A stretch of DNA of 64,000 nt from Idiomarina aquatica (lineage in GTDB: Bacteria > Pseudomonadota > Gammaproteobacteria > Enterobacterales > Alteromonadaceae), in the NCBI RefSeq assembly GCF_003987185.1, contig NZ_PIPS01000002.1, positions 186,001 through 250,000 on the forward strand, written 5' to 3'. Below the pieces are notes generated by a model. It saw nothing but the letters and a program-made list of their open reading frames with translations, made no database searches and was not told the DNA's origin. Shown here piece by piece: positions 1 through 64,000 of this stretch (positions are counted from its first letter, which is position 1; every line of letters begins with the position of its first letter). A program made the translations under genes and the position numbers.

Positions 1-1
1 G

Positions 2-484
2 ATTGAAACCTACACCAACAGCAAAGGGCAAGTGAGAACCCGGCGGCGTAAGGTTTATGATCATTATGATCGTTACGCATTGATTATGCCGTTTCAGTTC
101 GTCCGCGATGTCGCGGTGGTTAGCTTTGCCAACAGTCTGCTCAGCGGCAGTACCTACAAGCCCGCATCGAATCGGTTCAATGAACGCTTTCGGGTCATCG
201 CCGGCGATGAATTGACTGCCGCTAAAACCATGAAACCGACCGTGGTCGTGGCATTGGAGGAGGTTGGTGAGCTTTTGAGTAAGCCTAACCTTGAGTTTAA
301 TGGTAGCGCGGATTTGTGCCTTTCCTTTGCCGACAATGACATGATTAAAACGCCGAGTAAGGTAACACTGTCAGATTTTACGGCTTTTATCGAAGCCATC
401 GAAGGCCAACAAAGCTTTGCGAAACTGCAACGAACTCTGCAGTCAATCCATTATCTAATGACCAAGCTGGATAACAATTTTTAA
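2..484 (+). CDS. DUF3137-type protein, C-terminal part (5' end outside window)
   Basis: The frame is open from the first bases of the window to the stop at 484, so this is the C-terminal 160 residues of a longer protein. An internal GTG at 32 could be read as a start, but the reading frame continues upstream without a stop and no ribosome site precedes it. The sequence (YDHYDRYALIMPFQF near the start, FNERFRVIAGDELTAAK in the middle) resembles the DUF3137 proteins that commonly sit just before lemA. It ends 11 nt before the LemA-family gene and is probably co-transcribed with it. Function unknown; the family name is assigned from context and similarity by eye. Confidence 0.6.
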   Translation: METYTNSKGQVRTRRRKVYDHYDRYALIMPFQFVRDVAVVSFANSLLSGSTYKPASNRFNERFRVIAGDELTAAKTMKPTVVVALEEVGELLSKPNLEFNGSADLCLSFADNDMIKTPSKVTLSDFTAFIEAIEGQQSFAKLQRTLQSIHYLMTKLDNNF

Positions 485-495
485 GGAGATAGGGC

Positions 496-1065
496 GTGAC
501 AGAATTATGGGTAGTCATTGCGATAGCCATCGTGCTGCTGGTGACGGTTATTGCAATCTATAACGGTATTATTAGTCGCGCGAACGCTGCCGAACGTGCC
601 TGGGCCAACGTCATAACCCAGGAGCGACAAAAGAATAAAATCATCCCACACCTCGAAGACGTGGTGAAGGATTACAAAGCGTTCGAGCAAAGCACCCTGA
701 CTCAGGTGACGGAATTGCGTTCGGCTTTGCAGGGACTGGATGCCAATAAAATTGATACCGCGCAGTTGGAAAAAACCGAAGCGCGTACCGGTCAGTTGTT
801 GAAAAGCCTGAATATTACCGTGGAAAATTACCCGGAGCTGAAAGCATCAGAAAGTTATCAAAAATTAATGAAAGAAATCACCGACCAGCAGGATAATATC
901 GGTGCCGCGATTCGCATTTTTAACCAAAATGTCGAGGATTTTAATAATGGCATCGAGACGTTCCCGAATTCATGGGTTAATGGGTTGCTGAACAAGAAAG
1001 TTAAAATCAAAACGTTCAGTGATAGTGAGGCTCAGGAAGGATTTGACTACAAGCCAAATTTTTAA
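496..1065 (+). CDS. lemA: LemA family protein
   Basis: A 189-aa protein with one N-terminal membrane anchor (residues about 4-22, WVVIAIAIVLLVTVIAIYN) followed by a long, mostly helical cytoplasmic or periplasmic region. The block NAAERAWANVITQERQKNKI and the later region around GAAIRIFNQNVEDFN are typical of LemA proteins, which fold as a helical bundle. The start is GTG at 496, preceded by a strong AAGGAG at 483-488. It follows the DUF3137 gene by 11 nt. The family is widespread but its molecular role is not established. The C-terminal block ending with DYKPNF is also typical of the family. Confidence 0.88.
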   Translation: MTELWVVIAIAIVLLVTVIAIYNGIISRANAAERAWANVITQERQKNKIIPHLEDVVKDYKAFEQSTLTQVTELRSALQGLDANKIDTAQLEKTEARTGQLLKSLNITVENYPELKASESYQKLMKEITDQQDNIGAAIRIFNQNVEDFNNGIETFPNSWVNGLLNKKVKIKTFSDSEAQEGFDYKPNF

Positions 1066-1154
1066 GTTGTTGTAAAGGAAAGGTAAACATAGCAGGCGCT
1101 TATCGCCGGCTGTGCTAGAGTTTAGGCAGTGATCGGAAATAAGGAAGCAAAGGT

Positions 1155-1784
1155 ATGAAAAAGCTGATTTTAGTCACTGCGTTGTCGTCTTTTGTGGTTG
1201 CTGGCTGTGCCAATATGAACAACACCCAGAAAGGTGCGGCCATTGGCGCGGTTGCCGGGGCATTGATTGGTAAAGGCACCGGTGACCATGATAAAAGCCG
1301 TTATTTATGGGGAGCGGCAGTTGGTGCGCTTGCCGGTAGTGCGATTGGCAACTACATGGACAAACAGGAACAAGAGTTTCGTGATGAACTTTCAGGCAGT
1401 GGTGTGCAGGTGATTCGTGAGGGTGACAATATTCGCTTGCAAATGCCTGGCAACATCACGTTTGCGACAGACAGTGCCAGTATTTCGCAAAACTTTTACC
1501 CGGTACTTAATGATGTCGCGCGCGTATTAACCAAGTATGAAAAAACCACGATGATGGTAGAAGGGCATACCGACAGCACTGGATCGGCTGAATACAATCA
1601 ACAGCTGTCGTTAAACCGCGCCATGGCGGTTCGCAATTATCTGGTAGGCAACGGTGTGGATCAACGGCGTTTAACCACCTATGGCTATGGTGAGAGTCAG
1701 CCGATTGCCGACAATAATACCGCCAGCGGACGTGAGCAGAATCGTCGCGTTGAGTTAAAAATCATCCCCAATACTCAGCAATGA
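1155..1784 (+). CDS. yiaD: OmpA-family peptidoglycan-binding lipoprotein (YiaD-like)
   Basis: A 209-aa outer-membrane lipoprotein. A lipoprotein signal peptide ends at VVAGC with the lipidated Cys18. Residues about 27-72 form a glycine-zipper segment (GAAIGAVAGALIG, GAAVGALAGSAIGNYM), which probably inserts in or packs against the membrane. Residues about 95-205 are an OmpA C-terminal domain: GHTDSTGS, NxxLSxxRA (here QQLSLNRAMAV) and NRRVEL carry the Asp and Arg that bind diaminopimelate in this family. Domain order and length match E. coli YiaD, an outer-membrane assembly suppressor protein. Its TGA overlaps the ATG of the following GNAT gene, so the two are probably translationally coupled. 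Confidence 0.88.
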   Translation: MKKLILVTALSSFVVAGCANMNNTQKGAAIGAVAGALIGKGTGDHDKSRYLWGAAVGALAGSAIGNYMDKQEQEFRDELSGSGVQVIREGDNIRLQMPGNITFATDSASISQNFYPVLNDVARVLTKYEKTTMMVEGHTDSTGSAEYNQQLSLNRAMAVRNYLVGNGVDQRRLTTYGYGESQPIADNNTASGREQNRRVELKIIPNTQQ

Positions 1785-2224
1785 CAACCATCGTAAGAGC
1801 GGCCACAGCCGGAGACCTGCATAAATTGGCACTGTATGAGCGGCAGCTTTACGGTGCCGAAGGGTATCCCGAGTTACTGTTTTATCAGGCTCTGCGGCAG
1901 TGGCCGCAGTTGCTATTGGTCGCGCAAAGCGACGATACGGTGTCCGGCTACAGCATGATGGCACCGCTGCCACAGCAACGGGCAAGCCTGATGTCGTTAT
2001 TGGTTGCCAGTGATTACCGGCAACTGGGGATTGGTCGGCTGCTGTTGTTACACAGCTTACAGGTGGCTGCTGAGCATGGGTTTGGCGAGATGGAACTGAG
2101 TGTATCGCCACAGAATGACAAAGCGATAAATCTGTACCAAAAGTCAGGCTTCGTTATCTGTGACGACGTTCCGGATTATCTTGGCCCGGGTGAACACCGT
2201 TTGATCATGCAGCGCGCTCTTTAG
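1781..2224 (+). CDS. GNAT family N-acetyltransferase
   Basis: A 147-aa single-domain acetyltransferase. The acetyl-CoA-binding motif is visible as [19 protein letters not shown] (about residues 67-85; Q/RxxGxG/A), and the C-terminal part [18 protein letters not shown] is the usual GNAT motif B. Its substrate cannot be predicted from sequence. The ATG lies in an ATGA overlap with the stop of the YiaD-like gene. Its 3' end overlaps by four bases the stop of the convergent DUF2256 gene. Confidence 0.85.
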
Positions 2225-2373
2225 CGTTGGTTTTTTCCGGAACGCTGCCGACGGCAGCGTTCGGAACAGTACTTTACGTCCTGCCAACAATCTTTCCACT
2301 TCTTGCGCCAGTTGAACGGGCGCTGACATACGCTGCAAATTTTACTTGGTAAATGAGGTTTTCGGTGCGACAT
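2221..2373 (-). CDS. DUF2256 zinc-ribbon-like mini-protein
   Basis: A 50-aa protein read from ATG at 2373 to TAA at 2221. It carries [18 protein letters not shown] and then [11 protein letters not shown]. Two CxxC/CxxxC pairs and a very basic, Trp-rich centre are the signature of DUF2256, which very often sits beside photolyase/cryptochrome genes. Its 5' end overlaps the last 32 nt of the photolyase gene in another frame, so translation is probably coupled to it. Function unknown; the four cysteines suggest a small zinc ribbon. It is easily missed because it is short and overlaps at both ends. Confidence 0.85.
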
Positions 2374-3799
2374 GGCGGGCGAGTATCCGTTGTTTGTGGG
2401 CTTTCACTTCGGCTTTTTGACGCCATGACCACAGTCGGTCACGCGCAGTTTTTGCAGCCGCTTTAAGATCAATAATGGGAGCAGGGTAATCGTTACCCAG
2501 TTCCATGCCATAGAGTTGTTGTTCCATAGGCGTTAGCTCCCAGGGCTGGTGGATAAAGGCAACCGGTAACGCATTCAACTCCGGACACCATTGTTTGATA
2601 AAGTCGCCGTCGGGGTCTTTCTCCTGCCCCTGTTTTACAGGGTTATACAAACGTATGGTATTGATGCCGGTGACCCCCGCCTGCATTTGAAACTGAGCGT
2701 AGTGAATGCCAGGTTCAAAGTCGAGAAACAGGCTGGCCAGATGCGTCACGCCGCGGCGCCAGTCGACGGCCAAGTGATGGGTGAGAAAACTGACCAGCAT
2801 GGCACGCATTCTAAAGTTAATGTATCCGGTCTGGTGCAGACAACGCATATAGGCATCGACCATGGGGATACCGGTTTGACCTGCTTGCCATGCGCGCAGG
2901 TACTCGTCGGCCTGACCACCGGTAGTCATCGGCATGTCATTGTAACCGGGGTTTAAATGCTCAAATTCCATTCGTGATTCGCTTTCAAACTTCTGGATAA
3001 AGTGGCAGTGCCAGTGCAGTCGCGACGCAAATGCGGTTAGCGTCCGCCGCCATCCCGGCCGCTGCCAGGAACGTAATACGGTATGATAAACCTGCCGTAG
3101 ACTGATATTGCCCCAAGCCAGGTAAGGGGACAATCGGGAGCAGGCATGTTGTGCACTGAGCGGGCTGGATAGTTGCCGATAATAAAACTGCCCCCGCCCC
3201 GCATAAAAGTCGTTCAGTGTTGCCCAGGCCTGGGTGGCGCCACCGTGTTGAAATCGATCATCCGGTTGTTGCCAGGCTGCCGGTAATGGGTCGGACGGAC
3301 ACTCGGAAACAAACCATTGTGCCTGCTCAAGCGGCGGGTTATCGGCTTTGGCTCGCATCACCTTGTGCCAATGCTTGTCCCAGTGTTGACGTTGGCTAAG
3401 GCCACGGATAACGGCTCCGCTGGGGGATTCGTGCCAGTCAATCTGATGGTCGTTGCACCAACGTTGGACGGCAATGTCGCGTTGATGGGTATAGCGCAGA
3501 CCGATTTCTTGATGACTGTATAACGCGTCGATAGTGGCTTCGGCATGCAAGTGCTCAAGTACGTCGATGACAGGCGCCCGCCGCACCAGCAAGCTCAGGG
3601 CAGGATGCTGGCGTTTAAGGTCAGCCAGGCTTTCGACGATAAAACGGAAATGCCGTAAACCGAGGTGTTGGTCTGCTTCCATTGCCGGTTCAAAAACGTA
3701 CAGCAATAACAACGGGTGACCGGCAGCGATGGCTTGCTGCAAGGGTTTATGATCATGTAGGCGCAAATCGCGCTTTAACCAAACAACAGATATTGGCAT
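2342..3799 (-). CDS. cryptochrome/photolyase family flavoprotein
   Basis: A 485-aa member of the photolyase/cryptochrome superfamily, which repairs UV-induced pyrimidine dimers or senses blue light. The N-terminal Rossmann-type photolyase domain begins [16 protein letters not shown]. The C-terminal FAD-binding helical domain contains [27 protein letters not shown] and [19 protein letters not shown] chose the ATG at 3799 because the protein aligns with the family from [14 protein letters not shown]; residues upstream are unlike the family. This is a different clade from the CRY-DASH at 20229-21548. Pairing with DUF2256 is typical for this clade. Whether it repairs CPDs, 6-4 products or only signals cannot be told here. 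Confidence 0.85.
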
Positions 3800-3871
3800 G
3801 GTAACCGGGCAATGTGTGATACTGACTCTATAACGCAAAAGCGGAAAGAGCAGATCAATCGGGAGGTGCCC

Positions 3872-4186
3872 GTGAAATATCTTTTTCTAGTTAACATCAA
3901 AGATGGTTATACCGCTGAAGATTATGCCAAGGCCTGGGTACAGGCGAGTCGCATTATTCAACAGGCGCCCGGTGCGTTAGGTACTGAGCTGCACCGAAAA
4001 ATCGGTGACGATCGCAGCTTAATTGCGATTGCCCACTGGCGCAGCAAAGCCGAGCGTGATGCGATGGAACATCAACACAATGAGGAAGTGGCAGCGATCA
4101 TAAAGCGTGCTGCACCATTCGTTGATATTACGCCACTGGGAGAGTTTGAAGAACCCGAGTGGGTTGTAAGGCCGCCAGCGCGTTAG
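3872..4186 (+). CDS. antibiotic biosynthesis monooxygenase (ABM) domain protein
   Basis: A 104-aa single-domain protein of the dimeric alpha-beta barrel ABM fold: an N-terminal strand (KYLFLVNIK), a helix, then [17 protein letters not shown], the usual IAxWxSxEAxxA-like segment. ABM proteins include heme-degrading enzymes, quinol monooxygenases and many of unknown role; no activity can be named. I chose GTG 3872 because GGGAGG at 3861-3866 sits correctly before it; a longer in-frame extension from 3812 lacks family similarity. It is divergent from the photolyase gene (72 nt apart) and its end overlaps the convergent LysR gene by four bases. Confidence 0.75.
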
Positions 4187-5079
4187 CTGCCGAGTTGATC
4201 AAAGTGTTGTTTGAGCAGCTCGATAGCCGTTTGTGTTTTGGCCGGTATAAAGTCGCGCTGTGGGGTTACCGCGTGTACCGTATAGCTTGGGATTTGCCAT
4301 TCCGGCAGCAGTGCAACCAGCTCTCCCCGGGCAAGTTCATCTTCCACTTCGATAGTGGGTAATAAGCCAAAACCGACACCGTCCTTTACCAGTTGAATCA
4401 GTGATTGCATATTGTTCACCATCAGCCGCCGTTGTTGCAACGCAAAGGCAGGCTGCTCAGGATGAGTCAGTGTGCCGACGAAATTTTGTTCGCGTATGTG
4501 GCTGACGTAGCAGTGCGTTGCCAGTGCCGATGGGTGTTGTGGGTTAGCAGTTGCCAACGGATGGCTAGCGGCGACACACAGGCACATCGACCATTCAGCA
4601 AGCTGTCTGGCGATCATTTGAGAGTCGTTCAGAGGACCAATACAGAGACCAAGATCGGCGCCGTGACGAACTAAATTACAGGGCTCATCGGTGAGTGTCA
4701 GATGTACGCCCATTTCCGGGAATTCTTCCATTAATTGTTTTAGTGGTGCGCTCAGCAAGCCCCCGCCAAAGCCAGCTGGGGCGATCAGTTTAATGACGCC
4801 CTGTGGTTGTTGTTTTAACAGCGCCAACTTGGACTGCATTAATTCAGCTTCTTCGGCAATGCGCTGGGTGGTTTGATAATACAGTTCACCAGCCTCGGTT
4901 AGAGTCATTGAACGTGTGTTTCGGATGAACAAGGATAAACCAATTTCTTCTTCAAGCTTGTGCAACTGCTGACTTACTGCCGAAACGGTCATATTCAACT
5001 CGCGAGCGGCCTGACTCATACTGCCGGTGCGTACGGTTTGATTGAACACCATGATTGATCTGAGAAGCCGTTGGTTCAT
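4183..5079 (-). CDS. LysR family transcriptional regulator
   Basis: A 298-aa LysR-type regulator. The N-terminal winged helix-turn-helix is clear (residues about 1-60: RTGSMSQAARELNMTVSAVS, QLHKLEEEIG), followed by the PBP2-type effector domain (GVIKLIAPAGFGGGLLSAPL; SHPLA; DGVGFGLLPT). It is transcribed away from the oxidoreductase gene at 5238, with a 158-nt divergent region that holds a CTAAT-N8-ATTAG palindrome, the layout expected for a LysR protein that regulates its neighbour and itself. Effector unknown. Confidence 0.88.
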   Translation of the reverse strand: MNQRLLRSIMVFNQTVRTGSMSQAARELNMTVSAVSQQLHKLEEEIGLSLFIRNTRSMTLTEAGELYYQTTQRIAEEAELMQSKLALLKQQPQGVIKLIAPAGFGGGLLSAPLKQLMEEFPEMGVHLTLTDEPCNLVRHGADLGLCIGPLNDSQMIARQLAEWSMCLCVAASHPLATANPQHPSALATHCYVSHIREQNFVGTLTHPEQPAFALQQRRLMVNNMQSLIQLVKDGVGFGLLPTIEVEDELARGELVALLPEWQIPSYTVHAVTPQRDFIPAKTQTAIELLKQHFDQLGS

Positions 5080-5102
5080 CCGTGAAAGATTCCTATAATG
5101 AA

Positions 5103-5121
5103 AATAATAATAATTCTCATT
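5103..5121. promoter_or_regulatory. possible Fur-box-like AT-rich site
   Basis: The 19 bases AATAATAATAATTCTCATT match the classic Fur consensus at about 13 of 19 positions by hand count and lie just upstream of the lysR start. Runs of AATAAT in AT-rich DNA give chance matches, so this is weak and unproven. Confidence 0.25.
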
Positions 5122-5175
5122 AATAATTTATCCAGAATGTCTAAAAATGTCAACATTGAGCGATTGTGTGGTGAT

Positions 5176-5193
5176 CTAATTGAAGGCCATTAG
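5176..5193. promoter_or_regulatory. candidate LysR operator
   Basis: CTAAT and ATTAG form a perfect 5-bp inverted repeat with an 8-nt centre, within the lysR/oxidoreductase divergent region and about 45 nt before the oxidoreductase start. The dyad contains a T-N11-A, the general pattern of LysR-type binding sites. Assignment is inference from position and symmetry. Confidence 0.4.
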
Positions 5194-5237
5194 GTTATAG
5201 TTAATCAGGATATTTATTACTGCGGGAGTGATTAAGC

Positions 5238-6257
5238 ATGACGAAAACCATAAAAGCGCTGCGTCTGCAACAGCCGTTTGGACTCGACAATATTCGTGTT
5301 ACCGAGATAGCGGATCCCGGCATGCCGGCAGCGGGTGAAGTTCGAGTTCGTATTAAAGCAAGTTCCCTAAACTTCCACGATTATGCCGTTGCTGCCGGTT
5401 ACATTCCTACCGAGGACGGACGCATTCCACTTGCCGATGGCGCCGGTGTGGTTGAAGCCGTCGGCGAAGGCGTTGATGAATTCAAGGTAGGAGATGCGGT
5501 GGTCTCGACGTTTTTTCCGCATTGGCTCAGCGGGCCGGCCCCTATCGCCGATTTTCGTACTACGCCCGGTGATGGGGTCGACGGCTATGCGCGTGAGGTC
5601 GTGGTTTGTCCGGCGCATTTTTTCACCCGGCAGCCACAAGGTTACACGCATGAGCAGTCAGCAACGCTAACCACTGCTGGTTTAACCGCATGGCGTGCGC
5701 TGGTTGTCGATGGCAATATTCAGCCTGGTCATTCGGTGCTGGTACTGGGAAGTGGTGGTGTGTCGGTTTTCGCTTGTCAGCTGGCCAAAAGTCTTGGCGC
5801 GACGGTGATAGCGACGTCGTCTTCGGATGCAAAATTGGCGCAGTATAAAGCCTTAGGTGCGGATCATTGCATTAACTACAAAAGCGATCCGGAGTGGGGC
5901 ACCACGGTGAATAAGCTGACCGACGGTCGTGGCGTAGATCACGTTATCGAAGTGGGAGGTCCAGGCACGTTACCGCAATCCATTAATGCGGTTGCAATCG
6001 GCGGACATATTGCGTTGATTGGCGTGCTGACCGGTAACGAAGGCATGATTCCAACCACTCGGCTGATGGCGAAACAAGCACGTCTGCAGGGTTTGATCGT
6101 CGGTAGCCGGGACGATCAAAAAGCCTTGGTTCGGGCGCTGAATGTCAATGGCATAACGCCGGTTGTGGATAAAACCTTTACGCTGGATCAGTTAGCCGAT
6201 GCGTTTCGTTATGAAGAAGCCGGAAAACACTTTGGTAAAATCTGCGTGACGCTTTGA
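5238..6257 (+). CDS. MDR-superfamily NAD(P)-dependent alcohol dehydrogenase/quinone-reductase-like
   Basis: A 339-aa medium-chain dehydrogenase/reductase. It has an N-terminal GroES-like domain (residues about 10-130) and a Rossmann domain with the nucleotide-binding loop VLVLGSGGVSVFACQLAK (about 170-187), then GADHCINYKS and VDHVIEVGGPGTL. The residues that hold catalytic zinc in true alcohol dehydrogenases are not seen (NFHDYAVAAG and LADGAGVV in place of CHSD and GHE), nor is the four-cysteine structural zinc loop. It is therefore probably a zinc-independent reductase despite common zinc-ADH naming. Substrate unknown. GGGAG lies before the ATG. The gene is divergent from the LysR regulator, its likely controller. 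Confidence 0.85.
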   Translation: MTKTIKALRLQQPFGLDNIRVTEIADPGMPAAGEVRVRIKASSLNFHDYAVAAGYIPTEDGRIPLADGAGVVEAVGEGVDEFKVGDAVVSTFFPHWLSGPAPIADFRTTPGDGVDGYAREVVVCPAHFFTRQPQGYTHEQSATLTTAGLTAWRALVVDGNIQPGHSVLVLGSGGVSVFACQLAKSLGATVIATSSSDAKLAQYKALGADHCINYKSDPEWGTTVNKLTDGRGVDHVIEVGGPGTLPQSINAVAIGGHIALIGVLTGNEGMIPTTRLMAKQARLQGLIVGSRDDQKALVRALNVNGITPVVDKTFTLDQLADAFRYEEAGKHFGKICVTL

Positions 6258-6295
6258 TGGTACACTGTCGCTAAGCCGTAATAAGGGAGTCGTTT

Positions 6296-6808
6296 GTGGC
6301 AGTGTTTTCTAATCCGTGGATAAAACGTTTGTTGAGCGTTGCTGGCTATGTTGTGGCAGCGGTGGCGGTAATAACAGCGGTTGATTGGTATCGTGCGAGT
6401 GATATCGAACAACAGGTACCTGAGCAAAGTGCCAATGTGCTAACGCTCCAGGGAGATAGAGTGGATATTATCGGTGCTTCTCAGCAACAACCGGTATTGC
6501 TGTATTTTTGGGCGACCTGGTGTCCCTACTGTAAGGTGGTATCGCCAATGGTGGACAGCGTTGCCGCGGATAATAAGGTGCTGTCAGTTGCCTTTTCGTC
6601 AGGTACAGATGCAGAAGTGACGCAATTTATCACTGAACACGGCTATCAATTCGATACCGTTAACGATCAAACGGGTGTGTTGGCTAAACGCTGGGGCGTG
6701 ACAGTAACACCCACTCTGCTGGTCATACGCCAGGGCAAGGTGGTGTCAGTAACGACGGGATTAACGTCATCAATGGGAATGCGAGCCAGATTGGAACTGG
6801 CTCGCTGA
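6296..6808 (+). CDS. membrane-anchored thioredoxin-like protein disulfide oxidoreductase (ScsD/TlpA type)
   Basis: A 170-aa protein with an N-terminal membrane anchor (residues about 11-30, LLSVAGYVVAAVAVITAVDW) and a periplasmic thioredoxin domain. The redox motif is FWATWCPYCK (CPYC), and the cis-proline loop is VTVTPTLLVI. Such proteins reduce or isomerise periplasmic disulfides. GTG 6296 is used as the start, with AAGGGAG at 6283-6289. It is the last gene of the plus-strand run; the BON lipoprotein gene converges on it 22 nt away. The redox partner is not evident nearby. Confidence 0.85.
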   Translation: MAVFSNPWIKRLLSVAGYVVAAVAVITAVDWYRASDIEQQVPEQSANVLTLQGDRVDIIGASQQQPVLLYFWATWCPYCKVVSPMVDSVAADNKVLSVAFSSGTDAEVTQFITEHGYQFDTVNDQTGVLAKRWGVTVTPTLLVIRQGKVVSVTTGLTSSMGMRARLELAR

Positions 6809-6830
6809 TAAGCAACGGGTGATGCTGGCG

Positions 6831-7220
6831 TTAGTTATTTTCGGAAACGACAAGGTCGTTTTCGACATCTTCAACACCCTCAACGCCAGCGGCAAGTTGC
6901 CCGGCGGTTTCGGCGTCAACATCACTGCTGACGGTACCGGAGAGATAAACCACGCCATCGCGGGTTTCCACCGAAATGTTGGCACTGTTGAGACCGCCGT
7001 TATCAAATAATGCGGTTTTCACCTTGGCGGTGATGGTCGCATCACTGATGTATTCGCCCGCTTCATTCATTTGAGCTTCGGCCGCTTCACCCATTTCATC
7101 AGCCGTTTGTTCAGCTGACTCCATTGCATCTTCGGTTTTACTGTCGGCTGATTCCTGGCTACAGCCGGCAAGAGTAAACAAACCTAATAAGGTTGCTGTC
7201 GCTAATGTCATCTTTTTCAT
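6831..7220 (-). CDS. BON-domain lipoprotein (OsmY-like)
   Basis: A 129-aa lipoprotein. The signal peptide MKKMTLATATLLGLFTLAGC ends at a good lipobox with Cys20. An acidic, Ala/Glu-rich linker (residues about 22-55) leads to one BON domain (about 58-125: ITAKVKTALF, ISVETRDGVVYLSGTV, VEGVEDVENDLVV). BON domains bind phospholipid or membranes, and many such proteins are osmotically induced. Start ATG 7220 follows an AGGGGAA ribosome site. The gene is divergent from the MscS-type channel at 7312, which suits an osmotic-stress context. Confidence 0.88.
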   Translation of the reverse strand: MKKMTLATATLLGLFTLAGCSQESADSKTEDAMESAEQTADEMGEAAEAQMNEAGEYISDATITAKVKTALFDNGGLNSANISVETRDGVVYLSGTVSSDVDAETAGQLAAGVEGVEDVENDLVVSENN

Positions 7221-7311
7221 TGTAAATTCCCCTTTCCTTGAAACCTGTAAAAAACTATAGTGCAAATAATCCTTTTCGCCAGTGTCTTTACGACGATTTA
7301 CTTAGAGAGTC

Positions 7312-8175
7312 ATGAACTTACAGCAATTACTAAACGGCTTTGTCGAGCAACTTCAGGCATCAGACTCGTTGTTGCGACTGACCATCAGCACCATTGTTCT
7401 GGTTACTATTGTGTTTTTTGCACGATGGGTACTGCGGCGCTATATCCGCCGCAACATTAATTCCAGCGATTTACGCCGACGTTGGCTGGTTCAACTGCGC
7501 AATGGCCTGTTGCTGGTGCTGCTGTTTGGTCTGTTCATGATTTGGGGTAACGAACTACGTACCTTTGCGCTGTCTTTGGTCGCGATTGCTGTGGCCTTGG
7601 TGATTGCCACTAAAGAACTGATCATCTGTATCAGCGGTACACTGATAAAAAGTGGGGCGCATGCGTTTCACCTCGGCGACCGGATTCAAATCAAAGATTA
7701 CCGCGGTGATGTTATTGATCAAAACCTGTTAACGACAACCATTTTGGAAGTAGGGCCCGGCAAGAATATGCAACAACGCAGTGGCCGTATGGTTGTGTTA
7801 CCAAACTCATTATTCGCGACCGAGCCGGTAATTAATGAGAGTTACAGTAAAGACTATGTCTTGCATACCTTTACCGTGCCGTTTAAACGCACCGATAACT
7901 GGCGTTTGGCACAGCAAGAGCTATTGCGGGTAGCACAGGAGTATTGCCGCGATTACATGGCGGAAGTAAAGCGGCATTTTGATCGAATGAGCTACCGTAC
8001 CGGACTGGAGTCACCTTCGGTAGAACCGCGGGTGACTTTGCAAGTGGAAGATCCCGAAGACATTACCCTGGTGGTGCGAATTCCTACCCGTACCGAGGGC
8101 CGCAACTGGCTCGAGCAAACCATTCTGAGTGACGTGTTCAGTGCCAATGACTTCAGTCGCAAGCCGGACGCTTAG
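7312..8175 (+). CDS. MscS-family mechanosensitive ion channel
   Basis: A 287-aa small-conductance mechanosensitive-type channel that opens under membrane tension to release solutes on hypo-osmotic shock. Three membrane segments are visible (residues about 21-40, 62-80 and 85-115), the third being the pore-lining helix (TFALSLVAIAVALVIATKELI). The beta domain follows (HAFHLGDRIQIKDYRGDVID, TTILEVGPG, VVLPNSLF). Length matches E. coli MscS. The insertion around VGPGKNMQQRSGRM is slightly longer than usual. It is divergent from the BON lipoprotein and overlaps the end of the small glycine-zipper gene by four bases. Confidence 0.88.
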   Translation: MNLQQLLNGFVEQLQASDSLLRLTISTIVLVTIVFFARWVLRRYIRRNINSSDLRRRWLVQLRNGLLLVLLFGLFMIWGNELRTFALSLVAIAVALVIATKELIICISGTLIKSGAHAFHLGDRIQIKDYRGDVIDQNLLTTTILEVGPGKNMQQRSGRMVVLPNSLFATEPVINESYSKDYVLHTFTVPFKRTDNWRLAQQELLRVAQEYCRDYMAEVKRHFDRMSYRTGLESPSVEPRVTLQVEDPEDITLVVRIPTRTEGRNWLEQTILSDVFSANDFSRKPDA

Positions 8176-8363
8176 TCGTCGGGCTTGCTGCGCTCCTGCT
8201 TGCGTTTGAGACTGGCTCCGTACGCAACGCCGAAGGCCAGACCCAAAGCAACGCCCAAGGCTAACTGATCCATAACCACACCGATGGCGGTTCCGACCGC
8301 AACGCCAACACCGATGGCAACGCCCATCGGATTATTTTCACTGGGTTTTGATTGTTGATTCAT
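8172..8363 (-). CDS. small glycine-zipper membrane protein
   Basis: A 63-aa protein with a polar N-terminus (MNQQSKPSENNP), two glycine-zipper helices (GVAIGVGVAVGTAIGVVMD and LGVALGLAFGVAYG), and a basic tail (KRKQERSKPDD). The GxxxG-type spacing suggests a membrane-inserting helical hairpin. The ATG at 8363 is preferred; upstream there is only a TTG. The ribosome site is weak. Function unknown. It overlaps the 3' end of the MscS-type gene in the convergent direction. Confidence 0.6.
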   Translation of the reverse strand: MNQQSKPSENNPMGVAIGVGVAVGTAIGVVMDQLALGVALGLAFGVAYGASLKRKQERSKPDD

Positions 8364-8440
8364 AAGATTGATCCATATCAAATTGCTTTACCGGGCTCTT
8401 TAATACACTAAAACCATATACTGAGTAGGGAGAAAGTGCC

Positions 8441-8581
8441 ATGAGTTTATGGAAAGCGTTTTTTAATGATCCGGTTATTTTTATCTCATTTATTGGTTTG
8501 GGCATCGTCATCGGGCTGTGTGTTTTTTACGCTATCTTTTTCTACAAGAAGATGGTTAACGCTGAGCAACATAACAACTAG
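8441..8581 (+). CDS. 46-aa single-span membrane protein (DUF3149-like)
   Basis: A small protein, MSLWKAFFNDPVIFISFIGL at the start, then a second hydrophobic stretch (GIVIGLCVFYAIFFY) and a short basic/polar tail (KKMVNAEQHNN). A clear AGGGAGAAAG ribosome site precedes the ATG. Size and the pattern [xLWKxxFxxPVxxxS...] with a tail of FFYKKM resemble DUF3149 proteins, which have no known role. Its TAG interlocks with the stop of the convergent diguanylate cyclase gene at CTAG (8578-8581). Confidence 0.6.
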   Translation: MSLWKAFFNDPVIFISFIGLGIVIGLCVFYAIFFYKKMVNAEQHNN

Positions 8582-10353
8582 TGGCTTAAAGGTTTGCCGC
8601 GTTGCCGGTATTTTACCTGATACATGGCTTTGTCGGCTTCTTTAAGTAGCTCATTAACCGAACGCGGTAAAGCGGTTTGATGGAAGCCGACGCTGGCTGA
8701 AATGGTTAACGGCTGCGAAACACCGGCCACCATCGGTTGTTGAATTTCGCGGCGAATCTGGTCGATGAAGGCTGAAACTTCGAGGTTATTGACAAAACGG
8801 TCGCTGACGACAAGAAACTCATCACCACCAAAGCGGGCAACTGCATCACCATCAACGGTGCAACCGAGTAGGCGTTCGGCCACAATTTTCAACACCCTGT
8901 CACCGGCGGTATGGCCATATTCGTCATTAATGGGTTTAAATGCATCGAGATCGAGCATGACCAGTGTTAACGGCGTGCCAGATTGCCGACATCGTTGCAT
9001 CGTATCCCGCAATGCCTGATTCAGGCCATTACGATTCAACAAACCGGTTAAGCCGTCATGATGAGCCATTTGCTCCAGTTCGTAAGTTCGTTGGGCGACT
9101 TTTTGCTCAAGTTTTGCTTCGTGCGTTTTTAAGGTGGTCAGTGCTTCTTCCTGAGCCCGCTGTTTTTCGTTTTTCAATTGATTGAATTTCGCGGCGATAG
9201 CAAACGACAGCAGTAACATTTCTATCGCTGAGCCAATTTGCATGCCGTACAAACTGAAAAAATTGGTCGGCACGACACCTAAATTGCGAAGGGCGTGAAC
9301 GAAGGCACCGGTTAATAACAACGTCCAGGCGATGACAAACAGATTTGCGCCGGGAACCTTGCGTATCGCACAGGCGACGCCACAACTCAATAACACCAGC
9401 CCCGCGGTTAAACCGTTGATATCACTGAGCTGTAATGCCGTTTGCGGAGAGGCAATAAAGGCACTCAGCATCCCCAAAAACGACACCGTTAGCGGAATCA
9501 GTGTCACCCGGTACCACCAGCGACTGTGCGTTTTTAGCGCCAGAAACTTGCGCGCAAACAAGGTTGCGGTAAAGCCTGCCGCAGAAAAACTAAACGCCAT
9601 TACGCGGTTAACATCGAGCGTGTCATGATCCCAAAACAACTGCGGGCCTAACCCGTTCATTGCCAGCGTGCCCGCCAGAAAACTACCGACAAACAGCGAA
9701 TAGCGCAAAAAAACCGACTGTTTTAACGCCGTAAACAGCAACAGATTATAAAGGCTTAACGCCAGTAGCATACCGCAGTACAGCGATAGCCAGAACAGTT
9801 CGTTACTGTAGCTGTTGTCGTAATGCGTGGGGGAGTACAAGCGCTGAAAAGCGGTTAAGCTGCCGTTACTTTGGATACGTGTGTAAAGAGTCATTGCGGT
9901 GTTTGCCGGAAAGGCGATCGGAAATGAGGCATGGCGGTTGTTCAATGGCCGTTGTTCTTTCGTGATGTGACTTCCGGAACGAAATTGCTGACGTAATTCA
10001 CCCCGCTCATCAACAACATAAACATCAACGCGATCAAGGTTCGCGTAGTCAAAGGAGAATACCTTTAACAGGCTGTTATCGGTCGTATTCGTGATGACGT
10101 TTTTTAACCAGAGGGTGCCGTCGTAGTAACCTAAATGCAACTGCCCGGGATCCAGCACAGGCTCAAACAACTGCCGTTGCTCAATCGAGCGAAAATCTGT
10201 CTCACCGGTAGGATCGAGGTAACGTTCTGTGTAGAAAATCAGTTTGATGTCATCAGTCTGCCCATCGACATACAGGCTCGGTGATGACGCTAATGTCGCT
10301 GGCGCGAGAAAAGCCAAAAGAATCAGGGTTATGGTCGACAGAAAGTGTGGCAC
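8578..10353 (-). CDS. diguanylate cyclase with 7TMR-DISM sensor
   Basis: A 591-aa membrane-bound c-di-GMP synthase. A signal peptide (MPHFLSTITLILLAFLAPAT) is followed by a periplasmic 7TMR-DISMED2-type beta domain (about 25-180; FEPVLDPGQLHLGYYDGTLWL), seven membrane helices (about 185-390), a short coiled coil (about 390-430) and a GGDEF domain (about 432-591; LTGLLNRNGL, ARFGGDEFLVV, ISASVGFH). The catalytic GGDEF motif is intact, so it should be active. The inhibitory I-site reads VDGD instead of RxxD, so product feedback through that site is probably lost. The ligand of the periplasmic domain is unknown. Confidence 0.9.
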   Translation of the reverse strand: MPHFLSTITLILLAFLAPATLASSPSLYVDGQTDDIKLIFYTERYLDPTGETDFRSIEQRQLFEPVLDPGQLHLGYYDGTLWLKNVITNTTDNSLLKVFSFDYANLDRVDVYVVDERGELRQQFRSGSHITKEQRPLNNRHASFPIAFPANTAMTLYTRIQSNGSLTAFQRLYSPTHYDNSYSNELFWLSLYCGMLLALSLYNLLLFTALKQSVFLRYSLFVGSFLAGTLAMNGLGPQLFWDHDTLDVNRVMAFSFSAAGFTATLFARKFLALKTHSRWWYRVTLIPLTVSFLGMLSAFIASPQTALQLSDINGLTAGLVLLSCGVACAIRKVPGANLFVIAWTLLLTGAFVHALRNLGVVPTNFFSLYGMQIGSAIEMLLLSFAIAAKFNQLKNEKQRAQEEALTTLKTHEAKLEQKVAQRTYELEQMAHHDGLTGLLNRNGLNQALRDTMQRCRQSGTPLTLVMLDLDAFKPINDEYGHTAGDRVLKIVAERLLGCTVDGDAVARFGGDEFLVVSDRFVNNLEVSAFIDQIRREIQQPMVAGVSQPLTISASVGFHQTALPRSVNELLKEADKAMYQVKYRQRGKPLSH

Positions 10354-10435
10354 GCGTCAATTTCGAATTGATTATTGTAGTTATCATCCCATGATAGAAC
10401 AAAACTGCTGATAAAAACATCGCCCTGCGACCAGC

Positions 10436-11617
10436 CTACAAGCTTTCAGCATAATTGACCTTGCGGCTGTGGTTTTTGGTGATAAAGAAAATAATAAGCC
10501 CGCTACCGGCCAGCAAACAGCCGACCCATCCGGTGCCCTGCCACTGCCAGGGTGAGACAATAGCGAGGCCGCCAAGATAAGCACCGATGCCGTTAGCAAT
10601 ATTAAATGCCGCATGATTAAGTGATGCCGCTAAGGTTTGTGCTTCGCCCGCGACATCCATCAGTCGCACTTGTAAGGTCGGTACTAATGCGGCGGTTGAC
10701 CCCAATAAAAATACCATCGGCAAGATGCTGACTAAGTTATCAATACTAAACGGAAACACAAACAGAACCAGTGTGGCCCAGGCCAGTGCACCACCGATCG
10801 CCCATTTCATGTTGACGTCGGTCGCCCAGCCACCGACTAAGCTTCCGATAAAAGAACCCACGCCATAAATCAGCAAGGCGATAGGTATCCAGCCCTGGCT
10901 CACTTGTGTTGCCTCTAACAAGGTTGGCGCCAGATAACTCAGTACCGCGAACATACCGCCAAAACCAATACTGCCGATTGCCAGCGTCAGCAGAACTTGT
11001 TTGTTCTTAAGGGCTGACAGCTCGGTGCGTGTGCGGCTGTGCTGTTGTTGCCGGATAGCTGGTACGGCAATAGCGATTAACAGCACCGCGCTTAACGCGG
11101 TGATGCCGACGCCACGATAAACCCAGCGCCAGTCCAGCATCTGGCCAAACCAAGTGGCAAGCGGATTACCGATTAAGATGGCGAGCGTCAGCCCCATCAT
11201 CACTAAGGTTACCGCTTTGCCTCGCTGGTTCTTACGTACCATCGCCGCCGCCAGTAGACAGACAATGCCGCCATAGGCGCCGTGGGGAAGACCGCTAATA
11301 AAACGTAGCCATTGCAACTGCTGAAAGCTATCGGCCTCGGCACTGGCGATATTGGTTACGGCGTACAGACCCATCAGGGCGAGTAGCAGAGACTTTTTGT
11401 TGGCGCGGGCAAATACGATGGTAATGAGCGGCGCACCAATGACGACGCCGAGCGCATACAGGCTGATTAAGTGGCCGGTTTGTTGAGAACTGGTACCAAA
11501 TTCAGAGCCAACATTGGGTAACAGCCCCATCATGACAAATTCGCCGATACCGATTGCGAAGGTACCAATAGCCATGGCGAAGATCGCGACAGCCACTTGC
11601 AGTTTGGAGTAAGACAT
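10436..11617 (-). CDS. MFS transporter, DHA1/arabinose-efflux-permease type
   Basis: A 393-aa major facilitator with 12 predicted membrane helices. The N-terminal part (AIGTFAIGIGEFVMMGLLP) is the family signature of AraJ/YdhP-like DHA1 exporters, and SGLPHGAYGG and the loop motif RKNQRGKAV are also typical. The substrate cannot be predicted; relatives export sugars, purines or drugs. It lies 82 nt downstream of the start side of the diguanylate cyclase and is divergent from the M14 peptidase gene. Confidence 0.85.
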   Translation of the reverse strand: MSYSKLQVAVAIFAMAIGTFAIGIGEFVMMGLLPNVGSEFGTSSQQTGHLISLYALGVVIGAPLITIVFARANKKSLLLALMGLYAVTNIASAEADSFQQLQWLRFISGLPHGAYGGIVCLLAAAMVRKNQRGKAVTLVMMGLTLAILIGNPLATWFGQMLDWRWVYRGVGITALSAVLLIAIAVPAIRQQQHSRTRTELSALKNKQVLLTLAIGSIGFGGMFAVLSYLAPTLLEATQVSQGWIPIALLIYGVGSFIGSLVGGWATDVNMKWAIGGALAWATLVLFVFPFSIDNLVSILPMVFLLGSTAALVPTLQVRLMDVAGEAQTLAASLNHAAFNIANGIGAYLGGLAIVSPWQWQGTGWVGCLLAGSGLIIFFITKNHSRKVNYAESL

Positions 11618-11751
11618 GGTGATAAACGTTTTAGCTTAAAACAGAAGGCAATGGCCTCAGATGGTAACCCAGACCACCAATTATCGCTATCTTAAAACGT
11701 AATTATGTTAGGCTGTTGATCAGGTTTAGTGACCGATCACATAGGATGTTT

Positions 11752-12666
11752 ATGACTGAACAAACAACAATTTACCCAATTGGAACCCCTGGTAAACCTT
11801 GGGGTGAGGCAGAAAAATCGCAGTGGCTGGCTGCGCAGACCAAAAAACGTTCTTATCAGCAACAGGTAGTGGCTAAACTTGAAGCGATGAATGACCGCTT
11901 CAACATTGAGCAGTACGGCGAATTGAATTATACGGCCGGCGACTACCCCTTGTACGTCGTGCGGAATAAAAACTGGAACCCGGAAAATCCGACCATTCTG
12001 GTGACCGGCGGCGTTCATGGTTATGAAACCAGTGGTGTCCAGGGCGCTTTATTGTTTATCGATGCAGAGCTGGAACATTATACGGACGATTTTAATTTCG
12101 TGGTGTTCCCGTGCTTGAGTCCCTGGGGCTATGAAACCATCAACCGCTGGAACCCTGACGCTGTCGATCCAAACCGTTCGTTTGTTGCTGACAGTCCGGC
12201 GCAGGAATGTGCGCTGGTGATGGATTATCTGAGTGATTTGGGGGTTGATTTCCTCGCACATGTCGACTTGCATGAAACGACTGACTCGGATAACTCAGAG
12301 TTCCGCCCGGCAAAAGCAGCGCGTGACGGCGAGGTAAATACCAACTGGAATATTCCGGATGGCTTTTATCTGGTGGGTAACTCGGAAAACCTGCAAATCG
12401 ATTTTCATGCAGCGATCTTGGCCGAAGTGGAAAAGGTCACACACATTGCTGCGGCTGACGAGCACAATCAACTGATTGGAGCGCCGGTCGATCGCGAAGG
12501 ACTGATCAGCTTTCCGGTCAAACAGTTGGGGCTGTGCATCAGCCTCACCAATGCCATGTACGCGACCACTACGGAAGTCTATCCGGACAGTCCACGGGCT
12601 ACACCGGAAGAATGTAATCGGGCGCAGGTTGCTGCCGTGATTGGTTGTATAAAATTTTTACAGTAA
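11752..12666 (+). CDS. M14-family zinc metallocarboxypeptidase
   Basis: A 304-aa protein with the M14 zinc-ligand arrangement: HGYE within TGGVHGYETSG supplies the His and Glu of HxxE, and the later His is in FLAHVDLHETTD. SPWGYETINRWNPDAVDPNR is the conserved Asn-Arg substrate-carboxylate segment. There is no signal peptide, so it is probably cytosolic. M14 members of this type trim C-terminal residues or act on small acyl-amino acids. I chose ATG 11752 because AGGA lies 8-11 nt upstream and the extension before it looks random. Confidence 0.85.
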   Translation: MTEQTTIYPIGTPGKPWGEAEKSQWLAAQTKKRSYQQQVVAKLEAMNDRFNIEQYGELNYTAGDYPLYVVRNKNWNPENPTILVTGGVHGYETSGVQGALLFIDAELEHYTDDFNFVVFPCLSPWGYETINRWNPDAVDPNRSFVADSPAQECALVMDYLSDLGVDFLAHVDLHETTDSDNSEFRPAKAARDGEVNTNWNIPDGFYLVGNSENLQIDFHAAILAEVEKVTHIAAADEHNQLIGAPVDREGLISFPVKQLGLCISLTNAMYATTTEVYPDSPRATPEECNRAQVAAVIGCIKFLQ

Positions 12667-12770
12667 GTCTAGGTAAACAAAAACAACGGTGCTAATTTAA
12701 CACATACGAGTTATGTCCAAAATCAGTACCGTTGCGGTTGCGACGAGTATTTAGGTCAAAAGGAGTCGCA

Positions 12771-14129
12771 ATGAAGATTATCTTTTTAGGCGGAACCGAA
12801 ACCGTGACCGGCTCGAAATTTCTGGTTGAAACGGAGCGAACCCGGTTGCTTGTCGATTGTGGTTTGTTTCAGGGCTATAAGTGGCTGCGTAAGCGCAACT
12901 GGCAACCCATACCTATGGGCATTAATAAGGTCGATGCGGTGGTGTTAACGCACGCTCACCTCGATCATTCCGGCTTTATTCCCGTGTTGTTCAAAGAAGG
13001 CTACCGGGGCCCTGTCTATGCGCATCAAGCGACCACTGAGTTATGCCATATCATGTTTGCTGACAGTGGCCGAATTCAGGAAGAAGACGCAAAATACCTC
13101 GGCCGCCATGGCCTCAGTAAACACGAAAACCCACAGCCGCTTTACGATGAAAACACCGGCAAAGCCAGTATGAGACTGTTTGAGAGCGTGGCGTTTCGGC
13201 AACCGTTCCAGGTCGGCGATATTCAGGTGATGTTGCAGCCTGCCGGGCATATTCTCGGTGCAGCCTCTGTGATCATCGAGGCGGAGGGCAAAAAAGTGGC
13301 TTTTTCCGGTGATATCGGTCGTCCGGAGGACATCATGATGTACCCGCCGGAACCTTTGCCGGAGGTAGATTTATTGCTGTTGGAGTCAACTTACGGTGAC
13401 CGTCGGCATGAAAAAACCGAGCGGGCTGAGGAACAGCTCGCCGAGGTGGTTAATGAATGCTCCGCCGGCGGCGGGGTGGTGATGATCCCGGCATTCTCAG
13501 TTGGGCGTGCACAGCTAATGCAACATCTGCTGGTTAAACTGATGGACGAGGGACGCATACCCAGGCAACCCATATTTCTCGATTCGCCCATGGCCATCAA
13601 CGTCTCGGAAATCTATCGTCGTCACCATAAATTACACCGGCTAACTGACCATGACTGTCAACGAGCGTTTGACACCGTGATATATACCCGCAGTGTGGAT
13701 GAGTCGAAAGCCATTGCATCGCAAAGCGGGCCGCATATTATTATTGCCGGCAGCGGTATGGCAACCGGCGGCCGTATTCTGCACCACTTTAAACGCTGGT
13801 TGGGGGATCACCGAGCGACGGTACTGTTCAGTGGCCATCAGGCCGGCGGAACACGGGGCGCGAAAATGCTGCAGGGCGTCGAGTCGATCAAGTTGCACGG
13901 AGAGTGGCTACCGGTGAAAGCGCGGGTGCGCTCGTTAGACGGTCTTTCCGGGCATGCCGATTATGTGGAGTTAACCTCCTGGCTGCAGGCTTCCAAGCTA
14001 CGTCCCAAAACCCCCATTCAATTGATTCATGGCGAACCGGATGCGATGGAAAGCTTTCGCGATCACTTGCACCAGCAAACTCAGTTTGATGTGGATATTG
14101 CTGATTACCAGGGCGTTTATCATCTTTAG
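12771..14129 (+). CDS. beta-CASP metallo-beta-lactamase RNase/RNA-processing exonuclease
   Basis: A 452-aa cytoplasmic metallo-beta-lactamase-fold hydrolase with a beta-CASP insert. Zinc ligands are visible in LTHAHLDHSG (about residue 55-64), AGHILGAAS, FSGDIGRP and the C-terminal SGHADYVEL. The RNA-specificity domain region (PKTPIQLIHGEPDAMESF) is at the end. Relatives act as RNA exo/endonucleases of the CPSF-73 type. The start is ATG 12771 with an AAAGGAG ribosome site. A perfect hairpin follows at 14142-14169. Confidence 0.88.
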   Translation: MKIIFLGGTETVTGSKFLVETERTRLLVDCGLFQGYKWLRKRNWQPIPMGINKVDAVVLTHAHLDHSGFIPVLFKEGYRGPVYAHQATTELCHIMFADSGRIQEEDAKYLGRHGLSKHENPQPLYDENTGKASMRLFESVAFRQPFQVGDIQVMLQPAGHILGAASVIIEAEGKKVAFSGDIGRPEDIMMYPPEPLPEVDLLLLESTYGDRRHEKTERAEEQLAEVVNECSAGGGVVMIPAFSVGRAQLMQHLLVKLMDEGRIPRQPIFLDSPMAINVSEIYRRHHKLHRLTDHDCQRAFDTVIYTRSVDESKAIASQSGPHIIIAGSGMATGGRILHHFKRWLGDHRATVLFSGHQAGGTRGAKMLQGVESIKLHGEWLPVKARVRSLDGLSGHADYVELTSWLQASKLRPKTPIQLIHGEPDAMESFRDHLHQQTQFDVDIADYQGVYHL

Positions 14130-14141
14130 TATTATTGTCGC

Positions 14142-14169
14142 TTATCGCTGACAGTTTTGTCAGCGATAA
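14142..14169. other. perfect 12-bp inverted repeat (hairpin)
   Basis: TTATCGCTGACA and TGTCAGCGATAA pair perfectly around a GTTT loop, 13 nt after the stop of the beta-CASP nuclease gene. There is no run of T after either arm, so it is not a textbook intrinsic terminator. It may stop transcription with help, protect the mRNA 3' end, or be a protein-binding site for the outer-membrane gene at 14237. Confidence 0.6.
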
Positions 14170-14236
14170 TCTCTGGCTTCTCGTTCATGAGTTGCTAATC
14201 TATCCACACATTTTCAACCTTAAGGAATGAGGTATT

Positions 14237-14782
14237 ATGAAAAAAGCTCTGTCATTGTGTTCACTACTTCTGCTCTCAACTACCGCAAGCGCACAACAAA
14301 GCATGTCCTGGGATGATTATTACCTCGGTATGCAGGTTAGTCAGTTCAATATTGACTCTGGTCCTGACTTTTCGACCGCGAAGCCGGTTGGGTTGACGCT
14401 CACGGTAGGAGAACAGGTGCATCCAAATTTTGCGGTTGAAGCTCGACTGGGTTTTGGCGTCGCCGACGATACCATTCGCTATCAGCCCAACGACACGACC
14501 ACAGCCGAAACCGATATCGAGCTGGATTACGCGGTGAGTATTCTGGCAAAACCACAGGCGCGTGTGAGCGACTCGGTTTCCGTTTATGCACTGGCGGGCT
14601 GGTCTCGCAGTGAACTGAGTACGGCGGGTGGTTCTGGCGCCGACAGCGGTCTCAGTTATGGTGCCGGGTTTGCATTGCAGCCGGCACCACAGCTGGATGT
14701 TTATCTGGATTGGCTAAGGCTAATGGATGAAGAGGGGGTGGCACTGTCATCCATTAACCTGGGGTTCACCTATCGTTTTTAA
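14237..14782 (+). CDS. outer membrane beta-barrel protein (small OmpA-like barrel)
   Basis: A 181-aa secreted protein. The signal peptide ends at TTASAQQ (residues 1-20). The mature part has alternating strands typical of an 8-strand barrel: YYLGMQVSQFNI, VGLTLTVGEQ, FAVEARLGFG, LDYAVSILAKPQ, VSVYALAGWSRS, LSYGAGFALQ, LDVYLDWLRL, and the terminal strand INLGFTYRF ending in Phe, the usual signal for barrel assembly. Role unknown. It ends 6 nt before the convergent Tsx-like gene. Confidence 0.82.
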   Translation: MKKALSLCSLLLLSTTASAQQSMSWDDYYLGMQVSQFNIDSGPDFSTAKPVGLTLTVGEQVHPNFAVEARLGFGVADDTIRYQPNDTTTAETDIELDYAVSILAKPQARVSDSVSVYALAGWSRSELSTAGGSGADSGLSYGAGFALQPAPQLDVYLDWLRLMDEEGVALSSINLGFTYRF

Positions 14783-14788
14783 GGGGGA

Positions 14789-15502
14789 TTAAAAATGCCA
14801 TTTGAGCAATAGGTTCGGGTTGTGTTCATGCACTCCGTCAATGTAGAACTTATTGCGCCAATAAACATACTCAACGCCCACGTACAGTGGGCTTTTTAGT
14901 TCTAAATAGGGGGCAAGGTCCAACTTCAGTTGCGAGGTGAAATTAAGGTTGGCAGGGCCGACACCTGCTATTCCGGACGCGTAATCGATAAAGCCATCGT
15001 ACAGCCATTGTGTTCCGGCAAGCTGAAACGATGTTGCCCAAGTTGCAGTCAGTTGATAATTGTTTGGCAGATTATCGTTGTTGCGGCGGTAAGCATCCAA
15101 TTCGAGGTAGTCAAAGCCCGGTGCGTTAAATGCGACCCCCAAACCGTAGAGATAATGGGTAAAGCCATCACCAACTTCTGCGGTTGTGGTAACACTGTAA
15201 TTGGCAATCCAGGAGTCGCTGAATTCCGCTAAATAAAATTCCGGAGATACTTCGATATAGGTTTCGGTATCGCCGTTACTCGACTCTAACCGATCGGCAA
15301 AACTGAATAATTTGCCCCAGCTGTAACCGGAAACATATTCGAGGGTCACGACTTGTCGGTCAGTGTCTCCCACCTCGTATTGATTACCATTGAGATAAGT
15401 CAAACTTGTGTCTGACCAATATTGCTCTGCCGACGACGACGCGGTAAAGAGAAGGGTAGAAAGGCTAAGGAACAAGCCTGGATAGTTTGAATGATTCAAC
15501 AT
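14789..15502 (-). CDS. Tsx/OmpK-like outer membrane channel
   Basis: A 237-aa outer-membrane barrel. The signal peptide is about residues 1-25 (LFLSLSTLLFTASSSA). Strands YWSDTSLTYLNGNQYEV, VTLEYVSGYSWGKLFSFAD, and ETYIEVSPEFYL match the Tsx-like family, whose members pass nucleosides or serve as phage and colicin receptors. The last residues are NLLLKWHF, ending in Phe. The ATG at 15502 is preferred because it begins a plausible signal peptide. Whether it passes nucleosides is open; the window also holds nucleoside uptake genes at 25.1-27.0 kb, but not nearby. Confidence 0.75.
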   Translation of the reverse strand: MLNHSNYPGLFLSLSTLLFTASSSAEQYWSDTSLTYLNGNQYEVGDTDRQVVTLEYVSGYSWGKLFSFADRLESSNGDTETYIEVSPEFYLAEFSDSWIANYSVTTTAEVGDGFTHYLYGLGVAFNAPGFDYLELDAYRRNNDNLPNNYQLTATWATSFQLAGTQWLYDGFIDYASGIAGVGPANLNFTSQLKLDLAPYLELKSPLYVGVEYVYWRNKFYIDGVHEHNPNLLLKWHF

Positions 15503-15613
15503 AAAAAGCTGGCCGTGTGAGTAAAAAAGCGACATTATATTTATCCTTGGCGATTAATCCAGTCGTGGCTGTATTTACGTACAAGGTTTGCTTTTTTGTC
15601 ATAGAGGTAAAGC

Positions 15614-17098
15614 ATGCCGACCTTCCCATGGATTCTTTCCGCTCACCGCGTCTTTACCGGTGTCTTATTTGTGCAAGTGGTTATTACGCTGCTGATCAGT
15701 TTTTATACCGGCGAGTGGCTGATACCTGTTGCGTTATCGCTGTTTATTGCCGGCTTACCGCTGGCGCTAATTTTGCTGGCGCCGGCTAACCCGTTAACAC
15801 GTCATACCGTAGCGGCGGCGACGCAATTGTTGACGGCTTTGCACATTGATCAAACCATGGGGCTGGTTGAACTGCACTTTGAGATCTTCGCGGTGTTGGC
15901 TGTTCTCGTTTATTACCGTGACTGGAAAGTGATTGTTACCAGCGTCTTGGTTGTTGCCGTTCATCACGTGTTGTTCTTCTTCCTGCAATTGAACGACGCT
16001 GGTGTGTACATCTTTGCGGCGGATTATGTGAATTTCGGCATTTTAACCATTCACGCCAGTTTCGCCGTTGCTGAAGGTGCCATTTTGGCTTTTATCGCGC
16101 ACCGTACGTTTATCGAAGCACAGACGGCGTTGCGAATTAACTCGGCGATCGAAGATATTGTCGGTAACGATAAAGGCATCAATCTGGCGGTTTCATTGGA
16201 TGCGGATAATGAACAAATACAACGGTTTAATCAGCTGATTGAAGCGATGCGAACCAGTGTTGCTGAAACGGAGTTGCTGGTGGACAGTGTTGAACAGCAA
16301 TCTGAGGAGCTGGCTGGTAATACTCAGGCGTTGACCAGCAGACGACAGCAGTCGGCAACGGAGTTGTCGCGTATCGTCCATGGGATAGAGCAGATGGTCG
16401 GCACGGTGAACGCTATCAGCGATGAGTCTCAACGTGCTCGTGAGGCGGCAAATACTGCACTGAGCGACACCAGTAACGCTGCCGACTACACGGTACAGGT
16501 CAATGGTGCCATTCTGTCGGTAAAAGAAACCGTCGCCGAAGCGTTGGAACATATTAAATCACTGGAGCAGAAAAGCAGCCGTATCAGTACCGTGGTGGCA
16601 GCGATTAACGATATTACCAAGCAGACCAACCTACTTGCCTTGAATGCGGCCATCGAAGCAGCGCGGGCGGGGGAGCAGGGGCGTGGTTTTGCGGTTGTGG
16701 CAGACGAAGTAAGGAGTCTGGCATCAACGACAGAACGAAATGCGGCTGAGATAAGCGATATTTCCCAGCAGATTATCGATGAGGTTACCCAGTCGGTGAC
16801 GATTGTAGAACAAGCGACGCAGGTTATTGACGATGGCTCTAAAATGTCGGTTGAGCTGAAGCAAATGATCGAGTCAGTGGCAACCAAAGTTCGTACCATG
16901 GCGGAAACCATCGAGCAAGTTGCCTTTGCTACCGAGCAACAGTCGAATGCTACTGCTGATATGTCTTCGTCCGCGAAGGATTTAAAAGCGGTGTCTGAAC
17001 AAGAGTATGAGTTCGTCAAAAACAATGACGAAAAAACTCGGCAACTGGCTGAGGACGCTGAACGGTTACGGCATCAAATTGAAAAGTTTGCGGTCTAA
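15614..17098 (+). CDS. methyl-accepting chemotaxis protein with six-helix membrane sensor
   Basis: A 494-aa chemoreceptor. There is no periplasmic ligand domain; residues about 10-180 form six hydrophobic helices with conserved-looking His residues in membrane segments ([27 protein letters not shown]). The cytoplasmic signalling domain follows (about 210-490) with the hairpin tip [20 protein letters not shown] and [17 protein letters not shown]. It should form dimers that control CheA. The in-membrane sensor may detect a small or lipophilic ligand or energy state; that is inference. The 3' end overlaps the DUF6436 gene. Confidence 0.9.
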
Positions 17099-17642
17099 AA
17101 GCGGGCGTCAACGGCTGCTCTGGGGCATCGTGATCCTTTGGTTTGCGAGCGTACTGGTGGCGTTATTTTGGTTGCTGGATGCCCGCCTGAGTTGGTTCGA
17201 TAATCAAGGCCGGCTGCAGCAACAAGTATCCCACGGTGAGGTTGAAGAGCGACTAAAGCCGCTGTTAGAACGCACGGTTGGTGACCTGTCTGCCGTCGTC
17301 GTGCATGTGTTCTCTGAAGATTGCCCGTGCAACTGGCGAACGCGCTCGCATCAACAATTGATTCAACGCAGAGTAACTGAGCGGGCAGGTCGCAATGTTG
17401 AACTTGATATTGATCAGCATGAGGCGTTAAAGGCCTATATCCCATCGACACCGGCGGTCATAATTTTTGATGACAACGAGCAGCTGATCTATTTGGGCCC
17501 TTATGCAGACGGTGCCTTTTGTAATACGGAGAGCAGTTTCGTCGAGGCGTTATTGCCGCAGCTGTCGGCCGGGACCGCAGCACCAAAGGGCGGTTGGATA
17601 AATACGGTTGCAAAAGGTTGTTATTGTGCTGTCGCAATTTAA
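17025..17642 (+). CDS. DUF6436-like membrane-anchored thioredoxin-fold protein
   Basis: A protein of about 205 aa with a basic N-terminus, one membrane helix ([20 protein letters not shown]) and a periplasmic domain containing [14 protein letters not shown], with a CPC motif at the place of a thioredoxin CxxC, and [19 protein letters not shown]. The last residues are KGCYCAVAI. This resembles DUF6436 proteins, of unknown role. The start is uncertain: ATG 17025 lies inside the chemoreceptor gene and lacks a good ribosome site; TTG codons near 17082 are alternatives that would still keep the membrane helix. Confidence 0.6.
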
Positions 17643-17704
17643 CGATGGTCAGGTTACAGTATGGATAATAACAAAAATAACAAATCAACTTGAGGGATCG
17701 ATGA

Positions 17705-19294
17705 GTGCGTAATCATCACTTGCTGTCACAATATGTTACTGCGTTGGAGTCGTCCGCTTTGTGCGTGCGGCTCAATGCACAGGGACAAGTGATTTTTATC
17801 AGCGATTCGCTAAAAAACCGGCTGAATACCGACCAACCTGTGGTCGGCAAGGGCTTTAAGCAGTATATCGATCCGCAACACCGCGAGGCACTTGCAGACC
17901 GAATCAGCTACACCGTAGAGCACCAGCAAAGCTGGAATGGGATCATTCGCCTGGCGACGCAACAAGAGCAGGGGGCGTGGTTTCGTTGTCTGACGATTCC
18001 TTTATATAACGACCAGAAACTTGCTGAAATTGTGCTGTTGTTGCAGGACATATCCCGCGAGGTTTACCTCGATGAGCTGCTCAATGAAACGCGTTTTGAT
18101 GCTGTGACTGGATTAGCCACACGCGTTGATTTACTGAATGACTTAAAGAACACAAGAGCGCAGTGTCTGGCGATTCTGGACATCAGGAAGTTTCGCTCAT
18201 TTGCTGATTTTTACGGGATTGAGTTTGGCGATCAGTTACTGCGGGCGTTCAGTGATTGGTCCGCTCACTATTTGTCTCAACACCATTTGTATCTATACCG
18301 CCTGTATGGCGACAAATTTGCCATAGCCGCCGATTTTAGAATGATCCCCAGTGTGTTTGAAGCGCACTTAAAACATTTTTACCAGGCGCTGTCGGCCACG
18401 CAATTTACCATTAACGGTGGTGAAGTGGCCGTTGATATTGCGATGGGAATGGGCGTTGGGCGTAAAAAATTGATTCAACTTGCAGAGAGCGCACTGGCAC
18501 GAGCTAAAAAGGTATTCTCCGGTGATCGCATTGAGTGTGTCAAAGAGCGCGACTTTACTCACAGTCATCAAGTTAATTGGATGCCAAAAATACAGTCTGC
18601 GCTGGATAACAAAAATTTTGTGAACTACTACCAGCCGATAAAAAGCAGTAATGGCAAACATGTAGACTATTATGAAGCTTTGGTTCGACTCCGCGATGGC
18701 AGTACGGACTTACCCCCGGGCTTATTTTTGGATAAAGCGAAGACGACCCGTTATTACAGTCAAATCACCCGTTCGGTCGTTGAGCAGGCCGTGGTACAAT
18801 CAGAGCAACATGGGGTTGCTATTTCGGTCAATATCTCGATTGAAGATATTCTTCACTCGAACACCGTTGAATTCATTCTTAACACGCTGGAACAGCACCC
18901 GCTGGCGCAGCTTATTTTTGAAATTACGGAAACGGAATCAACGGAAGACTTTACCGCCGTTGAGGAGTTTGCGTTTGAGGTGCGACAACGGGGCGGTAAA
19001 ATCGCCATCGATGACTTTGGCGTTGGTTATTCAAATTTCTCTCGTTTAATTCAATTACACCCCGATTATTTAAAAATCGACGGCAGTATTATTCGTAACA
19101 TTCTTAATGATAAAAGCAACGCCAGTATCTTAAACGGTATGATCAGTATTTGCCGTGAATTAGAGATCCCAATGGTTGCCGAGTTCGTTGAGAACGAAGC
19201 CATTAATGGCTATTTAACACAACAGCAAATCGAGTATTTGCAAGGGTATTATATTGGTAAACCATCACCGTATTTATCCAAGTGGCTTAACTAA
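17705..19294 (+). CDS. PAS/degenerate GGDEF/EAL c-di-GMP phosphodiesterase
   Basis: A 529-aa cytoplasmic protein. Residues about 10-115 look like a PAS sensor, 130-285 a GGDEF domain whose active site reads LYGDKFAI instead of GGDEF and so is catalytically dead, and 295-529 an EAL domain. The EAL domain keeps YEALVRLRD, the Asp pair of IDDFGVGYSN, YLKIDGS and AEFVEN, so it should hydrolyse c-di-GMP. The dead GGDEF may bind GTP as a regulator. Start GTG 17705 follows GAGGG; the ATG four bases earlier opens a frame of only three codons. It is followed after 26 nt by a diguanylate cyclase. Confidence 0.88.
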   Translation: MRNHHLLSQYVTALESSALCVRLNAQGQVIFISDSLKNRLNTDQPVVGKGFKQYIDPQHREALADRISYTVEHQQSWNGIIRLATQQEQGAWFRCLTIPLYNDQKLAEIVLLLQDISREVYLDELLNETRFDAVTGLATRVDLLNDLKNTRAQCLAILDIRKFRSFADFYGIEFGDQLLRAFSDWSAHYLSQHHLYLYRLYGDKFAIAADFRMIPSVFEAHLKHFYQALSATQFTINGGEVAVDIAMGMGVGRKKLIQLAESALARAKKVFSGDRIECVKERDFTHSHQVNWMPKIQSALDNKNFVNYYQPIKSSNGKHVDYYEALVRLRDGSTDLPPGLFLDKAKTTRYYSQITRSVVEQAVVQSEQHGVAISVNISIEDILHSNTVEFILNTLEQHPLAQLIFEITETESTEDFTAVEEFAFEVRQRGGKIAIDDFGVGYSNFSRLIQLHPDYLKIDGSIIRNILNDKSNASILNGMISICRELEIPMVAEFVENEAINGYLTQQQIEYLQGYYIGKPSPYLSKWLN

Positions 19295-19320
19295 TTTTGT
19301 GACCAAGCTGTAGGGCCGTA

Positions 19321-20232
19321 ATGGAAGTAGCAAAAACGTTTCGCGAGTTTTTAGAAATCATCCCCGACGGAGCTTTGGTCATCAATAGCGGCGGCATCAT
19401 TGTTGCCGCTAATGCCGCAGCTGCCTCGATGTTCGAGTACTCGCGCGAGGTACTGATTGGACTGCCGCTAGATAATTTGTTGCCGCCGGAATTTCGGCAG
19501 AATCATGCCGAGCACCTGGCCAAATTTTTTGCGCATCCTGGTAAACGCTCAATGGGTAATGGCCTGCGTTTTCCTGCGGTTAAACAATCGGGGTTGCAGT
19601 TTTACGTTGATATTATGCTCAATCAAATGGACGTTGACGGCGACCTGTTCGGTGTCGCGATTGTGAGAGACTATACGTTACAACAACAGACCGAAGAAAA
19701 AATACGTCGCGAACTTGAGTATGAAAAGCGTCAGGCTTTGACCGATCATTTAACCGGCGTGATGAATCGTCGTGCCTTTGTCGGACAACTGAATGAAGAG
19801 CTGGAACAGCTCGCCGAACATGGCACGCCGTTCGCTGTCGGCTTTATTGACCTTGATGACTTTAAAGAGGTGAATGATCGTTTTGGCCATCAGTACGGTG
19901 ATCAAGTGTTACAAAGCATCGCCCGCATGATCAGCGGCTGCAGTCGCCATTCCGACCATGTGGCGCGTATTGGTGGAGATGAGTTTGCCACCATTCATCC
20001 GATGATTTCTGCTGAAAACGCCTTGCAGATGATGGAGCGTTTGCGCGCTAAGCTGGTGTCCGGTATTGAATCCGAGCATATTCCCGTTACTCTGTCGATT
20101 GGTTTGATGCAGTGCGACGACCCATCGTTATGCGAGTCCGTCGAGCACATCGTGGAAATGGCCGATAAAGCCATGTATCAGGCTAAAAAAGAGGGCAAGA
20201 ACGCAGTGGTGCTTGCCCGCTATATGGATTAA
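19321..20232 (+). CDS. PAS-GGDEF diguanylate cyclase
   Basis: A 303-aa soluble enzyme. The N-terminal PAS domain (residues about 5-125; ALVINSGGIIVAANAAAASMF) is followed by a GGDEF domain (about 135-303; LTGVMNRRAF, VGFIDLDDFKEVNDRFGHQYG, ARIGGDEFATI, LSIGLMQC). The active site is intact and an RxxD inhibitory site is present (RHSD five residues before IGGDEF), so it should make c-di-GMP with product inhibition. Together with the preceding EAL protein it forms a synthesis/degradation pair. Its end overlaps the convergent CRY-DASH gene by four bases. Confidence 0.9.
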   Translation: MEVAKTFREFLEIIPDGALVINSGGIIVAANAAAASMFEYSREVLIGLPLDNLLPPEFRQNHAEHLAKFFAHPGKRSMGNGLRFPAVKQSGLQFYVDIMLNQMDVDGDLFGVAIVRDYTLQQQTEEKIRRELEYEKRQALTDHLTGVMNRRAFVGQLNEELEQLAEHGTPFAVGFIDLDDFKEVNDRFGHQYGDQVLQSIARMISGCSRHSDHVARIGGDEFATIHPMISAENALQMMERLRAKLVSGIESEHIPVTLSIGLMQCDDPSLCESVEHIVEMADKAMYQAKKEGKNAVVLARYMD

Positions 20233-21548
20233 TTGGCCGTTATCGGCCAGTCGGCGGCATCATTCACATCAAGTTGCCTTGTCTGCTGGCCTTTCCAGCG
20301 CTCGATATAGTGGCCGTCTGGATCAAATTGGGCGGTTTGCTTATCAATATTAAAATGGCGACCACCGCGAGGATCAGCGCCAACACCGGCAATGTACTGC
20401 CAATTGCCCCAGTTTGAACCGATATCATAATCCAATAACTGTTGCTCAAAATAGGCGGCACCGTAGCGCCAGTCGACGGCCATCTCGTTGACCAGACAAC
20501 TGGCGACGATTTGACGACCTCGATTGGACAGATAACCGGTCTGGTTAAGTTGATGCATGCAAGCGTTGACTAACGGGTAGGGCGTTTGTCCGGCGCACCA
20601 TTGCTTAAAACGGGTTGGATAAAAGGTGGTTTGCGGCTTACGCCCGGCAACGCCGGTAAAGGCAAACACTTGCTCTTGATAGCGCAGTAAATACCAAAAA
20701 AAATAGTCCCGCCACAATAGTTCAAAAGCGATCCAGTAGGTTGACTCGTTTTCGCCGTGCTGTTGCTCGTAGTCTCTGAGTGCGTTGATCACCTGCTGCG
20801 GCGAGAGATTACCGTGGGCAAGATACGCCGATAACTTGGTTGACTGATCAAAGCCGTCCAGGGCATTACGAGTTTCCTTATAACGTCCGGGCGCTGCTGA
20901 CGAAAAGTAGCGTTGCAGGTGTTGTAACGCGGCTGTTTCACCACCGGCAAGCCAGCTTTCTCCAGCCTCAGGCAGGTCGGCTGACGCGTTGACCGACAGC
21001 GCCCGGTGTTGCCAGTTAGGTGCCGCTAAGGCCTGTTTTGTGAAGCGCTCAGCCAACGGCTCTAACGGCTTACGAAACTGACTGAAGGTGGCCGCTAACT
21101 GTTGTAGCCCGCCGGGTAGGTCGTCCTCACTAAGTAACGTGCTGTTCGGCAGTTGATGAAAATCAAGGAAACGAAATCGTTGTTGCAATTGTTGCCAGCG
21201 ACGTCGTTCGTAGACGCCCGCCTGCAGTGCGCCAAAAACAGCGTCTACCTGCAGCGTACTGATCAGTTGTGCCATCTCATCCAACGGCTCACCGACACGA
21301 ACAGTGAGTGTGTGGCCTTGTGCCTGTAACTGTCGCTGCAAATCGTGCAGAGATTGCAGGATGAAGCTTAGCCGGTGCTGGCCAAGCGCCGGCATACCAT
21401 AGCGTCCTCGCGTCAGGCTTGCTTTATCGAGTACGTAGCAAAAGGTGATGGCAGCAGAACTGTCTTGCGCCGCTGTTAAGGCCGGATTATCGTTGAGCCT
21501 CAAGTCATGGGTAAACCAGTAGAGACTGCGGGCGTATCTTTTTGTCAT
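20229..21548 (-). CDS. DASH-type cryptochrome
   Basis: A 439-aa CRY-DASH flavoprotein. The photolyase domain starts SLYWFTHDLRLNDNPALTAA; the FAD domain has DQSTKLSAYLAHGNLSPQQV, ELLWRDYFFWYLLRYQ, NACMHQLNQTGYLSNRGRQ, and IAGVGADPRGGRHFN, a segment characteristic of CRY-DASH. These proteins repair cyclobutane dimers in single-stranded DNA and may signal blue light. The usual family length is 430-500 aa. It is the second photolyase-superfamily member in the window and belongs to a different clade from the one at 2342-3799. The upstream AT-rich 68 nt is shared with the divergent DUF3429 gene. Confidence 0.9.
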   Translation of the reverse strand: MTKRYARSLYWFTHDLRLNDNPALTAAQDSSAAITFCYVLDKASLTRGRYGMPALGQHRLSFILQSLHDLQRQLQAQGHTLTVRVGEPLDEMAQLISTLQVDAVFGALQAGVYERRRWQQLQQRFRFLDFHQLPNSTLLSEDDLPGGLQQLAATFSQFRKPLEPLAERFTKQALAAPNWQHRALSVNASADLPEAGESWLAGGETAALQHLQRYFSSAAPGRYKETRNALDGFDQSTKLSAYLAHGNLSPQQVINALRDYEQQHGENESTYWIAFELLWRDYFFWYLLRYQEQVFAFTGVAGRKPQTTFYPTRFKQWCAGQTPYPLVNACMHQLNQTGYLSNRGRQIVASCLVNEMAVDWRYGAAYFEQQLLDYDIGSNWGNWQYIAGVGADPRGGRHFNIDKQTAQFDPDGHYIERWKGQQTRQLDVNDAADWPITAN

Positions 21549-21616
21549 GGACTAAACTTAAGTAATGGATATTTCGTTATAAATTACGTAATAAATTTAA
21601 AAATGGACGTTTGCTA

Positions 21617-22072
21617 ATGAATTCGACAAAAACAAAATTGATGCAAATTCTCGGTTATGGCGGGTTGATCCCATTTTTGCTGGCCGCACTGGCCGAATTG
21701 ATGGCACTGGAATTGCCGGTACCGGTTGAACCAATGACGCTGTTACTGACTTATGGCGCCATCATTTTGAGCTTCCTTGCCGGGACCTTGTGGGGACGAG
21801 CCATGCACCGGGCTGACAGTGAACCAACGAACCTGTTATTGATCCTCAGTAATGCGTTTGCGTTATTGGCATGGCTAACATTGCTGTTGAACAGCGTGTT
21901 TTGGTCGTTGTTGCTGCAAATGCTGGGTTTCGCACTGTTGCTGGCATTTGAACGGGGGCTGGCAAGAGGAACGCTGATGACAAGTCAATCCAGTTATTAC
22001 CCGATGCGACTGATTCTAACCACCGGTGTTATTGTCTGTCAGTTGCTGGTGTTGGGAAATCACTTATTTTAA
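21617..22072 (+). CDS. DUF3429 integral membrane protein
   Basis: A 151-aa membrane protein with about five hydrophobic helices. LGYGGLIPFLLAALAEL at the start and LTYGAIILSFLAGTLWGRAM in the second helix pair match DUF3429. Function unknown. ATG 21617 is used. It is divergent from the CRY-DASH gene by 68 nt, so expression may be shared with it; relatives are often found near photolyase genes, but I cannot verify that here. It ends before a bidirectional-looking terminator. Confidence 0.8.
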   Translation: MNSTKTKLMQILGYGGLIPFLLAALAELMALELPVPVEPMTLLLTYGAIILSFLAGTLWGRAMHRADSEPTNLLLILSNAFALLAWLTLLLNSVFWSLLLQMLGFALLLAFERGLARGTLMTSQSSYYPMRLILTTGVIVCQLLVLGNHLF

Positions 22073-22092
22073 GTGATCAGTAACGTTGCCAT

Positions 22093-22125
22093 AAAAAAAC
22101 CGCGCAGGAACAACCCGCGCGGTTT
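22093..22125 (-). terminator. rho-independent terminator of the M16 protease gene
   Basis: AAACCGCGC and GCGCGGTTT form a perfect 9-bp stem with an 11-nt loop. On the minus strand the stem is followed by a run of seven T, as expected for the protease transcript. On the plus strand the tail is only three T, so its effect on the DUF3429 transcript would be weaker. Confidence 0.82.
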
Positions 22126-22146
22126 GGCTTCAGGGGATGATAAGGG

Positions 22147-24927
22147 TTATTCTACATCGTCAAGAATGGTCACTTCGCCTAAGTTAAGCGCGCGCACTTT
22201 CTCTTCGATTTGTTCAAGGTCACCCACGATAACCCAAGTCATCGCATCAGGACGCAGAACCTCATCAGCCGTTGCTTTAACGCTGTTCAAATCAATATTT
22301 GAAACGCGCTGTGCGTAGGCTTCCAGGTATTCCATGTCCTTACCTTTGTTCAGCGTATCGGTTAATGCCCCGATCAGCTGGCCTTTGGTTTCGTAAGCAC
22401 CTGGTAACTTGGCGGTTTTGTTTGCCTGTACCTTCGCCAGTTCGTCAGCAGTTGCCGGCTTTTCACCTTCGTACTGCGTGAACTCTTTGACGATTTCTTG
22501 AATCGATTCCTGAGTCTTATCGGTTTGTACCGGCGCCAGAGCAATCAACAGACCTGGACCAAGATTGTCCAGCCACATGGAACGGGCTCCGTACGACCAA
22601 CCTTTGTCTTCCCGCAGGTTCATGTTCAGACGACTGGTAAAGCTACCACCAAGGATGGTGTTCATCACATCAATGGTATCGGCATTGTCGACGGTACCTG
22701 ATGGAGCCAGTTGGCCGGCAATGATCAATGACTGCGGCGTTCCCGGTTTGTCGATCAGGAACACTCGAGCTTGTTGCTGTTCGGCCGGGCGCTCGAGCAC
22801 TTTGCTTGGCTTCGGTTCCGCCGGCGCAGACCAATTGGCCAGTTGCTGTTCCAGTAACGGCTTGATTTGTGCTTCGGTGGTATCACCGACAATCACTAAT
22901 CGCGCATTATCCGGGCGCATCCAGGTATTGGCATGTTCGACCAGGTCGTCGCGGGTTAGCGCGTTGATGGAATCGATGGTGCCGGAACCAGTTAATGGCT
23001 GGCTGTAGGCATGGTCGTCACCAAACATTAAACCTGGCATAACACGCAATGCCTGCGTTTGTGGGCGAGCTTGTTCTTTGCGGATGTTTTCGATCCAGTT
23101 AGAACGTTTACGATCGATTTCTTCTTGAGGGAAGGTCGGGCGTAAAAGAATTTCGCTCATCAACCCAAGACTTTCGCCCAGGTTAACCGTCAGGCTGTCC
23201 ATGCGAATGGTAGACGTGTCCAAAGACGCGTATGCGCTGAGGCTGGTACCAAGGTTTTCCAGCTTGGCCGACAGTTCCATCGGACCATAGTTTTCGGTGC
23301 CTTCCTTCAACATTGACATGGCGAAGCTGGCGGTACCGGCTTTGCCTCCCGCATCGGCGGCATAACCGGCGTCAAATACCAGACTCATTTCTACAGTCGG
23401 GGTATCGTGACGCTCGGCAAGGTACACTTCCAAACCGTTAGAAAGTTCAAAGGTGTTCAGTTCCGGTAAGTCCAGTTTTGGTAACTCACCGACATCCGGT
23501 AGCTCATCACGGCTGGCCTGTGCTTCACCTGCCTGATAGTCCGGCTGCGGCTCAATGTGCAGGATAAAGTCGCCGTCAGTTAACCAGCGTTTGCCGGCGG
23601 CCTGAAGATCAGCTGCGGTTGCCGATTTGATCCACTCCATTTCCTGCTGATAAAAACCTGGGTTGTCGTGATAGACCGCGCCCGACGCCAGAATGTCAGA
23701 TTTACCGCCGAATCCACCGACTTTTTCAGCCTGACGGACAAAAGCTGCGGTGGTGCTGAACTTAGTACGTTGCAACTCTTCCTGAGTTGGTCCTTCGGTA
23801 AGCAGACGCGTCAACTCTTCATCAATGATTTGTTCGATTTGGTCAAGGTCAACACCGGCTTTGGCGTCAGCGGTAATGAAGAACTGACCGGCAAGGTCGC
23901 GACCAAACTGGAAGCCACCGACGGAGCTAGCCAATTGCTCTTCGTACACCAGGCGTTGATACAGCCGTGAATTTTTACCGTTCGCCAGAATGTCCGATAA
24001 CAGACCCAGGAATTCATGGTCCTGTGTACCCAGTTGTGCGGTGTTCCAAATCCGATAGATACGGGCAGCAGGCACATCATCCTGCATGGTAGCGCGTTTA
24101 GTACCTTCGCGTTTGGCAACCCAGGCTTCGAGTTTTTGCAAGGGTTTACCCGGTGCGATATCGCCAAAGTACTTTTCAACTTTCTCTTTTGCGGTTGCCA
24201 CATCGATGTCACCGGCCAGCACTAAGACGGCGTTGGACGCGCCATAGTAGTCTTTAAACCACTGGTGTACATCGTCAAGAGAGGCGTTATTCAGATCTTC
24301 CATCGAACCGATGACCGACCATGAGTAAGGGTGGCCTTCAGGGAAGGTCTGCTCAGCGAGGTATCCCCAGACACGGCCATAAGGCTGCGCTTCACCCTGG
24401 CGTTTTTCGTTTTGTACCACGCCACGCTGTTCGTCGAGTTTTTCCTGTGTTACCGCACCCAACAAATGACCCATGCGGTCAGATTCCATCCACAATGCCA
24501 TATCCAGTGCCGGCGTCGGCACATTCTGGAAGTAGTTGGTACGGTCATTGTTGGTGGTGCCGTTCATTTCGGTGGCGCCGGCACGCTCAAACGGTCCGAA
24601 GTATTCGTCATCGTAGTTTTCGGTACCATTAAACATCAAGTGCTCAAATAAATGAGCAAAACCTGTCTTACCGGGCTTTTCGTCTTTCGAGCCTACGGCA
24701 TACCAAACGTTAACGGCCACAATCGGCGCTTTACGGTCTTCATGAACAACGACAGTTAAGCCGTTATCCAGAGTAAATGTCTCGTAATCAACCTTAACTT
24801 CGGGAAATTGTTGCTGAGTTGTAAGCTGCTCAGACTGACTGCCGGCATTGGCCGTTTGTGTCATCTGACAACCGCCGAGTAATGCGGTTGTAACCGCTAC
24901 AGCGGTAAGAGTTTTTATCATTTTCAT
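22147..24927 (-). CDS. M16-family zinc metalloprotease lipoprotein (pitrilysin-like)
   Basis: A 926-aa two-repeat M16 protease. The signal peptide ends in the lipobox LLGGC (Cys20), so it is anchored to the inner face of the outer membrane or to the inner membrane. The first repeat carries the inverted zinc motif HLFEH in GFAHLFEHLMFNGTENY and the third ligand Glu in the segment after EEQRGVVQNE-like sequence (DEQRGVVQNEKR). The second repeat, from about residue 490, lacks HxxEH and is the usual inactive half (ELSNGLEVYLAERHDTPTVE). It probably degrades short periplasmic peptides. A clear terminator follows it. Confidence 0.9.
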   Translation of the reverse strand: MKMIKTLTAVAVTTALLGGCQMTQTANAGSQSEQLTTQQQFPEVKVDYETFTLDNGLTVVVHEDRKAPIVAVNVWYAVGSKDEKPGKTGFAHLFEHLMFNGTENYDDEYFGPFERAGATEMNGTTNNDRTNYFQNVPTPALDMALWMESDRMGHLLGAVTQEKLDEQRGVVQNEKRQGEAQPYGRVWGYLAEQTFPEGHPYSWSVIGSMEDLNNASLDDVHQWFKDYYGASNAVLVLAGDIDVATAKEKVEKYFGDIAPGKPLQKLEAWVAKREGTKRATMQDDVPAARIYRIWNTAQLGTQDHEFLGLLSDILANGKNSRLYQRLVYEEQLASSVGGFQFGRDLAGQFFITADAKAGVDLDQIEQIIDEELTRLLTEGPTQEELQRTKFSTTAAFVRQAEKVGGFGGKSDILASGAVYHDNPGFYQQEMEWIKSATAADLQAAGKRWLTDGDFILHIEPQPDYQAGEAQASRDELPDVGELPKLDLPELNTFELSNGLEVYLAERHDTPTVEMSLVFDAGYAADAGGKAGTASFAMSMLKEGTENYGPMELSAKLENLGTSLSAYASLDTSTIRMDSLTVNLGESLGLMSEILLRPTFPQEEIDRKRSNWIENIRKEQARPQTQALRVMPGLMFGDDHAYSQPLTGSGTIDSINALTRDDLVEHANTWMRPDNARLVIVGDTTEAQIKPLLEQQLANWSAPAEPKPSKVLERPAEQQQARVFLIDKPGTPQSLIIAGQLAPSGTVDNADTIDVMNTILGGSFTSRLNMNLREDKGWSYGARSMWLDNLGPGLLIALAPVQTDKTQESIQEIVKEFTQYEGEKPATADELAKVQANKTAKLPGAYETKGQLIGALTDTLNKGKDMEYLEAYAQRVSNIDLNSVKATADEVLRPDAMTWVIVGDLEQIEEKVRALNLGEVTILDDVE

Positions 24928-25096
24928 TGCGGTAAAATTCCTTAATACTTTTAATAAGCCCAGACACTATAACGCTATGACTTGTCTAACTGTAGAGTGA
25001 TGAGTTACAAAATTGTAACCAAATTAGACAAAACCAAAATGGCGACTGGACTTTTAATTGTCGGAGTAATCAAGGATAATTGCGCGCGGTCTGAAT

Positions 25097-25753
25097 ATGC
25101 TAAAGGGATATCACGAGCTTGTGAGTAATACGACAGTTATTGCAATTGCGGGAGCCTCCGCATCAGGAAAGAGTCTGTTTGCCTCGACGGTTTATCAGGA
25201 ATTGGTTGCGGAGCTAGGCAGCGATGGTATTGCTATCCTGGCAGAAGATGCCTACTACCGGGATCAAAGCCACATGACCATGGAACAACGCGTGCTGACC
25301 AATTATGATCAGCCGTCTGCGTTTGAACATGATTTGTTGCTTGAGCACATTCAGCAACTTCGTCAGGGCAAAGCTGTAGACATGCCACAATACAGTCATA
25401 CCACTCATACTCGGTTACAAGAAAGTATTCGCGTAGCTCCGGCAAAAGTGATTATGGTAGAAGGTATTTTGCTGCTTACCGACCCCGCCTTACGGCAGGA
25501 GTTTGACATTGCCGTGTTTATGGATACGCCATTGGATGTTTGTCTGCTGCGCCGGATCAAGCGCGATATTGAAGAACGTGGTAGAACCTTGCAATCGGTA
25601 ACTGAGCAGTACGAGCAATATGTGCGGCCGGCGTTTTTCGACCATATTTTTCCGTCCAAGCAGTACGCAGACCTGGTGGTCACCCGGGGTGGTCAAAATG
25701 AAATCGCTATTGATATTATAAAAACAAAAATCCGCCAGTTGTTAGCGGAATAA
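25097..25753 (+). CDS. udk: uridine kinase
   Basis: A 218-aa P-loop kinase that phosphorylates uridine and cytidine to UMP and CMP. The Walker A loop GASASGKS is near residues 18-25; [10 protein letters not shown] and [13 protein letters not shown] are the nucleoside-site segments; [23 protein letters not shown] is the lid. The ATG 25097 gives eight residues before the usual start region; GTG 25121 is an alternative with equal merit. It lies 11 nt before the nucleoside transporter, so uptake and phosphorylation are coupled in one operon. Confidence 0.88.
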
Positions 25754-25764
25754 GTTGGTCTTTT

Positions 25765-26973
25765 ATGAACAGTTTTCTCGGCATTGCCGTTATTTTATTC
25801 GTTGCTTATCTGCTCTCAACGAACCGTAAAAACATCCGCTGGCGCACCGTTATCGGTGCGCTTTCGATCCAAATAACCCTCGCTGGTTTTGTTCTTTATG
25901 TACCCCTGGGCCGTGAAATGCTGTTCGGTTTCGCCCAAGGCGTATCGACGGTTATTGGCTACACGCAGGCCGGCATCAACTTTTTGTTTGGTTCGTTGGC
26001 GTCAGAAGACTTCGGCTTTGTGTTTGCGATCCAGGTTCTCAGTGTCATCGTCTTTTTCTCGTCGCTGATTTCAGTGCTGTATTATCTCGGCATCATGAAG
26101 TGGGTCATTCGTATTCTTGGTGGCGGACTGCAAAAATTGCTGGGTACCAGTCGCCCCGAATCGATGTCAGCGGCGGCGAATATTTTTGTCGGTCAGACCG
26201 AGGCGCCGATGATGGTCAGACCCTTTATCGGTACCATGACCCGCAGTGAGTTGTTTGCGGTGATGGTCGGTGGCATGAGCTCAGTGTCCGGCTCAGTGCT
26301 GGCCGGCTATGCCGGTGTGGGTGTCGAGTTGAAATACCTGATTGCAGCAAGCTTTATGGCGGCTCCTGCAGGTTTCCTGATGGCAAAAATGATGATTCCG
26401 GAGTGCGAAAAACCGCGCAACGATCTGGAAGAAGTTGAGGTTGAAGACACCTCCGCTAATGTGATTGATGCCGCCGCGTCCGGCGCATCAAGCGGCCTGC
26501 AACTGGCCATGAACGTCGGTGCTATGCTGTTGGCGTTCGTCGCGCTCATCGCATTGGTCAATGGGCTGTTCGGCTGGGTCGGCGGTTGGTTTGGCTACCC
26601 GGAACTGACCATGCAGGAAATTTTTGGCTACGTCTTCCGTCCGGTCGCTTATGTGCTGGGGGTTAACTGGGATGAAGCGCAACTGGCCGGTAGTTTCATT
26701 GGTCAAAAGCTGGTGATTAACGAATTCGTCGCCTATCTCGACTTTGTTAATTACAAGGATCAGCTCAGTGAGCACTCACAAGTCATCATTACCTTTGTGC
26801 TGTGCGGCTTTGCCAATTTCTCATCAATCGCCATCCTGCTCGGAGGCTTAGGTGGTATGGCACCAAGCCGCCGCCACGACATCGCCCGATTAGGCATGCG
26901 AGCACTGCTAGCCGCAACCATGGCCAACATGATGAGCGCCGCCATCGCCGGCTTTTTCGTCTCACTCACCTAA
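25765..26973 (+). CDS. concentrative nucleoside transporter (NupC/CNT family)
   Basis: A 402-aa inner-membrane symporter with about ten helices. The family segments [55 protein letters not shown] and [20 protein letters not shown] are all present and carry the nucleoside- and cation-binding residues of CNT proteins. It imports nucleosides with Na+ or H+. It follows udk by 11 nt. A cluster of hairpins starts nine nt after its stop. Confidence 0.92.
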
Positions 26974-26981
26974 TAGCATCC

Positions 26982-27173
26982 GACCCAAGGTCACGGCGCA
27001 AAAATCAGCAAAGCGCACGTGACCCAAGGTCACGGCGCGCAAGGCACCAAAGGTGCCGCCAAGCAAATGGCCGAAGGCCATGCCAAGCAAAGCGCAAAGC
27101 GCTGCCAAGCAAGCTGCAACGCAGCGCCAAGCAGCCGACGCGTCAGCGTCGGCGCCTCAGCGTCGGCGCCTCA
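26982..27173. repeat. array of seven short hairpins with a constant GCCAAGCA linker
   Basis: Seven self-complementary units lie in tandem: GACC-CAA-GGTC (26982), GTGACC-CAA-GGTCAC (27019), GGCACC-AAA-GGTGCC (27043), ATGGCC-GAA-GGCCAT (27067), AGCGC-AAA-GCGCT (27091), GCTGC-AAC-GCAGC (27113) and GCCGACGC-GTCA-GCGTCGGC (27134). The last five are separated by exact GCCAAGCA copies at 27058, 27082, 27104 and 27126 (steps of 24, 22, 22). The first two units sit in an 18-nt direct repeat, GACCCAAGGTCACGGCGC at 26982 and 27021. Two tandem copies of GCGTCGGCGCCTCA (27146, 27160) end the array and supply the tesB stop codon. The array lies between convergent genes and may end or stabilise both transcripts. 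Confidence 0.85.
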
Positions 27174-28017
27174 TCACCCCTTCCTGAATGGTCGAAGCAA
27201 CCAACGTCCCGTCGCGAGTGAAGATCTGACCACGTACCAGACCGCGATTACCACTGGCCGACGGACTATCGATGGCATAAAGCAACCAGTCATCCATGCG
27301 GAATTCACGATGAAACCACATCGCATGGTCAATGGTGGCAACTTGCATGTCCGGTTGTGCAAAGCTAACCCCATGGGGCTGCAACGCGGTCGGTAAAAAG
27401 TTAAAGTCCGACGCATAGGCCAGCAGGTATTTGTGCACCCGCAAATCTTCCGGCATCTGGCCATTAGCTTTTAACCAGACATAGCGTTTGGGTTCGTCTT
27501 TGGCCGGCTTAAAGGGGTTGTAGGCGGTCACAAAACGCATCTCAATCGGCTTTTCGCAAATGAACTTATTGCGAATAGGAGCCGGAATAAGATCCTGATG
27601 CTCCTTATAAATATCGATATCGGAAACCAAGCCCTCTGGTCCGGGAACATCAGGCATGCTGTCCTGATGTTCAAAGCCAACCTCATCTTCCTGGAACGAT
27701 GCGGTCATATGGAAGATTGGCTTGCCATGCTGAATGGCTTTTACCCGGCGGGTCGAAATGCTGTTGCCATCACGAATCACTTCAACGTCATAAACGATGG
27801 GCTTTTTAGCGTCACCGGGGCGTAAGAAATAACTGTGGAATGAGTGCGCACCCCGTTCGGCGGGTAAGGTTTCCTTCGCCGCAGACAGCGCCTGGCCGAT
27901 GACCTGACCCCCAAATACCGCGCCAAATCCCAGATCCTGACTGTTACCACGGTAGATGCCCTGCTCGATGGTTTCGAGCTGCAGTAAGTTTAATAAGTTA
28001 TCCAATACCTGGCTCAT
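27157..28017 (-). CDS. tesB: acyl-CoA thioesterase II
   Basis: A 286-aa double hot-dog thioesterase that hydrolyses acyl-CoA to free fatty acid and Co[29 protein letters not shown] marks the N-terminal hot dog, [12 protein letters not shown] the linker to the core, and the C-terminal half has [33 protein letters not shown] and [12 protein letters not shown] with the catalytic Asp, Thr and Gln region. I chose ATG 28017 ([13 protein letters not shown]), where family similarity and a GGGA ribosome site begin. The last codons (MRRRR and TGA) lie inside the hairpin/direct-repeat array, so the repeat has apparently replaced the native C-terminus. Confidence 0.9.
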
Positions 28018-28294
28018 TAGCCGTTTCCCTGTGTCGCTGTACAACGTGGCAGTAGTGTACCGAATTGATCTGATTTCGTCTTTAGCGACTACTTTTATAA
28101 AGACAATTAATCGTAAAAATAATCGCTTATCAGTCAGGCGTTGGGCAGATACGCTGGCGTGTCTGTATCGTTTATGTTTGACTGTAAACACTAAAAGCTG
28201 TGGCTGAACCGCATTGCTTTGACTATATTAACGTTATAGTTTAATGGAATAGCTTTTCAGCACAATCAACGCTCAATGCGAATGGGAGAGTACT

Positions 28295-30967
28295 ATGTCA
28301 GGCAAAAATAGTCTGGATACGTTAAGTACATTGGATGTTAAGGGCAAAAGTTACGACTATTACAGCTTGCCTAAAGCAGCCAAATCGTTAGGAAACATCG
28401 ATAAGCTGCCGGCATCGATGAAAGTGTTGCTTGAAAACTTATTACGCAATGAAGATGGCGAAACGGTTACCGGTGATGATCTTAAAGCCATGGTGGACTG
28501 GCTTAAAGAGAAAAAAATTGACCGTGAGATTCAGTACCGTCCGGCACGCGTGCTGATGCAGGATTTCACCGGTGTACCGGGTATTGTTGACTTAGCCGCC
28601 ATGCGAGATGCGGTTAACAAAGCCGGCCATAACCCCGAAGTGATTAACCCGTTATCCCCCGTTGATCTGGTCATTGACCACTCGGTCATGGTGGATAAAT
28701 ACGCAACGCCGGAAGCGTTCAAGCAAAACGTGCGGATGGAAATGGACCGCAACAAAGAACGTTATGAGTTTCTGAAATGGGGGCAGGGTGCCTTCGAAAA
28801 CTTCCGCGTTGTCCCGCCAGGTACAGGTATATGCCACCAGGTTAACCTCGAGTACTTAGGAAAGAGCGTGTGGACCAAAGAAGAAAACGGTCGCACGGTT
28901 GCTTACCCGGACACCTTGGTTGGTACCGACTCACACACCACCATGATCAACGCACTTGGCGTATTAGGCTGGGGCGTTGGCGGTATTGAGGCCGAAGCTG
29001 CCATGTTGGGGCAACCGGTGTCGATGTTGATTCCGGAAGTGGTCGGCTTCCGTATGACCGGCAAATTACCGGAGGGCGTAACCGCAACCGACTTAGTGCT
29101 GACGGTGACGCAAATGTTACGTGAAAAAGGCGTGGTCGGTAAGTTTGTCGAATTCTATGGCCCGGGACTGGATAATTTACCGCTCGCAGACCGAGCCACC
29201 ATTTCGAACATGGCGCCGGAGTACGGTGCAACCTGTGGTTTCTTCCCGGTGGATGAAGAAACCATCAATTATATGCGCCTGTCCGGCCGTGACGATGAAA
29301 CGCTGGCATTGGTCGAAGCATACTGCAAAGAGCAGGGACTGTGGCGCAGTAATGATAATGAACCAGAATTCACCGATACACTGGAACTGGATCTCAGTAC
29401 CGTTACCGCGTCGCTTGCAGGACCCAAACGTCCACAAGACCGTGTGAATATGGAACAGCTGGGTAGCAACTTCGACCTGATCCTGGAAACCAACGGTCAG
29501 GCCAATGAAGCGGACAAAGAGGTTCCGGTAAAAGGAAAAGATTACAGTCTGAAGCACGGTGACGTGGTGATTGCCGCGATCACATCCTGTACCAACACCT
29601 CCAACCCGAGTGTGTTGATGGCAGCGGGCTTACTGGCGAAAAAAGCGATTGAAAAGGGGTTGGATCGTAAACCTTGGGTTAAGTCGTCTTTTGCACCCGG
29701 TTCGAAAGTGGTTACTGACTACCTGAAGAAAGCCGGTTTTACCCCGTATATGGAAGATCTTGGCTTCCACCTGGTAGGTTACGGTTGCACGACCTGTATT
29801 GGTAATTCAGGCCCGCTGGATGACGAAATCAGCGACGCCATTAATGAAGGTAACTTAACCGTATCTTCGGTGCTTTCAGGTAACCGTAACTTCGAAGGTC
29901 GTGTACATCCTGATGTGAAAGCCAACTGGCTGGCTTCACCACCGTTAGTGGTGGCTTATGCACTGGCAGGTACCACCCGTACCGATCTGAGTAAAGATCC
30001 ATTAGGCAAGGACAAAGACGGTAACGACGTTTACCTGAAAGACATCTGGCCAACCACCAGTGAGATTGCCGAAGCGGTGAAAACCGTCGATAACGAAATG
30101 TTCCGTAAAGAATACGCCGAAGTCTTCAAAGGTGATGATGAGTGGCGCGCCATCAATGTTGCCGAAGGTAAAGTGTACGACTGGCAGGAAGATTCAACCT
30201 ATGTGAAGAATCCGCCGTTCTTCGAAGGTATTGACCAGCCGCTGCAAGATCCGACGGATATTAAAGACGCTAACGTATTGGCGGTATTCGCTGATTCGAT
30301 CACCACCGACCATATTTCGCCGGCTGGATCGATCAAGCCGGATTCACCGGCAGGAAAATACCTGCAAGAGCACGGCGTGGCGGTGAAAGACTTTAACTCT
30401 TACGGCTCACGTCGTGGTAACCACGAAGTGATGATGCGTGGTACCTTTGCGAACATCCGCATCAAAAACCAAATGCTGGATAACGTCGAAGGTGGCTTTA
30501 CCAAGTACATCCCGACCGGCGAGCAAATGGCGATATATGACGCGGCCATGAAGTACATGGAAAACGACACGCCATTAGTGGTGTTGGCCGGTAAAGAGTA
30601 CGGTACCGGTTCCAGTCGTGACTGGGCCGCCAAAGGTACCCGTCTGTTGGGTGTGAAAGCGGTCATTGCTGAGAGCTATGAGCGTATTCACCGTTCTAAC
30701 CTGGTTGGCATGGGCGTATTGCCGTTGCAGTTCGAAGACGGTCAGGGCGTTGAGGCTCATGGTTTAACGGGTGAAGAGGCCATCTCCATTCTGGGTCTTG
30801 ACGGCGACTTAAAACCCGGTCAAATGCTGGATGTTGTTGCGAAGCGCAAGAACGGTGAAGAAGTTAAGTTTAAAGTGAAGTGTCGCATCGACACCGGTAA
30901 CGAAATGCAGTACTACAAAAACGGTGGTATTTTGCATTACGTACTGCGCCAGATGCTGAAAAACTAA
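28295..30967 (+). CDS. acnA: aconitate hydratase A
   Basis: An 890-aa aconitase that interconverts citrate and isocitrate in the TCA cycle. The three cysteines of the 4Fe-4S cluster are in [13 protein letters not shown] and [36 protein letters not shown] and the C-terminal swivel-domain segments [20 protein letters not shown] and [19 protein letters not shown] match AcnA/IRP-type aconitases, not AcnB. GGGAGA precedes the ATG. A strong terminator follows, so it is monocistronic. The 277-nt region upstream shows no clear promoter that I can support; TTGACT at 28219 is a possible -35 but its spacing to TTTAAT (28240) is only 15 nt. Confidence 0.95.
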
Positions 30968-30992
30968 CTTCGCTCTGCAACAAAGAAGCACA

Positions 30993-31021
30993 AAAAAACC
31001 GGCAGTTATGCCGGTTTTTTT
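30993..31021 (+). terminator. rho-independent terminator of acnA
   Basis: ACCGGCA and TGCCGGT pair around a GTTA loop, extended by A:T pairs, and the stem runs directly into seven T. It starts 26 nt after the acnA stop. The A-run on the left arm could make it work for the convergent folM transcript as well. Confidence 0.9.
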
Positions 31022-31048
31022 ATGAGTCATCCGTATGCTAGCCCCGGA

Positions 31049-31756
31049 TTAAATATTGAGCGCCCGGCCACCGTCGACTTTGATCGACTCACCGGTCAGG
31101 AATGGGTTATCACGGAAGAATTTGACGGTATCGATCATTGGTTGCAGACCGCCTTCGACCTTTAATGGGGTTTCAGCCAACACCTGTTGACGGTGTTGAT
31201 TGTCATGCTCCGGCAAAAACAGGATTGGGCCGGGCTGTATGGCGTTGACGCGGATGTCCGGTGCCAGTGCTTTGGCAAAAGCCAGTGTCATGTTGGCCAG
31301 CGCGGCTTTGGCGCCACAGTAGGCGATGTAATTGGTGGACGGGCGTTCGCTGTAGATGTCGGTGATGTTGATCACCAGACCGTCGTTGGCGTTCGCCAGC
31401 AAGGCCTGTAACCCCGTAATCAACTTGTAGGGCGCAATGGCATGAACTTGGTATACGGCGGCCAGCGCGTCATCAGAAGCATCGACGGTGTGGTTATCAA
31501 AAAAGCACGAAGCGTTGTTAACCAATAAATCTAACTGGCCGGTCTGCGCAATCACTTGATCGATCATATTATCGATCGCCCTGGTATCGCTAAAATCGGC
31601 CTGTAAACCAATAGCTCCCTGTTGTTCCAGTTTCTCAACGCCGCCTTTTGAAGAATTGTAATGAGCGAATACGGTATAGCCATTGTCGAGTAAATCGTTA
31701 GCGAGCTCATAGCCAAAGCGCCGACCGGCTCCGGTAATTAATGCCACTGGCTTCAT
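31049..31756 (-). CDS. folM: dihydromonapterin reductase-like SDR (FolM)
   Basis: A 235-aa short-chain dehydrogenase. The cofactor loop ITGAGRRFGYELA has the TGxxxRxG form of pteridine reductases rather than the usual TGxxxGxG, and the catalytic YxxxK is YCGAK. LVNNASCFFDN and VNAIQPGPILFLPEHD are typical of FolM, which reduces dihydromonapterin (and, weakly, dihydrofolate) with NADPH. The 3' neighbour in the operon is upstream: folK overlaps its start by four bases (31753-31756). Confidence 0.85.
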   Translation of the reverse strand: MKPVALITGAGRRFGYELANDLLDNGYTVFAHYNSSKGGVEKLEQQGAIGLQADFSDTRAIDNMIDQVIAQTGQLDLLVNNASCFFDNHTVDASDDALAAVYQVHAIAPYKLITGLQALLANANDGLVINITDIYSERPSTNYIAYCGAKAALANMTLAFAKALAPDIRVNAIQPGPILFLPEHDNQHRQQVLAETPLKVEGGLQPMIDTVKFFRDNPFLTGESIKVDGGRALNI

Positions 31757-32124
31757 TGCGTTTCTCCCTGTAAATCTGTCTGTAACGGCTGCAGATATTC
31801 CGGCACCTCGGGGTTTTCGTGGAGCGGTCCTAAAATATCGATATCAATCGGACGATCTTTAATGCTGCACAATGGGTCTGAACGGTCACGACCCAGTAGC
31901 TCTTCGATACGGTTGAATTCTTGCTTTAATGCTTCTGCTGAGAGCGCGGTGTCGAGTGTGAACAATGCGTTCAAAAACGGACGGTTAGTTTTCATGCCAA
32001 CCGGTTGGGTATTGATGTCTCGCGAAAATTCGAGATTTTCTGACAGCTTGGCCAAATAGTGTTTGGCGCGGGAAAAATGAAGCTCAGGTTCGATATTTGA
32101 GCCGAGGCTGCAAAGATACTTCAT
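31753..32124 (-). CDS. folK: short HPPK-like pyrophosphokinase (FolK paralogue)
   Basis: A 123-aa protein with the HPPK N-terminal part (YLCSLGSNIEPELHFSRAK), the pterin-side QPVG...NRPFLNALFTLDT and the catalytic loop ending DRPIDIDIL, which keeps the Arg and the two Mg-binding Asp. Standard FolK is about 160 aa; this one ends after VPEYLQPL and lacks the segment that carries the ATP/pterin-contacting His and Arg (VPHYDMKNRGF in E. coli). It may be a paralogue that acts with FolM in pterin metabolism, with the main FolK elsewhere. The stop overlaps folM's ATG. Confidence 0.75.
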   Translation of the reverse strand: MKYLCSLGSNIEPELHFSRAKHYLAKLSENLEFSRDINTQPVGMKTNRPFLNALFTLDTALSAEALKQEFNRIEELLGRDRSDPLCSIKDRPIDIDILGPLHENPEVPEYLQPLQTDLQGETQ

Positions 32125-32155
32125 AAGGATTAGGGTCCCTGGTTAATTGCACCGA

Positions 32156-32223
32156 GTGTGTCGCACACAGTCAAACGTCCTATCTATACGAGAGAGTGCG
32201 ACAAACGGTTTGTTGTTGCAACA
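32156..32223. promoter_or_regulatory. cluster of small palindromes in folK/32353 divergent region
   Basis: The 228-nt gap between the divergent folK and the 32353 gene holds three perfect dyads: GTGTG-TCG-CACAC (32156-32168), ACAAAC-G-GTTTGT (32201-32213) and TGTTGCAACA (32214-32223). They lie where control of the symporter/carbamoyltransferase unit would be expected. No known operator is recognised. Confidence 0.35.
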
Positions 32224-32352
32224 TCGATTTGTCGGTGTTTTTTTATTGTTAACGAGTATCGGCTCGTTGTAGTGCCCGATGACTTAAGTTGAAATCCGTC
32301 GATGGTGCTGATAGCCTGAAATTTCACGTGTTGCAAGCGAGTAACAAAGCGA

Positions 32353-32832
32353 ATGGTGAAATTACCCGGTATCGCTAAAAGTTTATTTCCTGTGTTAACG
32401 TTTTGTTGGGTGTTTTTGTCAGCACCGACAACTCTGGCGCAGTCACTGCAATTAGAGGGACCTTCGTCTACTGTGCGTGAGGGCTACTTCACGGTGTCCG
32501 TCGTGGCGCAGGAGCAGCGCGAGGAACCGCTTACCAATCTGGTTATCGACGTGTCGACGCAAGCCGATTTTTCCCACGTTGAGCAAACCTTTCCGGCATT
32601 GGGCGATTTTCGCAAATTGTCGTTAACCGGCTTTAGCGATGGCGTTTATTATCTGCGCGCGCGCGCCGACAACCTTGCCGAACCAAGCAATGTGATAAAA
32701 GTTACCGTACAACACTACCCGCTGTGGCAGGCGTTGGGTCTGTTTTTTACCGGATTAATCATCTTCGCCTTGCTGGTGGTGATACTGCTGAGGTCGCATC
32801 GACGGGTAGAAAAGGAGGCCGGTAATGACTGA
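32353..32832 (+). CDS. membrane protein with immunoglobulin-like ectodomain
   Basis: A 159-aa protein with a signal peptide (LFPVLTFCWVFLSAPTTLAQ, to about residue 30), a beta-rich periplasmic domain (about 32-120; LVIDVSTQADFSHVEQTF, GVYYLRARADNLAEPSN) resembling a fibronectin-III/Ig fold, a C-terminal membrane helix (LGLFFTGLIIFALLVVILL) and a short basic tail. Its 3' end overlaps the symporter start by eight bases, so they are translated together. I do not recognise a named family. It may be an accessory or sensor subunit for the symporter, which is inference. Confidence 0.7.
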   Translation: MVKLPGIAKSLFPVLTFCWVFLSAPTTLAQSLQLEGPSSTVREGYFTVSVVAQEQREEPLTNLVIDVSTQADFSHVEQTFPALGDFRKLSLTGFSDGVYYLRARADNLAEPSNVIKVTVQHYPLWQALGLFFTGLIIFALLVVILLRSHRRVEKEAGND

Positions 32833-34243
32833 ATTTGCCCTGGATACGTCGCTTGGCCTCACCATTGTCATTCTTTTTGGTGTCCTCTGGGTTGCCTTTG
32901 GCTACTGGCTCGGCCGCAAGAACAAAACCCACGAAGATTTTGCGCTGGCCGGCCGTAATGTCGGCTTTGCGTTCGCGGCGGCAACGGCGATGGCCACCTG
33001 GGTCACCAGCAACACGACGTTGGTTGCCCCTCAGCTTACCTATCAATTTGGTCTGTGGGGGATGATTGGTTATTCCTTCGCAGCACTCGGACTGTTGCTG
33101 TTTGCGCCGATGGCCAAACGCATCAAAACCTTATTGCCGAATGGCTATACCTCCGGTGATTTTGTGCGCCTGCGTTATGGTCAGGCGGCCTGGTGGGTGT
33201 TCATCATCATTTCCGTGGTTTATGCATTTGGCTGGCTCATCAGTCTGGGCATGGCCGGTGGTATTTTGCTGGAATCGCTCAGCGGTCTTGATTACCACAT
33301 CGGCATGACAGCGATATTGATCATTTGCGTCGGTTACACGTTATTTGGCGGCCTGCGAGCGGTCATCGCGACCGACTTTATTCAGGCGCTGATCATCATC
33401 GTCGGTGTCAGTCTGATTGCCTGGTGGTTGGCCGATAATGTGGGCCTGCAAAGCATTCATAGCAATCTCTCGCAGGCGCATCCGCAGTTACTGGATGTAT
33501 TGTTTCCTGCTGCTGTGATGTTTTTGTTTAACAATATCTTTTTCGGTCTGGGGGAGATATTTCATTCGAACGTCTGGTGGTCAAGGGCGTTGTCGTTTAA
33601 GCAGGGAGTGGCCTACAAAGCCTACCTGACCGGCGGGCTGATGTGGTTACCCATTCCTATCGTTACCGGATTCATCGCGTTAGCGGCACCGCAGTTGGGA
33701 ATATTCCCACCCAGTGCGGACATGATCGGACCAACCGTTGCGGCGGCGGTATTGGGTACCACCGGTGCCGTGATCGTATTTATCGTGATTTTCTCGGCGC
33801 TGGCATCGAGTCTGGATTCTTTGCTGGCAGCAACCTCAGATCTGGTCACCCAAGACTTATTCCATAAAAAATTAAAACCCAATGCCTCGGATAGAACGCT
33901 GATGCGCTTTAATCGGTATTGCATTCTGGCGCTGGGCATCGTGACCTGGCTGTTTTGTTTACCGCGTATTGCCACCCTCGGGGCGTTATTGAATTTCGCC
34001 GGTGCCTTTGTCGCCAGCACCATTTGGCCGATCGTGCTGGGCTTATATTTTCGCCGTTTAACCGGTGGCTATGCCGCACTGGCAATGGCGCTGGGTACGG
34101 CAGCCGGTCTCGCGGCCTATTTTTTGGTTGGCTTTTATGTCGCTGCGTTGACGTCCTGCGCGGTTTCCGGCCTGCTTTGTGGTGTCGGTGTGTGGCGCAG
34201 TCAGGAACAGTTTGACTGGCAGCGATTACAAGAGGAGCGTTAA
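32825..34243 (+). CDS. sodium:solute symporter (SSS) family protein
   Basis: A 472-aa transporter with about 13 membrane helices. The N-terminal LGRKNKTHEDFALAGRNVGF, the ATAMATWVTSNTTLVAPQ segment and the Na2-site helix region VFIVIFSALASSLDSLLAAT match the SSS family (PutP/PanF/OpuE relatives). It imports an organic solute with sodium; the solute cannot be read from sequence. Upstream overlap with the Ig-like protein gene and the small membrane peptide gene 2 nt downstream place it in one unit with the carbamoyltransferase and amidotransferase. Confidence 0.88.
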   Translation: MTEFALDTSLGLTIVILFGVLWVAFGYWLGRKNKTHEDFALAGRNVGFAFAAATAMATWVTSNTTLVAPQLTYQFGLWGMIGYSFAALGLLLFAPMAKRIKTLLPNGYTSGDFVRLRYGQAAWWVFIIISVVYAFGWLISLGMAGGILLESLSGLDYHIGMTAILIICVGYTLFGGLRAVIATDFIQALIIIVGVSLIAWWLADNVGLQSIHSNLSQAHPQLLDVLFPAAVMFLFNNIFFGLGEIFHSNVWWSRALSFKQGVAYKAYLTGGLMWLPIPIVTGFIALAAPQLGIFPPSADMIGPTVAAAVLGTTGAVIVFIVIFSALASSLDSLLAATSDLVTQDLFHKKLKPNASDRTLMRFNRYCILALGIVTWLFCLPRIATLGALLNFAGAFVASTIWPIVLGLYFRRLTGGYAALAMALGTAAGLAAYFLVGFYVAALTSCAVSGLLCGVGVWRSQEQFDWQRLQEER

Positions 34244-34245
34244 TC

Positions 34246-34368
34246 ATGCAACTCCCGGAACTGGCTTTTACCGTGTTGATTATTGTTGCATTGGCATTGA
34301 CCTGCTTAACGCCGATCATTTTGCTGGTGCTGTTCGTAAAAGATTATTTTTCTAAAACATTATGGTAA
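34246..34368 (+). CDS. 40-aa single-span membrane peptide
   Basis: A short gene starting at ATG 34246 with AGAGGAG ideally placed upstream. The product is MQLPELAFTVLIIVALALTC followed by more hydrophobic residues and the tail FVKDYFSKTLW. It fills the gap between the symporter (2 nt) and the carbamoyltransferase (4 nt), which supports that it is real. It resembles small accessory subunits found with some SSS and NSS transporters only in size and topology. Function unknown. Confidence 0.65.
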   Translation: MQLPELAFTVLIIVALALTCLTPIILLVLFVKDYFSKTLW

Positions 34369-34372
34369 CCCT

Positions 34373-35440
34373 ATGAACATAAAAGATGTGTCGTTTGACC
34401 GGGAACGTCCGGATGTCTGTGGCGACGCGCACCCGAAAGCACTGTTAAGAGCGATTCAGGAAGACGGTGACTACCTTTTAAAACTTGCGAATCAACACAT
34501 TGTTTCGTCCGATCAGTTTACCCAAAACGGAATGTTGCAACTGTTCCGGTTGGCGGCCAAGTATGAAGCCAACCCACGTCGTTTTAGCACGTCATTACAG
34601 GGCAAAATCCTGATTTCGGCATTCTATGAGCCGAGTACCCGCACGCGGCTGTCGTTCGAAAGTGCCTGGCACCGGCTGGGTGGCGACATCATGTCGATCA
34701 CTGATCGGTCGACAACCGGTATTGCCAAAGGGGAATGTCTGGCCGACGTGGCGGAAATGTTCAATAACTACGGTGATTGTGTGGTGCTGCGGGACAATAA
34801 TGAGAGCTCGCTCGAGGAGATGATCGATTCACTGCGAATTCCCATCATTAACGCCGGTAACGGCAGCGATGAACACCCCACGCAGGCGCTCGCAGATCTC
34901 TACGCGATGTTTAAATGGCGTCCGCAGTTAGCAACCGAGCAAGCGAGCCAGCATGCGGTGAAGATTGGGGTCATTGGTGTGCCCAATAAAATGCGCACCG
35001 TGCGCAGTCTGATCAAGTCGCTGTGCAAGTTTCCCGATGCGGTGGCCGAGTTGGTTATTATTCATGATGAAAGTGCCAGCGCGGAACTGTTTGGACAGCA
35101 ACAACGTGAGCAAATCGAACAGGCGGGGATTCGTATCCGCACCTCGAACGATCTTAATGCGGTATTACCGGAGCTGGATGTTATTTACATCAATGCCATC
35201 TCCTGGGAGGGTGAAACCTTTAATACCTACGGTACGTCGTTTGCACTGAATGCACAGTCGCCGTTAAAAGAGGGGGCGATCATTCTGCATCCACTCGCCC
35301 GTGGAGCCGAACTGAGTACGGATCTCGACCACACGCCGCACAACTGGTATTTCAGCCAGGCGCGCGGGGCTGTGTTTTTAAGAATGGCGTTACTTACGTG
35401 TATGGTACAACGCGCCGAGCGCGTTATCGATGTCGTCTAA
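34373..35440 (+). CDS. ATCase-like carbamoyltransferase of unknown acceptor
   Basis: A 355-aa protein of the aspartate/ornithine carbamoyltransferase fold, with an N-terminal extension of about 35 residues over catalytic PyrB. The carbamoyl-phosphate site is complete: STRTR (88-92), Lys119 in the loop that reaches the next subunit, Arg140, HPTQ (168-171), Arg208 and HPLAR (306-310). The position of the E. coli PyrB motif TRVQ, whose Arg229 and Gln231 bind aspartate, reads NAIS (274-277), so both residues are missing; the ornithine-specific SMG loop is also absent. It is therefore probably neither a normal ATCase nor an OTCase. It lies in one unit with a symporter and an asparagine-synthetase-like enzyme, 18 nt upstream of the latter. 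Confidence 0.85.
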   Translation: MNIKDVSFDRERPDVCGDAHPKALLRAIQEDGDYLLKLANQHIVSSDQFTQNGMLQLFRLAAKYEANPRRFSTSLQGKILISAFYEPSTRTRLSFESAWHRLGGDIMSITDRSTTGIAKGECLADVAEMFNNYGDCVVLRDNNESSLEEMIDSLRIPIINAGNGSDEHPTQALADLYAMFKWRPQLATEQASQHAVKIGVIGVPNKMRTVRSLIKSLCKFPDAVAELVIIHDESASAELFGQQQREQIEQAGIRIRTSNDLNAVLPELDVIYINAISWEGETFNTYGTSFALNAQSPLKEGAIILHPLARGAELSTDLDHTPHNWYFSQARGAVFLRMALLTCMVQRAERVIDVV

Positions 35441-35458
35441 CAAAAGGAAAAGCAAAGA

Positions 35459-37474
35459 ATGTGCGGAATTGCTGGAGTTTTTCATCATCAAACGGATCGT
35501 TCAATAGACGCCCAAACCTTAGTTAACATGGCAGCGATAATGCATCACCGTGGGCCTGATGGTTATGGTTATCAGATTAAACCAGAGCAGGGCGTAGGCT
35601 TTAGCCATGCACGTCTTTCCATTATCGACCTGAACGAACAGCGTGGTCGCCAGCCGTTTATGTCGGCAGACCAACGGTTAATGCTGACGCATAATGGGGA
35701 GTTTTATGATTTTAAACGGATTCGTGCTGATTTAACCGCACGTGGCGCACGTTTCCGCAGTAAAAGTGACTCGGAAATCGTGTTGCATCTGTTTGAACGC
35801 TACGGCCTTGATGCGACGCTGAAAGAGTTGCGTGGCGAATTTGCGTTTGGTCTGTATGACGAAAAAGATCAGAGCCTGTACCTGGTTCGCGACCGCTTTG
35901 GCATCAAACCCCTGTACTGGACAGAAACCGAACACGGCGTCGTGTTTGGTTCGGAACTTAAGGTGCTGTTCGCTCACCCGGACGTTAAGCGAGAGTTCTC
36001 CGCTGAGGGTTTGTACCATCAGTTGATTCAGGTGATGGTTCCGGGTTCGACCGCCTTTGCCGGTATTAATCAAGTGCAGCCGGGCTATGTGGTCAAGGTA
36101 AAACGTGAGCATGGTCGTCTTACGGTCAGCGAACACAAATATTGGGACGTTAACTTTCCCAATGAACACGATTATCCGGGCGACGATGTCGACGAAGAAC
36201 AATACATCGAGGGCGTTCGTGCGCAGTTACTGGAGGCGGTACAACACCGTATGACCGCGGATGTACCGGTGGGTTGTTACTTGTCCGGCGGCATCGACTC
36301 CTGCTCAATTCTCGGTTTGGCCTCGGCGTCAACGCAGACCTCCGTGAAAGCCTTTACCATTGGTTTTGATTCTGACGACTATGATGAAACACCGATAGCA
36401 CGGGAAATGGCAGAGGCCACCCAGGCAGACCATCATATTATGGCGTTGAAAGCCAACGACCTGTATGACCACTTTGTAAAAACCTTGTGGCACACGGAGC
36501 GAACCATCTATAACACCCTCGGGGTGGCCAAGTACCTGATGAGCCAGCAGGTGCACGAAGCCGGTTATAAGGTCGTAATGACAGGCGAGGGCTCCGATGA
36601 GCTGTTTGCCGGCTATCCGGCGTTCCGCAAGGATATGTTCTTGCACGGGTTGGATCATCTGCCGGAAATTGAACGACTGGAATGGCAGCAATTGCTGGAG
36701 AAGAACAATAAGTTGTTTAAAGGAGCGATGCTGGCAAGGGAAGAGTTCGTCAGCGAAGCCTTTAACCAAAAAATGGGCTTTACCCCAAGCTGTGTGCAGC
36801 CATGGTTGTCATGCAGCAGTGTCGCCTTGCCATTGATGTCAGCTGAACTGCGGGAGCGGGTGACGGATTATGACCCGAGTAAGGCGATTGCGGATACCCT
36901 GGATGAGACCATGCTGGAGGGGCGGCATCCATTGGATCGCGCACAATACGTGTGGATAAAAACCATGCTTGAAGGACAAATCCTCACCTGGGGTGGTGAC
37001 CGCGTTGATATGGCTAACTCGATGGAGGCGCGGCCGGCGTTTTTGGACCATCACTTGGCAGAGTACGCATTTACTGTACCGCCGCATCTGCGTATTAAAG
37101 GTAATAAAGAAAAATACGTATTGCGGGAGGCCATGAAAGGCTTATTACCGGAAACGCTCTACAAACGTGAGAAGTTTGCCTTTATGGCTCCGCCGGCGCA
37201 TACCGATCCGGAAAAATGGAAAGCGGTTGAAAAACTGGCGGAACAGTTCTTAAATCAGCGCGCGGTAGAAGCCGCCGGTTTATTGGATTACGAGGAAGTG
37301 GTACGAACCTTTGAACGCCATCAGGATCCGAATGTACCGGCCGAAGAACAAGTACAATTGGATGCGGTGATTAATCACATGCTGGGTGTACAGGTGCTGC
37401 ACCACCATTTCGTCGCAACCGATGTGCCGCAACAAGCGGCACAAAGGGCAAAAGAGCTGGGCTGGGTTGCCTAA
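35459..37474 (+). CDS. asparagine-synthetase-like glutamine-dependent amidotransferase
   Basis: A 671-aa class-II glutamine amidotransferase fused to an AMP-forming synthetase domain. The N-terminal nucleophile is Cys2 (MCGIAGVF); [23 protein letters not shown] and SDSEIVLH complete the glutaminase site. The synthetase half has the PP-loop YLSGGIDS (about 275-282), [11 protein letters not shown] and [14 protein letters not shown] (about 376). It is longer than AsnB (about 550 aa) and resembles the branch that amidates substrates other than aspartate, such as the enzyme of N-acetylglutaminylglutamine amide synthesis. A carbamoyltransferase precedes it by 18 nt. The substrate carboxylate is unknown. 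Its end overlaps the convergent msrAB stop by four bases. Confidence 0.88.
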
Positions 37475-38613
37475 CGCTGACCGTTTTTCGGTTCTACGTA
37501 CTGAATAAAGTCCGCATAGCCGCGTTGTTTCATTTCCGCCAGTGGAATGAATTCCAACGCGGCCGAGTTCATGCAGTAGCGTAAGCCGGTCGGCTGCGGA
37601 CCATCCTCGAAAACATGCCCTAGATGGGAGTCGGCGTAGCGGCTACGCACCTCGGTACGGGTGAAAAACCAGCTGTTGTCTTCTTTTTCAACCACGGCGT
37701 CGGCTTGTATCGGTTGCGTAAAGCTCGGCCAGCCGGTGCCGGACTTGTATTTATGTCGTGATGAAAATAAGGGCTCACCACTGACGACATCGACGTAAAT
37801 GCCTGGCTTTTTGTTATCCCAGTAGCGGTTATTAAAGGGTTCCTCCGTTTCATCCTGCTGTGTTACCGCAAACTCAATGGCACTGAGTTGTTGCCGTAAC
37901 TGCTGTTTGGAAGGCTTGTTGAACGACTGCCAGGGGTATTGGGTATCGGTTGACGGCTCACCGCCCGGGTTGTCATTGCTAAAGCCATAGTAATCGACCT
38001 GAGGCGTGTCACCCCAGTGTTTCTCGACAAAATCATAGCGGCCTGAGTTATAGGTGTAGACTTTATAGCGGATCGGGTTTTTATCGTAATAATCCTGGTG
38101 ATAGGTTTCGGCACGATAAAACTGCGTAAAGTCGGTGATTGGAACCACAATCGGTTGTGAAAAGGGCCCGTTTTCACTCAACCACTGCTTAGACTGTTCA
38201 GCGACCCGGCGTTGTTCGTCATTATGTACAAAAATTTCCGGACGGTACTGCTTGCCTCGGTCGACAAACTGGCCGTCGGCGTCGGTCGGATCCATGATTC
38301 GCCAGAATTTTTGCAGTAAACCGGCGTAACTGATGACCTTGGGATCGTAGTAAATTTGCACTGCTTCGGTGTGACCTGTGTTGCCGGCGGAAACCTGTTC
38401 ATAACTCGGATTGGGTTCTGTGCCTCCGGTATACCCTGAAACCACCTCGCGGACACCGTCAAGTTGCTCAAAGGCCTCTTCGACACACCAAAAGCAACCG
38501 CCTGCCAGTGTCGCCACGGCCTCGTTTTGTTGCTTTTCTGTTGACGAATTTTGTGCGATGCTGAGAGTGCTGGTCAGCAGCAAGCAAAAGCCTAACATTA
38601 TGGTGAAGCGCAT
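37471..38613 (-). CDS. msrAB: bifunctional peptide methionine sulfoxide reductase MsrA/MsrB
   Basis: A 380-aa secreted fusion enzyme. A signal peptide (residues about 1-20, [19 protein letters not shown]) directs it to the periplasm. The MsrA domain has the catalytic [11 protein letters not shown], and the MsrB domain has [13 protein letters not shown] and [11 protein letters not shown] with the catalytic Cys. MsrB lacks the zinc-binding CxxC pairs, like many fused forms. It repairs both S- and R-methionine sulfoxide in exported proteins. ATG 38613 is chosen for its GGAGG ribosome site; upstream in-frame residues do not fit. It is divergent from the barrel gene at 38661. Confidence 0.92.
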
Positions 38614-38660
38614 ATAACCTCCAGATGACATGGCTGCTAATAGCTTATAGGTGGGATTGG

Positions 38661-39686
38661 GTGAAAAAGTTCTCTGCATTGGCTATTTATTTATTAACCG
38701 CTGCGCCGGTGGTGGCGCAGGAGGCTGACGCGCAGACTTCTAAGGCGGTGGAAAAAGCCTGGTACGACAGCTTTCGTGAGGGGCTGACCACCTCCGTTGA
38801 TGCCACAGCCCGCTGGGTAGACAGTTTTTTTGCGGAAGATCGGTTTGAAGAATCTTATGGTTCCTATGGGCGCTTATCAATAGCGCCGCAGTGGAGCGGT
38901 TATGACGGCTTCGAGGTTAAATCACGTTTTCGGGCGCGAGTTAATCTCCCACACGCGAAAGAGCAGTTCTCGGCGTTTATCGGTCGTGTCGACAGTGATG
39001 AATTTCTGGATGAAGGTTCCGCCGGCCGGCCGTCAATCATTCGCTCTCCCAGCTCGGATGAAGAATGGCTGGTGGGGCTGGGATTTGAGCCCAGCATGAA
39101 TGAGCAACACCGGGTTTCCTACAGCATTGGCGTTCGCGGCGGGCTTGATTTCGATACTTATGTACGCGGTCGTTATATGACCGATATGGTGTTGAGTGAA
39201 TCGGTTTTGGCGCGCTTCCAAAGCTCTGCGTTTTGGCGTGACAGCGATGGCTTCGGCGTTGCCCAACGCGTCGATCTGGAAGCCAGCTTAACCGAAACGG
39301 TGTTGGCGCGCTGGTCGTCACTGGGCACTTACGCACAAGAAACTGAGGGACTGCGCTGGAGTAGCACCCTACGCGCCTATAAGCTCTACGGTGAAGATAA
39401 AGCCATTGCCGTGGAGACCTGGGTGGAGGGGCAAACGGATTTTGCCGTACCGGTAAACGACTATGGTCTGCGGTTACTTAACCGGCAACGCTACCTGCGC
39501 GAATGGTTATTTGTGGAAACCTGGCTGGGTTACCACTGGCCCCGCGAGCAATTGTATGAGCAACGCGAGGGCCATTGGATGCTGGGGCTGGAGCTGGAAA
39601 TTCACTTTGGCACGACCAACGCCTATTTGCCACAGCGGTCTCAATCGTCTTCCGACCAGGATAAGTCCAATAACAAGGGGTCATGA
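38661..39686 (+). CDS. predicted outer-membrane beta-barrel protein
   Basis: A 341-aa exported protein of no family I can name. The GTG at 38661 begins [20 protein letters not shown], a good signal peptide, with GGTGGGA upstream. After a short helical region ([19 protein letters not shown]) the sequence alternates like barrel strands ([66 protein letters not shown]). It ends in a Ser/Asp/Asn-rich tail, not Phe. The last 46 nt overlap the convergent nuclease gene. Confidence 0.6.
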
Positions 39687-41389
39687 TCCGACGAGCGGTA
39701 GGGACCCGGCTGATAATAATCCGCGTCCCGGTAATCGTAACTGACCGGTTCATCAGCATTAAAATTAACATGCTGAGTATGGCTGACTTTGGGCACCAGT
39801 GATTGGTGCACAAAAATATGATCCAACGAACCTGCCTGACTGTCGTAGACGTAGGAGTATTCTTTTGCGTCCGACACATTGGGGTAGCCGTTTTCAATAA
39901 AGTACTGAATCGGATCTTCCTGATAATAGGCGTTAAAATCGCCCAGTAGCACTGGGTTCGGTAGTTGTTGTTGTTCGATCCAGCTTAGCAATTCCTGAGC
40001 GGACTCTACGCGCAACGCATTCCAGCAAGCTTGGCCATCGTTCTGATTCGCATTAATACCGTCATCGGGACAGCTGCCTTTGGATTTAAAATGATTCACT
40101 ACCACGGTTAATGGCTGCTCAACACCCTCTACCTTAAAGGTCTGCGCTAATGGCACCCGGCTACCGCGGCGAAATGGCCCTTGTTCAAGCGTTGCGGCGT
40201 GTGATACCGGGGTTAGCCGTTGTGGATTGTAAATGATGCCTACACTGATCTGGTCAGTGCCAACGCGGGTGGAGCGGGGCTGGGCAATGGCATAATCGAT
40301 ACGGCTGGCGTCGTTAATCGCATCAACCAGTTCGCGGATGGCACTGTGCTGTTCAAAACCATCGTTTTCAACTTCCATCAGACCAACCACATCGGCCTTA
40401 AGCGCTGTAATGGCGGCAACCAGCTTATCCTGCTGGCGTTGCAATTGCGCCGGAGAGCGCGCACCCCGCTCGGTCGGAAAGCCGTTGCCCTGACCATCGC
40501 CATTAAAGTAGTTGAGCACATTAAAACTGGCGATGCGGATATTATCGCTGAGTTTGGGCACAATCGCGGTGATTTGTGAGCGTTGGTCAAGTTGTGGGGC
40601 GGTGGTAGGTTGGAGGCGATAATCGTCACGAAATTGCGACAATATACCGGTGACCGGCTTTATTGTAGCGCCACTGCGAAGACTGTTCTGAGGGCCATGA
40701 AACAGCTGTTGGTGTGGCAGCTGCTGTGGCTGTGTCTGGCTATTGTCGTCAATCTGTAGACGATTCAGCTGATTGCTTTTGGCCAAGGCCTGCGCCGCAG
40801 CCCCGGGTTCCGCGATCTGGGTTGGTGTCCATAAACGGCCGGCTGAGACATCAAAATAACCGTGACGGGCCAATGGGTAATGGCCGGATATCGTTAAGGG
40901 TTGGTCGGCGCTAATGGTCACTAACATCCCTTCGTGGGCTTCAGCCTGTTGCTCGCTGGTAAACGGCAATGTCAGTTCGACTGGGCTAACGGCCTCCGCC
41001 TGGCCACATTCAAACACCGCCGTGGTATTGGTTAGCATGGTAAGACCGTCGGTTTCATTGACAGTACCGGTCACTTTCAACAGCGTACCTGCTTTAATGT
41101 CTTGATAAACCTTACCTGAGGCCTTGATAAACAACCCTTCGGAAGTGTTGCTGTCATTGTCCTGTTGCTGTTGCGTGGATTGTAAAAACAGTCCGCCAAG
41201 TTGCTCCTTGGCGCTCCAGTTTTGAGTAACCACGCCAATGGTCGTTATTTGCTCACCGAGTTTGGGTGATTGGGTTGCCGAGCCTTGAATCTGTGCAATA
41301 GGTGTCAGTCCGGCATCGGAGTCGCAGTTTTGTGCCGCGCCGGGTAGGGCGAAGAAAAGTGCCGAGAGCGACAGAAGCGTTTTTTTCAT
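39641..41389 (-). CDS. ExeM/NucH-family extracellular endonuclease
   Basis: A 582-aa secreted nuclease. The signal peptide is MKKTLLSLSALFFALPGAAQ. Residues about 30-270 are OB-like repeats (GEQITTIGVVTQNW, LLKVTGTVNE), and residues about 285-582 form an endonuclease/exonuclease/phosphatase domain: IRIASFNVLNYF, ADVVGLMEVENDG, VVVNHFKSKGSC, VLLGDFNAY and [13 protein letters not shown] carry the metal and catalytic residues. Such enzymes degrade extracellular DNA, for phosphate recovery or biofilm dispersal. The stop of the upstream MarR gene overlaps its ATG by four bases, so the two are coupled. Confidence 0.88.
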   Translation of the reverse strand: MKKTLLSLSALFFALPGAAQNCDSDAGLTPIAQIQGSATQSPKLGEQITTIGVVTQNWSAKEQLGGLFLQSTQQQQDNDSNTSEGLFIKASGKVYQDIKAGTLLKVTGTVNETDGLTMLTNTTAVFECGQAEAVSPVELTLPFTSEQQAEAHEGMLVTISADQPLTISGHYPLARHGYFDVSAGRLWTPTQIAEPGAAAQALAKSNQLNRLQIDDNSQTQPQQLPHQQLFHGPQNSLRSGATIKPVTGILSQFRDDYRLQPTTAPQLDQRSQITAIVPKLSDNIRIASFNVLNYFNGDGQGNGFPTERGARSPAQLQRQQDKLVAAITALKADVVGLMEVENDGFEQHSAIRELVDAINDASRIDYAIAQPRSTRVGTDQISVGIIYNPQRLTPVSHAATLEQGPFRRGSRVPLAQTFKVEGVEQPLTVVVNHFKSKGSCPDDGINANQNDGQACWNALRVESAQELLSWIEQQQLPNPVLLGDFNAYYQEDPIQYFIENGYPNVSDAKEYSYVYDSQAGSLDHIFVHQSLVPKVSHTQHVNFNADEPVSYDYRDADYYQPGPYRSSDHDPLLLDLSWSEDD

Positions 41390-41871
41390 TTTCCTGATTC
41401 CATTTTATGATAACTGCCCACTTCAAGTACCGGGGCGGCGTCCAAACGTTCAGCGTCCATCATTGCCGCAATGCGCTGCATTGATGACAACAACAATGAC
41501 TGTTCCCAGTCATCGAGTGCTTGAAACTTTTCGATGAAGTCTTCCTGTAACGGCTGCGGTGCTTTGTTCAGCAGTGAGCGTCCTTCCTCAGTCAGATAAA
41601 GCAGCACCCGGCGTTTATCGGTGTGACTGCGGCGACGATGAATGAGTTGCCGGTGCTCCATCCGTTCGATGACATTGGAAACGGTTGCCGGGCTCAGGGT
41701 GATGTTCTGAGCCACTTCGCTGGCCGTTATGCCATCACGGGCAACAATCTCGCGCAAGATCAGCAACTGTGGTGCCGTTAAACCGGAGTATTTGTTTAAT
41801 TGTTTGGAATACAGATCGATGGCACGAATGACCTTGCGTAAGGCCAGTAGCAGCTCTTCGTACTTTTCCAT
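41386..41871 (-). CDS. MarR family transcriptional regulator
   Basis: A 161-aa winged-helix regulator. The HTH lies around DGITASEVAQNITLSPATVSNVIERMEHRQ-type sequence (residues about 45-80) and the wing follows with RRRSHTDKRRVLLYLTEEG (DxR motif, DKRRV). The flanking helices form the MarR dimer. It is immediately upstream of and overlapping the ExeM-type nuclease, which it may regulate; the effector is unknown. Confidence 0.85.
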   Translation of the reverse strand: MEKYEELLLALRKVIRAIDLYSKQLNKYSGLTAPQLLILREIVARDGITASEVAQNITLSPATVSNVIERMEHRQLIHRRRSHTDKRRVLLYLTEEGRSLLNKAPQPLQEDFIEKFQALDDWEQSLLLSSMQRIAAMMDAERLDAAPVLEVGSYHKMESGK

Positions 41872-41903
41872 AGTCCAATCCTTTTGCTGAAAAACGGTAG
41901 TTA

Positions 41904-43004
41904 TCAGTACCGGCGGGCGGACAAGTCCGTGCGCCGAATTTGTATGACCATACCGACGTTGGGGTGGTCAAAATAGTGGGTTTCGTGGCTGATTACCCGG
42001 CGCAGTTGATCAAACAAATAAGCGCGTAAAAAGGGCTGCCGAGTGTCTTTACCCTGCAATATCCACTCCGCCTGCTGCTCCAGATCCGCAGGGGTTAAAT
42101 CCAGCATGTCGACGTCGCGCAAATTAAATGTATTATCAATGTGTAAGTAGTTACCGATAAGGAACACATGCAGCAGGCCATCCAGTTCCCACACACGCTC
42201 AGGCTGGTTGTTGTCGGTTAAAGGCTGAGGCCGTTGCTGTTCGCCGGCGGAGAATTCACCGTTGCCGCTGTTAACCGCGTCCAGTAATTGCTCAACACGA
42301 TCAAGCAACGCTAACTCAGTCGCTGATGCCTCGGCTGACGGCTCGTCAACCGCAAAGCCATCGTAGCGAAAGGCATCGCTGAATTGCTGGCCACCGAACA
42401 GGCGGATGGTGTAATTCTGACGTTTACCAAACACTGGCTGTCGCCAGGCCACATGCAGCAAGGGTTTGGCTAATCCTTTGCGCTCCAGTTCACGACGAGT
42501 TTCGCTAAGCACATGAGTGGATTTGGGCAGTAAAAACGGCGCACGGGCGCTATGAATGTCGCCGCCGTTACCGTCGATGACGACGTCGGTCTGTTCGATT
42601 GTGGCGATGCGCGGTTGTGGCGCCAATGGGTTGCCGGGAATAGGAATCAACTCGCGTTCGTGGTCAAATTGACAGTCAATCTGCAGCGTCAACGGCTCCG
42701 CGCGGGTAGCGTCTGCCCCCGGTAACGGCCATTGCGGACAAGGCTCAAGTCCGGCAACCAGTGCCGGGAAGTCGCGGTTGATGTAGGGCGTTAGCAAATC
42801 ATAACTGCCGGCCACGGGAATCGGCGTTACCGACGCTGGAAAGGTCTCGTTGATATCCTGCTCAACCGTGTGTTTAAACAGCAATACTTCGACTTCAAAC
42901 CACCGCCAGTAGGCGCGATCGGGTAACTTTGCCTGTACCGGCATAATGGCTAGCCAACTTAACACACTGATTAAGCCCGCATATACTGTACGCCGTAGCG
43001 TCAT
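41904..43004 (-). CDS. csiV: CsiV-family periplasmic protein
   Basis: A 366-aa exported protein with a signal peptide (about residues 1-25, ending PVQA) and the family-typical start of the mature chain YWRWFEVEVLLFKH. The C-terminal part ERVWELDGLLHVFLIGNYLHI and SHETHYFDHPNVGMVIQIRR also fits CsiV, a protein that activates the peptidoglycan polymerisation/D-amino-acid response in Vibrio. It sits directly after mfd with a four-base overlap, the conserved position of csiV. Its exact role in this organism is by family analogy. Confidence 0.8.
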   Translation of the reverse strand: MTLRRTVYAGLISVLSWLAIMPVQAKLPDRAYWRWFEVEVLLFKHTVEQDINETFPASVTPIPVAGSYDLLTPYINRDFPALVAGLEPCPQWPLPGADATRAEPLTLQIDCQFDHERELIPIPGNPLAPQPRIATIEQTDVVIDGNGGDIHSARAPFLLPKSTHVLSETRRELERKGLAKPLLHVAWRQPVFGKRQNYTIRLFGGQQFSDAFRYDGFAVDEPSAEASATELALLDRVEQLLDAVNSGNGEFSAGEQQRPQPLTDNNQPERVWELDGLLHVFLIGNYLHIDNTFNLRDVDMLDLTPADLEQQAEWILQGKDTRQPFLRAYLFDQLRRVISHETHYFDHPNVGMVIQIRRTDLSARRY

Positions 43005-46000
43005 TCGGTCAACTCCTGAGAAAAATCAGTTAGTAACGACTCTATCAGTTTTAGACGGCTTTGAGTATCCTCAAGCGACTGACTGATACGCAATCGATTT
43101 GGCCCGTCGAGCTTATAGTGACTTGGTGCTGTTTGCATCAGACGAATAATAGCCTCGGGTTTTACCTTAGTGTCATCTGCGAATTCAAGCACACCGCCTT
43201 GATTTCCCATATCGATTTTTCGAATTCCTAACCGTTCGGCCTGATTGCGAAGCGCTGTTTGACGGATTAAGTTTTTCGCCGCATCCGGTAACAAGCCAAA
43301 GCGATCGATCAGTTCGACCTGGATGTCCTGTAGCTGTTGTTCGCTGTCACTGCTGGCAATGCGTTTGTATAGACTCAAGCGATTATTGATATCCGGGATG
43401 TAATCGTCCGGTAGGAGTGCCGGTATGCGTAAGTCGACTTCAGCCCGTGAGCGGGTTAATCCTTCCAGTGACGGTTCTTTGCCGTCTTTCAGAGCCTGCA
43501 CCGCCTGCTCCAGCATATCCATGTACAATGAAAAGCCGATACTTTCTATCTGTCCGCTTTGTTCATCACCCAACAGTTCGCCGGCACCACGAATTTCCAG
43601 ATCGTGGGTAGCGAGCATGAAGCCAGCGCCAAGATCTTCTAATTGAGCGATCGCTTCCAGACGTTTTAGCGCATCTTTGGTCATCCGCTTCGGGTGAGGG
43701 GTCAGCAAGTAGGCGTAGGCCTGGTGATGCGAACGTCCGACCCGGCCGCGAAGCTGATGCATTTGTGCCAGTCCGAGGTGATCGGCACGATCCATAATAA
43801 TGGTGTTAGCGCTGGGGACATCGATGCCGGTTTCGATGATGGTGGTACACACCAGCACATTAAAGCGCTGGTGATAAAAGTCCGACATGATGCGTTCCAG
43901 CTCGCGTTCGCGCATTTGACCATGAGCGACGGTGATACGCGCTTCCGGTACCAGTTGTTCAATGTCGCGCGCGGTTTTCTCGATGGTGTCGACGTTGTTG
44001 TGCAGAAAATACACCTGTCCACCCCGCAGAATCTCCCGCAAAATAGCTTCCCGCACGGTGGCGTCATCGTACTGGCGGACGAAGGTTTTAACCGCCAGCC
44101 GCTTGGCCGGAGGGGTTGCAATAATGGACAGATCACGAATGTTATTCATCGCCATATTCAACGTGCGCGGTATTGGTGTCGCCGTCAGGGTCAGGATATC
44201 CACGTCGGCGCGCATACGCTTAATGGTTTCTTTTTGACGCACGCCAAAACGGTGTTCTTCATCAACAATCAACAGCCCCAGATCGTTGCACTTAATGTTC
44301 TCCTGCAACAGTTTGTGGGTACCGATAATGATATCAACCTGACCGTTTTCCAGATCCTGCAAAATTTGTTTGGACTGCTTTGCGGTTTTAAAGCGCGACA
44401 GTACCTCAACCCGCACCGGCCAATCGGCAAAGCGGTCTTTAAAGTTTTCATAATGTTGTTGTGCCAACAGCGTGGTGGGCACCAGCACCATTACCTGCTT
44501 GCCGTCGTTGACCGCGATAAAGGCCGCGCGCATGGCCACTTCGGTTTTGCCGAAGCCAACGTCACCGCAAACCAACCGATCCATTGCCCGCGGAGCTCGC
44601 ATATCAGCAGTCACTGCAGCGATGGCCTGTTGTTGGTCGATGGTTTCTTCAAACGGAAAACCGTCGGCAAAGCGTTGATAATCCTCTTCGACGATGGTGA
44701 AAGGATAGCCGGGCTTGGCTTCCCGGCGCGCGTAGACATCCAGCAGTTCGGCCGCGACATCGCGAATTTTTTCCGCGGCTCGTTTTTTGGCTTTTTCCCA
44801 GGTGTCGTTGCCGAGCTTGTGCAACGGCGCGTGATTGTCTTCGCCACCGCTGTAACGGCTTAATACGTCGAGTGAGGCAACCGGTACATAAAGCTTGGAG
44901 CCACCCGCGTACTCGATGGTAACGAATTCCGTAGTGACATTACCGGCATCGAGGGTGGTTAATCCCTGGTAACGGCCGACGCCATGTTCAATATGCACCA
45001 CCGGCTGGCCAATTTGCAGTTCCGCCAGGTTTCTAATCAGCGTGTCCGGACTGACGGTTGCTTTTTGTTCGCGCCGCCGGCGCTGGGCCACCTTGTTACC
45101 AAACAATTCGGTTTCAGTGATAAACCAGAGCTTTTCATTCAGCAAATGAAACGAATTAACCACCGGGCTGACCAGTAGCCCCAGTGGCTCAGAACGGTTC
45201 AGAAAATCGTCCAGACTGCGAACCGGCGTTAACTGCCAGCCCAGCCGCGCAGTCAATTCCCGCAACGTCTCCTTGCGCCCGGCACTCTCTGCAGAAAACA
45301 GCACCCGTTCGCCGTTACTCAGCGCTTCATCGATGCGCCGCGCCAGTTTTGCAAAGGGGTTCTTACTGTGGTGATCGGCGGCAATATCGGTCACGATTTC
45401 GGTGTCGAACGTTACCGCTCCTGGCGTCGGTTTATCCGCGGGGATTGCCGTGCGGATGCGGCGCAACTGTTTAAAGCCGGAGTGAATTTCGTTGGCCGGT
45501 AAAAACAGTTCATTGGGGTGTAACAATGGCCGTAGCGTGTCGTGACGGCGCTGTTCATAGCGGTGATTAATGTCAGTCCAGAGCCGTTCGAGCGCCCCCT
45601 GAATATCACCGAAACTGACCAGTACGGTGTCGTCAGGAAGGTAGTCAAACAGCGTTGCAGTCTGCTCAAAGAATAACGGCAGGTAATACTCGATGCCGCC
45701 GGGTAACTGAGATTTACTGACCTGCTGATAGACGGAATCGCGTTCGGTGGTGATGTCAAAACGTTCCCGGAATTGTGCACGAAAACGGTCAATACCGGCT
45801 TTGGTTAGCGGAAACTCATGTGCCGGCAGCAGGCGGATTTCCTCAACCGGATCCTGTGATAGCTGTGTTTCCGGATCAAAGGGTCGAATGCTGTCCAGTT
45901 CATCATCAAAAAAGTCCAGTCGATAGGGGCTGTTGCTGCCCATCGGGAATAAGTCGAGGATGGAACCGCGGGCACTAAACTCGCCGTGTTCCATGACTTG

Positions 46001-46486
46001 GTTGACGGAGCGGTAACCAGCCTGTTCGAGTTCGGTACGGAGCGCCAGATGATCCAATTGCTGACCTACCCGGAAAGACATCGCCTGGCTTTTTACAAAA
46101 TGAGTGGGGGCAATACGCTGCATCAGCGTATTGACGCTGACAATCAGTGCCCCGCGTTTGGCACTTGGCAATCGCGCCAGTACGCTCAAACGCTCAGAGA
46201 TGATGTCCTGATGCGGTGAAAAGCTGTCATAGGGTAGCGTTTCCCAGTCGGGAAACAAGGTAATGTCGTCATGATACTCAGTGTGTTCGCCGGCAAAGTA
46301 GCGAACTTCTTGCTCCAGCCTATGCGCTTGATTGGCGTCGGCAGTAACGATTAACACTCGGCCGGGCGTGCGATCGATAAGTTTTGCCAAGGCCAGGGCT
46401 TCGGCACTACCACGCAGATTAACCCAACTGATGTCACGTTCACTTGTGGTCGGGAACGGAGGTTGTAAAACAGATACTTCAGCCAT
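43001..46486 (-). CDS. mfd: transcription-repair coupling factor
   Basis: A 1161-aa DNA translocase that displaces RNA polymerase stalled at DNA lesions and recruits UvrA. The N-terminal UvrB-like module (SVLARLPSAKRGALIVSVNT), the RNA-polymerase-interacting domain (GQPVVHIEHGVGRYQGL), the RecG-like helicase with Walker A GDVGFGKTEVAMRAA, DEEHRFG (Walker B), TLTATPIPRTLN and the later motifs TTIIETGIDVPSANTI and HQLRGRVGRS are clear. The TRCF domain ends the protein. ATG 46486 (MAEVSVLQPP) is preferred over the six-codon-longer form. A PilZ gene lies 96 nt upstream on the same strand. Confidence 0.95.
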   Translation of the reverse strand: MAEVSVLQPPFPTTSERDISWVNLRGSAEALALAKLIDRTPGRVLIVTADANQAHRLEQEVRYFAGEHTEYHDDITLFPDWETLPYDSFSPHQDIISERLSVLARLPSAKRGALIVSVNTLMQRIAPTHFVKSQAMSFRVGQQLDHLALRTELEQAGYRSVNQVMEHGEFSARGSILDLFPMGSNSPYRLDFFDDELDSIRPFDPETQLSQDPVEEIRLLPAHEFPLTKAGIDRFRAQFRERFDITTERDSVYQQVSKSQLPGGIEYYLPLFFEQTATLFDYLPDDTVLVSFGDIQGALERLWTDINHRYEQRRHDTLRPLLHPNELFLPANEIHSGFKQLRRIRTAIPADKPTPGAVTFDTEIVTDIAADHHSKNPFAKLARRIDEALSNGERVLFSAESAGRKETLRELTARLGWQLTPVRSLDDFLNRSEPLGLLVSPVVNSFHLLNEKLWFITETELFGNKVAQRRRREQKATVSPDTLIRNLAELQIGQPVVHIEHGVGRYQGLTTLDAGNVTTEFVTIEYAGGSKLYVPVASLDVLSRYSGGEDNHAPLHKLGNDTWEKAKKRAAEKIRDVAAELLDVYARREAKPGYPFTIVEEDYQRFADGFPFEETIDQQQAIAAVTADMRAPRAMDRLVCGDVGFGKTEVAMRAAFIAVNDGKQVMVLVPTTLLAQQHYENFKDRFADWPVRVEVLSRFKTAKQSKQILQDLENGQVDIIIGTHKLLQENIKCNDLGLLIVDEEHRFGVRQKETIKRMRADVDILTLTATPIPRTLNMAMNNIRDLSIIATPPAKRLAVKTFVRQYDDATVREAILREILRGGQVYFLHNNVDTIEKTARDIEQLVPEARITVAHGQMRERELERIMSDFYHQRFNVLVCTTIIETGIDVPSANTIIMDRADHLGLAQMHQLRGRVGRSHHQAYAYLLTPHPKRMTKDALKRLEAIAQLEDLGAGFMLATHDLEIRGAGELLGDEQSGQIESIGFSLYMDMLEQAVQALKDGKEPSLEGLTRSRAEVDLRIPALLPDDYIPDINNRLSLYKRIASSDSEQQLQDIQVELIDRFGLLPDAAKNLIRQTALRNQAERLGIRKIDMGNQGGVLEFADDTKVKPEAIIRLMQTAPSHYKLDGPNRLRISQSLEDTQSRLKLIESLLTDFSQELTE

Positions 46487-46582
46487 GAGGATCCAACTAC
46501 CCATTAAAAGACGTGGGCATTATACCGATTTGGCAACGGATTTGGATGACTTATGCGGTTAATCTTGTGCGCTTTTATCCGT

Positions 46583-47206
46583 TTATGCGTCGTCTGTGGT
46601 TGGCTTTGACTGCTGTTGGCGTTGTTGCGCCCGGCGCTTTAATTGGCGGCTTTGCGCATGCAAGCTGGCACGGATGAGGTGTTCCTGATCCTGTTCAAGA
46701 ATTTGCGCAAATGCCAGGGTCAGTATCTGTTGCTGACGTTCGTCATCATAATCACAGCTGTCGCAGCGCAAATAACAGTAAACCGCCAGTGATTCTTCCT
46801 TAAAAAATAATTTCGCCCGAAATAACTGGCCGGCCTCAAAGGGTCGGTTTGATAGCACGCGTAAGCCGCCACCGCCATATTCAATACCATCATAACGTTG
46901 CTGCGGGTCGTCTTCATAACGCAATAGGTAACCGAGCATCATCACCATACGTTGGTTCATCTGCTCAAGTAATGTCACCAGAACCGGCGAATGCTGGCTG
47001 TCCATCTTTAATTTTTGCAGCAGATCCTGGTCGCTGCCGACCATGTTCGACGCGACTTTGAAGAGTTCCGGCATTTCCTGCTCGAAATCAAACCGGTCGG
47101 GCACCTCAAAATCGTCAGCAAGCACTTCCAGATTAACCGGAAATTGCTCAGCAACGGTAAAGAAATCGCCGATTTGTTGTGTCTGAGATATTGGGGAATC
47201 CGCCAT
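46583..47206 (-). CDS. PilZ-domain protein
   Basis: A 207-aa protein. Residues about 1-100 are helical and acidic (DFEQEMPELFKVASNMV), then a beta-rich PilZ-like domain (about 105-175; YGGGGLRVLSNRPFEAGQLF, FFKEESLAVYCYLRC) and a Gln/Arg-rich basic tail. The usual RxxxR motif is not clear, so c-di-GMP binding is uncertain. It precedes mfd on the same strand and is divergent from lolC. Role unknown. Confidence 0.65.
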   Translation of the reverse strand: MADSPISQTQQIGDFFTVAEQFPVNLEVLADDFEVPDRFDFEQEMPELFKVASNMVGSDQDLLQKLKMDSQHSPVLVTLLEQMNQRMVMMLGYLLRYEDDPQQRYDGIEYGGGGLRVLSNRPFEAGQLFRAKLFFKEESLAVYCYLRCDSCDYDDERQQQILTLAFAQILEQDQEHLIRASLHAQSRQLKRRAQQRQQQSKPTTDDA

Positions 47207-47290
47207 ATTCCGCCCTTTTAGTTGTCAGGCCTGTCACAACTCATTATCCTTGCTCGTTATTAATTAGCAACATTAATTTTTGAGAGGGTA

Positions 47291-48517
47291 ATGTTTCAAC
47301 CCGTTACGCTGTTCATTGCCATACGTTATGGCCGTGCACAAAAAAGTTCTGCCTTCACGCGTTTCATTAATCGGTTCGCGTTGGGCGGTATCGCGCTGGG
47401 AATCATGGCATTGATCGTGGTGATGTCGGTGATGAATGGCTTTGAGCACGAACTGAAACAACGCATTCTTGGTGCTGTGCCCCAGGTGACGCTGACCGCG
47501 AAGCAACCACTCAGCGACTGGCAACAGCAGTTGATGGAACTGCCCGAGCATCCGGCAGTCGCATCTACACTGCCGTTAGTGCAAAGCCAAGCGGTTATTC
47601 AGGGACGTGACGAAATGGTGGTGGCGATGGCGCGTGGTCGGGTTAGCCATGATAGCAGTGATGGTTTACCGCCACGTTTGCGTGATGCCTTGCGGGTTGG
47701 CCAATGGCAGCTACTTAATGAGGGTACGTTTCGGGTGATACTGGGGCAGGCTGTCGCGCAGCGGCTCGGCGTTACGGTGGGCGACTCGGTGCGAATGATT
47801 ACTGCGGCGGGCGCGGTCTATACGCCCTTTGGCATGGTACCGGCGCAGCGACGCTTTGACGTGGTGGGGATTTTTGCGCTGGAATCGGAAATTGACAGCG
47901 GCCTGGTTGTTACCGCCGCAGCGGATCTCAATCGATTGATGCGGCAGCCGGCGGCATCCATTCAGGGGTTCCAGTTGCAATTGACCGATGCCTTTGACGC
48001 ACCGCGGGTAGCGGCAGCCTATCGTGAGCAAACCGATTATCAGGTGGACGACTGGCGGCAGCAATTTGGTCAACTGTTTAATGCGGTAGCGATGGAAAAA
48101 CGCATGATGTGGCTAATGCTGGCGCTGATCATTGCGGTGGCCGCCTTTAATACCCTGTCGGCACTGGTAATGGTGATTAATGAGAAGCGTCATGATATTG
48201 CCATTTTGCAAACCATCGGCCTGACGCAGCCGCAAATCCGCAGAGTGTTCTTATTACAGGGCAGCTATAACGGCATTATCGGCACGGCTGTCGGGGTGTT
48301 GGCGGGATTGCTGATCAGTCTCTTTTTGAACCCGTTGTTATCCCTGTTGGGAGTCAATCTGATGGCGATAAGTCCGGCTGGGCTGCCGGTGTTGATCGAC
48401 GCTGGGCAGGTGATTATGGTTGCTCTTGCATCACTGATATTGTGCCTGGTCGCCACCGTATATCCCGCCCTAATGGCAGCAAAAACACAACCTTCGGAGG
48501 CCTTACGTTATGACTAA
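47291..48517 (+). CDS. lolC: lipoprotein-releasing system permease LolC
   Basis: A 408-aa inner-membrane subunit of the LolCDE ABC transporter, which extracts lipoproteins from the inner membrane and hands them to LolA. It has the four-helix MacB/LolC topology: one N-terminal helix (NRFALGGIALGIMALIVVMSVMNGF), a large periplasmic domain and three C-terminal helices (MMWLMLALIIAVAAFNTLSA). It belongs to LolC and not LolE by its order in the operon and its pairing with a distinct second subunit. It overlaps lolD by eight bases. A near-palindrome (AGTTGT...ACAACT, 47220-47241) lies upstream. Confidence 0.92.
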   Translation: MFQPVTLFIAIRYGRAQKSSAFTRFINRFALGGIALGIMALIVVMSVMNGFEHELKQRILGAVPQVTLTAKQPLSDWQQQLMELPEHPAVASTLPLVQSQAVIQGRDEMVVAMARGRVSHDSSDGLPPRLRDALRVGQWQLLNEGTFRVILGQAVAQRLGVTVGDSVRMITAAGAVYTPFGMVPAQRRFDVVGIFALESEIDSGLVVTAAADLNRLMRQPAASIQGFQLQLTDAFDAPRVAAAYREQTDYQVDDWRQQFGQLFNAVAMEKRMMWLMLALIIAVAAFNTLSALVMVINEKRHDIAILQTIGLTQPQIRRVFLLQGSYNGIIGTAVGVLAGLLISLFLNPLLSLLGVNLMAISPAGLPVLIDAGQVIMVALASLILCLVATVYPALMAAKTQPSEALRYD

Positions 48518-49202
48518 GCCATTGTTGCAGGGGCAGCAGCTCAGTAAAGTGTACGATGATGGCAGTGGCCAGGTTACCGTGCTCGATGCCGTAGATTTTA
48601 GCGTGGCACCCGCGGAAATGGTGGCTATTGTCGGCGCGTCCGGTTCGGGTAAAAGTACGTTAATGCATTTACTTGCGGGGCTGGATCGGCCAACCCAGGG
48701 CAAGGTGTTGTTTAACGGTGAAGATATTACCGGTTGGTCAGCGAGCAAACTGGCACAATGGCGCAATCAAAACCTTGGTTTTGTCTATCAATTCCACCAT
48801 TTGTTACCCGAATTCAATGCGTTAGAAAATGTGGCGATGCCGTTACTGATTAGCGGTTGTGATAAAGCCACTGCCAGCCGCCGTGCAACCGAGCTGTTGC
48901 GGCGGGTTGGGCTGGAACAGCGTATGCACCATCGTCCGGCACAACTGTCCGGTGGCGAACGTCAGCGGGTTGCTATTGCCCGAGCTTTCGCTAACCAGCC
49001 CAAATTGATCATAGCCGATGAGCCAACAGGGAATCTCGATGGCGAAACCGCCGAATCCGTTTATCAGCTAATGCTGGAACTGAACCGCGAACAACAAACC
49101 GCTTTTATTATTGTCACCCATGACGAACATTTGGCGGCTCAGTTGCAACGAACCGAGCGACTGCAACGGGGACATTTGCAGGGGAGTAGCGGCTCGTGTT
49201 GA
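48510..49202 (+). CDS. lolD: lipoprotein-releasing ATPase LolD
   Basis: A 230-aa ABC ATPase. Walker A is GASGSGKST, the signature LSGGERQR, and Walker B LIIADEPTGNLD, followed by ITHDEHLA-type H-loop (VTHDEHLAAQ). QFHHLLPEFNALENVAMPLL is the Q-loop region typical of LolD. It energises LolC/LolE. It overlaps lolC and lolE at either end, so the three are tightly coupled. Confidence 0.95.
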   Translation: MTKPLLQGQQLSKVYDDGSGQVTVLDAVDFSVAPAEMVAIVGASGSGKSTLMHLLAGLDRPTQGKVLFNGEDITGWSASKLAQWRNQNLGFVYQFHHLLPEFNALENVAMPLLISGCDKATASRRATELLRRVGLEQRMHHRPAQLSGGERQRVAIARAFANQPKLIIADEPTGNLDGETAESVYQLMLELNREQQTAFIIVTHDEHLAAQLQRTERLQRGHLQGSSGSC

Positions 49203-50425
49203 CCTGGAGTATTGCCAGACGATTTCGCCGGCAACGTGGTCACACCGGCTTCTTGAGCTTTATTTCGGCGTCATCGACGTTGGGTATCGTATTGGGGTGC
49301 GCGGTATTGATCGTGGCACTGTCGATGATGAACGGCTTTCAGGGAGCGTTGCAAAATCAGTTGTTGCGCGTGGTTCCCCATGTTGAGTATCAGCGGGTTG
49401 ACGGAACCTTCGATGATTGGCAGGCGATTGCAGAAATTGCCTATCGAGATGAAGCCGTTAGCTCTGTGCGGCCGGTGATAAAGCAAACGGCAATGGTGCA
49501 GGCCGGCGCTGAATTCAAAGGCGTGCTGCTACAGGGGATTGCCACGCAGGCTGACGGTCATGACGTGTTTGATTTTATCGCCGCCGATGCGTTGCAGCAA
49601 TTACAGCAGGGCAGTAACACCGTAGTGCTTGGTGCCGGTTTGGCAGAAGACTTGGCGGTAACGGTTGGTGATACGGTTACGCTGTTGATTGCCGAACGGG
49701 GTGAGGATGCCTTTCAGGCACCTAAGCGGCATCGTCTGAAGGTCGTCGGATTATTTGAATTTGGTGGTGAAATTGATCACCAGAACGCTTACACGTCGTT
49801 GGCTACGGCGCGCGCATTGGCCGGCATCGAAAGTGGCGTAACCGGTATCCAACTGAGTGTTCGCAATGTTTTTAGCGCGGATGCAGTGGCACAACGAGTC
49901 GGTAATCAACTGCCAAGTCTGGTTTATGTTAACCACTGGATGCGCACCCACGGGCATTTGTACCGCGATATTGAGTTGGTGCGTACGGTGATCTATCTGG
50001 TGTTAGTCCTGGTTATGGCGGTGGCCTGTTTCAACATTGTCTCGACGCTGGTGTTGACGGTGACAAAAAAGCAGGCACAGATCGCAATGCTGAAAACCAT
50101 GGGCTTGGCGGACTGGAAGATCATCCTGGTGTTCGTTTGGCAAGGTCTGCAAAACGGCTTATTAGGTGTCTTTTGGGGCGCGCTTGCCGGCATGGGCTTA
50201 GCGTGGTTGCTGCCGGATGCCATAGCGGCGCTGGAGGCGTTGTTTGCCGTGCAGGTACTTAATGACGATATCTACTTTGTCAGCCGTATTCCCTCGACCT
50301 TACGTTGGCAGGACGTGACCCTTGTGTGTTCGGTCGCCTTGAGCATGAGTTTATTGGCCACACTTTATCCGGCGTGGCGGGCGACCCGGGTTGAACCGGC
50401 GCGTGCATTGCACGGCTCGCACTAG
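49196..50425 (+). CDS. lolE: lipoprotein-releasing system permease LolE
   Basis: A 409-aa inner-membrane subunit paralogous to LolC, with the same topology: N-terminal helix (SFISASSTLGIVLGCAVLIV), periplasmic domain and three C-terminal helices (IYLVLVLVMAVACFNIVSTL). The presence of two different permeases marks the heterodimeric enterobacterial/alteromonad-type LolCE. GTG 49196 is preceded by GGGGAG at 49181-49186. It ends 7 nt before the convergent DUF2062 gene. Confidence 0.92.
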   Translation: MLTWSIARRFRRQRGHTGFLSFISASSTLGIVLGCAVLIVALSMMNGFQGALQNQLLRVVPHVEYQRVDGTFDDWQAIAEIAYRDEAVSSVRPVIKQTAMVQAGAEFKGVLLQGIATQADGHDVFDFIAADALQQLQQGSNTVVLGAGLAEDLAVTVGDTVTLLIAERGEDAFQAPKRHRLKVVGLFEFGGEIDHQNAYTSLATARALAGIESGVTGIQLSVRNVFSADAVAQRVGNQLPSLVYVNHWMRTHGHLYRDIELVRTVIYLVLVLVMAVACFNIVSTLVLTVTKKQAQIAMLKTMGLADWKIILVFVWQGLQNGLLGVFWGALAGMGLAWLLPDAIAALEALFAVQVLNDDIYFVSRIPSTLRWQDVTLVCSVALSMSLLATLYPAWRATRVEPARALHGSH

Positions 50426-50432
50426 TTGCTGC

Positions 50433-50957
50433 TTATTTGTTGTGGTGGCGTGAACCGGGACGCCGGCGCCAGGCCTTAACCACGGAGCGCCGCCATAAAA
50501 ATCGAATGCCGAGATAGCCGATAATACTGGCCACGGTACCCAGTACCAGGCAACCGGTAATCAATGACGGACCAATGGTTGAAATACTGCTGAACAGCCA
50601 GTCCCAGCTGAGTTCAAAGCTGAACGGCTGTGGCGGCGCCGAGAGCAACCAGTTGCCGACTCGGTAACACAGGTAAAACATGGGGGGCATGGTGATGGGG
50701 TTGGAAACCCAGACTAGTCCAACGGAGAGCGGCAAATTTACCCGAAATGGAATAGCTGCAGCGGCCGCCAGCGCCATCTGAAAAGGAACCGGAATAAAGG
50801 CGGTAAACAGGCCAACAGCGAATGCTCCCGAAGCGGAGCGGCGGTTTAAATGCCAAAGATTTGCGTCGTGCAATAAACTGCCGAACAGCCGTATAAGCCG
50901 AGTTTGCTTAATTTTGTCGTGATCCGGCATCAACTTTTTAATGACACGTCGCGCCAT
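50433..50957 (-). CDS. DUF2062 membrane protein
   Basis: A 174-aa inner-membrane protein with a basic N-terminus, two to three hydrophobic segments (GAFAVGLFTAFIPVPFQMALA, SNPITMPPMFYLCYRVG, ISTIGPSLITGCLVLGTVAS) and a very basic tail. The PVPFQM and WVSNPITMPPMF motifs identify DUF2062. Function unknown. I used ATG 50957 because AGGT precedes it and the family begins here. It is divergent from comEC. Confidence 0.82.
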   Translation of the reverse strand: MARRVIKKLMPDHDKIKQTRLIRLFGSLLHDANLWHLNRRSASGAFAVGLFTAFIPVPFQMALAAAAAIPFRVNLPLSVGLVWVSNPITMPPMFYLCYRVGNWLLSAPPQPFSFELSWDWLFSSISTIGPSLITGCLVLGTVASIIGYLGIRFLWRRSVVKAWRRRPGSRHHNK

Positions 50958-51001
50958 AAAACTACCTGCTAATTGATTATGACCCCTGGTCAGGAGCAAC
51001 G

Positions 51002-53293
51002 ATGGACCGTTGTTTACTCTCTTTTATTGTGGGAATCGGTATCAGTTTGTTGCTACCGATCACCAACGACAACCTGATCCTATTGAGCATCAGTGCCTGG
51101 GCCGTGCTGGTCGGCTATTGGGTACCGCGAGCGCGAGCCGTTGCTACCGCTGTTGTGGCGATATTTTGCGGGATTAGCGTGACAACTGCAACACTAAATT
51201 GGCAGGCAACACAGGCTGAGCGACTGCTCAACTCAGGCACCAAGCAATGGCTTGATGTTACCGTGGTTGAAATTCCACAGGTTTTCTCCCACCACACGCG
51301 TTTTATTGCATCCATCGAAGTACCGCAGAACGGATTTTTCCCCGCCGTGCTGGCACAACCTAAACTGCAATTGTCCTGGTATGGCGATGATGCTGAACAG
51401 ATACAACTTGGACAGCGCTGGCGGGCTGAAGTTGCACTGAAGGGGTTTCGCAACTACTGGAACGAGGGCAGTCGTGATTATCTTGCGACCATGCAACGGC
51501 GGGGCATTGTCGCCCGGGCAACGGTCAGTCAAGGTCACTTATTGGCTGAAAAAAACGGTTTACGGGCGCGGTTGGTGCGGGTGTTTGAACAGCGCGACGA
51601 TGGTCATCAGGGCATACTGGCGGCACTGGGCATCGGTGTGCGAGAGTTGCTCAGTGCCGAACAACAGCGTGATTGGCAGCACAATGGTCTCACCCATGCG
51701 TTGGCGATATCGGGGTTGCATTTAAGCCTGGTTGGCTGGGCCGGATTGATGATTGGTCGGGTATTGGTGGCAAGGTTGTTGGGTCAACGTTGCTCAAATG
51801 CGGGCCTAGAGCAGCGAAGCATTCACCCGTTAAGTTTGTTGGTGGCGTTAAGTATCGCGTTCGGGTATGCCTGGCTCGCCGATTTTTCGATAGCGACCCT
51901 GCGTGCCTTAATTATGTTCGCTGTTATTGTTGTGCATCGCGTGTTGGCGTTGAATGTCAGCGCCTGGCAACTGCTATTACGCACCGTTGCGGTGTTGCTG
52001 TTGCTCGACCCGCTGGCGTTATTGGATGCGGGATTCTGGCTGTCAGTGACAGCACTAGTGACCATCTTCACGACCTTATGGCGCTGGCGTAGCAAAGGTG
52101 CTGTCGGCAAGTGGCAAGGGTTGCTCAGGCTACAGGGTATGTTTTTGGCGGTGATGGCGCCGTTGTCGTTGCATTGGTTTGGCGGTGTGTCAGTCATAGC
52201 CCCGGCGATTAATGTGCTGGTACTGCCGGTCATCAGTCTGTGGTTGCTACCGCTGACCTTATTGGGTGTGGTGGCCGAACTGAGCTACGCACATACTTTT
52301 GCTGATAACCTTTGGTATCTGGCCGCGTTGCCCATGCATGTTATCGCGCCGTTTTTGAGCTGGACAGCTGAGTTTTCCTGGAGTTGGTGGCAGCCGCCCT
52401 TCAAGTTGCCATTGACGGCGTTATTGGCCGTGATGCTGGTAGTGTTGTTACCGCTCTCGCAGCGACTGTTGAAAGCGGTTTTGTTATTGACGGTGCCGCT
52501 GGCGCTCAGTGCCTGGCAGGTCAGCCGGCCGCGCGCGGATGATCTTTACCTGCACGTGCTTGATGTCGGGCAGTCGCAAGCGTTGGTGATCGAACGTGCT
52601 GGCCGCGCCTGGTTGGTGGATACCGCGATGGGCTATGATTCCGGCTACAATCTGGCGGCAACGGTGATTGAACCCTTCCTACAAAGCCGGCAACTGCAAC
52701 TTGAAGCCGTGTGGGTGAGTCACCGCGATCGCGATCACAGCGGCGGGGTAAGCTATCTGCAACGAAAATACCCGCACATCAGTTGGTTTGGTGCGTTGAC
52801 GCCGACACCCTGTGAGGAGGGTATGGAAGGGCGCTGGAACCAGATAAACTGGAAGGTATTATGGCCACCGCGAGTGGCACCACAACATACCAGTAGCAAC
52901 AATGCGTCGTGTGTACTGTGGTTCCAATACGGTCAATTCACGTTTTTATTGCCTGGCGACATTGAATTCGGTGCTGAGCGCCACATCGCCGAGGCAAACG
53001 GCTTTCGACCGGCCGACGTTATGGTTGCACCCCACCATGGCAGTAAAACATCCAGTGGTTGGTTGATGTTGAAGCAGGTGCGGCCGTCATTGATTCTGAT
53101 CAGCAATGGTGAGCATAAAGGGTTTAACTTTCCGCACCGTTACACAACGCAACGCTATCGGCATCTGCAGCGGCGCTGGTTTAATACTAAGGATCACGGT
53201 CAACTGTCGGTGGTCAGTGACGGCCAAGGCTGGCAACTGCTGTTACCTATGGCGCAAAAGCGACTGCGTAAACTCTATCATTTGGGTGACTAG
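51002..53293 (+). CDS. comEC: DNA internalization competence protein ComEC/Rec2
   Basis: A 763-aa polytopic membrane protein that forms the inner-membrane channel for transformation DNA. The N-terminal OB-like domain (about 60-180), the Competence domain (HNGLTHALAISGLHLSLVGWAG), a run of membrane helices and a C-terminal metallo-beta-lactamase domain are present: DVGQSQALVIERAG, VSHRDRDHSGG, and APHHGSKTSSG supply the metal ligands. It implies natural transformation ability, if pilus and other genes are present elsewhere. It lies upstream of msbA by 58 nt. Confidence 0.93.
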   Translation: MDRCLLSFIVGIGISLLLPITNDNLILLSISAWAVLVGYWVPRARAVATAVVAIFCGISVTTATLNWQATQAERLLNSGTKQWLDVTVVEIPQVFSHHTRFIASIEVPQNGFFPAVLAQPKLQLSWYGDDAEQIQLGQRWRAEVALKGFRNYWNEGSRDYLATMQRRGIVARATVSQGHLLAEKNGLRARLVRVFEQRDDGHQGILAALGIGVRELLSAEQQRDWQHNGLTHALAISGLHLSLVGWAGLMIGRVLVARLLGQRCSNAGLEQRSIHPLSLLVALSIAFGYAWLADFSIATLRALIMFAVIVVHRVLALNVSAWQLLLRTVAVLLLLDPLALLDAGFWLSVTALVTIFTTLWRWRSKGAVGKWQGLLRLQGMFLAVMAPLSLHWFGGVSVIAPAINVLVLPVISLWLLPLTLLGVVAELSYAHTFADNLWYLAALPMHVIAPFLSWTAEFSWSWWQPPFKLPLTALLAVMLVVLLPLSQRLLKAVLLLTVPLALSAWQVSRPRADDLYLHVLDVGQSQALVIERAGRAWLVDTAMGYDSGYNLAATVIEPFLQSRQLQLEAVWVSHRDRDHSGGVSYLQRKYPHISWFGALTPTPCEEGMEGRWNQINWKVLWPPRVAPQHTSSNNASCVLWFQYGQFTFLLPGDIEFGAERHIAEANGFRPADVMVAPHHGSKTSSGWLMLKQVRPSLILISNGEHKGFNFPHRYTTQRYRHLQRRWFNTKDHGQLSVVSDGQGWQLLLPMAQKRLRKLYHLGD

Positions 53294-53351
53294 CCATACG
53301 CGGTATAAAACAGGTAGAATGCGCGGGTATTTAGCAACTTATCGAGACTGC

Positions 53352-55097
53352 ATGGACTCTCCGAGTTTAAAGAAAAAAACGTTTAGACGTTTACTTGGCT
53401 ACATTAAGCCCTACAAGCTGACCTTCGCTATTGCCATCCTGGGCATGGTGGGTTTTTCCGCAATCGATACCTGGTTCTTTTCGCAAATAGAGACCTTGAT
53501 TGACGATGGTCTCGGCAAGGGCAATTCCCGCATCTTGTTTATCGGTGGCCTGATTGTACCGGTGTTTTTTGTCATACGCGGACTGTTTAATGTTGCCAGT
53601 AATTATTTTCTGAATTACGTTGGTTTTAAAGTGGTCACACGGATGCGTCAACAACTGTTTGACCATTTAATGAAAGTACCGGTGTCGTTTCACGACCAAC
53701 ATTCCACCGGTGAGCTGATCTCGAAAATTACCTATGACACGCAGCAGGTGGCCGAGGCAACCAGTCGTGCAGTGCTGGTCTTAGTGAAAGACGGCGCTTT
53801 TGTTATTGGTCTGCTGGGTTTGATGTTTTACCAAAGTTGGCAGCTATCACTGGTCTTTTTGGTGGTGGGGCCTATCATTGCGAAAATTGTTGGGATTGTG
53901 TCGAAGCGCTTCCGTGTCGTCAGCAGTCGCATTCAGACCGCAATGGGTAATGTTACCACCACCGCAGAGCAAATGATCAATGGCCATAAAGTCGTGGTCA
54001 TGCATGAAGGTCAGAAGGTTGAATCGAAACGCTTCGCGGCGATTAATAACAATACTCGTAACCAGAACATGAAACTGGTTAACACCCGCGCGATAAGTAC
54101 CTCTGTGATTCAGTTTATTGCCTCGCTGAGTTTGTCGATGGTACTGATCCTGGCAAGCTTCCCGGAAATGCTGGAAAAGCTATCGCCGGGCGCCTTTACC
54201 ACGTTATTAACCGCGATGATCATGTTGCTGCGCCCGTTAAAGCAGCTAACCAATATTAACAGTGACTTTCAGCGTGGTATTGCCGCAGCAGCCAGTGTCT
54301 TTTCGGTACTGGACGAGCCGATCGAAGTGGACAAGGGCACCTTACTGGTGGATCGGGCGCGCGGTGACATTAAATTTAATCACGTTACCTTTGCCTATAA
54401 TCAACACGATGAACCCGCGTTACAGGACATCAGCTTCGATCTGCACGAAGGCAAAACCGTTGCTTTGGTAGGGCGCTCGGGCAGCGGTAAGTCGACAATT
54501 TCGAGTTTGTTGACGCGTTTTTACGACATTTCAGACGGTGAAATTCTGCTCGATGGTCGCAACATCCAGGATTACAAATTGAAGTGTTTGCGTCGCCAGT
54601 ATGCGCTGGTTTCGCAGCACGTGACCCTGTTTAACGACACCATCGCGAATAATATTGCCTATGGTGCCGCCGGTGACGTGTCCCGGGAGGACATCATTAA
54701 GGCGGCCGAGCAGGCGTACGTGACCGAATTCACCGATAATATGCCAAATGGCCTGGATACTATCGTGGGTGAAAACGGCGTCATGCTCTCCGGTGGACAA
54801 CGGCAGCGAATCGCGATTGCCCGGGCATTATTGCAGGATGCGCCAATATTGATTCTTGACGAAGCAACCTCAGCGTTGGATACGGAGTCCGAACGGCATA
54901 TTCAGCAAGCGCTCGGAGCGTTGCGCAAAGATCGTACGTCACTGGTGATTGCGCACCGCTTGTCGACCATCGAAAACGCCGATGAAATTCTGGTGATGGA
55001 CAATGGTCGTATTATCGAACGCGGCAATCATCAGCAATTACTGCAGCAAGAAGGCGCTTATTATCAGCTGTACAACCTGCAATTCAGCGGGGTATAG
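53352..55097 (+). CDS. msbA: lipid A export ATP-binding/permease MsbA
   Basis: A 581-aa half-transporter that flips lipid A-core across the inner membrane. The six-helix permease (residues about 20-310) carries the family segment VPVSFHDQHSTGELISKITYD. The ATPase has Walker A GRSGSGKST, Q-loop LVSQHVTLFND, signature LSGGQRQR and Walker B ILILDEATSALD. ATG 53352 matches MsbA starts (MDSPSLKKKTF) and gives the expected length. It is followed after 2 nt by lpxK, the usual pair. Confidence 0.95.
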   Translation: MDSPSLKKKTFRRLLGYIKPYKLTFAIAILGMVGFSAIDTWFFSQIETLIDDGLGKGNSRILFIGGLIVPVFFVIRGLFNVASNYFLNYVGFKVVTRMRQQLFDHLMKVPVSFHDQHSTGELISKITYDTQQVAEATSRAVLVLVKDGAFVIGLLGLMFYQSWQLSLVFLVVGPIIAKIVGIVSKRFRVVSSRIQTAMGNVTTTAEQMINGHKVVVMHEGQKVESKRFAAINNNTRNQNMKLVNTRAISTSVIQFIASLSLSMVLILASFPEMLEKLSPGAFTTLLTAMIMLLRPLKQLTNINSDFQRGIAAAASVFSVLDEPIEVDKGTLLVDRARGDIKFNHVTFAYNQHDEPALQDISFDLHEGKTVALVGRSGSGKSTISSLLTRFYDISDGEILLDGRNIQDYKLKCLRRQYALVSQHVTLFNDTIANNIAYGAAGDVSREDIIKAAEQAYVTEFTDNMPNGLDTIVGENGVMLSGGQRQRIAIARALLQDAPILILDEATSALDTESERHIQQALGALRKDRTSLVIAHRLSTIENADEILVMDNGRIIERGNHQQLLQQEGAYYQLYNLQFSGV

Positions 55098-55099
55098 CC

Positions 55100-56077
55100 A
55101 TGTGGCTTCAGCGTCGCTGGTACGATAAAAGATTGCACCCGCTGCTGTATCTGTTGGCGCCATTATCGTTATTATTTTGGTTGTTGACCAACCTGCGCCG
55201 CTCGCTGTACCGCTTTGGTTTGTTGCGCACGCACAAGAGCGATGTGCCGGTGATTGTGGTTGGCAATATCAGCGTTGGCGGCACCGGCAAAACACCGCTG
55301 ACGATAGCGTTGGTCGAGTGTTTAAAAGCACAGGGTTACCGGCCGGGTATTGTTAGCCGTGGTTATGGCGCGCAAGCGAACTTTCCACATACGGTTAGCG
55401 TCGATGATGATGCCGCCACCGCGGGTGATGAACCATTGATGTTGCGCCGTAAGTGCGAGTGTCCGGTGGTGACATCACCGCGCCGGGTAGAAGCAATACA
55501 GGCGTTGAGACAACAGTACCCCGATGTTGATGTGATCATTAGTGATGACGGGCTCCAGCACTATGCGATGCACCGTGATATCGAGTTGATATTGATTGAT
55601 GCCGAGCGCGGTATCGGTAATGGTTGGTTGTTGCCCTGTGGACCCTTGCGAGAAGGCCCGTGGCGGTTAAAAGGGGCAGAATGGGTCCTTTCACTGTATG
55701 CGCAGCATCCGTTTGCCCAATATGTGGTTGAAGTGACGCCACAGCCGTGGCGACGAGTCATCGACAATGAATCGGTAGCGGCACCGCCGACACCCTGTTA
55801 TGCGATTGCTGGTATCGGGAATCCGCACCGTTTTTTCCATGGCTTACGACAACAGGGAATCGAGCCGGAACGTTGTCTTGAATTTCCTGACCACCATAAG
55901 TTTACGCCGGCAGACTTTGCTGAAGCCGCCGGCAAGACGATACTAATGACGGAAAAAGATGCCGCAAAATGTCGGGAATTCGCAGCGGATAATTGGTTTT
56001 ATCAGCCAATAGCGGCACAACTACCGGATGATTTGAGCGCAAAGCTGACTCAGCAACTGCGCAAATTGAGTGCTTGA
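55100..56077 (+). CDS. lpxK: tetraacyldisaccharide 4'-kinase
   Basis: A 325-aa membrane-associated kinase that adds the 4'-phosphate to the lipid A precursor. A membrane-anchoring helix near residues 12-30 (LLYLLAPLSLLFWLLTNL) precedes the P-loop GNISVGGTGKTPLTIALVE. VSRGYGA, GDEPLML and ISDDGLQHYAM are family motifs, and FPDHHKF is near the end. It is translated right after msbA. Confidence 0.94.
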   Translation: MWLQRRWYDKRLHPLLYLLAPLSLLFWLLTNLRRSLYRFGLLRTHKSDVPVIVVGNISVGGTGKTPLTIALVECLKAQGYRPGIVSRGYGAQANFPHTVSVDDDAATAGDEPLMLRRKCECPVVTSPRRVEAIQALRQQYPDVDVIISDDGLQHYAMHRDIELILIDAERGIGNGWLLPCGPLREGPWRLKGAEWVLSLYAQHPFAQYVVEVTPQPWRRVIDNESVAAPPTPCYAIAGIGNPHRFFHGLRQQGIEPERCLEFPDHHKFTPADFAEAAGKTILMTEKDAAKCREFAADNWFYQPIAAQLPDDLSAKLTQQLRKLSA

Positions 56078-56087
56078 GGATAACACC

Positions 56088-56285
56088 ATGACTATTGACC
56101 CGAGTGTACTGGAAGTGATCGCCTGCCCTAATTGTAAGGGCAAACTCACCTATGCCGAACAGGCTAATGAATTGATTTGTCGCGGCGAACGACTTGCCTA
56201 TCCCATTGATAGTGGTATTCCGGTATTGATGGCGGAACGTGCACGGACGCTGGATAGTGAAGAAATGGAGAAATTAACCGCATGA
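56088..56285 (+). CDS. Trm112-family zinc protein (YcaR-like)
   Basis: A 65-aa protein with a zinc-ribbon start [11 protein letters not shown] and the later part [21 protein letters not shown]. Bacterial Trm112 homologues sit between lpxK and kdsB in many gammaproteobacteria and are small partners of methyltransferases or of unknown role. ATG 56088 follows GAGGATAAC. Its stop overlaps kdsB by four bases. Confidence 0.85.
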
Positions 56286-57037
56286 GTTTTACCGTCATTA
56301 TTCCGGCACGCTATCAATCATCTCGATTGCCGGGTAAGCCATTAGCGGATATCGGCGGTAAGCCGATGATCCAACACGTGGTCGAACGCGCCGAACACAG
56401 CGGTGCCGCGGAAGTGATTGTGGCGACCGATGACGAACGCGTGAAACAGGCCGTCGAACACTTCGGTGGACGGGTAATGATGACGGCGGCCCATCATCAA
56501 TCAGGGACGGAGCGGCTCGCCGAAGTGGTAGAGTATCTGGCGCTGGCGGAAGATGAGATCGTTGTTAACGTGCAGGGTGATGAACCCTTTATCCCGCCCG
56601 AAATCATTCGTCAGGTGGCGGATAACCTTGCCAATCAGCGGCAGGCGCCGATGGCAACGCTATCCGTGCCAATTGACGAAGATGAGGACATTTTTAATCC
56701 CAACGTGGTTAAGGTCGTGCGTGATGCTGCCGGCTATGCGTTGTACTTTAGCCGTGCTGCGATTCCCTGGGATCGTGACAATTTTAATGCGCAACGTACC
56801 AATGCTGTCATACGCAGCGACGTGTATCATCGCCATATCGGACTTTATGCTTACCGTGCCGGCTTTGTGCGGCGTTATGTTGATTGGCCGGTATCGCCGC
56901 TGGAGCAACTGGAATCATTGGAACAACTGCGGGTGTTGTGGCACGGCGAACGCATTCACGTGGCTGAAGCGATTAAGACACCTATGGCAGGTATTGATAC
57001 GCCAGACGACTTAGCCGCCGCCCGGCGTCGGGTGTAA
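56282..57037 (+). CDS. kdsB: 3-deoxy-manno-octulosonate cytidylyltransferase
   Basis: A 251-aa enzyme that activates KDO to CMP-KDO for lipopolysaccharide core synthesis. The N-terminal [17 protein letters not shown] is the CTP-binding signature, and [38 protein letters not shown], and [12 protein letters not shown] are family segments. Its start overlaps the Trm112 stop. It ends the msbA-lpxK-trm112-kdsB run, converging on the KamA-like gene. Confidence 0.95.
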
Positions 57038-57045
57038 GTGACGAC

Positions 57046-57073
57046 GCAGTGATGGACGTTAGTCCATCGCTGC
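57046..57073. other. hairpin between convergent kdsB and kamA-like genes
   Basis: GCAGTGATGGAC and GTCCATCGCTGC form a 12-bp stem (one G:T pair) with a GTTA loop. The stop codon of the KamA-like gene lies in the loop. There is no T-run, so it is at most a weak terminator, but it could block or slow read-through from either side. Confidence 0.5.
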
Positions 57074-58405
57074 CATCTGTGCGTATTCGTCTTCGAAAAA
57101 GAACTTCTCTTCGCCGAACGCCGGTTTCAGTTGATGTAACCAGGTTGCATCCGGGTCATATTTAGCGAAAAACGGGCGTTGTACCCAGTCCGGATTGCGA
57201 CCCTGAATAAAGCGCAGGACAAACACCTTCTCACCGGCGATCTCAGTAACCCCCTGAACTTCTACCTTACCCGGACCGGCACTCATTGACGGACCACGAA
57301 CGGTTCGAGCGATACCTGACACCTGTTGATAAGCTTGACGGAAAATCTCCCAGGTGCGTTCCAAGGGCACCTCAAAGTAGCGCTTAGCTCCTGTGTCACG
57401 TTCAACGAACATATAGTAAGGAATCATGCCCAGGCTGACTTGTTTCTGCCACATGGTTGCCCAGACATCCGGATCGTCGTTAATGTGGCGTAATAATGGC
57501 GCCTGGCAACGAATTTGAACACCCGTACTGCGCAATCGACGAATGGCTTCCTGGCAAACTTCCGTGCGCAGCTCATTGTGGTGATTGAGGTGCGCCATGA
57601 TCGAAACGTGTTTACCGCCATCCACCAGTTTTTCCAGTAAACGCAGTAAGTCATCGGCGTCCGGATCGGTGATAAAGCGATACGGCCAGAAGGTCAGTGA
57701 TTTTGTGCCGATACGAATGGTTTTAATGTGATCAAACTCCGGCTTCAACAGGTTCTCAAGATAGTGCTGCAACTTGCGCGTACGCATCACCATAGGGTCA
57801 CCGCCGGTAACCAGCAAGTCCGTCACTTCTTTGTGCTGAGCCAGGTAACGATGTAATTGATCGGCGTCATTAGAGTTGAAACGCGTTGCCTTGCCGACAA
57901 ACTGCGCCCAGCGGAAGCAGAACGTGCAGTACGAGTGACAATATTGACCCTGAGCCGGGAAAAACAAGACCGTTTCGCGGTACTTATGCTGCATGCCGGG
58001 CAGTGGCTCGCCGTCAACGTGAGGCACGTTCATCTGCATTTGTCCGGCCGGATGCGGGTTCATTTCTTGCCGCAACTGAGTGGCCAGATCAAATACTTCG
58101 TTGGTGGTGTGCTTGCCGGACATCAAATCCGCCATACGCTGAAAGGCACTCGGATCCAACATATCTTTTTGTGGGAATGTTAGCTGAAACAGCGGATCGT
58201 TTGGCACATTTTCCCAGTCAATCAGTTCGTTGAAGACATATTCGTTCACACGGAAGGGCAGCACATTAGCCACCACTTTCATTTCGAAGCGCATGTCTTC
58301 AGGGACTCGGTTCAGCGCTTCAATCTTGTCCAACTGGCGATGTTGGTAAACTTTGAAGCGGCGCGGAGTAATGACGGGTTCTTGTACGTTGACTACTTGC
58401 TGCAT
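57059..58405 (-). CDS. KamA-family radical SAM aminomutase (specificity uncertain)
   Basis: A 448-aa radical SAM, PLP-dependent enzyme. The cluster cysteines are C156-C160-C163 (YCHSYCTFC), followed by Arg165, which would bind the substrate carboxylate. TGGDP (about 200-204), and Lys380 near GPGK, the PLP lysine, are conserved. In lysine 2,3-aminomutase two Asp residues (293 and 330 in the Clostridium enzyme) bind the side-chain amine; by eye these align with Arg336 and Ser373 here. The substrate is therefore probably not lysine; the pattern is nearer glutamate 2,3-aminomutase. It is too long for EpmB. ATG 58405 follows GAGAGG. No acetyltransferase of the N-acetyl-beta-lysine pathway is adjacent. 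Confidence 0.8.
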   Translation of the reverse strand: MQQVVNVQEPVITPRRFKVYQHRQLDKIEALNRVPEDMRFEMKVVANVLPFRVNEYVFNELIDWENVPNDPLFQLTFPQKDMLDPSAFQRMADLMSGKHTTNEVFDLATQLRQEMNPHPAGQMQMNVPHVDGEPLPGMQHKYRETVLFFPAQGQYCHSYCTFCFRWAQFVGKATRFNSNDADQLHRYLAQHKEVTDLLVTGGDPMVMRTRKLQHYLENLLKPEFDHIKTIRIGTKSLTFWPYRFITDPDADDLLRLLEKLVDGGKHVSIMAHLNHHNELRTEVCQEAIRRLRSTGVQIRCQAPLLRHINDDPDVWATMWQKQVSLGMIPYYMFVERDTGAKRYFEVPLERTWEIFRQAYQQVSGIARTVRGPSMSAGPGKVEVQGVTEIAGEKVFVLRFIQGRNPDWVQRPFFAKYDPDATWLHQLKPAFGEEKFFFEDEYAQMAAMD

Positions 58406-58442
58406 AAGCCTCTCTGTTCGTTGTTCGCGAAAATTGCGCTGT

Positions 58443-58471
58443 ATTATAATTAAAATGAGTCGATATTGCAC
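58443..58471 (-). promoter_or_regulatory. candidate sigma70 promoter of the KamA-like gene
   Basis: On the minus strand a perfect TATAAT (58448 to 58443) is preceded at 17 nt by GTGCAA (58471 to 58466), a weak -35. It lies 38 nt before the start codon. The -10 is strong but AT-rich DNA makes chance matches common. Confidence 0.4.
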
Positions 58472-58489
58472 GAAAACAAAGGAATATAA

Positions 58490-58507
58490 TCGTTCGAGGT
58501 CGAACGA
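58490..58507. promoter_or_regulatory. perfect 8-bp palindrome upstream of the KamA-like gene
   Basis: TCGTTCGA and TCGAACGA are inverted repeats around a 2-nt centre (GG). The site lies about 19 nt upstream of the possible -35 of the KamA-like gene, a place typical for an activator or repressor. No known operator is recognised. Confidence 0.5.
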
Positions 58508-58615
58508 GTAGGGGCGTGATGACCGGTTAGCATGGCGCCAGACACTTTCTCAAACAGAGCCATCAAATCCCCTTATCGCCATATCGTTTCTACCGCCGGC
58601 ATGAAAAAAGGACAT

Positions 58616-58643
58616 AAAAAAAGCGCCCGCAGGGGCGCTTTTT
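58616..58643 (-). terminator. rho-independent terminator of gltA
   Basis: GCGCCC and GGGCGC pair (extended by A:T pairs) around a GCAG loop, and on the minus strand the stem is followed by seven T. It starts 16 nt after the gltA stop. It can also work weakly on the plus strand, where five T follow. Confidence 0.9.
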
Positions 58644-58658
58644 GGGAATCTCAGCAGA

Positions 58659-59939
58659 TTACTTTTTGATCGGGTTGAACGTGCGTTCGGTATGACCGGT
58701 ATACAACTGACGAGGACGGCCGATTTTCTGGCTTTCTTCGCTCATCATCTCGTGCCAGTGTGATACCCAGCCGACGGTACGCGATAATGCGAAGATTACC
58801 GTGAACATGTTGGTTGGGATACCAATCGCTTTCAGCACGATGCCTGAGTAGAAGTCGACGTTCGGGAACAATTTCTTCTCGACGAAGTAGTCGTCTTCCA
58901 GCGCGATGCGCTCCAGTTCCATGGCTACGTCCAACAATGGATCGTCGCGGTTCAGTTCTTTCAGTACTTCGTGGCATGACTCGCGCATAACCGTTGCACG
59001 CGGATCCATGTTTTTGTAAACACGGTGACCGAAGCCCATTAGACGGAACGGGTCGTTCTTGTCTTTGGCTTTCTCAATGTACTTCGGAATGTTTTCAACC
59101 GAGCCGATTTCTGCCAGCATACGCAGGCAGGCTTCGTTAGCGCCACCGTGAGCTGGTCCCCACAGTGATGCCACCCCAGCGGCGATACACGCGTAAGGGT
59201 TAGCGCCTGAAGAGCCGGCCAAACGAACGGTCGAGGTTGACGCGTTTTGTTCGTGATCAGCATGCAAGATGAAGATACGATCCATGGCCTTGGCAACGGC
59301 TGGGCTGATTTCATAGTCTTCAGCCGGTACTGAGAACATCATGTTAAGGAAGTTCTCGGCGTAGCCCAGGTCGTTACGTGGGTAAACAAACGGTTGACCG
59401 ATGCTGAATTTGTAAGCCATCGCAGCAATCGTCGGGATTTTTGCGATCAGGCGGTAAGCACTGCGCAGGCGTTGGTCCGCATCATGAATGTCCAGATCAT
59501 CGTGATAGAACGATGACAATGCGCCAGTAACCGCACACAGCATTGCCATTGGATGCGCATCGCGGCGGAAACCGTTAAAGAAGTTGTGTAAGCCCTGATG
59601 CACCATGGTGTGCTTGGTGATGGTCTTTTTAAACTTCTGGTATTCGTCTGAGGTTGGCGCTTCACCGTGTAACAACATGTAGCAGACTTCCAGGTAATCT
59701 GCTTTTGTTGCCAGCTCACCGATTGGGTAGCCGCGGTGTAACAACATGCCTTGTTCGCCGTCGATATAGGTGATAGCCGACTCGCAAGAGCCTGTTGCCA
59801 GAAAGCCTGGATCAAAGGTGAAATAACCATGTTTTCCAAGAGTGCGGACATCGACTACATCTTTACCGGCAGTAGGTGATAACACCGGCAGTTCGATTGA
59901 CTGTCCATCAATCTGTAAGGTGGCTTTACGATCAGCCAT
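58659..59939 (-). CDS. gltA: citrate synthase
   Basis: A 426-aa type II (hexameric, NADH-sensitive type) citrate synthase that condenses acetyl-CoA and oxaloacetate. [21 protein letters not shown] with its His, [17 protein letters not shown] and [20 protein letters not shown] contain the catalytic and substrate residues. The N-terminal beta domain ([14 protein letters not shown]) is that of the gram-negative type. AGGAG precedes the ATG. It is transcribed divergently from sdhCDAB across a 346-nt region, the usual gammaproteobacterial arrangement. Confidence 0.96.
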
Positions 59940-59979
59940 AAGGAATTCTCCTTGCTTCTACTTTTGAAAAAGTGCGCTA

Positions 59980-60009
59980 ATTTAACTCGAAACTGGTGCC
60001 AAATGTCAA
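59980..60009 (-). promoter_or_regulatory. candidate gltA promoter in the 346-nt gltA/sdhC divergent region
   Basis: On the minus strand a perfect TTGACA (60009 to 60004) is followed, after 18 nt, by TTAAAT (59985 to 59980), 40 nt before the gltA start. The remaining divergent region (59940-60285) is AT-rich, holds the sdhC promoter candidate at 60167, and no small gene that I can support. Confidence 0.5.
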
Positions 60010-60166
60010 TTTTTGTAAAGGCGGTTAGATCAAATAGACAACCTTTATACGGTGCAGACATGAAAACAAGATTACAGTTACCGTGGGAAAATTAACCGAG
60101 TTAGACTTTAGTCTTATTTACCTCAATAAATCCAAAACTTGTGCGTTTACGTTCCTTGTTTTGTCA

Positions 60167-60195
60167 TTGTAATTGCTCATCAGGCTAGATATACT
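60167..60195 (+). promoter_or_regulatory. candidate sdhCDAB promoter
   Basis: TTGTAA (60167-60172) and TATACT (60190-60195) are spaced by 17 nt, matching sigma70 at 4/6 and 5/6 positions. This would give an mRNA leader of about 85 nt before sdhC, long enough for post-transcriptional control such as by a small RNA, which is speculation. Confidence 0.45.
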
Positions 60196-60285
60196 CACTG
60201 CCGTCGAGGTGGCATTGAAGTATACTGCAAATGCCCCGAGCAATCTTTTACATTTCTTTAGTGCTTTATTAAAAGGCAATCTATC

Positions 60286-60660
60286 GTGAAAAAAGAAAGA
60301 CCTGTAAATTTAGATTTATCAACCATTCAACTTCCTGCCGCTGCCAAAGCATCCATTATTCACCGTGTTTCTGGTGTGGTTATGTTGATTGCACTGGCCT
60401 TCCTGATTTGGGCTTTTGCTACATCTTTATCTGGCCCCGAAGGTTTTGCACACGTCGAAAGCCTGATGACCAGCTTTGTCGCTAAGTTCATTGGCTGGGG
60501 TATTTTGACAGCGTTAGGATTCCACCTAATCATCGGTGTTCGCCACTGGGTGATGGATTTAGGTCACTGGGAAGAGCTTGAGTCAGGCCGTGCCAGCGCC
60601 AATATTTTCATCGTTCTGTCGATCATCTGGGCTGTACTGGTAGGAGTTTGGTTATGGTAA
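60286..60660 (+). CDS. sdhC: succinate dehydrogenase cytochrome b556 subunit
   Basis: A 124-aa membrane anchor with three helices. SIIHRVSGVVML holds the conserved Ser and Arg of the quinone site, and FHLIIGVRHWVMDLGHW the heme-ligand His. With SdhD it binds heme b and ubiquinone. GTG 60286 is used as the start after AAAAGG. It overlaps sdhD by seven bases. Confidence 0.94.
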   Translation: MKKERPVNLDLSTIQLPAAAKASIIHRVSGVVMLIALAFLIWAFATSLSGPEGFAHVESLMTSFVAKFIGWGILTALGFHLIIGVRHWVMDLGHWEELESGRASANIFIVLSIIWAVLVGVWLW

Positions 60661-61001
60661 AAGCAGCTGGAACTTTTGGACGTAGCGGCTCGCATGACTA
60701 CATCTTGTTGCGCGCTTCTTCGATCATTATTTTTCTATTCACTCTGTTCATGGTTGGCTTTTTCGCTGCTACCGCGGACGTCACTTACGAAAACTGGAGT
60801 GGATTGTTTGCCAATGTGTGGATGAAAGTGTTCACCTTGTTAACCCTGACGGCGGTGCTGATCCATGGTTGGATTGGAATTTGGCAGGTACTGACCGACT
60901 ACGTTAAGGCGTCAGGCGTACGTGCTTTCATTCAATTCGTGTTCAGCGTCGGTTTGATCGTCGTTTGGCTCACTGGCTTGTTTGTACTGTGGGGTGCTTA
61001 A
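60654..61001 (+). CDS. sdhD: succinate dehydrogenase hydrophobic anchor subunit
   Basis: A 115-aa three-helix membrane anchor. Residues about 15-35 (YILLRASSIIIFLFTLFMVG) are helix 1, and LIHGWIGIWQVLTDYVK carries the His for heme and the Asp-Tyr near the quinone. ATG 60654 (MVKAAGTFGRSG) lies 8 nt after TAGGAG and overlaps the sdhC stop. Its stop is directly followed by the sdhA GTG. Confidence 0.92.
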   Translation: MVKAAGTFGRSGSHDYILLRASSIIIFLFTLFMVGFFAATADVTYENWSGLFANVWMKVFTLLTLTAVLIHGWIGIWQVLTDYVKASGVRAFIQFVFSVGLIVVWLTGLFVLWGA

Positions 61002-62768
61002 GTGAACGTTAAAACTTTAGAATTTGATGCAGTGGTGATCGGTGCCGGCGGTGCTGGCATGCGTGCAGCGCTGCAAATTTCACAAGAAGGTTTGAGCTGT
61101 GCGTTGATGTCGAAAGTGTTTCCAACGCGCTCTCACACCGTTTCTGCGCAGGGTGGTATTACGGTTGCGCTGGGTAACGCGCACGAAGACGACTGGCAAT
61201 GGCACATGTTTGATACCGTCAAAGGTTCAGACTATATCGGTGACCAAGATGCCATCGAGTATATGTGTAAAGCGGGTCCTGAAGCCATCCTGGAAATGGA
61301 AAACCTGGGCTTACCGTTCTCTCGTTTTGAAAACGGTAAAATTTACCAGCGTCCGTTTGGCGGCCAATCGAAAGAATTCGGTGGCGAGCAGGCAGCACGT
61401 ACTGCAGCTGCCGCTGATCGTACCGGCCATGCGTTGCTGCACTTGCTCTATCAGCAAAACGTAAAAAACAAAACCACCGTTTTCTCTGAGTGGTATGCAC
61501 TGGATATCGTTAAAAACCAGGACGGCGCCGTTGTTGGTGTAACCACAATGGATATAGAGTCGGGTGAAGTCTACTTCGTAAAAGCCAAAGCGGTCGTTCT
61601 GGCAACCGGTGGTGCCGGTCGTATTTATGCGTCGACCACTAACGCGCACATCAATACCGGCGACGGTGTTGGTATGGCGTTGCGTGCCGGGGTTCCGGTG
61701 CAAGATATGGAAATGTGGCAGTTCCACCCAACCGGTATCGCCGGTGCGGGCTCTCTGGTAACCGAAGGTTGCCGTGGCGAAGGTGGCTATTTGCTGAACA
61801 AAGACGGCGAACGCTTCATGGAGCGTTATGCGCCGAACGCAAAAGATTTGGCGTCACGTGACGTTGTTTCGCGTGCAATGATGACCGAGATCCGCGAAGG
61901 CCGTGGTTGTGAAGGCCCGTGGGGCACGCACATTAAACTGAAGCTGGATCACTTAGGTAAAGAAACTTTAGAAAGCCGTCTACCGGGCGTGTGTGACCTG
62001 TCACGTACGTTTGCACACGTTGACCCAGTGAAAGAACCGATTCCGGTTATTCCAACCTGTCACTACATGATGGGTGGTATTCCAACAGATATCCACGGTC
62101 AGGTACTGACGGTGGATGATAACGGCCAGACCTCACACGTGAAAGGTTTGTTTGCCTGTGGTGAAATCGCCTGTGTATCAGTACACGGCGCTAACCGTCT
62201 TGGCGGTAACTCGTTGCTGGACCTGGTGGTATTCGGTCGTTCTACCGGTATGCACCTGGGTGAAAACCTGGCGGCGAATGTTGAAGCCCGCGAAGCCAGT
62301 GCCGACGATGTCGATGCAGCACTCGCACGTTTCAACCGTTGGGAAAACACGCAGAAAGGTGAAGACCCGGCACAAATCAAGAAAGATTTGCAGCAGTGCA
62401 TGCAGATGAACTTCTCGGTATTCCGTGAAGGCGAAGCGATGAAAGAGGGCTTAACCGAGCTACGTGAAATCCGTGAGCGTCTGAAAAATGCACGTCTGGA
62501 TGACACGTCGAAAGAATTCAACACGCAACGCGTTGAGTGCTTAGAGCTGGATAACCTGATGGAAACGGCTTACTCAACCGCCGTGGCTGCAAGCTTCCGT
62601 ACTGAAAGTCGTGGCGCACACAGCCGTGCTGATTATCCGGATCGTGATGATGAGAACTGGTTGGTTCACACCATTTATCGTCCGGAAAAAGAAGACATGG
62701 TGACTCGCGAAGTCAATATGGCACCGAAGTTGCGTGAGGCTTTCCCTCCGAAAGCTCGTACCTACTAA
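61002..62768 (+). CDS. sdhA: succinate dehydrogenase flavoprotein subunit
   Basis: A 588-aa flavoprotein that oxidises succinate to fumarate. The FAD-binding start is [31 protein letters not shown] carries the His to which FAD is covalently bound; [27 protein letters not shown] sequence and the substrate loop [21 protein letters not shown] are present, as is [17 protein letters not shown] 61002 begins immediately after the sdhD stop, so translation is coupled. Confidence 0.97.
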
Positions 62769-62781
62769 GTTGGAGGGTGAT

Positions 62782-63495
62782 ATGAAAACGTATACATTTT
62801 CAATTTATCGCTACAACCCTGACGTCGATAACGCTCCTCATATGAAGGAGTACACGTTGGAAGTTGAAGATAATCAGGATTTGATGGTGCTTGAAGCACT
62901 GATCAAATTAAAAGAGCAAGATCCGACGTTAGCCTTCCGTCGTTCTTGCCGTGAGGGCGTATGCGGCTCTGACGGTATGAACATTAACGGTAAAAATGGC
63001 CTGGCTTGTATTACGCATCTGTCCGAGTTGAAATCGAATAAGATCGTTATCCGTCCATTACCAGGGTTACCGGTTATTCGTGACCTAATCGTGGACATGA
63101 GCCAGTTCTACAAGCAGTACGAGAAGATTAAGCCGTATTTGATCAACGATGACAAAACGCCACCTGCGCGTGAGCGTCTGCAGTCACCGGAAGACCGTGC
63201 TAAGCTTGATGGACTGTATGAATGTATCCTGTGTGCATGTTGTTCAACCTCATGCCCATCGTTCTGGTGGAATCCGGATAAATTCGTAGGTCCGGCCGGC
63301 CTATTACACGCTTATCGATTCTTGATCGACAGTCGTGATACGGCTACTGAAGAGCGCCTCGATGAATTGGACGATGCCTTTAGCGTCTTCCGTTGTCACG
63401 GTATCATGAACTGTGTCAATGTTTGTCCTAAAGGTCTTAACCCAACCAAGGCGATCGGTCACATCAAATCGATGTTGCTGAGCCGAGCGGTTTAA
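62782..63495 (+). CDS. sdhB: succinate dehydrogenase iron-sulfur subunit
   Basis: A 237-aa electron-transfer subunit. The 2Fe-2S ligands are in SCREGVCGSDGMNI and GLACITH, the 4Fe-4S and 3Fe-4S ligands in CILCACCSTSCPSFWW and CHGIMNCVNVCPKGLNP. It passes electrons from SdhA to the membrane anchor. ATG 62782 follows TGGAGGG. It ends the sdhCDAB unit, with sucA 91 nt downstream. Confidence 0.97.
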   Translation: MKTYTFSIYRYNPDVDNAPHMKEYTLEVEDNQDLMVLEALIKLKEQDPTLAFRRSCREGVCGSDGMNINGKNGLACITHLSELKSNKIVIRPLPGLPVIRDLIVDMSQFYKQYEKIKPYLINDDKTPPARERLQSPEDRAKLDGLYECILCACCSTSCPSFWWNPDKFVGPAGLLHAYRFLIDSRDTATEERLDELDDAFSVFRCHGIMNCVNVCPKGLNPTKAIGHIKSMLLSRAV

Positions 63496-63519
63496 CAGGA
63501 ACAAACGATTGATGTTGTG

Positions 63520-63547
63520 AATAGCCATCCCAAGTCGGGTGGCTATT
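63520..63547. terminator. possible attenuating hairpin between sdhB and sucA
   Basis: AATAGCCATCC and GGGTGGCTATT form an 11-bp stem (one G:T pair) with a 6-nt loop, followed by CTTTC, not a clear T-run. It could partly end the sdhCDAB transcript or process it, so that sucA is expressed at a different level. Confidence 0.45.
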
Positions 63548-63586
63548 CTTTCATAGTTTGAGCAGAATGAGTGGAAAGGAAACGCA

Positions 63587-64000
63587 ATGCAAGAGGGTGT
63601 AATGCGTGAATGGCTAGAATCTTCGCATCTAGCCGGAGGCAACGTCGCTTATATCGAACAACTGTTCGAGGCGTACCTCGATGATCCAACTGCAGTGAGT
63701 GATGAGTGGCGTAAACTGTTTGATTCGTTACCAAAAACTGACAGTGCAGTTGATGTTAAGCTGAGTGATGTTCGTGATGAGTTTCGAACACTTGCGAAAA
63801 ACAAGCTTAAGCAAACAGGCACTGGCAGTGCTTCAGCCGATCAAAAACAAGTCAAAGTCCTGCAGCTGATAAACGCGTATCGTTTCCGCGGTCATCAACA
63901 CGCAAATCTCGACCCGCTTGGATTGTGGAAGCAAGACAATGTTCCTGATTTGTCGCTTGATTTTCATGGTTTGACCAAAGACGATCTGGAACGCGAATTT
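63587..64000 (+). CDS. sucA: 2-oxoglutarate dehydrogenase E1 component, N-terminal part (runs off window)
   Basis: The first 138 codons are open to the window edge. The N-terminus MREWLESSHLAGGNVAYIEQ, followed by LFEAYLDDPTAVSDEWRKLF and VLQLINAYRFRGHQHANLDP, is typical of SucA, the thiamine-diphosphate E1 subunit of the 2-oxoglutarate dehydrogenase complex; the full protein is about 930-950 aa. AAAGGAAACGCA precedes the ATG. Its position after sdhB is the usual one, with sucB, sucC and sucD expected beyond the edge. Confidence 0.92.
   Translation, partial: MQEGVMREWLESSHLAGGNVAYIEQLFEAYLDDPTAVSDEWRKLFDSLPKTDSAVDVKLSDVRDEFRTLAKNKLKQTGTGSASADQKQVKVLQLINAYRFRGHQHANLDPLGLWKQDNVPDLSLDFHGLTKDDLEREF

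Follow-up and report, generated by a model that had tools for sequence, protein, structure and literature searches.

The window analyzed here is a 64,000-nucleotide stretch of the Idiomarina aquatica genome (contig NZ_PIPS01000002.1, positions 186,001 to 250,000). The preliminary description had placed five packed plus-strand genes at 32353-37474, and this arrangement proved to be real, with all five open reading frames (ORFs) found where it had put them (Table 1). The same order of genes is found again in other genera, other families and one other phylum, and is thus more than chance. A promoter-like box, missed by a simple promoter scan, lies upstream of the unit. When the upstream regions of the window and 12 Idiomarina-group loci were aligned, its columns TTG ... 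TGnTA ... T were invariant in all 13, and the full hexamers differed among them.

Table 1. Features of the five-gene unit and its surroundings (positions within the window).
Feature	Position	Strand	Size	Spacing	Evidence
Promoter-like box TTGAAA-N17-TAGCCT	32289-32317	+		Upstream of the unit	Column conservation in aligned Idiomarina-group upstream regions
Ig/FN3-like protein, C-terminal membrane helix	32353-32832	+	159 aa		AlphaFold2 (AF2) model, Foldseek, homologue alignment
Sodium:solute symporter (SSS)	32825-34243	+	472 aa	8-nt overlap with preceding ORF	PF00474
Membrane peptide	34246-34368	+	40 aa	2-nt gap after symporter	Homologues in other loci
Carbamoyltransferase (CT)	34373-35440	+	355 aa	4-nt gap	PF02729/PF00185, residues, AF2 model, ATCase fold
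AsnB-like amidotransferase (P0005)	35459-37474	+	671 aa	18-nt gap after CT	PF13537 + PF00733, own acceptor motif
MarR regulator, EctR/CosR type	41386-41871	-		3.9 kb downstream of the unit	Matches to MarR near ectA

The earlier label of an Ig-like membrane protein for the first gene product was borne out by its AF2 model (pLDDT 89.1), which has seven strands and a C-terminal helix at 124-157, and by Foldseek, which matched it to Ig and fibronectin-III domains (E 3.9e-5 to 1e-3). This protein belongs to no family in Pfam or NCBIfam, and its homologues aligned from 15 loci are 21-48% identical. The symporter matched its Pfam family and scored below every NCBIfam cut-off. Among the matches listed, a symporter gene was present in 47 of the 57 loci with full flanks, and a homologue of the 40-aa peptide, for which there is no Pfam family, in 36 of them.

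The CT belongs to the ATCase/OTCase superfamily by both Pfam domains (PF02729, 137.2 bits; PF00185, 44.9 bits; both above cut-off) and by its fold, the nearest structure to its model in Foldseek being an ATCase (3mpu, TM 0.88 by target length, 31% identity). It scored 198.7 bits against the NCBIfam PyrB model TIGR00670, below the cut-off of 236.95. Across 110 distinct CT sequences the carbamoyl-phosphate residues are conserved (one position in 109/110), and R167, the arginine holding the alpha-carboxylate, is present in every sequence. R229 and Q231, which we take to be the residues with which PyrB reads the side chain of aspartate, are kept in 0/110 CTs, whereas six PyrB proteins from CT-bearing genomes retain the R-x-Q. 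The pocket signature is otherwise almost uniform (N274, A/S/T/K275, I276 and W278). Judged by its sequence, the CT is not PyrB, and the residue pattern is consistent with an enzyme that carbamoylates the alpha-nitrogen of a neutral amino acid, glutamine for example. In a tree made with a quick method and containing long branches, the CTs and a divergent CT-like group were separated together from PyrB/OTC (SH-aLRT 98), and the CTs stood as a clade apart from that group with an SH-aLRT of only 10. Carriage of the CT on plasmids was rejected, as all matches at E <= 1e-30 in 72,556 plasmid records were below 60% identity; the best ten of 46 were 32-35% identical, and the five named ones among them are annotated pyrB.

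The AsnB-like protein contains GATase (PF13537/PF13522) and Asn_synthase (PF00733) domains. It passed the NCBIfam asparagine synthase model TIGR01536 (453.6 bits, cut-off 267.1), a model that seems to take in other AsnB-type amidotransferases too, and scored 306.5 bits against TIGR03104, the amidotransferase of N-acetylglutaminylglutamine amide (NAGGN) synthesis, below the cut-off of 570.1. All 73 AsnB-like sequences have the acceptor motif HxER(T/S)IYNTL, which differs from that of six AsnO proteins (two of eight AsnO rows were empty there and were dropped). This motif and the TIGR03104 score ruled out AsnO as the identity of the enzyme. At the positions of T322 and R325 of E. coli AsnB, presumably aspartate-site residues, P0005 has N and G, and the family has N in 73/73 and G in 66 or A in 7, respectively. 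It might be argued that both genes are housekeeping paralogues, the CT being another aspartate carbamoyltransferase that lies by accident next to an asparagine synthetase; generic annotation would name them in this way, since TIGR01536 was passed and ATCase is the closest fold of the CT. However, targeted searches of the window genome found AsnA and a separate PyrB, the acceptor motif is unlike that of E. coli AsnB as well as AsnO, and the CT-AsnB pairing is conserved across families and one other phylum. Together with the lost R229 and Q231, these observations led us to reject the housekeeping reading, whose probability we consider minimal.

The preliminary description had linked a carbamoyl transfer followed by amidation to the osmolyte N-carbamoyl-glutamine amide (CGA). 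According to a review (PMC1224877), CGA was reported in 1991 and discovered in Ectothiorhodospira marismortui. The search for the gene pair across genomes that the same description had proposed returned CT-AsnB in 8/8 Ectothiorhodospira loci among the matches listed, including that of E. mobilis DSM 4180, which is listed as the type strain of E. marismortui (DSM 4180T). The pair also occurs in other groups of saline or soda environments, and it extends to one other phylum. Three Pseudidiomarina loci (L099, L118 and L125) carry the unit. Of the 80 named matches listed, 71 have 2.5 kb or more of downstream DNA, and in 70 of these the CT is accompanied by an AsnB-like gene. The only exception is Thiorhodospira sibirica, which has the CT and, elsewhere in its genome, AsnB and M20 genes.

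The locus of E. mobilis DSM 4180 also has an N-carbamoyl-amino-acid hydrolase and an amidase-like gene, which is what undoing both steps of CGA synthesis would need. Among the matches listed, an M20 gene was found in 41/57 full-flank loci and an isochorismatase-like gene in 36/57. Three operon M20 proteins passed TIGR01879 (N-carbamoyl-amino-acid hydrolase) at 370-392 bits (cut-off 204) and scored 391-393 against ErtE (N-carbamyl-L-glutamate), below the cut-off of 520; their best-scoring family was NF006771, 'allantoate amidohydrolase', passed at 530-536. The window's own unit is without M20 and isochorismatase-like genes, and a 46% M20 homologue adjoins ahp-type genes elsewhere in the genome. 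The frequency of these breakdown genes would also suit a compound that serves mainly as a nitrogen store, CGA or its like, a glutamine derivative with four nitrogens, being made when nitrogen is in excess and degraded by amidase and carbamoylase, and a PII nitrogen-regulator gene lies directly upstream of one spirochaete operon (L111, the one locus looked at). We regard nitrogen storage as quite improbable, given the missing breakdown genes in the window's unit, the regulators described below, and the counting of CGA among osmotic solutes in reviews, including PMC1224877 cited above.

The MarR protein encoded downstream of the unit is a possible regulator of it. Of 30 ectA loci, 14 have a matching MarR gene no more than 1.5 kb from ectA, with 48-51% identity in nine. 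Among the matches listed, MarR genes were found in 35/57 full-flank loci. In Ectothiorhodospira and Thioalkalivibrio, the MarR encoded in the operon belongs to a different branch and shares 27-36% identity with the EctR-type proteins. These MarR regulators, of EctR/CosR type in the window, may switch the unit with salinity.

The CT and the AsnB-like protein are the two enzymes that the structure of CGA calls for, and the pair is present in the strain listed as the type strain of the reported producer species. Thus, this conserved gene set of salt-adapted bacteria probably makes CGA, a salt-protecting molecule. The earlier CGA link is supported, and is strengthened by the pair in DSM 4180, the active-site residues, the reversal-type enzymes and the EctR-type regulator. 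In the proposed pathway, the CT would use carbamoyl phosphate to carbamoylate L-glutamine at its alpha-amino group, and the AsnB-like enzyme would then convert the alpha-carboxylate to a carboxamide using ATP and glutamine, so that the two charges of glutamine would be masked. We propose the CT to be an L-glutamine alpha-N-carbamoyltransferase, with glutamine as acceptor from the strain link and the lost side-chain pocket, and the AsnB-like protein to be an N-carbamoylglutamine 1-amide synthetase. The symporter and its two small membrane partners might import CGA or a related solute, and in other lineages the clustered isochorismatase-like amidase and M20 N-carbamoyl-amino-acid hydrolase would reverse both steps. 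The CT could instead carbamoylate another neutral amino acid, such as asparagine, and yield a related ureido-amide osmolyte in the lineage of the window: its pocket is defined by sequence only, and the window and Ectothiorhodospira CTs are about 60% identical, so the specificity could have shifted. This is unlikely, because the near-uniform pocket signature argues for a single substrate and the CGA producer falls inside the CT set.

With CGA as the preferred product, we lean modestly towards a broader view, in which the unit is a complete system for a further widespread compatible solute of amino-acid origin, alongside ectoine, glycine betaine and NAGGN. A glutamine transcarbamoylase and a dedicated amidotransferase would act together with uptake, breakdown and regulation of the ectoine type. 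Its product would be the principal osmolyte that the Idiomarina group makes for itself, and the system would be a core trait of both Ectothiorhodospira and Thioalkalivibrio, shared with spirochaetes. Targeted searches of the window genome gave no EctA and no NAGGN amidotransferase above the thresholds used. The NAGGN amidotransferase scored above cut-off in at least 13 of 22 CT-bearing genomes and one CT-bearing genome (G186) has EctA, so CGA is not necessarily the chief solute in these.

CGA has been known as a metabolite since 1991, and a two-gene candidate now makes its genetics directly testable; our searches of the open-access literature gave neither a gene nor an enzyme described for CGA, nor a gene described for a glutamine transcarbamoylase activity. 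If true, the proposal would fill gaps stated in Pseudidiomarina and Thiorhodospira genome papers, one puzzle concerning P. terrestris, with the unit known from three other Pseudidiomarina loci. The gene family would also give a means of predicting CGA producers from marine and soda-lake metagenomes, in which the CT and AsnB-like genes probably carry the annotations pyrB and asnB.

Among known systems, the asnO-ngg operon of P. aeruginosa (PA3458-PA3461), which makes the osmoprotectant NAGGN, has the same plan as the CT-AsnB loci, namely a MarR regulator, an AsnB-type amidotransferase, an N-capping enzyme and a hydrolase, and its amidotransferase puts a C-terminal carboxamide on glutamine, as proposed for our unit (PMC8070244 for the NAGGN operon). 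The N-caps differ, as NAGGN carries an acetyl group and a second glutamine added by Ngg whereas the window's unit has a carbamoyltransferase, and the symporter is an addition relative to the NAGGN operon. PyrB shares its fold, carbamoyl-phosphate site and R167 with the CT but keeps R229 and Q231, and the CT fails the TIGR00670 cut-off. Ectoine operons also lie near a MarR regulator of this kind (EctR1/CosR), but their solute chemistry and enzymes are unrelated to those of the CT-AsnB unit.

The five-gene unit of Idiomarina aquatica quite probably forms the amide of an N-carbamoyl amino acid, with N-carbamoyl-glutamine amide (CGA) as the likeliest product; the residual doubt is mainly over which amino acid is used and what role the system plays in the cell. 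The preliminary description had proposed this product, and as a whole its reading holds, with stronger support than it could show. The five ORFs are packed as it had described, with an 8-nt overlap followed by gaps of 2, 4, and 18 nt, and for three of them its labels agree with Pfam, which identified a sodium:solute symporter, an ATCase/OTCase-type carbamoyltransferase (CT), and an AsnB-like amidotransferase. The Pfam search found no family for the first (159 aa) or third (40 aa) protein. The Ig-like label of the first protein was supported by an AlphaFold2 model with seven strands and a C-terminal helix, and by Foldseek, whose matches, at modest E-values, were to Ig and FN3 domains.

Coordinates of the unit, its neighbors, and related features in other genomes
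Feature	Location	Strand	Remarks
Five-gene unit	window 32353-37474	+	in the 2.97-Mb genome G000
CT (P0004)	window 34373-35440	+	355 aa
AsnB-like amidotransferase (P0005)	window 35459-37474	+	671 aa
Putative fused methionine sulfoxide reductase MsrAB	window 37471-38679	-	convergent with the AsnB-like gene, overlapping its stop by 4 nt
MarR regulator	window 41386-41871	-	3.9 kb downstream of the unit
M20 carbamoylase-type homologue of the window genome	L129:7582-8889 (G000:C1 about 1471581-1472888)		46%; away from the CT unit
PII nitrogen regulator (PF00543)	L111:7178-7537		spirochaete CT operon; stops one base short of the Ig-like gene
Divergent CT-like proteins	L045, L046, L047, about 1492-2694	-	37-39% to the window CT
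Shortened or broken CT copy	G810:C1:1194650-1195402		order of E. mobilis; match covers CT residues 102-354 only, open frame 302 aa

The CT scored 198.7 bits against TIGR00670, under the cut-off of 236.95, and the window genome has, besides it, a PyrB at 34% and one more carbamoyltransferase-type match at 30%. The best structural match of its AlphaFold2 model (pLDDT 87.4) was E. coli ATCase, which it resembles in fold and in R167. When 110 distinct CT sequences (some species entered twice) were aligned with E. coli PyrB, S52, T53, R54, T55, K84, R105, H134, R167, and T168 were kept in all of them and Q137 in 109, while S80 was replaced by G in all 110. In contrast to PyrB, no CT kept R229 (A in 78, S in 26, T in 5, K in 1) or Q231 (A in 85, S in 23, V in 1, L in 1); R-x-Q at these positions was present in 6/6 PyrB, taken from the window genome (one) and from further genomes that have CT (five). 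In ATCase crystal structures, R167 binds the α-carboxylate of aspartate, and R229 and Q231 its β-carboxylate. The retention of R167 together with the loss of R229 and Q231 predicts that the CT should carbamoylate the α-amine of an amino acid with an uncharged side chain. In a quick tree, with long branches present, CT and a divergent group stood apart from PyrB and OTC (SH-aLRT 98). The proteins at L045, L046, and L047 fall with CT in the tree, and AsnB was not found in their short flanks. Since their carbamoyl-phosphate motif STRTR/K84/H134 is mostly changed, they are probably not carbamoyltransferases.

Both the SGGxDS loop and the N-terminal Cys that marks class II amidotransferases are intact in the AsnB-like protein. 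Its acceptor-site motif, HxER(T/S)IYNTL, occurred in 73/73 distinct homologues, whereas E. coli AsnB has there the aspartate-site residues T322 and R325, and AsnO proteins of the N-acetylglutaminylglutamine amide (NAGGN) type (n = 6) have EPMV(S/A/G)(H/Q)D. The window genome contains AsnA and no second AsnB-type match at E <= 1e-60, so asparagine supply need not rest on the AsnB-like gene.

A named-genome scan with the CT of Ectothiorhodospira mobilis DSM 4180 (G379) as lead query found at least 80 loci, and the counts here describe a sample. The pairing of CT with AsnB that the preliminary description wished to see searched for was recovered in 70 of the 71 listed loci that extend 2.5 kb or more beyond CT on its downstream side; less DNA follows CT in the remaining nine. 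Among the matches listed, 57 (the full-flank loci) extend for over 9 kb to either side, and these contained AsnB (56), the symporter (47), an M20 hydrolase (41), an isochorismatase-like protein (36), the 40-aa peptide (at least 36), and the Ig-like protein (at least 31); the last two figures are minima, owing to the fast evolution of the small protein and the Ig-like one. Five of the 41 M20 matches were more distant in kind, at 44-50% to the Ectothiorhodospira M20 (three Kangiella, Aliikangiella, one MAG). The sole AsnB-less locus of the 71 is that of Thiorhodospira sibirica, whose genome encodes elsewhere AsnB (65%) and M20 (76%), the latter preceded by an Ig-like gene. The 80 sampled loci came from Thioalkalivibrio (19), Ectothiorhodospira (8), Idiomarina (7), Aliidiomarina (4), Kangiella, Pseudidiomarina, and Thiogranum (3 each), Thiorhodospira, Thiohalobacter, Thiohalophilus, Aliikangiella, Pleionea, and Tenderia (1 each), Spirochaetota MAGs (7), and genomes without a genus name (20). 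The genera listed by name are generally regarded as marine, halophilic or haloalkaliphilic. CT was present in 18/18 same-genus relatives searched (79-90% identity), in 2/17 genomes from the remainder of the family (71-72%), and, besides the window's own, in 22 of a class-wide sample of 369 (56-65%) and one of a phylum-wide sample of 398 (45%); two further class-wide genomes had only a divergent relative (38-39%). In the order of E. mobilis it occurred in 41/47 genomes, including 38/38 of good quality.

Two of 27 genomes with photosynthetic reaction-centre genes bear CT, one being G379. This genome was picked in the hope of reaching Ectothiorhodospira, so the outcome was not blind; its CT gene itself came from the class-wide sample, drawn regardless of that genus. 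In the named-genome scan this CT matched E. mobilis DSM 4180 at 100%, and DSM 4180 is reportedly the strain of the 1991 CGA paper. Its genome has three carbamoyltransferase-type matches at E <= 1e-5, namely CT, PyrB, and an OTC-type protein. A table in PMC7824335 gives E. marismortui as DSM 4180T, and a passage of PMC1224877 names this species as the one in which CGA was found and gives E. mobilis as its other name. No paper naming CGA genes was found in the open-access literature searched, these two papers included; subscription journals lay mostly outside the search.

CGA breakdown would need an amidase and a carbamoylase, roles that the isochorismatase-like and M20 proteins, presumably in that order, would fit. 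In Ectothiorhodospira their genes immediately precede CT and share its strand; in Thiohalophilus and Thioalkalivibrio they stand before the symporter, and in spirochaete loci with enough DNA between CT and AsnB. Three operon M20 proteins exceeded the TIGR01879 (hydantoinase/carbamoylase) cut-off; they scored best, at 530-536 bits against a cut-off of 399, in a subfamily that bears the name allantoate amidohydrolase, followed by N-carbamyl-L-glutamate amidohydrolase ErtE (391-393 bits, under the cut-off of 520). The isochorismatase-like proteins were nearest to biuret amidohydrolase, far under its cut-off. The window's unit contains neither gene. The M20 homologue of the window genome lies just downstream of two genes that resemble ahpC and ahpD, surroundings also seen in I. 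abyssalis. CT operons that include the M20 and isochorismatase-like genes also occur in MAGs (L098, L106) whose names describe them as gammaproteobacterial symbionts of a clam, Ctena orbiculata. The PII gene at L111 hints at nitrogen or glutamine control of the spirochaete CT operon.

Of the 30 ectA loci fetched, 14 have, no more than 1.5 kb from ectA, a MarR gene that the window MarR matches, nine of them at 48-51%. According to a passage of PMC7876524, ectoine genes are repressed by EctR1 and by CosR (51% identical to EctR1). No EctA over the cut-off was found in the window genome (best 27.7 vs 120.6 bits), which leaves this MarR without an obvious ectoine operon as its target. Among the matches listed, 35 of the 57 full-flank loci have MarR genes, and in 27 these lie no more than 1 kb from a component. 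The MarR proteins of Ectothiorhodospira and Thioalkalivibrio share 27-36% identity with the EctR-type regulators and belong to a separate branch.

The NAGGN amidotransferase was over the cut-off in 123/274 class genomes and absent from the window genome at E <= 1e-100. It accompanies CT in at least 13 of the 22 class-wide genomes that have the latter, and one of the 22 (G186) has EctA; the CT unit is thus often one among several solute systems. The NAGGN system, whose amidotransferase the preliminary description had cited as a precedent, is a known parallel: according to PMC8070244, the NAGGN operon of P. aeruginosa combines a MarR repressor, an AsnB-type amidotransferase, an N-capping enzyme, and a hydrolase, the same logic as that of the CT unit.
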